From positions 1 through 33,875 of the forward strand of contig JAMPIG010000039.1 of NCBI GenBank assembly GCA_023662875.1: DNA of 33,875 nucleotides, written 5' to 3'. Both the position numbers and the translations under genes were made by a program. Under the pieces are notes generated by a model that was not told where the DNA came from, ran no database searches, and saw only the letters and a list, made by a program, of their open reading frames with translations. This document shows positions 1-33,875 of the stretch, piece after piece. How positions within the stretch are numbered: the stretch's first letter is position 1; every line of letters begins with the position of its first letter. The stretch comes from Roseburia sp. Its GTDB lineage: Bacteria; Bacillota; Clostridia; Lachnospirales; Lachnospiraceae.

Positions 1-54
1 TAGAGCACGCGGTTCATACCCGCGGTGTCGAGGGTTCAAATCCCCCTCTCGCTA
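1..54 (+). tRNA. tRNA-Met (CAT anticodon), 3' part, cut by window start
   Basis: The anticodon arm is a perfect 5-bp stem (8-12 with 20-24) around loop TTCATAC, giving anticodon CAT at 15-17. The T arm has loop TTCAAAT at 35-41, and the acceptor 3' strand is 47-53 with discriminator A54. No CCA is encoded. The 5' acceptor strand and most of the D arm lie before the window. CAT could also be initiator or lysidine-modified Ile tRNA; the missing half prevents a firm choice. Confidence 0.85.
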
Positions 55-64
55 GTTAAGAGAA

Positions 65-105
65 GTCCAGAAGCCTTGTAAAATAGCGCGTTCTGGGCTT
101 TTTTT
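65..105 (+). terminator. Rho-independent terminator after the tRNA
   Basis: An 8-bp stem (65-72 with 91-98, one G-U pair) is followed directly by seven T residues at 99-105. Confidence 0.8.
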
Positions 106-191
106 GATGAAATCAAAAGGTAATCAGGAATATGTTTGATAAATTTACAGGAAAGGAACGTGCAGCACATATTCTTTGCAGCGAAAAATGG

Positions 192-220
192 TTTACATTT
201 CGGCGCGGCTGTGGTAAACT
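192..220 (+). promoter_or_regulatory. Promoter for rpsO
   Basis: A -35 box TTTACA at 192-197 and a -10 box TAAACT at 215-220 are separated by 17 bp. They lie about 100 bp upstream of rpsO, which places the transcription start just before the hairpin leader. Confidence 0.6.
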
Positions 221-239
221 AACCTTATGTGATTCAGCC

Positions 240-279
240 GACACCCAGTGATCGGATGCTCCAACCGCTGCTTAGTGTC
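240..279 (+). promoter_or_regulatory. Structured rpsO leader, candidate S15 autoregulation site
   Basis: Two nested stems are visible: GACAC 240-244 with GTGTC 275-279, and CAGTG 246-250 with CGCTG 266-270. Ribosomal protein S15 represses its own mRNA by binding leader structures in several bacteria, and the position between promoter and start codon fits. The S15-binding role is inferred. Confidence 0.5.
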
Positions 280-317
280 AGGCAATTTCAAAAATAATTT
301 ATTTGGAGGAAAAGGAA

Positions 318-584
318 ATGATTTCGAAAGAAAAGAAAACGGCAATCATGAACGAGTATGCCAGAACCCCTGGCGATACCGGCTCACCTGAGGTACAGAT
401 CGCAGTTCTGACCGCAAGAATCCAGGAGCTCACCGAGCATCTGAAGGAGAACCCGAAGGATCATCATTCCCGCCGCGGTATGCTGAAGATGGTTGGTCAG
501 AGGCGTGGTCTTCTGGACTATCTGAGGAGGAAGGATATCGAGAGATATCGTGCGTTGATCGAAAAGCTTGGCCTGAGAAAGTAA
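318..584 (+). CDS. rpsO: 30S ribosomal protein S15
   Basis: This 88-residue protein is the expected length for S15, a primary 16S rRNA-binding protein of the small-subunit platform. It carries the family sequences [19 protein letters not shown] and the C-terminal [14 protein letters not shown] 318 is chosen over the in-frame TTG at 303 because GGAGGA (305-310) sits 7 bases before it and S15 proteins start close to this point. It lies directly upstream of pnp, the classical rpsO-pnp order, and behind its own promoter and a folded leader that may mediate feedback by S15. Confidence 0.97.
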
Positions 585-599
585 CAGCAAAGAGAACGG

Positions 600-630
600 G
601 CGGAAGGCAGCCGTCAGGCGGCGCTTCCGC
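600..630 (+). terminator. Hairpin after rpsO, weak terminator or processing site
   Basis: A 7-bp stem (600-606 with 624-630) encloses a second 4-bp stem (610-613 with 619-622). The following bases TTGTTGCG are not a convincing T run, so this may be an attenuator or an mRNA 3'-end stabiliser rather than a strong terminator. Confidence 0.45.
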
Positions 631-661
631 TTGTTGCGCGCATAAGCGGATTAAAAAACCG

Positions 662-740
662 GGAACAGAAGAAAGTCCCGAGACCACTGAAAAACATATG
701 CGGGCATGTGCTTTTCAGTAGTTTCGGTGTCTTCTGTTCC
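662..740 (+). promoter_or_regulatory. Long pnp leader stem-loop, candidate RNase III/PNPase autoregulatory site
   Basis: An 11-bp perfect stem (662-672 with 730-740) continues after a small internal loop into a second helix (678-693 with 712-727, one G-U pair and one mismatch). Together this gives about 27 bp ending 21 bases before the pnp start codon. In E. coli a comparable leader duplex is cut by RNase III and PNPase then degrades it to repress itself. The same control here is inferred from structure and position. Confidence 0.55.
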
Positions 741-761
741 TCGAGAATAAAGGAGGATACT

Positions 762-2852
762 ATGTACAAGACTTATGAGATGGAGCTTGCGGGCCGTCCC
801 CTGAAGGTGGATATCGGCCGCGTAGGCAAACAGGCAAACGGATGTGCGTTCATGCACTACGGAGATACGGTGGTGCTCTGTACGGCTACCGCGTCCGAGA
901 AACCCAGGGAGGGAATCGACTTTTTCCCGCTGAGCGTAGAGTATGAGGAGAAGATGTATTCGGTGGGAAAAATCCCCGGCGGCTTCAACAAGAGAGAGGG
1001 CAAGGCAAGCGAAAACGCAATCCTGACCAGCCGTGTGATCGACAGACCCATGCGGCCCCTGTTCCCGAAAGATTACCGCAACGACGTAACGCTGAACAAC
1101 ATGGTGATGAGCGTTGACCCCGCCTGCCGCCCGGAGCTGGTGGCGATGATCGGGGCGGCCATCGCTACCTGTATTTCCGATATCCCCTTTGACGGCCCCT
1201 GTGCCATGACCCAGGTCGGTATGATCGACGGCGAGTTTGTGATCAACCCGTCCCAGGAGCAGTGGAAGGTAGGCGACCTGAACCTGACCGTGGCTTCCAC
1301 AAGGGAAAAGGTGATCATGATCGAGGCGGGTGCGAACGAGGTGCCTGAGAATAAGATGATCGAGGCGATCTATAAGGCCCATGAGATCAACCAGACCATC
1401 ATTGCCTTTATCGACAAAATCGTGGCGGAGTGCGGCAAGAAGAAGCACGAGTACACAAGCTGTGCGATCCCGCAGGAGCTGTTCGACGAGATGATGAAGC
1501 TGGTGACTCCCGAGGAGATGGAGACGGCGGTGTTTACCGACGACAAGCAGACTCGGGAGGAAAATATCCGCGTCATCACCGCAAAGCTGGAGGAAGCCTT
1601 TGCGGAGAAGGAGGACTGGCTTGCCGTTCTGGGCGAGGCGGTCTACCAGTACCAGAAGAAGACCGTCCGCAAGATGATTCTGAAGGATCACAAGCGCCCC
1701 GACGGCCGGGAGATTACTCAGATTCGTCCTCTGGCCGCGGAGGTGGATATCATCCCCAGAGTACACGGCTCCGCTATGTTTACCCGGGGACAGACCCAGA
1801 TCTGCAACGTATGTACCCTGGCTCCCCTTTCCGAGCAGCAGAAGCTGGACGGGCTGGATGAGAACGAGGTCAGCAAGAGATATATGCATCATTATAACTT
1901 CCCTTCCTACTCGGTCGGCGAGACAAAGCCCTCCAGAGGCCCCGGAAGACGTGAGATCGGCCACGGCGCGCTGGCGGAGAGAGCGCTGATCCCCGTGCTT
2001 CCCAGCGAGGAAGATTTTCCTTACGCGATCCGCACCGTGTCCGAGACCTTTGAGTCCAACGGTTCTACCTCCATGGCGTCCACCTGCGCGTCCTGTATGT
2101 CCCTGATGGCGGCGGGTGTGCCGATCAAGAAGATGGTTGCGGGTATCTCCTGCGGCCTTGTGACAGGGGAGACCGACGACGATTTCGTACTGCTCACCGA
2201 TATCCAGGGACTGGAGGATTTCTTCGGCGATATGGACTTCAAGGTAACCGGTACGACGGAGGGCATCACGGCGATCCAGATGGATATCAAGATCCACGGA
2301 CTGACCAGACCTATCGTGGAGGGCGCGATCGCGAGATGCCGCGACGCGAGACTCTTTATCATGGATACCTGTATGAAGCCTGCGATCTCCGCGCCCAGAC
2401 CTGAGGTTGGGCCTTACGCGCCCAAGATTATCTCCATCCAGATCGATCCCGAGAAGATCGGGGACGTGGTGGGCCAGAGAGGCAAGACCATCAACGAAAT
2501 CATCGCCCGTACCGGCGTGAAGATCGATATCACCGACGACGGCAACGTATCCGTATGCGGAACCGACAAGGAGATGATGGATAAGGCTTTGGAGATGGTC
2601 AAGATGATCGTCACCGACTTCGAGGAAGGCCAGATCTTCAAGGGCAAGGTAGTCAGCATCAAGGAGTTCGGCGCCTTTATCGAGTTTGCTCCCGGCAAGG
2701 AGGGCATGGTTCATATTTCCAAGATTGCAAAGGAGAGAATCAACCGCGTGGAGGACGTCCTGACGCTGGGCGACGTGGTGACCGTGGTCTGCCTAGGCAA
2801 GGACAAGATGGGCCGGATCAGCTTCTCCATGAAGGATGTGGCGCAGCGGTAA
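762..2852 (+). CDS. pnp: Polyribonucleotide nucleotidyltransferase (PNPase)
   Basis: The 696-residue product has the full PNPase architecture: two RNase PH-like halves with an alpha-helical linker, a KH domain (about 555-615, with GQRGKTI) and a C-terminal S1 RNA-binding domain (about 622-690). It degrades RNA 3' to 5' by phosphorolysis as a trimer and acts in mRNA turnover and tRNA/rRNA quality control. ATG 762 follows AAGGAGG with normal spacing; the frame stays open further upstream, but only through the leader stem-loop. It lies downstream of rpsO and has a strong terminator about 75 bp after its stop codon. Confidence 0.98.
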   Translation: MYKTYEMELAGRPLKVDIGRVGKQANGCAFMHYGDTVVLCTATASEKPREGIDFFPLSVEYEEKMYSVGKIPGGFNKREGKASENAILTSRVIDRPMRPLFPKDYRNDVTLNNMVMSVDPACRPELVAMIGAAIATCISDIPFDGPCAMTQVGMIDGEFVINPSQEQWKVGDLNLTVASTREKVIMIEAGANEVPENKMIEAIYKAHEINQTIIAFIDKIVAECGKKKHEYTSCAIPQELFDEMMKLVTPEEMETAVFTDDKQTREENIRVITAKLEEAFAEKEDWLAVLGEAVYQYQKKTVRKMILKDHKRPDGREITQIRPLAAEVDIIPRVHGSAMFTRGQTQICNVCTLAPLSEQQKLDGLDENEVSKRYMHHYNFPSYSVGETKPSRGPGRREIGHGALAERALIPVLPSEEDFPYAIRTVSETFESNGSTSMASTCASCMSLMAAGVPIKKMVAGISCGLVTGETDDDFVLLTDIQGLEDFFGDMDFKVTGTTEGITAIQMDIKIHGLTRPIVEGAIARCRDARLFIMDTCMKPAISAPRPEVGPYAPKIISIQIDPEKIGDVVGQRGKTINEIIARTGVKIDITDDGNVSVCGTDKEMMDKALEMVKMIVTDFEEGQIFKGKVVSIKEFGAFIEFAPGKEGMVHISKIAKERINRVEDVLTLGDVVTVVCLGKDKMGRISFSMKDVAQR

Positions 2853-2925
2853 AAAGTCGGCAAAGCTGACAAAATGAATAAATTCGCTCTGTTGCGGACT
2901 TACCCATGAGTAAAAAAGATATTTT

Positions 2926-2970
2926 GCGGGCTTCCGGCGTATTTCAGAGGCGCCGGGGCCCGCTTTTATT
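2926..2970 (+). terminator. Rho-independent terminator of pnp
   Basis: GCGGGC 2926-2931 pairs with GCCCGC 2958-2963, with an inner CCGGCG/CGCCGG helix, and TTTTATT follows at 2964-2970. Confidence 0.8.
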
Positions 2971-3098
2971 CCCGCGAACAATGAGCCAAACGGCCATGCT
3001 CGCATGGACAGTTGGCGAATGTCGCGAGGGTCAAATACCCCGTCCCTTGGGGCGCTTCAAGCTTGATGCCCCGCTGCTTGCGGCGGGGTATTTGACTC
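2968..3098. repeat. Hairpin-rich interspersed repeat, copy 1
   Basis: It begins TTATTCCCGCG and contains the markers CAATGAGCC and TTGGCGAATGTCGCGAGG. It ends with a 13-bp perfect inverted repeat (3030-3042 with 3084-3096) that encloses the sequence GCTTCAAGCTTGATGCCCC. The CAATGAGCC and CGCGAGGGTCAA markers recur near 13,995-14,100, and the end portion recurs at 29,901-29,953. This supports a dispersed element rather than a unique spacer. No protein is encoded. Confidence 0.7.
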
Positions 3099-3221
3099 CG
3101 GTTATGACGATCGGAATCTTTGCGGCAGGTATGCTGACAGGATGGATTGTGGGAAAGATTCCCGTAATCGGGAAATGGTTTACGTTTCAGTAAAAGCATA
3201 TTTTTAGTAAGGAGGGTTTAC

Positions 3222-4601
3222 ATGTTATCACAGGAACTTATCAGGGAAGCGTTGTTGAGGGCGCTCTCCACAGGCGCGGATTACGCGGAGGTTTACGCGG
3301 AGCACACACAGCAGAAGACCATTAGTCTGGTGTCCGCCAGGGTGGATAAAATTGCGGATGCGGTGATCTCCGGCGTGGGAATCCGTATTTTCAAGGGAAC
3401 AAGGTGTGTGGCGGGGTCCGCTTCGTCCCTGGAGCCCGCGGCTGTGCTGGACTGCGCTGCAAAGGTGGCGGACGCGATGCAGGGAACGCCGGAAATTCAG
3501 GATCTTGTGTTGAGAGAACGTCTTTTCGGAGACATTCATCCGATTCGGATTGTCCCGGCAAGCGTGGAGAACGCGGATAAGATCGACTATGTCCGCGAGG
3601 CCTGCCAGGCGGCAAAGGGCTACAGCGAGGAGATTTCCCAGGTGACGGGAAGCTTTCTGGAGGTGGATCATAAGATCCTGATCGCCACCAGCGAGGGACT
3701 GCTTGCACAGGACAGACAGATTCGCAGCAGAGTGAGTATTTCCGCCATCGCCAGCGACGGCAGCGAGAATCAGACCGGTTCCGTGGCACCCGGCGCAAGG
3801 AAGGGGCTGGAGCTCTTCGAGGAGTTTGATCCGAAGGAGCTGGGCAAAAAGGCGGCGAAGCAGGCTGTAACCATGCTTCACGCCGGATACATCAACGCGG
3901 GGGTAATGCCTGTGGCTATCGAGAACGGCTTCGGCGGCGTGATCTTCCATGAGGCCTGCGGACATTCCCTGGAGGCGTCCAGCGTGGCGCTGGGGCAGTC
4001 CCAGTTCTGCGGCAAGCTGGGACAGCAGATTGCGAATCCCAAGGTGACTGCTATCGACGACGGCACGATTCCGGGCGGCTGGGGCTCCATGAACATCGAC
4101 GACGAGGGCACTCCCGCGCAGAAGAAGATTCTGATCGACAAGGGTGTCCTGAAGACCTATATGATCGACAAGCTCAACGGCAGACGGATGGGCATGGAGT
4201 CCACCGGAAGCTCCAGAAGACAGAGCTATCAGTATGTTCCCACCTCCAGAATGACCAACACCTACATAGCGGCAGGGGAGGACAGGGACGAGGATATCAT
4301 CTCCTCCATCGAGTACGGACTTTACGCGAAGGATATGGGCGGCGGCTCCGTGAACCCTGTGACAGGACAGTTTAACTTCTCTGTAAAAGAAGGATATGTG
4401 ATTCGGGACGGCAAAATCTGCGAGCCTGTCCGCGGCGCGAGCCTGGTAGGCAAGGGTTCGGATGTCATCATGAATATCGACATGGTAGGAAAGAATGTGG
4501 CGAGGGCGCAGGGCATGTGCGGCGCATCCTCCGGAAGCATTCCTACCGATGTAGGGCAGCCCTTGATCCGCGTATCTTCGATTACGGTTGGGGGACGCTA
4601 A
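3222..4601 (+). CDS. tldD: TldD-type metalloprotease
   Basis: The 459-residue protein belongs to the TldD/PmbA (TldE) peptidase family. The zinc-protease signature HEACGH (residues 243-248) marks it as the catalytic TldD subunit, and the C-terminal MCGASSGSIPTDVGQP is also typical of the family. In E. coli TldD and TldE form a heterodimer that threads unfolded peptides into an enclosed active site; it matures microcin B17 and degrades CcdA. ATG 3222 is preceded by AAGGAGGG. The partner gene follows 54 bp downstream, so the pair is probably co-transcribed. The natural substrate here is unknown. Confidence 0.93.
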   Translation: MLSQELIREALLRALSTGADYAEVYAEHTQQKTISLVSARVDKIADAVISGVGIRIFKGTRCVAGSASSLEPAAVLDCAAKVADAMQGTPEIQDLVLRERLFGDIHPIRIVPASVENADKIDYVREACQAAKGYSEEISQVTGSFLEVDHKILIATSEGLLAQDRQIRSRVSISAIASDGSENQTGSVAPGARKGLELFEEFDPKELGKKAAKQAVTMLHAGYINAGVMPVAIENGFGGVIFHEACGHSLEASSVALGQSQFCGKLGQQIANPKVTAIDDGTIPGGWGSMNIDDEGTPAQKKILIDKGVLKTYMIDKLNGRRMGMESTGSSRRQSYQYVPTSRMTNTYIAAGEDRDEDIISSIEYGLYAKDMGGGSVNPVTGQFNFSVKEGYVIRDGKICEPVRGASLVGKGSDVIMNIDMVGKNVARAQGMCGASSGSIPTDVGQPLIRVSSITVGGR

Positions 4602-4655
4602 CCATAAGGGTTGAGAATTGTGTGCGCCCGGTTCACGGGCAGATGGGAGAAAAAC

Positions 4656-5999
4656 ATGACATATCAGGAATTTAAGAACGCCGTGATCGCCGTCTCCGAG
4701 GAGATGAAGGTTGCGGATTATGAACTTTACTATACGGAGAGAGAGTCTATCTCCGTAGATATTTACAAGCAGGAGATCAGCGAGTACAGTACGGATACCG
4801 GTATGGGAATCTGTTACCGCTGTATCCGGGACGGAAAGGCGGGCTATGCCTCCACCGAGAACCTGACCGAAGAGGAGGCCAGGTCGCTGGTGCTGCGGGC
4901 GCTGGAAAACGCGGGCTCCATTGAGAGCGAGGAAAAGGCGTTTATCCATGAAAAAGGCGACGTATACGCTGTGCTCCCGAAGGAGGAGAGTCCGGTTCCT
5001 ACCGGCGCGGAGCTGTCCGAGGCGGCGCTTGCCCTGCAAAAGGAAGTGTACGGACAGGATTCCCGCGTGGCGGACGGCACGCAGAGCTATGCGGGCTACG
5101 CGAGTTTTTGCTGTGCGCTTTACAATTCCAAGGGTCTTGATCTGGAGGATCGCTCCTCCTACTCCAGCTGCATGGCGTCGGCCCTGGTGTCTGACGGCAA
5201 GGAAATGTACAACGGCTTCGAGGTGAAGGACGGCGTACTGGGAGAGATCGACTTAAAGGAGATCGCGGCGAAGGCCGTGGAGGACGCAGTATCGACCATC
5301 GGCGCGGACAGCATGCCCAGCGGCAAGTATAACGTAGTCTTTACAGGTCATGCCTTTGCCCAGCTTTTGAACACCTATTCCTCCGTCTTTTCCGCGGAGG
5401 CGGCGCAGAAAGGCATGTCCCTGTTAAAGGATAAGGAGGGAGAGAAGATTGCGGCGGATACGGTGACCGTCATCGACGACCCCATGCATGAGAAGAGTCC
5501 TCTCAAGAGGACCTTTGACGGAGAGGGAGTGGCGACCTATAAAAAGAACGTGATTGAGAGCGGCACGCTGAAGACCCTGCTCCACAATCTGACCACGGCG
5601 GCGAAGGCGGGAGTGAAATCCACCGGAAACGGACAGAAGGCCTCCTATGCTTCCACGGTGGGAGTCGGCCCCTTTACGCTTTACCTGAACCCGGTGGAGG
5701 GATCGGAGGAAGAGTTCCTCGCAGCGGCGGAGACCGGCGTCTGTATCAAGGATGTGTCCGGCCTGCACGCGGGGGCAAACCCCATCACGGGAGATTTCTC
5801 CCTCCTGGCGGAAGGGTATCGTTTCGAGGAAGGAAAAAAGACAGCGCCTGTGAAAAACATTACGGTTTCCGGCAATTTCTTTACACTTCTGAAGGAGATC
5901 GAGAAGGTGGGGACGGATATGAAGTTTATCCGTTCCATGAGCGGAAAATGCGGCGCGCCCTCCGTCCTGGTGAGGAATATGACGGTTGCCGGGCAGTGA
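4656..5999 (+). CDS. tldE: TldE/PmbA-type metalloprotease partner subunit
   Basis: The 447-residue product is a TldD/PmbA family member without the HExxxH metal-binding motif, as expected for the non-catalytic TldE (PmbA) half of the heterodimer. The N-terminal domain (about 1-200) and the C-terminal region ending SMSGKCGAPSVLVRNMTV match the family layout. ATG 4656 is chosen because GGGAGA lies just upstream; an in-frame extension to 4611 has no ribosome site and no family similarity. It forms an operon with the preceding tldD. Confidence 0.9.
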   Translation: MTYQEFKNAVIAVSEEMKVADYELYYTERESISVDIYKQEISEYSTDTGMGICYRCIRDGKAGYASTENLTEEEARSLVLRALENAGSIESEEKAFIHEKGDVYAVLPKEESPVPTGAELSEAALALQKEVYGQDSRVADGTQSYAGYASFCCALYNSKGLDLEDRSSYSSCMASALVSDGKEMYNGFEVKDGVLGEIDLKEIAAKAVEDAVSTIGADSMPSGKYNVVFTGHAFAQLLNTYSSVFSAEAAQKGMSLLKDKEGEKIAADTVTVIDDPMHEKSPLKRTFDGEGVATYKKNVIESGTLKTLLHNLTTAAKAGVKSTGNGQKASYASTVGVGPFTLYLNPVEGSEEEFLAAAETGVCIKDVSGLHAGANPITGDFSLLAEGYRFEEGKKTAPVKNITVSGNFFTLLKEIEKVGTDMKFIRSMSGKCGAPSVLVRNMTVAGQ

Positions 6000-6070
6000 T
6001 GGTGAAGTATGCAGTTGTAACAAATTGGAACGATCAAAACGAAAACGGATATAGAGAATTATATGGAAGA

Positions 6071-6099
6071 GGAAGCAGATGCGTCAGGCACCTGCTTCC
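6071..6099 (+). terminator. Hairpin after tldE, weak terminator
   Basis: GGAAGCAG 6071-6078 pairs with CTGCTTCC 6092-6099. The downstream T content (TTGCCGCTTTT) is modest, so efficiency is uncertain. Nothing else is recognisable between 6000 and 6232 apart from a drop in GC content. Confidence 0.5.
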
Positions 6100-6232
6100 T
6101 TGCCGCTTTTATAATGACAATATAATTTTTGCAAAGCGTGGATTCTATTGTTGTAATCAGACGACAGATGGGATAGAATTAGAAAAAAGAAAACGTTGTA
6201 AGTGGGACTGAATTTGAAACGGGAGGTGTAAA

Positions 6233-6528
6233 ATGCCTTATACAATAGATGAGATCAGGACAAAAGCAATGCCGATAGCAATTCGCTACGGTGTGGATGC
6301 ACTTAGTCTTTTGGGTTCCTATGCACGAGGTGAAGCGGATGAAAAAAGCGACTTGGATTTTTAATACAAAAGGGAAGTATGAAAGGGCTTCTTTCTTACT
6401 GTGGAATGATTGCGGATTTGGAGGATGCATTTCAGTGTCATGTTGATTTAGTGGTAAAGAATGCAATTAAAGATAAACAGTTTCTTGAAGTGATTGGCAA
6501 GGATGAGGTGAAACTTTATGAGAGGTAA
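6233..6528 (+). pseudogene. MntA-like nucleotidyltransferase antitoxin, frameshifted
   Basis: The reading frame from ATG 6233 (after GGGAGG) gives an MNT-type nucleotidyltransferase with the signature LLGSYARGEADEKSDLDF. It then meets TAA at 6362-6364, inside a run of five T residues. Reading on in the -1 frame from 6361 restores the expected C-terminal half (begins LIQKGSMKGLLSY, ends EVKLYER) up to the stop at 6526-6528. Antitoxins of this kind AMPylate or otherwise inactivate a HepT (HEPN) RNase partner, which follows with an 11-base overlap. The break looks like loss of one T; programmed -1 frameshifting is the alternative. Confidence 0.75.
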
Positions 6529-6885
6529 GAACTCAGAACGCGTGATACTGCAAAAGATGCTTCGGTATTGTGATGAGATAGAGCAGATTTTGAAAAGCAT
6601 CATTCTGACAGAGAAGAATTTGAGAATGATACAGAATTTCAGTTTGCGTGTGGAATGTGCATAATTCAGATAGGAGAGCTTGTTGCAGGATTAGATGAAG
6701 GTTTTGTAAAAAAAGATCGGTTGGCAGATATTTCTCAAAATATTTTGAAGTGTACTATTTCGAGGTATCTAAGTAATTATCAATTTGATGATAATGATAG
6801 GCGAAAAGTTTGTGCACTCTTAGACTTTAATATTAAGGACATATTGATAGAAGAGCAAAAATGGATTGTTTTAAAAAGTAAGTAA
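6518..6885 (+). pseudogene. HepT-like HEPN toxin, frameshifted and degenerate
   Basis: ATG 6518 starts a HepT-like protein (NSERVILQKMLRYCDEIEQILK) that stops at 6662. A +/-1 shift near 6593-6598 continues it as HHSDREEFENDTEFQFACGM and MCIIQIGELVAGL in another frame up to 6885. HepT toxins are HEPN RNases whose catalytic Rx4-6H (RNxxxHxY) motif lies in the C-terminal half. Here the corresponding segment reads SRYLSNYQF and lacks the histidine. With the frameshifted antitoxin partner upstream, this looks like a decayed toxin-antitoxin module. The AT-rich composition contrasts with neighbouring genes and suggests acquisition by transfer. Confidence 0.7.
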
Positions 6886-6969
6886 ATATAATGTAATACT
6901 GTCAGGGGCATGTGAAAAAATAAACATTCTTTCAAGCTTTAACAAACTGACCAACCGGAGGCTGCAGAA

Positions 6970-8307
6970 ATGTCAGAAAATCAAAATATAGAATATAAAG
7001 AATCATGGCGCACGGAATACCTGAAATGGGTATGCGGTTTCGCTAATGCTCAGGGTGGGACAATCTATATCGGAATAGATGATGCCGGAAAAGTTGTTGG
7101 TTTGAAGGATACCAGGAAACTGATGGACGATATTCCCAACCAAATCCAATCGGGACTCGGCATTATTGCCGATGTAAATAAACGGACAAAGGACGGTCTG
7201 GACTATATTGAAATCAAAGTAAATCCCAGCACTTATCCGGTCAATTACCACGGAGAATACCATTACCGAAGCGGCAGTACGAAACAGCAGCTTCAGGGTG
7301 CAGCTTTGACGGAATTTATCAGACAAAAAACAGGTTATCTGTGGGATGCTGTTCCCGTGGACAACATAGGCGTGGATGACCTTGACCGAAACAGCCTCGA
7401 TATCTTCCGCCGAGAAGCTGTGCGGAAGAAAAGGATGGAGAAAGAAGATTTGGACATCTCGGATGTAGAGCTTCTTGACCACCTTGATCTTTTGGTGGAT
7501 GGAAAACTGAAACGTGCAGCGGTTATGCTTTTTTATCAGAAACCGGGGCGAATTATAACCGGCTGTTATGTAAAGATTGGAAAGTTTGGCGAGGGTTCGG
7601 ATCTGCAGTATCAGGATACGGTGGAGGGATCTTTGTTCAGCATTGCCGACCGGGTGATCGACCTGATTTATACAAAGTATCTGAAAGCGGCAATTTCTTA
7701 TGAACATGATGTGAGGGTAGAGACATATCCATTCCCCCGTGAGGGTGTGAGGGAAGCCATTTACAACGCCTTGGGACATAATAACTACGCCGCCAGCATT
7801 CCAATCCAGATTCGGATTGAGGAGGACGCAATGTATATCAGCAATAACTGTATCCTGCCGAAAAACTGGACGGCGGAGACGTTGATGAAGCCCCATAAGT
7901 CAGAACCTTTCAATCCGTCTATTGCTAATGTGTTTTTCCGTGCCGGGTACATTGAGGCGTGGGGGCGCGGTATCCAGAAAATTTGCGAAGCCTGTAGGGA
8001 ACTTGGTACAGCAGAACCAGAGTATACGGTGCTTGGGGATGATCTTACAGTGAAGTTTACGGCCCTTGAGAGCGCCAAAGTATCAAATCCTAAAATTTCA
8101 AAGTATCAAATTGATACTTTGGATGATACTTTGGAAGGAAAAATTCTTGCGTTGTTGAAAAGGCAACCATCTATGACACAAAGTGAGATAGCCTTGCTCC
8201 TTGATATATCTGTACCATCTGTAAAAAGAGCTATGAAAAAACTCCTTGAAAATGGGGATATTGTTCGCAAGGGCGGTAAGCGCTTTGGATATTGGGAAGT
8301 CAGTTAA
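6970..8307 (+). CDS. AlbA_2 (Schlafen-like) domain protein with GHKL-like and winged-helix domains
   Basis: The 445-residue protein starts with an AlbA_2 putative nucleic-acid-binding domain (about 5-115: E-x-K-E-S followed by GFANAQGGTIYIGIDD). It continues with a region typical of RecG-like/HATPase_c_4 regulators (about 240-350, including REAIYNALGHNNY and GYIEAWGRGIQKI) and ends in a winged helix (about 385-445, TQSEIALLLDISVPSVKRAM). Such proteins are usually annotated as ATP-binding or transcriptional regulators; targets are rarely known. GGAGG lies 9 bases before ATG 6970. It is AT-richer than neighbouring genes and follows a degraded toxin-antitoxin module, consistent with an accessory patch. 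Confidence 0.85.
   Translation: MSENQNIEYKESWRTEYLKWVCGFANAQGGTIYIGIDDAGKVVGLKDTRKLMDDIPNQIQSGLGIIADVNKRTKDGLDYIEIKVNPSTYPVNYHGEYHYRSGSTKQQLQGAALTEFIRQKTGYLWDAVPVDNIGVDDLDRNSLDIFRREAVRKKRMEKEDLDISDVELLDHLDLLVDGKLKRAAVMLFYQKPGRIITGCYVKIGKFGEGSDLQYQDTVEGSLFSIADRVIDLIYTKYLKAAISYEHDVRVETYPFPREGVREAIYNALGHNNYAASIPIQIRIEEDAMYISNNCILPKNWTAETLMKPHKSEPFNPSIANVFFRAGYIEAWGRGIQKICEACRELGTAEPEYTVLGDDLTVKFTALESAKVSNPKISKYQIDTLDDTLEGKILALLKRQPSMTQSEIALLLDISVPSVKRAMKKLLENGDIVRKGGKRFGYWEVS
8075..8134. repeat. Nested palindromes inside the AlbA_2 gene
   Basis: CCAAAGTATC occurs at 8075-8084 and its reverse complement at 8125-8134. Between them lies a near-perfect palindrome, CAAAGTATCAA (8099-8109) with TTGATACTTTG (8111-8121). 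Four related decamers thus sit in 60 bp, at the linker before the winged-helix domain. Confidence 0.8.
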
Positions 8308-8370
8308 TATGCTGCGGTTTCTGATTTCGTTTCCAATGAGATTCCGGTTCAAGGACAAACGATATGACGA

Positions 8371-8411
8371 GGGCAAGTTCCGCTAATGGTTAAGCGGAAC
8401 CTGCCCTTTTT
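8371..8411 (+). terminator. Rho-independent terminator of the AlbA_2 gene
   Basis: A long stem (GGGCA-A-GTTCCGCT with AGCGGAAC-C-TGCCC) spans 8371-8406 and is followed by five T residues at 8407-8411. Confidence 0.9.
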
Positions 8412-8621
8412 CCACCGCAAATTATTCTGTAAAACGGAAAGTTAATAGGATAATCATGTAAATTTATATTTATTTAATTGAATTTCGTTTATAAGAGTGT
8501 ACAATGTTATTTATGGGCAGGAGATGCGCAGGCGGATGAGCGGACGCGGTAGACGGAGAAAGCTGTACGTTTATCCTGCCGGGAAAGAACAGAGAAAGCA
8601 CAGCAGGCGGGAGGCGTAAAA
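8412..8621. other. Promoter and leader upstream of the zinc-ribbon/DUF5685/DnaJ module
   Basis: This gap holds an AT-rich promoter, followed by a roughly 110-base leader whose ends pair (GGCAGGA 8516-8522 with TCCTGCC 8574-8580). The enclosed purine-rich sequence has no recognisable riboswitch signature. Confidence 0.5.
8478..8505 (+). promoter_or_regulatory. Promoter
   Basis: TTGAAT at 8478-8483 and TACAAT at 8500-8505 are separated by 16 bp, upstream of the module that starts at 8622. Confidence 0.65.
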
Positions 8622-9014
8622 TTGAGAGAGAAATTAAGTCGTTTTTTGATGGGAAGATACGGGAATGATCAGCTGAATCGCTTTTTGATGGTGGTGATGC
8701 TGGTATTTCTGGTGCTGCATCTGATTTTCGGAGGCCCCTTTTACCTTCTGGCGCTGGCGCTTTTGATTTACTCTTATTTTCGGATGTTCTCCAGAAATAT
8801 CGCGAAGCGTTCCGCGGAGAACCAGTGGTATCTGAAAAAGACCATGAAGCTCAGAGGGTGGATTCAGAAAAAGAGGCGCGAGCTGTCGCAGCTGAAGCAA
8901 TACCATATTTACCGCTGCCCTAACTGTAAGCAGAAGATCCGGGTGCCGAGAGGACGGGGAAAGATTGCCGTTACCTGCCGGAAATGCGGGACAGAATTTG
9001 TGAAAAAAAGTTGA
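8622..9014 (+). CDS. Small membrane protein with C-terminal zinc ribbon
   Basis: The 130-residue protein has two closely spaced hydrophobic segments (about 20-55, including FLMVVMLVFLVLHLIF), a basic stretch, and a C-terminal zinc ribbon with two CxxC knuckles (CPNC and CRKC). It starts at TTG 8622, chosen because GGGAGG (8609-8614) lies 7 bases upstream. It opens a probable operon with the DUF5685 and J-domain genes. The function is unknown. The ribbon probably faces the cytoplasm and might contact nucleic acid or a partner protein; that is inference. Confidence 0.82.
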   Translation: MREKLSRFLMGRYGNDQLNRFLMVVMLVFLVLHLIFGGPFYLLALALLIYSYFRMFSRNIAKRSAENQWYLKKTMKLRGWIQKKRRELSQLKQYHIYRCPNCKQKIRVPRGRGKIAVTCRKCGTEFVKKS

Positions 9015-9069
9015 GAAGCTGTGCATGTGTGGCTGTAAGTCCGCGGGCCTGCGGCCGGATGGGAGTAAA

Positions 9070-9954
9070 ATGTTCGGGTATATCATCATAAACAAGGCGG
9101 AGATGAAATTCAAGGAATTCGATGTATACCAGTCCTTCTATTGCGGGATCTGCAGGGATCTGAAGCGGAAGTACGGCGCGCTGGGACAGATTTCCTTAAG
9201 CTACGATATGACTTTTTTGGCTATCCTGCTGACGGGACTATATGATTCGGAGACGACGGAGGGCAGCTGTAAGTGTCTGGCGCATCCCTTTGAAAAGCAC
9301 GCGACCCGGAATAATCTGTTTACGGAGTATGCCGCGGATATGAATGTCCTGTTCTCGTATTATAAATGCCGGGACGACTGGGAGGACGAAAAGAAGCTCT
9401 GGAAGCTGATCTACGGGAAGCTGCTGGAGGGTCGGACAGGAAAGGGGCTACAGACATACGCTGAAAAGATTAAGAGGATCCGTATGCTGATGCAGGACTT
9501 TTCCGAGGCGGAGGCATCTGAGCGCGCCGATATCGATACCCTGGCGGGACTTTTCGGAAAGGTTATGGCGGAGATTGTTACGCCCCGGGAGGACGAATGG
9601 TCGGAGAATCTGCGTGCGTTGGGATTTTTCCTGGGGAAGTTTGTCTATCTTTGCGACGCCTACGAGGATGTGGAGAAGGATATCCGGAAGGGGAATGTGA
9701 ATCCGCTGAAGCGCAGATATGAGAGTCCGGATTTTGAAGAGGAATGTAAGACGATATTGACGATGATGATGTCGGAGTGCTGTCGGGAATTTGAGAAGCT
9801 GCCCATTTTGGAAAATGTGGAGATTTTGCGGAATATCCTTTATTCCGGAGTCTGGTGCCGTTATGAGGCGGTACATGAAAAGCGGATCGCAGGACAGCGG
9901 GAGGCGGACGGCAGGACGGAGGCGGAAAGCGCCGAGCGGCAGGCAGAGCAGTAG
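9070..9954 (+). CDS. DUF5685 family protein
   Basis: The 294-residue, mostly helical protein matches my recollection of DUF5685, an uncharacterised Firmicutes family: [17 protein letters not shown] at the start, [13 protein letters not shown] near residue 25, and conserved Cys/His positions such as SCKCLAHPF. These residues could bind a metal, but nothing in the sequence proves it. ATG 9070 follows GGGAG closely; an in-frame upstream extension to 9025 is less likely. It lies between the zinc-ribbon membrane protein and the J-domain protein, all on one strand with short gaps, which suggests a shared process. Confidence 0.8.
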
Positions 9955-10022
9955 AAGGCGGGCGGACGGATCCGGAAGATAAGCAAAAAGGCAGTCATCC
10001 GCGGGCGCGGAGAGAGGTAGTT

Positions 10023-10757
10023 ATGTACGACCCATACGGTGTATTAGGCGTGAGCAGGAGCGCCACGGAGGAAGAAATCAAAAAAGCATATAAAACGCTG
10101 AGCCGCAAGTATCATCCGGACGCGAATATCAATAATCCGAACAAGGCCCAGGCGGAGGAGAAATTCAAGGAGATCCAGGCGGCTTACCAGCAGATTATGA
10201 AAGAGCGAACCTCCGGCTATGGGAGCGGCGGAGGCTACGGCGGACAGAGTTACGGCGGACAGGGCGGGTCAGGCTACGGAGGTTTCGGCGGGTACGGACC
10301 TTTCGGCGGATTTGGAGGTTTCGGCGGCTTCGGCCAGAGCCAGGAGACCGGCTATGAGGAGGACACCTATATCCGTGCGGCGGGCAACTATATCCGGAAC
10401 GGATATTACAGGGAGGCCCGCACTACGCTGGATAATATGGCGGAGGCCGCAAGAAACGCCAGATGGTATTATTACAGCGCCGTCGCGCATTCCGGCCTGG
10501 GAAATAACGTGGCGGCTCTGGAGCACGCAAAGCGCGCGGCCGCTATGGAACCGGATAACATGAACTACCGCAGTCTTGTTCAGCAGCTGGAGAGCGGCGG
10601 AAGCTGGTACGAGCAGCGTCAGGCGGCCTACGGCTATCCCAGCTTCGGCGGCGGAAATATTTGCATGAAGCTCTGTATAGCGAACCTGATTTGTAATCTT
10701 TGCTGCTGCGGAAGCGGCGGCTGTTGCGGCATGGGAGCGCCGGTTATATATTTTTGA
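10023..10757 (+). CDS. J-domain (DnaJ-like) protein with Gly-rich linker and cysteine-rich tail
   Basis: Residues 1-65 are a J domain with the HPD tripeptide at 31-33 (KYHPD), which stimulates Hsp70 (DnaK) ATPase. A Gly/Tyr/Phe-rich linker (about 66-115) follows, then a helical TPR-like region (about 118-190, e.g. [20 protein letters not shown]). The C-terminal tail carries eight cysteines in about 25 residues ([16 protein letters not shown], then CC). The central zinc domain and the substrate domains of true DnaJ are absent, so this is a class III J protein. It probably brings DnaK to a specific site or partner, perhaps the preceding membrane protein. Confidence 0.85.
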
Positions 10758-10765
10758 TTTTTCTA

Positions 10766-10794
10766 TTGCTTTTTTGGAGATTCTCTTTTATAAT
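10766..10794 (+). promoter_or_regulatory. Promoter of nrdDG
   Basis: TTGCTT 10766-10771 and a perfect TATAAT 10789-10794 are separated by 17 bp. Confidence 0.7.
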
Positions 10795-10798
10795 GGGA

Positions 10799-10846
10799 AT
10801 ACAAGATATAGATGCGGATTGTGGTGCAGACCACAAAATATAGAAA
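10799..10846 (+). promoter_or_regulatory. Two NrdR boxes over the nrdDG transcription start
   Basis: The cores CAAGATATAG (10802-10811) and CAAAATATAG (10834-10843) each match 9 of 10 positions of the NrdR core CWATATATWG. They start 32 bp apart, about three helical turns, which is the usual NrdR arrangement. They lie just downstream of the TATAAT box, where bound NrdR would block transcription. NrdR is the ATP-cone repressor of ribonucleotide reductase genes. Confidence 0.75.
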
Positions 10847-10886
10847 AGAGTCGTGCCGTGATATACTTGCGGGACGGCTCTTTTTC
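10844..10886 (+). terminator. Terminator-like hairpin in the nrdDG leader
   Basis: An A/G-rich 5' arm (from about 10844 to 10858) pairs with CGGGACGGCTCT and the following T run (10870-10885), with one mismatch. It lies about 50 bases after the presumed transcription start, so it would release a short RNA unless read through. Confidence 0.65.
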
Positions 10887-11108
10887 TGTGACGGGCGCGC
10901 AGAAATTTTCAAATTGTCTCTGACAGTTTTCGCTCGACAGCCCAAGGTCTGGTTTTCCGGTTTGACTGTTGGGCGGAGAAATTCCAGGCCTCACAAGCTG
11001 CAAAAACAACTCGAAGAATCGTCAGGTGAGCTTTGCCTGCTTTGAAAGCTTTTGGAGCTGCGGCAAACATCCTAAACATCCATGTCAAAGGGCGGAGGAG
11101 CAAAGCAA

Positions 11109-11207
11109 GAAGAACAAAACAAAAAGAACAAAGCAAAAGGAACAAAGTAAGAAGAACAAAACAAAAAGACCAAAGCAAAAGGAACAAGGCAGGAAGAACA
11201 AAACAGG
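11109..11207 (+). repeat. 42-bp purine-rich tandem repeat upstream of nrdD
   Basis: Units at 11109-11150 and 11151-11192 are nearly identical, with a partial third unit at 11193-11207. Each opens GAAGAACAAAAC. The repeat is in frame with nrdD and would encode repeats of RRTKQKEQSKRNKV if translated. Confidence 0.85.
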
Positions 11208-11236
11208 AAAAAAAGAACAAGGAGAAGGGGCGGAAA

Positions 11237-13363
11237 ATGAAGATTCAGAAGAGAGACGGAAGAGTGGTTCCTTATGAGGAGGAGAAGATCATTGCGGCGA
11301 TCCGAAAGGCGAACAATGAGGTAGAAGAAAAGGACAGAGCCGACAAGGAGCTGATCGGGGAGATCCTCCAGGCGGTGCAGGACGAGGATCGGGAAATCCA
11401 GACGGTGGAGCATGTTCAGGATATGATCGAGCAGCATCTTGTGGAGGCCAACAAGTATGTGCTGTCGAAGAAGTATATGGTGTATCGCTACCAGCGAAGC
11501 CTCCTGCGGAAATCCAATACGACGGACGAGTCGATTCTGAAGCTGATCCGCAACGAGAACAAGGAGCTGGCGGAGGAAAATTCCAACAAGAATACCCGCC
11601 TGGCCTCGACCCAGAGGGATTATATCGCCGGGGAGGTCTCCCGGGATGTGACCAGGCGTATGCTGCTGCCGGAGCATATCTCCCTGGCGCATGACAACGG
11701 CGTGCTGCATTTTCACGATGCGGACTATTTTATTCAGCCCATCTTTAACTGCTGCCTGATCGACATCAAGGATATGCTGGATAACGGCACGTCCATCAAC
11801 GGCAAGCTGATCGAGTCGCCGAAGAGCTTTCAGGTAGCCTGTACCGTCACGACGCAGATCATCGCGGCGGTAGCCAGCAACCAGTACGGCGGACAGTCTG
11901 TGAATATCAAGCATCTGGGCAAGTATCTGCGCAAGAGCAGGGAGAAGTTCCGGGCGCAGCTTCTGGAGGAGTTGGGGGAGGGACTGGATCCGGTGATCCG
12001 GGAGAAATTCGTCGAGATGCGCGTCCGGGACGAGCTGAGATCCGGCGTCCAGACGATCCAGTACCAGATCAACACGCTGATGACAACCAACGGGCAGTCT
12101 CCCTTTGTGACTCTGTTCCTGCACATCGACGAGGAGGACGAGTATGTGGAGGAGACGGTGGAGATCATCCGGGAGATCCTGCGCCAGAGGATCCAGGGGA
12201 CAAAGAACGAGAAGGGCGTTTATGTCACGCCGGCCTTCCCCAAGCTGGTCTATGTGCTGGATGAGAACAACTGCCTGAAGGGCGGCAAGTATGACGATGT
12301 GACAAGACTGGCGGCGCAGTGCTCCGCGAAGCGGATGTACCCGGACTATATTTCGGCCAAAAAGATGCGGGAAAACTACGAAGGGAATGTGTTCTCCTGC
12401 ATGGGCTGCCGCTCCTTCCTGTCCCCCTGGAAGGACGAAAACGGAAATTATAAGTGGGAGGGCCGGTTTAACCAGGGTGTCGTCAGCCTGAACCTTCCCC
12501 AGATCGGTATTATCGCGGAGGGCGACGAGGAGATGTTCTGGCGGCTGCTGGACGAGAGGCTGGAGCTTTGTTACGAGGCTCTGATGTGTCGGCATAAGGC
12601 GCTGCTTGGCACGCTTTCCGACGTAAGTCCGATCCACTGGCAGTACGGCGCGACCGCCCGGCTGAAGAAGGGCGAAAAAATTGATAAGCTCCTGAAGAAC
12701 GGGTATTCCACGATCTCGCTGGGCTATATCGGCCTGTATGAGCTGACCTACCTGATGAAGGGCTGCAGCCATACCGCGCCGGAGGGCAAGGAATTTGCGC
12801 TCCGCGTGATGGATCATCTGCGGGATACGGCCGCCCGCTGGAAGCAGGAGACGGGGATCGGCTTCTCCCTTTACGGGACGCCTGCGGAGACGCTCTGCTA
12901 CCGCTTCGCCAGGATTGACCGGGAAAAGTACGGCGATATCCCGAATGTGACAGACAAGGGCTATTATACCAACTCTTATCATGTGGATGTGCGTGAACCC
13001 ATCGACGCGTTCACGAAGTTTACTTTCGAGAGCGAGTTTCAGCATAAATCCCTGGGCGGAGCCATCTCCTATGTGGAGATTCCGAACCTGGTGAACAACG
13101 TGGAGGCGGTGGAGGAGGTTATCCGCTTTATCTATGATAACATTCAGTACGGCGAGTTTAACACAAAGTCCGATTACTGCCATGTCTGCGGCTACGATGG
13201 AGAGATCATTATCAACGAGGATAACGAGTGGGAATGCCCTCAGTGTCACAACAAGGATCACGCTAAGATGAATGTGACAAGGCGTACCTGCGGTTATTTA
13301 GGGGAAAATTACTGGAATACGGGAAAGACCAAGGAGATCAAGGCGAGGGTGCTGCACCTGTAG
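11237..13363 (+). CDS. nrdD: Anaerobic (class III) ribonucleoside-triphosphate reductase
   Basis: The 708-residue enzyme reduces ribonucleotides to deoxyribonucleotides under anaerobic conditions using a glycyl radical. It has an N-terminal ATP cone (about 1-90, KRDGRVVPYEEEKI), the barrel body, a C-terminal zinc site with two CxxC pairs (CHVC, CPQC) and the glycyl-radical motif RRTCGYLG near the end. ATG 11237 matches the usual family start. The open frame continues upstream through a Lys/Arg-rich repeat but no ATG or ribosome site supports it. The activase gene nrdG follows 18 bp downstream. NrdR boxes upstream indicate dATP-responsive repression. Confidence 0.97.
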   Translation: MKIQKRDGRVVPYEEEKIIAAIRKANNEVEEKDRADKELIGEILQAVQDEDREIQTVEHVQDMIEQHLVEANKYVLSKKYMVYRYQRSLLRKSNTTDESILKLIRNENKELAEENSNKNTRLASTQRDYIAGEVSRDVTRRMLLPEHISLAHDNGVLHFHDADYFIQPIFNCCLIDIKDMLDNGTSINGKLIESPKSFQVACTVTTQIIAAVASNQYGGQSVNIKHLGKYLRKSREKFRAQLLEELGEGLDPVIREKFVEMRVRDELRSGVQTIQYQINTLMTTNGQSPFVTLFLHIDEEDEYVEETVEIIREILRQRIQGTKNEKGVYVTPAFPKLVYVLDENNCLKGGKYDDVTRLAAQCSAKRMYPDYISAKKMRENYEGNVFSCMGCRSFLSPWKDENGNYKWEGRFNQGVVSLNLPQIGIIAEGDEEMFWRLLDERLELCYEALMCRHKALLGTLSDVSPIHWQYGATARLKKGEKIDKLLKNGYSTISLGYIGLYELTYLMKGCSHTAPEGKEFALRVMDHLRDTAARWKQETGIGFSLYGTPAETLCYRFARIDREKYGDIPNVTDKGYYTNSYHVDVREPIDAFTKFTFESEFQHKSLGGAISYVEIPNLVNNVEAVEEVIRFIYDNIQYGEFNTKSDYCHVCGYDGEIIINEDNEWECPQCHNKDHAKMNVTRRTCGYLGENYWNTGKTKEIKARVLHL

Positions 13364-13381
13364 GAGCCGGGGCGGAAGATT

Positions 13382-13972
13382 ATGAATTATGCGACGATAA
13401 AGAAAACGGATGTGGCCAACGGGCCGGGGATCCGCGTATCCCTGTTTGTCAGCGGCTGCACTCATTTTTGCAAGAGCTGCTTTAACAGTGAAGCGTGGGA
13501 TTTTGCCTACGGACAGGAATTTACCGAGGAGACGGAGAAAGAAATTCTGAAGGCACTGGAACCGTCTTATATCCGGGGGTTCAGCGTCCTCGGGGGAGAG
13601 CCTATGGAGCCGGAGAACCGGGAGACGGTATGCCGCTTGTTGGAAAGAATCCGCAGCGTATGGCCGGGGAAAGATATCTGGTGCTATACGGGCTATGACT
13701 ACGAAAAGGATCTGCTCCGCTGGGAGCGGGAGGAAAGAGAGCGAGCGGAAGCGGCGGGAAAGGGAGACGGCGGCGAACTGCTAACAGGTACGCAGGTCAC
13801 GGAAGGCAGGCCGGGGACGGTCGGCCGTCTGCTTTCCCTGATTGATGTCCTGGTGGATGGGGAATTTGTAGAGGAGCAAAAAAACCTTCGGCTGCCCTTC
13901 CGCGGCTCGGAGAACCAGAGGCTGATCGATGTAAGGAAGTCCCGCTTGGAGGGACGGGTGGTTTGTCTGTAA
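13382..13972 (+). CDS. nrdG: Anaerobic ribonucleotide reductase activating enzyme
   Basis: This 196-residue radical-SAM enzyme generates the glycyl radical on NrdD. The cluster motif CTHFCKSC (CxxxCxxC) binds a 4Fe-4S cluster, and GPGIRVSLFVSGC and SVLGGEPM are typical family sequences. It is longer than most NrdG proteins (about 155-175 residues) because of a charged insertion near residues 115-145 (REERERAEAAGKGDGGE). It is translated shortly after nrdD and shares its NrdR-controlled promoter. Confidence 0.95.
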   Translation: MNYATIKKTDVANGPGIRVSLFVSGCTHFCKSCFNSEAWDFAYGQEFTEETEKEILKALEPSYIRGFSVLGGEPMEPENRETVCRLLERIRSVWPGKDIWCYTGYDYEKDLLRWEREERERAEAAGKGDGGELLTGTQVTEGRPGTVGRLLSLIDVLVDGEFVEEQKNLRLPFRGSENQRLIDVRKSRLEGRVVCL

Positions 13973-13974
13973 GC

Positions 13975-14112
13975 GGCTGTTTGCTTCTGCGGGCAATGAG
14001 CCGGGTCAACGCAGTTGACCTTGAGCCAGCGTTTGCATAGGACAAAAGTCAGCAAGCTAACAAAGTCAGCGAACTGACTTGGCAAATGCGCGAGGGTCAA
14101 TATCCGTTGCCT
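13975..14112. repeat. Hairpin-rich interspersed repeat, copy 2
   Basis: It shares CAATGAGCC and the pattern TTGGC-AAATG-CGCGAGGGTCAA with the copy near 2980-3045. It contains short hairpins with tiny loops: GGTCAAC-GCA-GTTGACC and AGTCAG-CGAA-CTGACT. It fills the gap between nrdG and the next gene and may end transcription or stabilise the mRNA; neither is shown. Confidence 0.65.
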
Positions 14113-14171
14113 GCAGCGGCGTTTCGAAGAATGATTCCGCGTATGCGCTGGCGACACAGAGGAAAAGAGGC

Positions 14172-15461
14172 ATGGAAGAGAGAATCTATCGGGAGTTTGT
14201 GGAGATACTGAAGGAAGAGCTGATCCCGGCGATGGGATGCACCGAGCCGATCGCGGTGGCCTACTGCGCGGCGCTGGCCCGGGATCAGCTGGGCTGTATG
14301 CCGGAGCGGGTCGAGGTTAAGGCGAGTGCGAATATTATCAAGAATGTGAAAAGCGTTGTTGTGCCGAATACCGGCGGACAGCGCGGGATCAGCGCGGCCG
14401 CGGCCGCGGGAATCATCGCAGGACACGCGGACAGGAAGCTTCAGGTACTGGCGGGAATGCCGAAGGATCAGATCGGAGAGGTGGCGAAATTTCTGGGGAG
14501 GGCGGAATGCGCGGTGGAACAGTCCGACCGGGAATATGTTTTCGATATCCAGGTAAGGCTGACCGGCGGAGGACACACGGCGTTTGCGGAGATCGCGGGG
14601 TATCATACCAATGTGATCCGTCTGGAGAAGGACGAGGAGATTCTGATTTGCAAGGACTATCAGGAGCAGGGAAAGCGGTACGCTACCGACAGGAGCCTTC
14701 TGACAGTGGAGCGGATCGTGGAGTTTGCGGACTGTGTGGAGATGGTGGATGTACAGGAGATTTTGCAGCGCCAGATCGATTATAATATGGCTATCGCGGA
14801 GGAGGGGCTGCGGGGGGACTACGGCGCCAATATTGGCAGCGTTCTTTTAAAGGCTTACGGGAACAGCGTCCACAACAGGGCGAAGGCTTACGCAGCGGCG
14901 GGCTCGGACGGGCGGATGAATGGGTGCGAGCTGCCGGTAGTCATCAATTCCGGAAGTGGAAACCAGGGCTTGACGGCGTCGCTTCCGGTCATCGTTTACG
15001 CGGAGGAGATGAAGGCTTCCCGGGAGACGCTTTACCGGGCCTTAGTGGTCTCCAACCTGGTTACAATCCACTTAAAGACCGGAATCGGCTGCCTCTCCGC
15101 CTATTGCGGGGCGACTAGCGCCGGCTGCGGCGCTGGAGCAGGAATCGCCTACCTTTATGGCGGAAAGACCTATGAGATTTCTCATACCATTGTCAATGCC
15201 ATTGCGGTGGATTCCGGCATGATTTGCGACGGGGCTAAGGCCAGCTGTGCGGCGAAAATTGCCTCAGCGGTGGAGGCGGGGCTTCTGGGACTGCAGATGC
15301 AGCTGCACGGAAGCCAATTTTACGGGGGCGACGGGATCGTTGTCAAGGGCGTGGAAAACACGATTCGGAATGTGTGTGCCTTAGCCAGCGTCGGGATGAG
15401 GGAGACGGATCGGACGATCCTGCGGCTGATGATGGAGGAGGATTCCCGGAGCGGCTGCTGA
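14172..15461 (+). CDS. L-cysteine desulfidase / L-serine dehydratase alpha-like protein (UPF0597, CyuA type)
   Basis: The 429-residue protein belongs to the Fe-S-dependent serine dehydratase alpha/UPF0597 family. Members such as CyuA and the archaeal L-cysteine desulfidase release sulfide, ammonia and pyruvate from cysteine. Family marks include MGCTEPIAVAYCAA (Cys23), the serine/glycine-rich GCLSAYCGATSAGCGAGAG, and MICDGAKASCA, which supply cluster cysteines. ATG 14172 is chosen because AAAAGAGG precedes it and homologues start with this EELIPAMGCTEP region about 15 residues in. Cysteine versus serine as substrate cannot be settled from sequence. Its 3' end is duplicated just downstream. 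Confidence 0.88.
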   Translation: MEERIYREFVEILKEELIPAMGCTEPIAVAYCAALARDQLGCMPERVEVKASANIIKNVKSVVVPNTGGQRGISAAAAAGIIAGHADRKLQVLAGMPKDQIGEVAKFLGRAECAVEQSDREYVFDIQVRLTGGGHTAFAEIAGYHTNVIRLEKDEEILICKDYQEQGKRYATDRSLLTVERIVEFADCVEMVDVQEILQRQIDYNMAIAEEGLRGDYGANIGSVLLKAYGNSVHNRAKAYAAAGSDGRMNGCELPVVINSGSGNQGLTASLPVIVYAEEMKASRETLYRALVVSNLVTIHLKTGIGCLSAYCGATSAGCGAGAGIAYLYGGKTYEISHTIVNAIAVDSGMICDGAKASCAAKIASAVEAGLLGLQMQLHGSQFYGGDGIVVKGVENTIRNVCALASVGMRETDRTILRLMMEEDSRSGC

Positions 15462-15560
15462 GGGAAGGAAAGGCTGGTTTCTGCGGAATGGTCGGAAATC
15501 AGGGATTCCGAAGCGGCTGCTGAGGAGCGGAAGGGCTGGTTTCCGCAGGGGATGGCGTAA
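15441..15560 (+). repeat. 62-bp duplication of the end of the desulfidase gene
   Basis: The segment from GATTCC through AGCGGCTGCTGAGG and GGCTGGTTTC (15441-15501), which includes the gene's stop codon, recurs at 15504-15560 with a few changes. The second copy is non-coding. Confidence 0.75.
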
Positions 15561-15619
15561 AGCTTTGGAGGCCTGTTGAGGATTGGCAGAAGTTATCCGT
15601 GGCGGTAAGGAGATTTGGA

Positions 15620-16855
15620 ATGAGGATTCTGGTGATCGGCGGCAGCTATTTTTACGGACGGGTGTTCGTGATGCTGGGGGCGAAGGAGCATGAGATCACG
15701 GTGGTGAACCGGGGTACTTACTCTATGGAAGAGTTCGGCGTCAGGCAGATTGCGGGAGAGAGGCATGACGCGGAGCTCTGGCGGGGATGCGCTGGGAAGT
15801 ATGATGCCGTGGTGGATTTCTGCGCCTATGAGCCGGGGGATATCGAAACGGTGCTGAGCAACCTGCCGGAAGCGCCGGGGCAGTATCTTCTGATCAGTAC
15901 GGTGGACGTATACCGGAGGACGGGCGTTGCAGGCGAGGCGATGCGAGGGTCGGGGACGGAAGAGGTGAGGAATCCGGAAGCAAAGACCCCGGAAGGAAAG
16001 AATTTGAAAGCGAAGACTCTCGAAGAGGGAGGTTCGGGGAGGGAAATTTCCGGAAAGGGCAGTGAGAATGCTGCGGGGACACGGCTAGATTACAAGGAGG
16101 AAGGCTTTCCCCTGGAGGATCGCTCTTTTCCCGGGGAGGCGGGAGCCTATATCGCCGGAAAGATTGCGCTGGAGCGGGAACTGCACCGGGTGTGCGGGGA
16201 GCGAGGCATCCCTTTTACCGTGCTTCGTCCGACCATCCTTTATGGCCCGTACAATTACGCGCCAAGGGAGTCTGTGTTTATTCGGATGGCGGTGAAAGAG
16301 CATGTGCTGCCGCGCTTTACGGATGCCGCGGGCTTTTTTCAGTTTGTCTATGTAAAGGACGCGGCAGAGGCGGTTCTCAAATGCCTGGGGAATGAGAAGA
16401 CCTACGGGCAGGCCTATAATCTCTGCGGGGACGAGACGCTGGATTATGATGTGTTTTTCCGGGAGATTGCTGCCTGCGCGGCGGAGAATTCAGAAAGGGC
16501 CGAAACTCCGGGAGAAGCGGACGACAGAACAAAAAGCGCTGGAACGGCTGCGGGAGGGTCGGACGACAGAACAAAAAGCGCTGGAACGGCTGCGGGAGGG
16601 TCGGACGACAGAACAAAAGACGACGTAGCGGCCCGGGAAAAGGCGCAAAGGAATGAGGCGGCTCTCGGGGAGATCCGGATGACACTGGCGGAAGCGGCGG
16701 AAAGAGGAATCCCGATCCCTTTTCCCGCGACGGCGGAGGAAACGGAGCTTGTTTCCAACCGAAGGAGCCGGGAAGAGCTGGGGATGGAATACACGCCTCT
16801 GCGCCAGGGGCTGCGGAAAACCTTCCGCGCGTTCAGCCGGGTTTACGGGGGATAG
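15620..16855 (+). CDS. NAD-dependent epimerase/dehydratase (extended SDR) family protein
   Basis: The 411-residue protein starts with a Rossmann fold (MRILVIGGSYFYGRVF) and carries the SDR-type segments YLLISTVDVY, TVLRPTILYGPYNY and FQFVYVKDAAEAVL, placing it with NAD(P)-dependent nucleotide-sugar epimerases/dehydratases. ATG 15620 has AAGGAG 7 bases upstream. It is longer than usual because of two low-complexity insertions: residues about 108-160 (a 10-residue repeat, PEAKTPEGKN then LKAKTLEEGG) and about 295-335 (2.4 copies of a 14-residue unit containing DDRTKSAGTAAGGS). The substrate is unknown. Confidence 0.82.
   Translation: MRILVIGGSYFYGRVFVMLGAKEHEITVVNRGTYSMEEFGVRQIAGERHDAELWRGCAGKYDAVVDFCAYEPGDIETVLSNLPEAPGQYLLISTVDVYRRTGVAGEAMRGSGTEEVRNPEAKTPEGKNLKAKTLEEGGSGREISGKGSENAAGTRLDYKEEGFPLEDRSFPGEAGAYIAGKIALERELHRVCGERGIPFTVLRPTILYGPYNYAPRESVFIRMAVKEHVLPRFTDAAGFFQFVYVKDAAEAVLKCLGNEKTYGQAYNLCGDETLDYDVFFREIAACAAENSERAETPGEADDRTKSAGTAAGGSDDRTKSAGTAAGGSDDRTKDDVAAREKAQRNEAALGEIRMTLAEAAERGIPIPFPATAEETELVSNRRSREELGMEYTPLRQGLRKTFRAFSRVYGG
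16519..16618 (+). repeat. 42-bp tandem repeat inside the epimerase gene
   Basis: Two identical 42-bp units (16519-16560 and 16561-16602) and a partial third are in frame and encode a Gly/Ser/Ala/Asp-rich linker. Confidence 0.92.
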
Positions 16856-16882
16856 AGACTTAAAAGAATAGGAGGTTTTGCG

Positions 16883-17359
16883 ATGGATTTCAGAGAGGAT
16901 ATGTGCCGGATTTTTAACAAGTATGCAGGCAGCATGAAAATGAGAAGCCTGAAATGGTACAGCCGCGGCGGCGGGAGCAGCGCGGATCGGAAAATCGAGA
17001 GATTTATCCGGTATTTTGTCCTGCCTATAAAGGCGGACGAGGCAATCTCTTTTCTGGATACCACCGTTCTTAAGACGGCGAGAGAAGGGATGCTGCTTAC
17101 TTTTTCCGGGATTCTTGTAAAGGAGCCGCTGAATAAGCTGTACTATCTGGAATATGAGAAGATCAAGGGGGCCGAGGTGCGGGAGGTGATCAACGAGGAC
17201 GGGTGGCTTACGGGAACCGATCTGTATGTGCTTTTTAAGGATGGTACGGAACGAAAGCTTTTTGACGGCTATATCAAGAAGGAATTTTTCGCGGAGTATA
17301 TAAACGCGGTGACTGCGCTGTTGAACGGGAGCGACCATGCCGGGCCGGAGGCGGGATAG
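16883..17359 (+). CDS. Hypothetical protein
   Basis: I do not recognise this 158-residue protein. It begins MDFREDMCRIFNKYAG, has a basic N-terminal segment with RGGGSS, and then a mixed alpha/beta region (FSGILVKEPLNKLYYLEYEKI ... YVLFKDGTE) that might fold like a small PH-type or stress-protein barrel; this is only an impression. No signal peptide or membrane segment is seen. AGGAGG precedes ATG 16883. It follows the epimerase gene by 27 bp and is probably co-transcribed with it. Confidence 0.7.
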   Translation: MDFREDMCRIFNKYAGSMKMRSLKWYSRGGGSSADRKIERFIRYFVLPIKADEAISFLDTTVLKTAREGMLLTFSGILVKEPLNKLYYLEYEKIKGAEVREVINEDGWLTGTDLYVLFKDGTERKLFDGYIKKEFFAEYINAVTALLNGSDHAGPEAG

Positions 17360-17516
17360 CGAGACTGACTTGCCGTGGAAATGCGGAATCCTTTGACGGT
17401 TCCGCCATGCTTCAGGCGTAAAGACCGGATTTGAAATTAAGGGAGTTTTAACGGACTCATAATTTTATATGATATGCCTGTAAGATTCATTGAGAAACGG
17501 GAACGGAGGCGGAACA

Positions 17517-17897
17517 ATGAAGAGAGCGGGCAGTTTTAAATTCTGGACTGCAACAGTTATTCTGGTACTGATTGCAGCCCTTTTTGTTGGAGGGACGGTG
17601 AAGAGCGGGACAAATCCTGACCTGGCGGAGCTGGAAGGCTACTACGGCGGGCTGGAGGAACAGCTGGTAAAGGATATGCGGGTCTGCCTGGACGAGAGAG
17701 GGCTGGCGGACAGCGGCGTGATGCTGACAAGGATTGTGGATGCGGACGGCAGCAGGGAGTATACGATTGCCGTGCATCACCGGAATATCGGCGGAATGAC
17801 CGCGGTCGAGCGGGAGGAGCTGAAGGCCGCGCTGGAGAAGTTGGCTTTCGAGGGGGAAAACTGTGAATTTCGATGTGAGCTGAGCTTTGGTTTGTAG
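17517..17897 (+). CDS. Hypothetical single-pass membrane protein
   Basis: The 126-residue product has one N-terminal membrane segment (about 10-30, FWTATVILVLIAALFVGG) and an extracytoplasmic domain of about 95 residues. That domain has acidic helices and a beta-rich middle (VMLTRIVDADGSREYTIAVHH). ATG 17517 is selected over the in-frame start at 17490 because GGAGG lies 8-9 bases before it and the membrane helix then begins near residue 10. I do not recognise the family. The alternating small domain resembles secretion- or sporulation-associated anchored proteins only in general form. Confidence 0.68.
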   Translation: MKRAGSFKFWTATVILVLIAALFVGGTVKSGTNPDLAELEGYYGGLEEQLVKDMRVCLDERGLADSGVMLTRIVDADGSREYTIAVHHRNIGGMTAVEREELKAALEKLAFEGENCEFRCELSFGL

Positions 17898-17930
17898 GAC
17901 AAATTTGTCGCAGGGAACGACAGGAATAGC

Positions 17931-17959
17931 ATGACATTTTATTGAAAAAGGGGTATACT
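17931..17959 (+). promoter_or_regulatory. Promoter for the DUF1653 gene
   Basis: ATGACA 17931-17936 and TATACT 17954-17959 are separated by 17 bp, and AAGGAGG (17980-17986) and the start codon follow shortly. Confidence 0.65.
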
Positions 17960-17996
17960 TTTCTCAGGTGAAATTTTGTAAGGAGGGGATCCCAGA

Positions 17997-18614
17997 ATGT
18001 CATTTATTCCGAAACCACAAGAAATTTATAAACACTTTAAAGGGAACCTGTACCAGATCACCGCGATAGCGGAGCACACGGAGACAGGCGAGGCGCTGGT
18101 CGTCTATCAGGCCCTGTACGGGGACTTTCGGACATACGCCCGGCCGCTGGAAATGTTTGTCAGCAGGGTAGACAGGAACAAGTATCCGGACGCGGAGCAG
18201 GAGTTCCGGTTCGAGCTCCAGGGGCCGGAGGCCCGCAGGCAGAGGGAGGAATCCGGGACGGCGGAAGCGGCGCCGAAGCCCGCGGAAGCTCGTGACGCAA
18301 AGGCGGCCGGGGAGACGGCCGTCGCGCAGGATGCGAAGTCAGCCGGGGAAAAATGGTTGGAAGTCCCGCAGTCCGAGCCGGAGGCGGAGCTAAACCTGGA
18401 TCCCATGCTTCTGGAATTCCTGGATGCGAACGATTACCAGCAGCGCCTGAATATTTTGGCGGGACTTTACCATCGTATCACTGACGATATGCTTACCACA
18501 ATGGCGATAGCCTGTGATGTGGAGGTAAACGAGGGCGATATCGAGGAGCGGTATGAGGCGCTGAAGACCTGTCTGTTGACGCTGGAACGGTACGAGTGCA
18601 ACCGAATCCGCTGA
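17997..18614 (+). CDS. DUF1653 domain-containing protein
   Basis: The N-terminal 70 or so residues are a DUF1653 domain (YKHFKGNLYQITAIAEHTET, then VVYQALYGDFRTYARPLEMF), a small SH3-like fold of unknown role found in many bacteria. A low-complexity Ala/Glu linker (about 85-120) follows, with a 12-residue repeat (ARDAKAAGETAV, AQDAKSAGEKWL). The C-terminal helical region (about 135-205) begins LEFLDANDYQQRLNIL. ATG 17997 follows AAGGAGG with 9-10 bases' spacing. Function unknown; the next gene encodes a nucleotidase. Confidence 0.83.
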   Translation: MSFIPKPQEIYKHFKGNLYQITAIAEHTETGEALVVYQALYGDFRTYARPLEMFVSRVDRNKYPDAEQEFRFELQGPEARRQREESGTAEAAPKPAEARDAKAAGETAVAQDAKSAGEKWLEVPQSEPEAELNLDPMLLEFLDANDYQQRLNILAGLYHRITDDMLTTMAIACDVEVNEGDIEERYEALKTCLLTLERYECNRIR

Positions 18615-18664
18615 AACGACAGCAGGCGTTCCCTTGAAGGTTGGCGGGAAGAAGGGAGCGGCAT

Positions 18665-19741
18665 ATGGGATTTGAGTTGGATGACAGGATGGTAATCGGG
18701 GTTTCCTCCAGGGCGCTGTTTGACCTGACGGCGGAGAACGAGATCTTTGAGACGCAGGGGCTGGAGGCGTACTGTAGGTATCAGGTCGAGCATGAGCAGG
18801 AAATTCTCAAGCCCGGGCCGGGCTTTAGGCTGATCCGGTCGCTTTTGAAGCTGAACGAGTACGGCGGGGGGCAGGCCTTGACGGAGGTCATTATCATGTC
18901 CCACAACAGCCCGGATACGTCGCTCAGGGTTTTTAACAGCATCGCCCATTACGGCCTCCCCATCACGCGGTCTGTGCTGGTGAGCGGCGCTTCGCTGGGG
19001 CCGTACCTTGCCGCCTTTCAGACCGACCTCTTTCTGTCGGCCTGCGAGGAGGATGTACAGTGCGCCATAGACGCGGGAATCGCGGCGGGGATTATCTGTA
19101 CGGAAGGCGTGCCGGCTTATGGGATGTCTTCTCATGCGTCAGGCGGGCCGCTGCAGGACGGGCCGGAGGCGGGCGGTACGCTTCGGCGGTCGTTTCAGGA
19201 CGGCCGGGAGGGAGAAGGCGCGTCTCGGGGACAGCTCTTGGGCGGGGAGGAAGAAAGCCTGCGGCGAAGCAGGCGGATTATACCCATGCCGCAGGCGGCG
19301 GGGCAGATCCGGCTCGCCTTTGACGGGGACGCGGTACTGTTTACGGACGAATCGGAGCAGATTTTCCAGGAACAGGGCTTAAGCGCGTTCGAGGAGAATG
19401 AGAGGCTGCACGCGAGGGAGCCTTTGGCGGAGGGACCCTTTGCCAGCTTCCTGAAGAAGCTCTCGGATCTGCAGAGAAGGCTGGGGACGGAAGACTGTCC
19501 TATCCGGACGGCGCTGGTGACATCCCGAAGCGCACCGGCCCACGAGAGGGTTATTCGAACCATGCGGGCTTGGAATGTGCGGGTAGACGAGGCGTTTTTC
19601 CTGGGTGGGCTGGATAAGCGGGATATCCTGAGGGCCTTCGGGGCGCAGATTTTCTTTGACGACCAGGTAAAGCATACCCAGAGCGCGGCGCAGGCCGTAC
19701 CTGCGGCCAGGGTGCCTTACCGGAGGGCGTCGGCGCGGTGA
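18665..19741 (+). CDS. 5'-nucleotidase family protein
   Basis: The 358-residue product matches the bacterial 5'-nucleotidase family (PF06189 type): VIGVSSRALFDLTAENEIFE near the start, EVIIMSHNSPDTSLRVFNSI, SALVTSRSAPAHERVIRTM-like and the C-terminal QIFFDDQVKHTQSAA. Such enzymes dephosphorylate nucleoside monophosphates in the cytoplasm. ATG 18665 is preceded by AGGGAG; an upstream in-frame start at 18641 is weaker. A charged insertion (about residues 160-205) carries a degenerate 14-residue tandem repeat and is not usual for the family. Confidence 0.85.
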   Translation: MGFELDDRMVIGVSSRALFDLTAENEIFETQGLEAYCRYQVEHEQEILKPGPGFRLIRSLLKLNEYGGGQALTEVIIMSHNSPDTSLRVFNSIAHYGLPITRSVLVSGASLGPYLAAFQTDLFLSACEEDVQCAIDAGIAAGIICTEGVPAYGMSSHASGGPLQDGPEAGGTLRRSFQDGREGEGASRGQLLGGEEESLRRSRRIIPMPQAAGQIRLAFDGDAVLFTDESEQIFQEQGLSAFEENERLHAREPLAEGPFASFLKKLSDLQRRLGTEDCPIRTALVTSRSAPAHERVIRTMRAWNVRVDEAFFLGGLDKRDILRAFGAQIFFDDQVKHTQSAAQAVPAARVPYRRASAR

Positions 19742-19868
19742 ACGTGGCGCGGAAGCGGACTATTCGGGGCGTACCCGGGCTGGCTGAGGCTTGGTGAATT
19801 TTCCGGTTCGCGATATCGATTTAGGACGATTACGTCATATGGGCGGAAAAGCGGAAAAGGGTATAATA

Positions 19869-21791
19869 ATGAAATATATCGAGATAGAAAAGGGGCGGTT
19901 CCAACAGCGCCCCAACCGGTTTATCGCTTACGTCGAGCTAAACGGCAGGAGCGAGAGGGTTCACGTAAAAAACACGGGACGGTGCAGGGAGCTGCTAACG
20001 CCGGGAGCCGCGGTATACCTGGAAAAGGGCCGAAATCCCGGCCGTTCTACCGCTTACGACCTGATCGCGGTGGAAAAGGGAGAGCGGCTGGTCAATATGG
20101 ATTCCCAGGCACCCAACCGGGCGGTGGAGGAATGGCTTCGTTCGGGGGGACTTTTCCCGGAAACGACCCTGATCCGGCCGGAGACGGTTTACGGAAACTC
20201 CCGGTTCGACTTCTATGTGGAGACGGCGGAGGAAAAGATTTTTATCGAGGTAAAGGGAGTTACCCTGGAAGAGGAGGGAGTGGTTCGTTTTCCGGACGCG
20301 CCCTCCGAGAGAGCGGTAAAGCATGTGGAGGAGCTGATTGCGGCGAAACAAAGCGGTTACCGCGTTTTTGTGCTGTTTGTCGTCCAGATGGAAGGGGTAA
20401 AATACTTTACGCCGAACCGGGATACGCATCCTGCCTTTGCGGAGGCGCTCTGCCGGGCGGCGGAGGCGGGGGTGGAGATTCTGGCCTATGACTGCGCTGT
20501 GACGCCGGATTCCATGAGGCTCCGCTCCCCCGTGCCGGTGCGGCTGGGAGTTGAACCGCCGGAAGACGAGGCTGCTTCTGCGGATGATTTCCGGGGGAAG
20601 GCCGATCCGAGTTTGGAGACACCCGGTTTCGTCGGCGGAGGGCGGGAAAACGTTCCGATCCGCTTTCGTGAATCTTTAGAGGATATTAAGGGAACTTTAA
20701 GGCTTGCGGGCATTCCCAAACCGCTTCTGGAATGGTATGATAGGAGCAGAAGAATCCTTCCCTGGAGGGAGGAGCCCTCGCCCTACCGGGTGTGGGTGTC
20801 GGAGATTATGCTGCAGCAGACCAGAGTCGAGGCGGTGAAGCCGTATTTTAAACGGTTTATGGAGGCGCTGCCGGATATCCGGGCTCTGGCGGAGGCCGAC
20901 GAGGAGCGGCTTTTGAAGCTCTGGGAGGGGTTAGGCTACTATAACAGGGCGAGAAATCTGCAGAAGGCGGCGGTTCGAATTCAGGAGGATTACGGCGGAG
21001 AGATGCCCTCCGAGTACGAGGAGCTTTTGAAGCTTCCGGGGATCGGAAGCTATACGGCGGGGGCAATTTCCTCTATCGCTTACGGAAAAAAGCATCCGGC
21101 GGTGGACGGAAATGTGCTGCGGGTGCTCTCCCGGATCCGGGAGGACGAAAGGCCGATCACGGACGGGAAGGTTAAGACGGCGGTGGAAGAGGAGCTGTCG
21201 GAGGTCATGCCGTCGGATCGTCCGGGGGACTTTAATCAGGCGATGATGGAGATCGGGGCCTGCGTCTGCCTGCCAAACGGCGCGCCCCTCTGCGGCGGAT
21301 GTCCGCTGACTTCCCTTTGCCTTGCCTGCGCCCGCGGGACGCAGGCGGACTTCCCGAAAAAGGAAGGGAAAAAGGAGAGGAAGATTCTGGAGAAGACGAT
21401 TCTGGTCATCCGGGACAGGGACAGGACGGTAATCCGCAGGAGGGCGGAGAAGGGACTGCTGGCGGGGATGTACGAGTTTCCGACGCTGGAGGGCTTCCGC
21501 ACGGCGGAGGAGGTGGCCTCGTATCTGGCCGGGAACGGAATCCGGGTATTGAGGATTCTGCCCCTGGAGGACGCCAGGCATATTTTCAGCCACAGGGAAT
21601 GGCACATGAAGGGCTATATGATCCGTGTGGACGAGCTGGAGTCCGGAGAACCGGGAGAGGATACGAGGGACTGGCTGTACGTCGAACCGGCCGAGACGGA
21701 GGAGAAATATCCCATCCCGTCGGCCTACGCCGCTTATACCAGGAGCCTGAGCATCCGACTGGGGAAGGAAAGATATAAGGAGGACTTGTAG
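19869..21791 (+). CDS. SfsA-MutY fusion: DNA-binding/nuclease SfsA domain joined to A/G-specific adenine glycosylase
   Basis: One uninterrupted 640-residue frame holds two proteins. Residues 1-230 are SfsA (RFIAYVELNGRSERVHVKNTGRC, RLVNMDSQAPN, SRFDFYVE followed by FIEVKGVTLEEEG), a PD-(D/E)xK-like DNA-binding/nuclease family. Residues 265-640 are MutY: Glu312 in SEIMLQQT, the helix-hairpin-helix LPGIGSYTAGAI, catalytic Asp413 in VDGNVLRV, a Cx7Cx2Cx5C iron-sulfur site, and a C-terminal NUDIX-like recognition domain. MutY removes adenine opposite 8-oxoG. ATG 19869 is where SfsA proteins start. The glycosyltransferase gene begins at the next base after its stop codon. Confidence 0.93.
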   Translation: MKYIEIEKGRFQQRPNRFIAYVELNGRSERVHVKNTGRCRELLTPGAAVYLEKGRNPGRSTAYDLIAVEKGERLVNMDSQAPNRAVEEWLRSGGLFPETTLIRPETVYGNSRFDFYVETAEEKIFIEVKGVTLEEEGVVRFPDAPSERAVKHVEELIAAKQSGYRVFVLFVVQMEGVKYFTPNRDTHPAFAEALCRAAEAGVEILAYDCAVTPDSMRLRSPVPVRLGVEPPEDEAASADDFRGKADPSLETPGFVGGGRENVPIRFRESLEDIKGTLRLAGIPKPLLEWYDRSRRILPWREEPSPYRVWVSEIMLQQTRVEAVKPYFKRFMEALPDIRALAEADEERLLKLWEGLGYYNRARNLQKAAVRIQEDYGGEMPSEYEELLKLPGIGSYTAGAISSIAYGKKHPAVDGNVLRVLSRIREDERPITDGKVKTAVEEELSEVMPSDRPGDFNQAMMEIGACVCLPNGAPLCGGCPLTSLCLACARGTQADFPKKEGKKERKILEKTILVIRDRDRTVIRRRAEKGLLAGMYEFPTLEGFRTAEEVASYLAGNGIRVLRILPLEDARHIFSHREWHMKGYMIRVDELESGEPGEDTRDWLYVEPAETEEKYPIPSAYAAYTRSLSIRLGKERYKEDL

Positions 21792-22820
21792 GTGAAGCTT
21801 TTATCTGTGGCAGTGCCATGCTATAATTCCGAGAGCTATATGAAAAAGTGCATTGATTCGCTTCTGGCGGGAGGAGAGGACGTAGAGATCATCATTGTGG
21901 ACGACGGTTCCACCGGAGATCGGACGGCGGAGATCGCGGACGAATACGCGGCGGCCTTTCCGACGATCGTAAAGGCGGTCCACAAGGCGAACGGCGGGCA
22001 CGGCTCCGCGGTGAACGCCGGAATCGACAATGCGACGGGGCTCTATTTCAAGGTGGTTGACAGCGACGACTGGGTAAAGGAGGAGGCTTACCTTCAGGTG
22101 CTGGAGACTTTGCGGGAGATGACGGGAGGCGCTAAGCCCCTGGATATGCTGGTCTGCAATTATGTCTACGAAAAAGAGGGGGAGAAGAGGAAAAAGGTAA
22201 TCCACTACCGCCACAGCCTTCCTGTCGACAGGCTGTTTACCTGGGAGGACTGCCATCATTTCCTGAAGGGGCATTATATTCTAATGCATTCCGTGATCTT
22301 TCGGACAAAGCTGTTAAAGGAGTGCGGAATCAGGCTTCCGGAGCACACGTTTTATGTGGATAACCTTTATGTGTTTGAGCCGCTGCCGTTTGTGCGCTAT
22401 CTGTATTATCTGGATGTAAATTTTTACCGCTATTACATCGGCAGGGCGGATCAGTCCGTCAACGAGGAGGTCATGATCTCCCGGATCGACCAGCAGCTTA
22501 CGGTGAACCGGATCATGATCGATTATCTGTCGGGGAAGAAGGCGGAGATTATAAAGAACAAGAGGCTGTACCAGTATATGAGAAACTACCTGGAGATCAT
22601 TACGACGGTTTCCTCCGTATTGCTGATCCGCTCCGGCACAAAGGAAAATCTGGAAAAGAAGAAGGAGCTCTGGAAGTATCTGAAGGAAAAGGATCCGATC
22701 CTGTACCGGAGACTGCGCCACGGAATCATGGGGGAGGCAATGAATCTGCCAGGCCGCAGCGGGAGGAAGGTTTCTGTGGAGGGGTATAAGATCGCTCAGA
22801 AAATTTTTAAATTCAACTAG
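21792..22820 (+). CDS. GT2 family glycosyltransferase
   Basis: The 342-residue protein has a GT-A fold of glycosyltransferase family 2 at its N-terminus: LLSVAVPCYNSESYMKKCI, EIIIVDDGSTGDRTAEI, HGSAVNAGID and the metal-binding VVDSDDW. A C-terminal helical region (about 230-342) follows. It transfers a sugar from a nucleotide sugar to an unidentified acceptor, probably for a surface polymer or glycolipid. It starts at GTG 21792, right after the preceding stop, with AAGGAGG just upstream inside that gene, so translation is probably coupled. It has no membrane helix. Confidence 0.9.
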   Translation: MKLLSVAVPCYNSESYMKKCIDSLLAGGEDVEIIIVDDGSTGDRTAEIADEYAAAFPTIVKAVHKANGGHGSAVNAGIDNATGLYFKVVDSDDWVKEEAYLQVLETLREMTGGAKPLDMLVCNYVYEKEGEKRKKVIHYRHSLPVDRLFTWEDCHHFLKGHYILMHSVIFRTKLLKECGIRLPEHTFYVDNLYVFEPLPFVRYLYYLDVNFYRYYIGRADQSVNEEVMISRIDQQLTVNRIMIDYLSGKKAEIIKNKRLYQYMRNYLEIITTVSSVLLIRSGTKENLEKKKELWKYLKEKDPILYRRLRHGIMGEAMNLPGRSGRKVSVEGYKIAQKIFKFN

Positions 22821-22883
22821 GCGGAACACGCTTCCGAAAATCAGAATTCCATTGTAAAAAGCGAACGAGGTCTGTTATAGAGT

Positions 22884-22916
22884 AAAAACGCCTCAGGTCA
22901 ACCGGCCTGGGGCGTT
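22884..22916 (-). terminator. Bidirectional terminator between the glycosyltransferase and PAP2 genes
   Basis: An 11-bp stem (22887-22897 with 22906-22916, one G-U pair) is followed on the minus strand by a T run (A residues 22884-22888). The plus-strand side is moderately T-rich. It overlaps the last codons of the minus-strand gene. Confidence 0.75.
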
Positions 22917-23587
22917 CTCTTGTTTCTGTTTTCAGGATTGCTGACAAGCAGCAGTTCTTTCTTGTAGACCAGGACATACATGATAATTCCGAAGAGCAGC
23001 CCCGTCGCCACGTCAAACATGGAATGCTGCTTGATAAAAACGGTGGAGAGGACGATGGAGCCGGCCAGAAGACCGGAAGCCCTCCGCAGATGCCCCCCCC
23101 ATTTTAACGAGGCGATATCCTTGCTTCGCATGACGGCGAAATGCGCGCCCAGGGAATTGTAAACGTGGATGCTGGGCCAGAGGTTCGTCGGCGTATCAGT
23201 CTCCCAGAGCTTGCCGACGAGCCAGGTAAGGCAGTTGTCCCTCGGCAGGACGGCGGGCCGCAGATGGTGCCCGTTGGGCCAGAGGGTGGAGATAATCAGG
23301 AACAGCGTCATCCCCGTAAACAGGAAAGCGCAGACCTTATAATAATCCTGCCTGTTTTTGAAAAGCAGATAAAGCACGACGACCGATACATAACCGAACC
23401 ATAACAGGTAGGGGATGATAAATATCTCACAGAAAGGGATATAGTCGTCCAGAACGACGTGTATTACCTGATAATTCCTGACGTTTTTCTTTTCCAGCCA
23501 GGCGAACCAGGCAAGATAGATCACCATATAAATCAGCAGGGGAATTCCATGCTGATATTTCTCAAAGAATTCACGCAGCTTTTTCAT
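22898..23587 (-). CDS. PAP2-family membrane phosphatase
   Basis: The 229-residue protein has about six membrane segments and PAP2-type motifs: PSIHVYNS (motif 2, His) and STVFIKQHSMFDV (motif 3, His and Asp). The Lys of motif 1 (GHHLRP is preceded by Trp-Pro-Asn) and the Arg of motif 3 are absent, which resembles the inositol-phosphorylceramide-synthase-like PAP2_3 branch. It probably removes or transfers a phosphate group on a membrane lipid. ATG 23587 has GGAGG upstream; the frame begins earlier at 23623 without support. A lipid kinase gene lies upstream on the same strand. Confidence 0.82.
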   Translation of the reverse strand: MKKLREFFEKYQHGIPLLIYMVIYLAWFAWLEKKNVRNYQVIHVVLDDYIPFCEIFIIPYLLWFGYVSVVVLYLLFKNRQDYYKVCAFLFTGMTLFLIISTLWPNGHHLRPAVLPRDNCLTWLVGKLWETDTPTNLWPSIHVYNSLGAHFAVMRSKDIASLKWGGHLRRASGLLAGSIVLSTVFIKQHSMFDVATGLLFGIIMYVLVYKKELLLVSNPENRNKRTPQAG

Positions 23588-23821
23588 TTTGATACCAAAC
23601 CTCCATGTCGTCTGTCCTGACACGGCGAGTCAACCTCCAGGAGCACGGGAAAGAACCGTTGCCTGCGGCGGGACGTCCGCCCCAATCGTCTTGCAGAAGA
23701 ATGAATTTCGTTTGATTCGATCCGACGACATTTACAGTATAGTCCATCAATGGGAAAATGCAAGATACTTTCAATCATCTTAAGCAATCTTAAGAAAAAC
23801 TTCAGGTTTGGCCGGAGACGG
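23588..23821. other. Intergenic region between the lipid kinase and PAP2 genes
   Basis: It holds the minus-strand promoter of the PAP2 gene, a near-tandem ATCTTAAG-CA-ATCTTAAG at about 23776-23793, and a G/C-rich stretch (GTTGCCTGCGGCGG) that resembles the end of the hairpin-rich repeat elements. No gene is seen. Confidence 0.5.
23736..23763 (-). promoter_or_regulatory. Promoter of the PAP2 gene
   Basis: On the minus strand TTGCAT (23758-23763) and TATACT (23736-23741) are 16 bp apart. Confidence 0.65.
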
Positions 23822-24748
23822 TCAGGGCGTGATCATGTAAAAAGCGTTCTGCCCGCAGGTCACCGTGATCCGGTCGCTCCTTCTGGTAACCTCGCCGTCC
23901 GTCTGCACCCAGAGCGGGGAGGCGGTTTCAATCGTTACCTTTCTGGCCCGATAAGGGGTAATTCCCTGAAAACGATAATGCTTTCCCTGAAAGGCGGTGG
24001 GCAGCGCGAAAAGCACAAGCAGCTTCGACAGATCCCCGGCGGCGCAGAGATCCAGTATTCCGTCAGAATCGTCTGCGTCGGGACAGAACATAAAGCCGCC
24101 GCCCTCAAAGCGGTGGATCATACAGGCGGTAAATAGAATGCTGCCGATATCGACGGGAGGCTGATCATCCAGAATCAGCCTGGCGGAGACAGCCTTCGTC
24201 GCGAAAAGCTGTTTTAAAGCGATCCCTAAGTAGGTAAGCTTCCCCAGGCCCAGCTTGTTCAGAACCTTTTTTATTTTGGAGCGCAGCGCCTCCTCGCAGA
24301 CCGCCGCGTCAAAGCCGATGCCGCAGCTGACCGCGAAACGCCGGATTTCACCGTCCGGATAAGCGACGGAGCCCAGATCCATAGCCCGGCGCGTCCCGGA
24401 GTTCAGGATCAGATCCAGCGCGGCGGCGGGAACCGTGGGAATTTTCAGATCTCTTGCCAGGTCGTTGCTGGAGCCTGTGGGAATATAGCCTATGGTAACC
24501 CTGGAAGGATCCGGGATTCCCTGGAGCGCTTCGTTTACCGTGCCGTCCCCGCCAAGGATAATCAGCGAGACGGGTGCCTCGGCCGCGGAAACGATTTCAC
24601 CGGCGATCCGGGCCACATCTCCCGCCTTCCCGGAGAAATAGGGGCGGTAGGAAACATTGCCCTGCCGCAAAGCCGGTTCGATCTGCTCTTTCCAGATTTT
24701 CATGCCCTTCCCGGAGCGGGACGCAGGATTCACAATAATATGATACAT
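23822..24748 (-). CDS. Diacylglycerol/lipid kinase (DagK/YegS family)
   Basis: The 308-residue protein is a DagK_cat family lipid kinase: HIIVNPASRSGKG at the N-terminus, the nucleotide-binding ILGGDGTVNEAL (about residue 64-76), GYIPTGSSNDLARDL, and the C-terminal half with DGILDLCAAGDLSK. It phosphorylates diacylglycerol or a related lipid, usually at the inner face of the membrane. ATG 24748 is used. It precedes the PAP2 phosphatase gene on the same strand, so kinase and phosphatase of similar substrates are encoded next to each other. Its leader contains 39-bp hairpin repeats. Confidence 0.92.
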   Translation of the reverse strand: MYHIIVNPASRSGKGMKIWKEQIEPALRQGNVSYRPYFSGKAGDVARIAGEIVSAAEAPVSLIILGGDGTVNEALQGIPDPSRVTIGYIPTGSSNDLARDLKIPTVPAAALDLILNSGTRRAMDLGSVAYPDGEIRRFAVSCGIGFDAAVCEEALRSKIKKVLNKLGLGKLTYLGIALKQLFATKAVSARLILDDQPPVDIGSILFTACMIHRFEGGGFMFCPDADDSDGILDLCAAGDLSKLLVLFALPTAFQGKHYRFQGITPYRARKVTIETASPLWVQTDGEVTRRSDRITVTCGQNAFYMITP

Positions 24749-24773
24749 GAGACACCTCTTCTTTTGTCCTTTT

Positions 24774-24862
24774 GATTTTATTATAGCTCCTGGATAATAA
24801 AATCATCTCTTTGATTTTATTATAGCTCTTGGATAATAAAATCATTTCTTTGATTTTATTAT
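24774..24862. repeat. 39-bp tandem repeat with hairpin units in the kinase leader
   Basis: GATTTTATTAT recurs at 24774, 24813 and 24852 (period 39). In the first two units it pairs with ATAATAAAATC (24794-24804 and 24833-24843) as an 11-bp stem with a 9-base loop. The third unit is a half copy. Confidence 0.92.
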
Positions 24863-24886
24863 AGCAGTGATTGCATCTTCGGTAAA
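24858..24886 (-). promoter_or_regulatory. Promoter of the lipid kinase gene
   Basis: On the minus strand TTTACC (24881-24886) and TATAAT (24858-24863) are 17 bp apart. The TATAAT lies in the half unit of the 39-bp repeat, so the full units fall in the mRNA leader, and each carries a further TATAAT. Confidence 0.6.
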
Positions 24887-24912
24887 GCCTTAATTCAAAA
24901 GAGATTTTCTGT

Positions 24913-24940
24913 TTGCAACCGGCGGATTCTATGATATAAT
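24913..24940 (+). promoter_or_regulatory. Promoter of glyA
   Basis: TTGCAA 24913-24918 and TATAAT 24935-24940 are 16 bp apart. The leader is then about 175 bases. A second TATAAT at 25075-25080 lies in a duplicated context but has only a weak -35 box. Confidence 0.65.
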
Positions 24941-25097
24941 GGCGCAGAGGAAAATCAAGCGGCTGCGAAGCAGACATTTGATTTTCCGGGGAAATCGAAG
25001 ATTTCCCCTTGCCATATAACGAGCAAACCGCCTGCGAAGCAGGCAATAAAGCGCTGAAAGCGCGGGTTTGCGAGTATAATCAGGCGCAGAGGAAAAT
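24941..25097. repeat. Hairpin-cluster element flanked by 15-bp direct repeats
   Basis: GGCGCAGAGGAAAAT occurs at 24941-24955 and again at 25083-25097. Between them are packed stems, mostly with GAA loops: GGAAAATCAA/TTGATTTTCC (24949-24958 with 24978-24987, enclosing CTGC-GAA-GCAG), GGGGAAATC-GAA-GATTTCCCC (24988-25008), and GCAAACC/GGTTTGC (25023-25029 with 25065-25071). The last stem encloses GCCTGC-GAA-GCAGGC and GCGCT-GAA-AGCGC. Confidence 0.85.
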
Positions 25098-25120
25098 GTA
25101 AAAAAGATGGAGGATGAAGC

Positions 25121-26359
25121 ATGTATTCATTGGAGGATTTGAGGAAGACAGACCCGGAGATTGCCCAGGCGATCGTAGACGAGCAGGAGAGGCAGAATAG
25201 CCATATCGAGCTGATTGCCTCGGAAAACTGGGTCAGCAAGGCGGTGATGGCGGCCATGGGCAGCCCCCTGACCAACAAGTACGCGGAAGGATATCCGGGG
25301 AAGCGGTATTACGGCGGCTGCGAATGCGTCGATGTGGCGGAGAATCTGGCGATTGAACGGGCAAAGGAGCTGTTTGGCTGCGAGTACGCAAACGTACAGC
25401 CGCACTCCGGGGCCCAGGCGAATATGGCGGTCATGTTCGCGGTCTGCAAGCCCGGGGATACGATTATGGGAATGAACCTGGATCACGGCGGCCACCTGAC
25501 CCACGGAAGTCCGGTCAATATGTCCGGCAAATACTTTCATATCGTTCCTTACGGCGTCAACGACGAGGGCTTTATCGATTACGATAAGCTGAGGGAGATT
25601 GCCCTGGAGGCGAAGCCCAGGATGATTATCGCGGGCGCTTCGGCTTATGCCAGGACGATCGATTTCAAAAAGTTCCGGGAGGTCGCGGACGAGGTGGGCG
25701 CGGTGCTCATGGTAGATATGGCGCACATTGCGGGTCTTGTGGCGGCGGGGCTTCATCCCAGCCCCATCCCCTACGCGGACGTGACGACAACGACGACCCA
25801 CAAGACCCTGCGCGGCCCCAGAGGCGGTCTGATCTTAAGCAGCAACGCGGTCAACGAGAAGTATAATTTTAATAAAGCGATCTTCCCCGGTATCCAGGGT
25901 GGCCCGCTGATGCATGTGATCGCCGCGAAGGCCGTCTGCTTCAAGGAGGCGCTGAGCGAGGAGTTCAAGGTATATCAACAGGGGATTCTTGACAATGCCC
26001 AGGCGCTATGCAAGGGTCTGCAGGAGCGGGGGATCCGGATTGTGTCGGGCGGCACGGACAATCATCTGATGCTGGTGGATCTGACCGGCTTCGGACTGAC
26101 GGGCAAGGCGGTGGAGAAGCTGCTGGACGCGGCCCATATTACCTGCAATAAGAACACGATCCCCAACGATCCGCAGTCGCCCTTTGTGACCAGCGGGATC
26201 CGGCTGGGAACCCCGGCGGTTACCTCCAGGGGCATGAATACGGAGGATATGGGGAAAATTGCGGAGGCGATCGCCCTTGTGGTCAAGGGAGGCGAGGAGA
26301 AGATCCCGGAGGCCCGCGCGATCGTGCAGGAGCTGACGGAGCGGTATCCTCTGAGCTGA
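25121..26359 (+). CDS. glyA: Serine hydroxymethyltransferase
   Basis: The 412-residue enzyme converts serine and tetrahydrofolate to glycine and 5,10-methylenetetrahydrofolate, the main source of one-carbon units, in the cytoplasm. It carries the pyridoxal-phosphate lysine motif [14 protein letters not shown], the N-terminal [15 protein letters not shown] and the substrate region [12 protein letters not shown]. Length is typical. ATG 25121 follows GGAGG (109-113 of the 25,000 block). Its leader contains an unusual hairpin cluster. No clear terminator follows. Confidence 0.98.
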
Positions 26360-26580
26360 GATTGGTTTTACGAAAAACAGTCCGCGCTTTGGGTAAATTC
26401 ACGAATGGGCAGGGCGGCGGAGAGGTCATTCTTTCCGTGTAGAGCAGGATCTTCCGTCCCGGCAGAAAAGGTCTGCAGCGCTGCAAACTTGATGCCCGTG
26501 CATCGCAGATGCATTTTGCTTTGCAGCGGGATTGTTGACTTGTTTTGCCAGAGGGCGAAGACGGGAAGGCGGGGATAAGC
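26360..26580. other. Intergenic region glyA to LytTR regulator
   Basis: No clear promoter or terminator is seen. Positions 26478-26540 (GCGCTGCAAACTTGATGCCC through TTGTTGAC) resemble a diverged end of the hairpin-rich repeat found near 3050-3096. Confidence 0.45.
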
Positions 26581-27282
26581 TTGGAAATAAAAATCGCCAT
26601 ATGCGACGATGACGCCGCCCAGAGAGAGTATCTTGCGCGGATCGTCTCGGAGTGGGCCGGAAAAAACCGATATCTGGTTCGGCTGCAGCAGTACGCGGAC
26701 GCCGAAGCCTTCTTCTTTGACTATGAGGAACAGAAGGATTTCGATATCCTGCTGCTGGATGTGGAGATGCCGGGGATGAGCGGTACGGAGCTGGCAAGAC
26801 GGGTGAGAAGAGATAATGCGGCGGTGCAGATTGTTTTTATTACCGGGTATTACGAGTATTTCAGCGACGGCTTCGATGTGTCCGCCCTGCATTATCTGCT
26901 CAAGCCGGCGGATGAGGGAAAGCTCTTTCCCGTGCTGGAAAGAGCGGTTCAGAATCTGGCCTGGCGGCAGCGGTCGGTTCTGATCTCCACCCAGGAGGGG
27001 GAGATTAAGATTCCGCTGGCGGACATCCTCTACGCGGAGGCGGAGAAGGTATATGTGATGGTTCATACCGTACAGGGAAATTACCGCACCCGGATGACGC
27101 TGGGGAAATTCGGGGAACAGCTGGACGATACCTTCTTTAAGGTGCATCGCTCTTACCTGGCGGGTCTGAAATACATTAAGAAGATTACCCGAACCGATAT
27201 TACCATGCTGAACGGCGATGTGATTCCTGTCAGCCGCGGACTCTACGACGAGGTGCACGCGGCCCTGATGAAGTATTTGTAG
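26581..27282 (+). CDS. LytTR-family response regulator (pair 1)
   Basis: The 233-residue protein has a receiver domain (1-120: IAICDDD acidic pocket, phospho-acceptor Asp in DILLLDVEMPGMSG, Lys in YLLKP) and a LytTR DNA-binding domain (about 135-233: IPLADILYAEAEKVYVMVHT, FKVHRSYLAGLKYI). Such regulators bind direct repeats upstream of peptide, bacteriocin or transporter genes. TTG 26581 is chosen because GGCGGGG precedes it and the domain begins at once; an in-frame extension to 26545 is not supported. A kinase gene follows. It is a clear paralogue of the regulator at 32860-33558. Confidence 0.92.
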   Translation: MEIKIAICDDDAAQREYLARIVSEWAGKNRYLVRLQQYADAEAFFFDYEEQKDFDILLLDVEMPGMSGTELARRVRRDNAAVQIVFITGYYEYFSDGFDVSALHYLLKPADEGKLFPVLERAVQNLAWRQRSVLISTQEGEIKIPLADILYAEAEKVYVMVHTVQGNYRTRMTLGKFGEQLDDTFFKVHRSYLAGLKYIKKITRTDITMLNGDVIPVSRGLYDEVHAALMKYL

Positions 27283-27396
27283 ACCTTCGGAATCCGGCGG
27301 AGCGCGTTGAAAGCAGAGGATGATGAGCGACTGCGCCTCGTGGTTTCGAAACGGTTGCTCGAGGCGGGGAAGAGGTGCGACAGTAGGGAGAAGACA

Positions 27397-28041
27397 ATGC
27401 TGCTGGACAGACTGATTCGAAAAAGAGTAAACAGCTATGAAAAGGAAATCATGCAGAAGTACTTTGCGGAGGTGGAAAACATGTACGCCCGGATGCGGGG
27501 CTGGCGGCACGATTACCGGCATCACATCCAGACGCTGAAGGTTTACGCCGCGGACGGAGAGGTGGAAGAAATCCGGGCTTACCTGGATATGCTGGACGAG
27601 GATCTGACCAGGGTGGAGACCGTTGTCAAGACGGGAAACCGTATGGCGGACGCGATCCTGAACAGCAAGCTCTCTCTGGCGGCGGAGAGGGAGATTCAGG
27701 TAAAGGCGGACGCCAGAATCCCCGTAAGCCTTACGACCCCGGCGGTGGATCTCTGCATTATCATCGGCAATCTTCTGGATAACGCGATGGACGCCTGCCT
27801 GGAGCTTCCCCCGGAGGAGCGGCTGATCCGGCTCTATATGGAGATGAAGGGAAATTATCTTTACCTGGCGCTGACTAATACGGCGGCGGGGCGGAAAAAG
27901 AAGAGCTTTGCCAGCCGGAAGGGGGAGGGGCACGGTCTGGGACTGATCCGGCTGGACGAGGCGGTAAGGAAAAACAGCGGCTACGTCACCAGGGCCTCCG
28001 AGGACAACGCGTTTTCTACGGAGATTCTGCTGCCGCAGTAG
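27397..28041 (+). CDS. Soluble GHKL sensor histidine kinase (pair 1)
   Basis: The 214-residue protein is the cytoplasmic half of an AgrC/VirS-type kinase: a helical segment with the probable phospho-acceptor histidine in WRHDYRHHIQTL, the N box IIIGNLLDNAMDAC and the G box GHGLGLIRLDEAV. No membrane helices are present, so the signal is not read by a built-in membrane sensor. ATG 27397 has AGGGAG just upstream; TTG 27307 would add 30 residues. It follows its response regulator. Its last eight codons overlap, antisense, the end of the ABC transporter gene at 28016. Confidence 0.85.
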   Translation: MLLDRLIRKRVNSYEKEIMQKYFAEVENMYARMRGWRHDYRHHIQTLKVYAADGEVEEIRAYLDMLDEDLTRVETVVKTGNRMADAILNSKLSLAAEREIQVKADARIPVSLTTPAVDLCIIIGNLLDNAMDACLELPPEERLIRLYMEMKGNYLYLALTNTAAGRKKKSFASRKGEGHGLGLIRLDEAVRKNSGYVTRASEDNAFSTEILLPQ

Positions 28042-29863
28042 GAGCGCCCGCACCCTCCGCATAATACTGCGCCTGCGCATTCCAAAGCTCATAATATCTG
28101 CCGTCCTTCTGGGAAAGCAGCTCCTCATGACTACCGGTCTGCACAATCCTTCCCCCGTCAAAAACCGCAATCTTGTCGCAAAAACGGCATGACGCCAGCC
28201 TGTGGCTGATATAAACAGCCGTCCTGTCCCCGGCGATTTGATTAAAGCTGCTGTATACCTCATATTCCGACACCGGATCCAGCGCGGCGGTAGGTTCGTC
28301 CAGAATCATATAAGGGGCATCCTTATAAAGTGCCCTGGCAAGGGCGGTCTTCTGTGCCTCGCCGCCGGAAATCTCTACTCCGCTGCCGTCAAAATCCTTG
28401 TAAAGAAAGGTTTCAAGCCCCTTCGGCATATCATCCGGACGCGAGCCCATCCTTGCCTGCTGCAGGCAGCGCTTTACACGTTCCGCATCATACTCAGGCC
28501 CCGCCGCCACATTCTGCCCCAGCCGAAAGGAAAAAAGCCTGAAATCCTGAAAGACCACCGAAAAGACGGAAAGGTACTCCTCATAGTCATATTTCCGGAT
28601 ATCCACTCCGTTGAGCAGTATGACGCCCTCCGTAGGATCGTACAGGCGACACAAAAGCTTGATAAACGTAGTCTTGCCGCTTCCGTTCACGCCCACTACC
28701 GCCAGCTTTTCCCCGATCCGGAATTTCAGGCTGACATGCCGCAGGGCATAGTCCGGGGCGTTCGGATAACGGAAGGATACGTCCCGAAATTCCACAAAAT
28801 ACTCGTTGTCATCCCGCTTTTCCACCGTCAGCGTTCCCTGATACATATTGTTCGGAATCTCAAAATAGGAAAAATAGCGCTTTAGATAATGGTTGTTGGC
28901 GGACGCGGTCTGAAGATCGGCGGCCGTTCCGGTGAGGGACGCCATCATCAGCATCATGCAGGACACATATTGCGCGATAGAGCCTACGGTAATATCTCCT
29001 CCCGCCGCGGCACCGATCAATATCATATATACTGCAAACCGCAGCAGATGACCGACAGCTTCGTCCGTCATGCCAAGCAGCGACCTCTTTATGTCTAAAA
29101 TCAGTTCATTCCTGCATAGCTCCATGTCTTTACTCAGGATGAAATCCGTCAGGCCCTCCTGCATATCATACATGCGGATTTCCTTGCCGCTGTCATATCT
29201 TTCCACATAATCCGCATACTTTTCCGCCAGAGTGTTCATATCCACGCAGCTTTCCCAGAAAACGTGATTCAGCTTTTCACTCCTGCGGGTTGTAAAAATT
29301 CCCCAGCCGCAGGCCGCCGCAACCCCTCCCAGGAGGAGAAGCTTTACGGGAAGAGTGACCGCATCGATCCGGAAGAAAGACGCCGTCAGGGAAAAGGACA
29401 TGATAATCTGCGTCAGGCTGCGAAGCAGATCCTCCATATAGCGGTACAAATAAAACAGGTTATATCCTGTCTGGGATTCCATCCGGATTCTTTCAAGGAG
29501 ACGCGTCACCTCCGGATCCTCAATCGACGCATACGCCATCTGCATGGCCTTCTCCGAAAAGCTCCAGTCCTCATTCCGGTACATTTCTCCCGCCGCGGCC
29601 GACCGAAGGGACGAGATATAGGTGTCCGCCAGCTTCATGACAAAGACGATCCCCACTGTCAGCGCCGCGTAAAGAATCAACACCTTCACCGGCCTATGAT
29701 CCCAAAGCGCGTCCAGAAGCCGCGCCGAAAACCAGATCGGCACATACGGCAGGGCCGCGCCGATCAGACTGTTCAGGATCAGACAGACCGAGTAAGTCCG
29801 GCTGAGTGAAAAAAGAAGCTTGACGGATTTTCTAAAAATTCTGAGATGCTCTGACCGTTTCAT
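28016..29863 (-). CDS. ABC exporter half-transporter (permease-ATPase), second subunit
   Basis: The 615-residue protein has an N-terminal transmembrane domain (about 1-320, several hydrophobic segments such as LLLLGGVAAACGWGIF) and a C-terminal ATPase: Walker A VGVNGSGKTT, signature ISGGEAQKTALARAL, Walker B YMILDEPTAALDP and the H-loop SHRLAS. It lacks a C39 peptidase domain. It lies 49 bp downstream of a similar gene, so the two probably form a heterodimeric exporter of a peptide, lipid or drug. ATG 29863 has only a weak ribosome site. The 3' end overlaps a convergent kinase gene by 26 bases. Confidence 0.92.
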   Translation of the reverse strand: MKRSEHLRIFRKSVKLLFSLSRTYSVCLILNSLIGAALPYVPIWFSARLLDALWDHRPVKVLILYAALTVGIVFVMKLADTYISSLRSAAAGEMYRNEDWSFSEKAMQMAYASIEDPEVTRLLERIRMESQTGYNLFYLYRYMEDLLRSLTQIIMSFSLTASFFRIDAVTLPVKLLLLGGVAAACGWGIFTTRRSEKLNHVFWESCVDMNTLAEKYADYVERYDSGKEIRMYDMQEGLTDFILSKDMELCRNELILDIKRSLLGMTDEAVGHLLRFAVYMILIGAAAGGDITVGSIAQYVSCMMLMMASLTGTAADLQTASANNHYLKRYFSYFEIPNNMYQGTLTVEKRDDNEYFVEFRDVSFRYPNAPDYALRHVSLKFRIGEKLAVVGVNGSGKTTFIKLLCRLYDPTEGVILLNGVDIRKYDYEEYLSVFSVVFQDFRLFSFRLGQNVAAGPEYDAERVKRCLQQARMGSRPDDMPKGLETFLYKDFDGSGVEISGGEAQKTALARALYKDAPYMILDEPTAALDPVSEYEVYSSFNQIAGDRTAVYISHRLASCRFCDKIAVFDGGRIVQTGSHEELLSQKDGRYYELWNAQAQYYAEGAGAPTAAAESP

Positions 29864-29900
29864 ACGAATAACCCTGCCTTTCCGAAATGTACAAATTCTT

Positions 29901-29953
29901 TATTCCCGCGCTTCAGGCTTGATGCACCGCTTGCGGCGGGACATTTGGCTCCC
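29901..29953. repeat. Deleted copy of the hairpin-rich repeat at an ABC transporter 3' end
   Basis: TTATTCCCGCG followed by CTTCAGGCTTGATGCACCGC and TTGCGGCGGGACATTTGG matches the start and end of the element near 2968-3098 with its middle removed. It contains the stop codon (29913-29915) and the last dozen or so codons of the minus-strand transporter gene. Confidence 0.7.
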
Positions 29954-31901
29954 TGTACCAGCAGCTCTGGATTTCATAAAGGCTGCTGTACTCGCCGCCA
30001 AGCGCCATCAGCTCCCGATGCGTTCCAACCTCCGCAAGCTTCCCCTCCTTCAGATACAGGATCCTGTCGCAAAACTGCGTGGACGCCAGTCTGTGGGAAA
30101 TAAACAGCGAGGTCTTCCTGTCGGTCAGACTGCGGTACTGCTGATAAAGCCTGTTTTCCGCAATCGGATCCAGGGCCGCCGTGGGTTCGTCCAGCACGAG
30201 CACGGGCGCATCCTTATAAAGCGCTCTCGCAAACATCAGCTTCTGCAGCTCTCCGCCCGAAAACTCCGTGCCGTCCTTGTTGACCTGTTTATCCAGACGG
30301 GTATGGATCCCCAGCGGCAGAGAATCCAGCTTTTCTCCCAATCCCGCCAATCTCATACACCGCTCGACCCAGGCTTCGTCGGCTCCCCCGCCGATCTTCC
30401 CCGATACCGTTTCCGCCAGGGAAAAGAACGCCGCTTTTGTCTCCTGAAAAACCGGCGAAAAAAGACGGTAATAATCCTTGCGGGCGAAACGGCGAACCGA
30501 CACGCCGTCGATCAGGATATCCCCGCCGGTGGGTCGGTAAAGGCCGCACAAAAGCTTGACCAGCGTTGTCTTGCCCGCTCCGTTCAGCCCTACCAGGGCC
30601 ACCTTCTCGCCCGCCCTGATCGTAAAGCTGACATCCTGCAGCGTATCCTCCTCCGCCCCGTCGTATCGGAAGGAAACATGCTCAAACGTAATTTCAGGAG
30701 GATGGCTTAAAAACTGTTCCGCCGAGGGTCGGCTGTTCCGAATTTCGGTTCCGCTCTCCTCAGACAGCTTCTCATCTCTTTCGCCGCGAAGCGCCGATGA
30801 TCTTCCTTTTTCGCTCCCGGCTTCGCTCTTCTCGGACAGCTTCTCATCCACTTCGCCACGAGACGCTTCCGCCCCGTCTCTCTCCGCCAGATCCATATAT
30901 TCCCGGAAGTCACAGACGCTGAGACCGGCTGTATGAATGCGGTTCCAGCTGTTCATGATGCTTCCGATAAACTCCGCAAACATGGAGATTGCCGAAAAGT
31001 ACAGCACGAACCGGTCTATCGTGATCTCTCCCCGAAGGGTCATCGCGATCAGAATTGCGTAAGAAGCGCCGTCCCGCAGCAAAATCACGAGCAGCTCGGC
31101 AATTTTTGAGACAAACTCCCTCCACACCAGTCTTTTGTCCCAAACCGAACGCTGCCGTGTCAGCTCCCGGAAAACATCCCTGAACCACCCCGCCATCCCG
31201 TAAATGCGGACATCCTTCGCCGCCGCAAAGTCCGAGGAAGCCCTTTGCGTATACCGGATCTTACTGTCGATGTCCGTCCATTCGCTTCTGTGACTGTACT
31301 CCCATCTGCGGTATGCTCCGGCGCACAGCCAGTTGACCGCGGGAGCCATCGTCAACAGGGGGACCAGAACCGGACTCACGGCCAGGATCACCGAGCCGAA
31401 CAGACAGTAGCAGATAATATTTTTCACAAGATTCCCCGTCTGCATCGGCACGTCAAAGATCGGCTGCACTCCGTTCCACATCTCCGTTGACTCCTTCGCC
31501 CGCCGACACAGATCCCGGTTTTCCTTTTTCTCATAATCCTGATAAAAGCACTCCATGGATTTCCGGTCGATTTCCGCGCTCCTCTGAAACCGGTACGCCA
31601 TAAGGTACGACTGGGATAAAGCATTTGTAAACCGGTGCAGCATCGCCGCTACCGCCATGGCCGCAATTAGGCCTCCCACGCGGAAGACCGCGTGCGACAG
31701 ATCCTTTCCTCCCGTTACCTCCGCCACCACCAGAGACGGCAGATAAACGCCCGCATACGCCGTAAAGACCTCCAGCGGTATATTGACCGCCATCAGCGCC
31801 AAAGCGGCCGGCGTTCCCTTCGCCGCTCCCTGAAAGCTCCATAAGATATTACTCCAGACGGAACGGTACGGTTTTTTCTTCGGTTCCCGATTTTTTTTCA
31901 A
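29913..31901 (-). CDS. ABC exporter half-transporter (permease-ATPase), first subunit
   Basis: The 662-residue protein has an N-terminal transmembrane domain (about 1-340) and a C-terminal ATPase with Walker A VGLNGAGKTT, signature FSGGELQKLMFARAL and Walker B VLVLDEPTAALDP. A charged linker between the domains (about 345-400) carries a 24-residue in-frame repeat (RGEVDEKLSEKS and RGERDEKLSEES). The C-terminal tail EPNVPPQAVHQA derives from an interspersed repeat. TTG 31901 is preceded by AGGAG at 7 bases. With the next gene it probably forms a heterodimeric exporter, and its operon lies downstream of a LytTR/GHKL pair on the same strand. Confidence 0.92.
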   Translation of the reverse strand: MKKNREPKKKPYRSVWSNILWSFQGAAKGTPAALALMAVNIPLEVFTAYAGVYLPSLVVAEVTGGKDLSHAVFRVGGLIAAMAVAAMLHRFTNALSQSYLMAYRFQRSAEIDRKSMECFYQDYEKKENRDLCRRAKESTEMWNGVQPIFDVPMQTGNLVKNIICYCLFGSVILAVSPVLVPLLTMAPAVNWLCAGAYRRWEYSHRSEWTDIDSKIRYTQRASSDFAAAKDVRIYGMAGWFRDVFRELTRQRSVWDKRLVWREFVSKIAELLVILLRDGASYAILIAMTLRGEITIDRFVLYFSAISMFAEFIGSIMNSWNRIHTAGLSVCDFREYMDLAERDGAEASRGEVDEKLSEKSEAGSEKGRSSALRGERDEKLSEESGTEIRNSRPSAEQFLSHPPEITFEHVSFRYDGAEEDTLQDVSFTIRAGEKVALVGLNGAGKTTLVKLLCGLYRPTGGDILIDGVSVRRFARKDYYRLFSPVFQETKAAFFSLAETVSGKIGGGADEAWVERCMRLAGLGEKLDSLPLGIHTRLDKQVNKDGTEFSGGELQKLMFARALYKDAPVLVLDEPTAALDPIAENRLYQQYRSLTDRKTSLFISHRLASTQFCDRILYLKEGKLAEVGTHRELMALGGEYSSLYEIQSCWYREPNVPPQAVHQA
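30753..30872. repeat. 72-bp imperfect repeat in the ABC transporter linker
   Basis: A segment beginning GCTCTCCTCAGACAGCTTCT at 30753 recurs as GCTCTTCTCGGACAGCTTCT at 30825. The period is 24 codons, in frame. Confidence 0.8.
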
Positions 31902-31933
31902 AGCAGTTCTCCTGTCTTACCCCTTCTCCGGAT

Positions 31934-32158
31934 TTAAGACGGCGGATGCCTCTCGCTTGGAAGGCACCGTGCGTCTGGTTCCGACGCTCTACCTCGTAGC
32001 ACGGTTTCTGGATGCCTCCCGTTTAAGAAGGCGCGTGCGTCCGTTCTTCTCCGGGCGAATATAACGTTCTTTTCGTTAAAGTATAACACCTTGGCAGCCG
32101 CATAAAAGAAACGTGCACGAACAGCGTCTGTCCGTACACGAATTGCAGATTTCTTCAC
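31934..32158 (-). CDS. Uncertain small ORF between kinase and exporter genes
   Basis: A 74-codon frame starts at GTG (32158), overlapping the kinase stop by two bases (GTGA), with AAGGAGG only one base from it, which is too close for normal initiation. The predicted peptide is basic and contains a 22-residue-period repeat (DARAFLNGRHPE, then DARCLPSERHPP). A position between a regulatory pair and an exporter is where a peptide pheromone or bacteriocin precursor would be expected, but there is no signal or leader peptide motif. It may be non-coding leader sequence. Confidence 0.25.
   Translation of the reverse strand: MKKSAIRVRTDAVRARFFYAAAKVLYFNEKNVIFARRRTDARAFLNGRHPETVLRGRASEPDARCLPSERHPPS
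31944..32050. repeat. 66-bp imperfect direct repeat in the exporter leader
   Basis: GGATGCCTC at 31944 begins about 40 bases (with CG, AAGGC, CGTGCGTC) that recur from 32010 with a few changes. Read on the minus strand each copy can form a short GC-rich hairpin (GGTGCCTT with AGGCATCC in the copy nearer the gene). Confidence 0.75.
32080..32085 (-). promoter_or_regulatory. Possible -10 box for the exporter operon
   Basis: The minus strand reads TATACT here, and a weak -35-like CTTTTA lies 17 bp upstream. The nearby AACG-TTCTTTT-CGTT inverted repeat (about 32063-32077) could be a regulator site. It is weak, consistent with an activated promoter, but unproven. Confidence 0.3.
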
Positions 32159-32808
32159 GCCTCCTTTGCCGGAACCAGAAATTCCGACGTGAACGCCCCG
32201 TCCTCGCTGTTATACTTGCACCAGCCGCCGTGTTCCCGAAGGATTGCCTCCACGCGCCGCAGTCCGAAGCCGTGCGCGCCCTCTTTGCGGGAATCAAAAA
32301 AGCTTCCCTTCTTTTCCCTTTTCCCGCCCGCAGAATTAAGCATGGAAAAGTACAGCATCTTTCCCTTCATCCCCATGTACAGCCTGATAAAACGCGGCTC
32401 CTCCGCATTGCCGCAGGCCTCGACGGCATTATCCAGCAGATTGCCCACAAGGATGCTCAGCTCCAGATCGGAGAGCAGCAGCCCGTCCGGCACATTGGCC
32501 TTGACCGTAACCTCGATTCCCGCCGCCTTTGCCTGCGCCAGCTTTGCCGACAAAATCGCGTCCAGGGAAATGTTGCCTGTCTTTAAAAGCGTATCCACAT
32601 GCATAAGCTGCTGATCCAGCTGCTCGATATAAGCGAGCGCGCGCTCTGTCTCCCCTGCCTCCAGCTGCCCCTTCAACGCCTGAAGATGATGGTGGAAATC
32701 ATGCTTATAACCCCGCATCTCCCGGTAGATACCCTGTACCTCCCCCAGATGCTGCCGGGACTGCTCGGTCTGATATTGCATTAGCTTTAACCAGGTTCTC
32801 TTTCTCAT
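32155..32808 (-). CDS. Soluble GHKL sensor histidine kinase (pair 2)
   Basis: The 217-residue kinase has the probable phospho-acceptor histidine in GYKHDFHHHLQALKG, the N box SILVGNLLDNAVEAC and the G box GAHGFGLRRVEAI, as in AgrC/VirS-type kinases. It has no membrane segment or sensor domain. ATG 32808 is preceded by GGAGG; a longer frame from TTG 32832 is less likely. It is a paralogue of the kinase at 27397-28041. It lies 51 bp downstream of its regulator and upstream of the exporter genes, so all four may form one transcription unit with an internal promoter. Confidence 0.88.
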   Translation of the reverse strand: MRKRTWLKLMQYQTEQSRQHLGEVQGIYREMRGYKHDFHHHLQALKGQLEAGETERALAYIEQLDQQLMHVDTLLKTGNISLDAILSAKLAQAKAAGIEVTVKANVPDGLLLSDLELSILVGNLLDNAVEACGNAEEPRFIRLYMGMKGKMLYFSMLNSAGGKREKKGSFFDSRKEGAHGFGLRRVEAILREHGGWCKYNSEDGAFTSEFLVPAKEA

Positions 32809-32859
32809 AGTTCCTCCGCACTGCCCGCACAAAGGGATAAGGGCAGTCTCTCCGCCGCC

Positions 32860-33558
32860 TTAACAGTACCGGATAAACGCCCGGTTGACGTCGTCGTACT
32901 TTCCCCTGGCGAGAGGAAGCTGTATCGCGCCGTCAAGTATGACAAAGGTTCTCGCTATCCGGGTGATATACCGCAGGGAGACAAGGTAAGAGCGATGGAT
33001 TCGGTAAAATCCTTCGTCCAGTCTGTCCGCAAAGGAGGAAATGTTTTCCTTGATTCTGTATTCCCCGCCCTTCGTGTGAATCACAATATAATGCAAAAAG
33101 GATTCCACATAAAGAATCTCGTTCTCATACAGTCTGACGGTCTCCCCCTCGCAGACAATGACCAGAGACCGCGGCTCCTTCTTAAGCCTCTCCGCCGCTT
33201 TGGAAAGCACCTGTTTAAGCTTATCCCCGGGGACAGGCTTGACAAGATAATGCAGGGCGTCCACCTCATACCCCTCGCCTGCGAACTCCGGGTGGGAGGT
33301 GACAAATATGATCTCGGCGCGGTGACTGTCTCCCCGGATCCGCTTCGCAAGCTCCACGCCGGAAACTCCCTTCATCTCTACATCCAGCAGCAGAATATCC
33401 CAGACCTTGTCCTCCTCATAGGCAAAGAAAAATTCCTCCGCACAGCCAAAGGTATGCACCTCGCACCCGCGGCCCGTCTCCCTGCCCCACTCCGACAAAA
33501 CCGAGGCGATCGATTGAATTTGATCCTGTTCGTCGTCACAGACCGCAATCCGATACAT
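32860..33558 (-). CDS. LytTR-family response regulator (pair 2)
   Basis: The 232-residue protein has a receiver domain (IAVCDDEQDQ, DILLLDVEMKGVSG, YLVKP) and a LytTR DNA-binding domain (about 130-232: ENEILYVESFLHYIVIHT, YRIHRSYLVSLRYITRI). It shares domain order and many segments with the plus-strand regulator at 26581-27282. ATG 33558 follows AGGGAGGG by about nine bases. It opens the minus-strand block that runs through a kinase to two exporter genes, which are its most probable targets. Confidence 0.94.
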   Translation of the reverse strand: MYRIAVCDDEQDQIQSIASVLSEWGRETGRGCEVHTFGCAEEFFFAYEEDKVWDILLLDVEMKGVSGVELAKRIRGDSHRAEIIFVTSHPEFAGEGYEVDALHYLVKPVPGDKLKQVLSKAAERLKKEPRSLVIVCEGETVRLYENEILYVESFLHYIVIHTKGGEYRIKENISSFADRLDEGFYRIHRSYLVSLRYITRIARTFVILDGAIQLPLARGKYDDVNRAFIRYC

Positions 33559-33600
33559 CCTGTCTATCCCTCCCTGCTGCGCTATATAAAGCTGTCCCCT

Positions 33601-33629
33601 ATTTTACCTCATTTTATTTTTTCCTTCAA
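33601..33629 (-). promoter_or_regulatory. Promoter of the pair-2 regulator operon
   Basis: On the minus strand TTGAAG (33624-33629) and TAAAAT (33601-33606) are 17 bp apart. Confidence 0.65.
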
Positions 33630-33676
33630 CTCTGTTTTGGAGGATAGGAAATAAAAGTAAATTTAGATAAAATAGC

Positions 33677-33705
33677 TTGCCCTGTAATCAACCGTTGCAT
33701 ATAAT
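33677..33705 (+). promoter_or_regulatory. Promoter of the PIN-domain gene
   Basis: TTGCCC 33677-33682 and TATAAT 33700-33705 are 17 bp apart, and AAGGAG follows before the start codon. Confidence 0.7.
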
Positions 33706-33726
33706 ATAATCAGAAGGAGCGATTTA

Positions 33727-33875
33727 ATGAAAAAGTTGAAAGTGTATTTGGACACTTCGGTGGTTAGTTATCTTTATCAAGAGGACGCTTTCGAAAGAAT
33801 GCAGGACACTCTTGCGCTATGGGAACTGTTTCGGCAGGGAGTGTATGAGGTTTATATTTCCGATATTGTTTTAAG
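33727..33875 (+). CDS. PIN-domain protein, N-terminal part, cut by window end
   Basis: The visible 49 residues (KVYLDTSVVSYLYQED, then DTLALWELFRQGVYEVYISD) match the start of a PIN-domain protein, with the first conserved Asp in YLDTSVVSYL. PIN domains are Mg-dependent RNases, often VapC-type toxins, but many free-standing clostridial members have no known partner. ATG 33727 has AAGGAG (33714-33719) upstream. It runs divergently from the LytTR operon with a shared 70-bp promoter zone. Any antitoxin would lie outside this window; no candidate is visible upstream. Confidence 0.8.
   Translation, partial: MKKLKVYLDTSVVSYLYQEDAFERMQDTLALWELFRQGVYEVYISDIVL

Follow-up and report, generated by a model that had tools for sequence, protein, structure and literature searches.

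MutY is a DNA enzyme: its excision reaction creates an abasic site across from 8-oxoguanine, a product that slows the enzyme. SfsA, which carries the NCBI name DNA/RNA nuclease SfsA, is represented by solved chains (4da2 and 4dap) and was predicted to combine an OB domain with a PD-(D/E)XK nuclease fold; in the accessible text of that work its mechanism was left unassigned, and a report of non-specific DNA binding by SfsA was cited (PMC1189080). Two other papers mention SfsA only in passing in their accessible parts (PMC2743648 and PMC2948915), and neither a defined function of SfsA nor an assay of its nuclease activity was found in the literature searched. A description of an SfsA-MutY fusion was likewise not found in this literature, which covers few subscription journals; the architecture may already be listed in domain databases. 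Where SfsA and MutY appear together in the accessible text of PMC3135505, it is only in a transcription-factor table, with no fusion.

Here, we have analyzed a window of 33,875 nucleotides (the whole stretch of DNA examined) on contig JAMPIG010000039.1 of Roseburia sp. (GCA_023662875.1, labelled G000; 3.72 Mb in 151 contigs, 91.8% complete), in which SfsA and MutY are encoded by one gene.

Two complete families in one reading frame

The plus strand is free of stop codons from 19788 to 21788, and translation from the ATG at 19869 gives 640 residues. Another in-frame ATG lies further 5', at 19839; the one at 19869 was preferred because it provides the methionine of MKY in the consensus of the relatives and has AAAAGGG eight bases upstream. 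The gene, its parts and its neighbours are as follows.

18641..19741, plus strand: 5'-nucleotidase (PF06189), upstream neighbour; from Pfam, context only
19869..21791, plus strand: fused sfsA-mutY gene, 640 residues plus stop; from the open frame, Pfam and NCBIfam
19869..20543, plus strand: SfsA half, residues 1-225; from Pfam SfsA_N and SfsA, TIGR00230 above its cut-off, and conservation
20544..20708, plus strand: linker, about residues 226-280; ends set by the query halves chosen
20709..21788, plus strand: MutY half, residues 281-640; from Pfam, NCBIfam and conserved residues
21792..22820, plus strand: family 2 glycosyltransferase, downstream neighbour directly after the fusion stop; from Pfam, context only

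The preliminary description of this DNA had claimed that SfsA and MutY share one uninterrupted 640-residue frame, and this was borne out, both families being complete by Pfam and NCBIfam. In the SfsA half, SfsA_N (PF17746; OB domain, residues 13-77) and SfsA (PF03749; PD-(D/E)XK domain, 80-214) matched above their Pfam cut-offs, and the NCBIfam equivalog model sfsA (TIGR00230) scored 181.6 bits against a cut-off of 126.45. In the MutY half, HhH-GPD (310-442), HHH (375-402) and NUDIX_4 (511-624) all exceeded their Pfam cut-offs, and the equivalog model mutY (TIGR01084) scored 324.1 bits against 286.5. The linker had been put at 35 residues, which proved too short: residues 220-284, about 65, were matched by neither NCBIfam model. 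Neither an in-frame ATG nor any start codon accompanied by a 5-base Shine-Dalgarno motif is found near the linker. On the basis of profile searches, the fusion gene is the sole SfsA match and the sole MutY match above cut-off in this genome. A second HhH-GPD match, on another contig (C85), was weaker and did not reach the cut-off; it probably represents endonuclease III.

The catalytic Glu and Asp and the iron-sulfur cysteines that had been reported for the MutY half are indeed present. E312 and D413, which we take to be this catalytic pair, and C467, C475, C478 and C484, presumably the Fe-S cysteines, are the same letter in all 125 distinct aligned MutY rows, and all 51 distinct fused rows retain them. 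F573 and H575 are also found in 125 of 125 rows; the Roseburia sp. fusion reads FSH at 573-575, and we assume the NUDIX_4 domain with its FSH loop to be the 8-oxoG-recognising part of MutY. Set beside MutY as modelled by TIGR01084, the fusion agrees in reaching an equivalog-level score and in having the catalytic E and D, the Fe-S cysteines and a NUDIX-like domain with FSH, but it bears an N-terminal SfsA half, and its first two Fe-S cysteines are separated by seven residues rather than the six of the solved MutY chains to which it was aligned.

In the SfsA half, the putative active site consists of D114, E127 and K129. D114, E127 and R148 were unchanged in 52 of 52 fused rows (one row being a duplicate), whereas K129 was read in 51, the remaining row having an unread codon, and H152 was kept in 51. 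The half resembles SfsA (PF03749/TIGR00230; 4da2 and 4dap) in its OB plus PD-(D/E)XK arrangement with D, E and K, and differs in the attached MutY and at K60 of the OB domain, where the Roseburia sp. fusion has Ser instead of Lys (20046-20048). This lysine is lost in 18 of the 52 fused rows, including that of Roseburia sp., but every adjacent row (27 of 27) and 97 of the 98 rows from lone SfsA retain it; judging from the alignment, its loss could change or weaken SfsA.

We also computed dN and dS for 43 close pairs. Among the 25 most alike of them, dN was 0.13-0.22 in the SfsA half and 0.095-0.31 in the MutY half, and dS ranged from 1.35 upwards or was saturated. At the sequence level, dN is well below dS in both halves, and the putative active sites are retained. 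The preliminary description had asked about conservation of both linker and active-site residues; the putative SfsA and MutY active sites are kept, but the linkers vary in sequence and in length (6-60 residues) among the fusions.

Distribution within and beyond Lachnospiraceae

The sample of this family comprised 299 genomes, 155 of which were SfsA-positive. We classified the 150 SfsA match rows listed (L001-L030 and L111-L230; weaker matches lie outside this set) from the flanking DNA read to either side, which extended for about 1.5 kb at L001-L030 and 2.5 kb at the others, or less where a contig ended. A fusion to mutY was found at 33 of the 150 loci, including two incomplete cases (L144, a 492-residue frame with a short MutY, and L187, at a contig end). 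At 18 further loci, sfsA lay directly upstream of a separate mutY on the same strand, and at 99 no mutY was present in the flank read. The reverse order, mutY-sfsA on the same strand, occurred at none of the 150. A few pairs could have been missed, as fewer than 900 downstream bases were available at seven of the 99 loci without mutY. The view that the two families are normally separate genes does not hold for Lachnospiraceae, where 51 of the 150 listed loci are fused or adjacent, and co-occurrence in one chain, which the preliminary description had suggested looking for, was found at 33.

The same architecture at 33 loci argues that the fusion is not a chance product. Sequencing or assembly error is ruled out by this recurrence, by five fused loci from one-contig genomes (G035, G085, G191, G232 and G296) and by its occurrence in records of the named strains D16-50 and An118. 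The fusion recurs across many genera of the family, and all five other SfsA-positive genomes from the genus of the Roseburia sp. source carry it in the order sample (G022, G486, G501, G533 and G563); in one more genome of the genus, G568, SfsA was not found in that sample. The domain fusion is genuine and recurs, and Lachnospiraceae is the only family in which it was observed here.

Among the best 80 of at least 591 named loci that encode a relative, 20 were fused, 9 were adjacent and 50 had MutY without SfsA nearby; at L061, an SfsA fragment at the contig end lies about 1.5 kb before mutY. Identical SfsA and MutY stretches were shared by L017 and L062 (Robinsoniella peoriensis), L002 and L055 (Candidatus Merdenecus merdavium), and L030 and L048 (Hespellia sp.), in line with taking the sampled family as Lachnospiraceae. 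At the 29 named fused or adjacent loci, a glycosyltransferase-like ORF followed in 22, and the upstream ORFs were DUF1653 in 13 and 5'-nucleotidase-like in 10. Across the 299 genomes, 125 contained both SfsA and MutY, 30 SfsA only, 88 MutY only and 56 neither. Co-occurrence was higher than expected (odds ratio 2.65, p 0.0002), a figure not corrected for relatedness and in part produced by the linkage of the two genes.

SfsA was detected in 165 of 295 genomes of the order sample, 159 of 291 of the class sample, 148 of 249 of the phylum sample and 7 of 14 control genomes. Outside Lachnospiraceae, no SfsA-MutY fusion was observed among the matches listed for the order, class and phylum samples. 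Among the SfsA matches listed from outside this family, no frame of the order exceeded 344 residues; the longest frames of the class (484, 449 and 401 residues) were without MutY, and those of 484 and 401 residues are SfsA-HAD and SfsA-GNAT, respectively. The phylum check covered seven SfsA frames of 400-803 residues, none with MutY and three of them SfsA-DUF123; two frames of 386 residues (G856 and G940) and further ones of intermediate length lie outside it. No MutY match was obtained for the long SfsA frames L231, L234, L235, L241-L247 and L251. Among the matches listed, 41 class genomes outside Lachnospiraceae hold both genes; the genes were adjacent in none of the 38 in which both were positioned (G657, G804 and G822 fall outside this count), the nearest being about 73 kb apart (G828).

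SfsA has other fusion partners. A second recurrent fusion joins it to DUF123 (PF01986) in three genomes from two families of the phylum (L248:1600-2946, L249:1667-2887 and L250:1762-2961), and single frames join it to a HAD-like hydrolase (L232:449-1900, plus strand) and to a GNAT acetyltransferase (L233:2355-3557, minus strand). As in SfsA-MutY, SfsA is N-terminal and its partner C-terminal in all of these, but the partner is no glycosylase and the fusions come from three, one and one genomes, compared with 33 family loci for MutY.

DUF123 is tied to endonuclease III in archaea. A link by this route was unconfirmed: no paper on DUF123 with endonuclease III was found in the literature searched, and in the 13 of 139 genomes with DUF123, the six frames longer than 300 residues paired it with SfsA (three), GNAT-like (two) and nitroreductase-like (one) stretches. 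The GNAT-like (L262:754-1902, plus strand; L264:1210-2415, minus strand) and nitroreductase-like (L257:877-1890, minus strand) names were judged from sequence.

We also clustered the neighbours of lone sfsA at 91 of the 99 lone family loci, with L001-L030 left out. No other recurrent partner emerged from these loci, the largest gene-like clusters comprising only 12 and 11 of the 91. Larger clusters (65, 32 and 18 loci) were shadow ORFs antisense to sfsA, judged by strand, position and sequence. Near lone sfsA (for example, L159, L177 and L154), ORFs judged from sequence to be aldolase-like, FeoA-like and FeoB-like were seen at 12, 11 and 6 of the 91 loci, respectively.

A probable route from gene pair to fusion

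Junctions were compared in 27 split pairs (25 distinct) and 53 fused genes (52 distinct). In four split pairs (L009, L043, L047 and L163), the sfsA stop is followed immediately by a mutY ATG in the same frame; among the remaining pairs, the frames overlap in some and are separated by up to 184 bases in others. An ATG with a 5-base Shine-Dalgarno motif precedes mutY in 22 of the 27 split pairs versus 1 of the 53 fused genes. A hidden internal start for MutY in the fusion was largely rejected; an in-frame ATG near the junction is found in 15 of 53 fused genes, 1 of these with a 5-base Shine-Dalgarno motif, and any start codon with such a motif in 8. The difference between split and fused junctions suggests that most fused genomes produce MutY in no form other than the fusion. 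The preliminary description had stated that it would be overturned by close relatives in which the two genes are separate and a stop codon or restart occurs here. Such relatives exist, but they leave the fusion standing and suggest its source, that is, a gene pair that lost its stop codon. Less probably, split pairs arose by fission of an older fusion.

Trees were built for each gene and for a concatenated set of 47 rows (24 out of 51 fused, 23 out of 25 adjacent) picked after viewing the single-gene trees. The fused rows required eight changes of state in the MutY tree, five in the SfsA tree and five in the concatenated tree, gain and loss not being told apart; many branches are weak, and well-supported ones force at least three, four and one changes, respectively. 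A single origin of all fusions was rejected, in that one clade of fused rows gave an AU test p of 0.0194 with the 47 chosen rows, a result dependent on L011 and L149: p was 0.039 without L011, 0.055 without L149 and 0.217, compatible with one clade, without both. The rejection points to more than one change of state and probably to separate fusions. The series of separate, adjacent, overlapping and fused genes offers suitable material for following the conversion of gene pairs into fusions.

Possible roles of SfsA beside MutY

Since the fusion is real, keeps its putative active sites, occurs in many genera and is matched by pairs with sfsA upstream of mutY, a functional link between SfsA and MutY can fairly be inferred. 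The preliminary description had gone further in reading such a link from the fusion itself; recurrence and adjacency speak for it, but a fusion alone is weak proof, because SfsA has HAD, GNAT and DUF123 as fusion partners elsewhere and no MutY match at E 1e-50 was obtained in 30 of the 155 family genomes with SfsA. The same 30 genomes indicate that SfsA has work without MutY.

AP endonucleases were searched for in 62 chosen genomes (34 fused, 13 of 18 adjacent and 15 with separate genes), fused and adjacent genomes less than 90% complete being left out. In the fused genomes, Nfo and Xth each exceeded the cut-off in 31 of 34 and at least one did so in all 34; both were present in 13 of 13 adjacent genomes, and in the separate-gene genomes each was found in 11 of 15 and at least one in 15 of 15. 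Thus, no such role is left vacant for SfsA in the fused genomes tested, and replacement of AP endonucleases by SfsA is not supported. The Roseburia sp. source genome has Xth and no Nfo (TIGR00587) match; of two genomes in the same genus, G486 has no Nfo match and G563 has one below the cut-off, with Xth in both.

The explanation we place highest, though at somewhat less than an even chance, is that, in Lachnospiraceae, paired sfsA and mutY genes were joined into one, probably on more than one occasion, by losing the sfsA stop codon and the mutY start signals, and now encode a two-headed base-excision-repair protein. Adenine paired with 8-oxoguanine would be excised by the MutY half. The OB/PD-(D/E)XK SfsA tethered to it would work on that DNA too, its most likely action being to nick or trim close to the resulting abasic site, beside the normal AP endonucleases and not in their place. 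The single frame, the complete families, the kept sites, dN below dS, the tight sfsA-first pairs, the rarity of mutY start signals in fused genes and the nuclease fold predicted for SfsA (PMC1189080) agree with this, whereas the retention of Nfo/Xth, the 99 of 150 listed loci without mutY, the other SfsA fusions, the loss of K60 and the starts remaining at junctions (an in-frame ATG in 15 of 53 fused genes) count against it. Alternatively, the fusion may only be an arrangement for expression, a coupled operon of genes needed in similar amounts whose stop codon was lost neutrally and whose halves act independently. This has a real, if minority, chance of being right: the tight, overlapping junctions make fusion easy by a small change, the linkers are unlike in length and sequence, and SfsA occurs without a MutY match in the 30 genomes above. 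However, the pairing in Lachnospiraceae would still want a reason, with the two genes close in 0 of 38 class genomes of other families, and fusion seems to recur, as the fused rows do not form one clade (AU p 0.019).

It is rather improbable that SfsA serves as a DNA-binding tether only, its OB domain and an inactive or slow nuclease fold raising the dwell time of MutY or its hand-over to Nfo/Xth. The non-specific DNA binding reported for SfsA (cited in the accessible text of PMC1189080), the canonical AP endonucleases kept in fused genomes and the K60 loss in 18 of 52 fused rows would all fit, but the fused rows keep the putative catalytic D, E and K, for which a simple tether would have no use. 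Action of SfsA on RNA or on another DNA lesion, with MutY linked through shared regulation, for example in oxidative or iron stress, is a distant prospect; the NCBI family name and the FeoA-like ORFs (names judged from sequence) near 11 of 91 lone sfsA loci lean that way, whereas MutY works on DNA and shared regulation needs no physical fusion. A further-reaching reading, which we consider unlikely, would make SfsA the missing strand-processing partner of MutY, with excision and nicking carried out beside Nfo/Xth and lone SfsA doing the same job in trans elsewhere. If so, the fusion would be a self-contained enzyme in which adenine excision opposite 8-oxoguanine is followed by a PD-(D/E)XK cut of the same strand.

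Each half is a typical member of its known family, and their joining yields a useful clue to SfsA, not a system of a new kind. SfsA is widespread and its structures are solved; the recurrent MutY fusion and the gene pair tie this poorly understood protein to DNA repair and provide a specific hypothesis for its substrate, DNA with A:8-oxoG or its abasic product, which could be tested with one purified protein.
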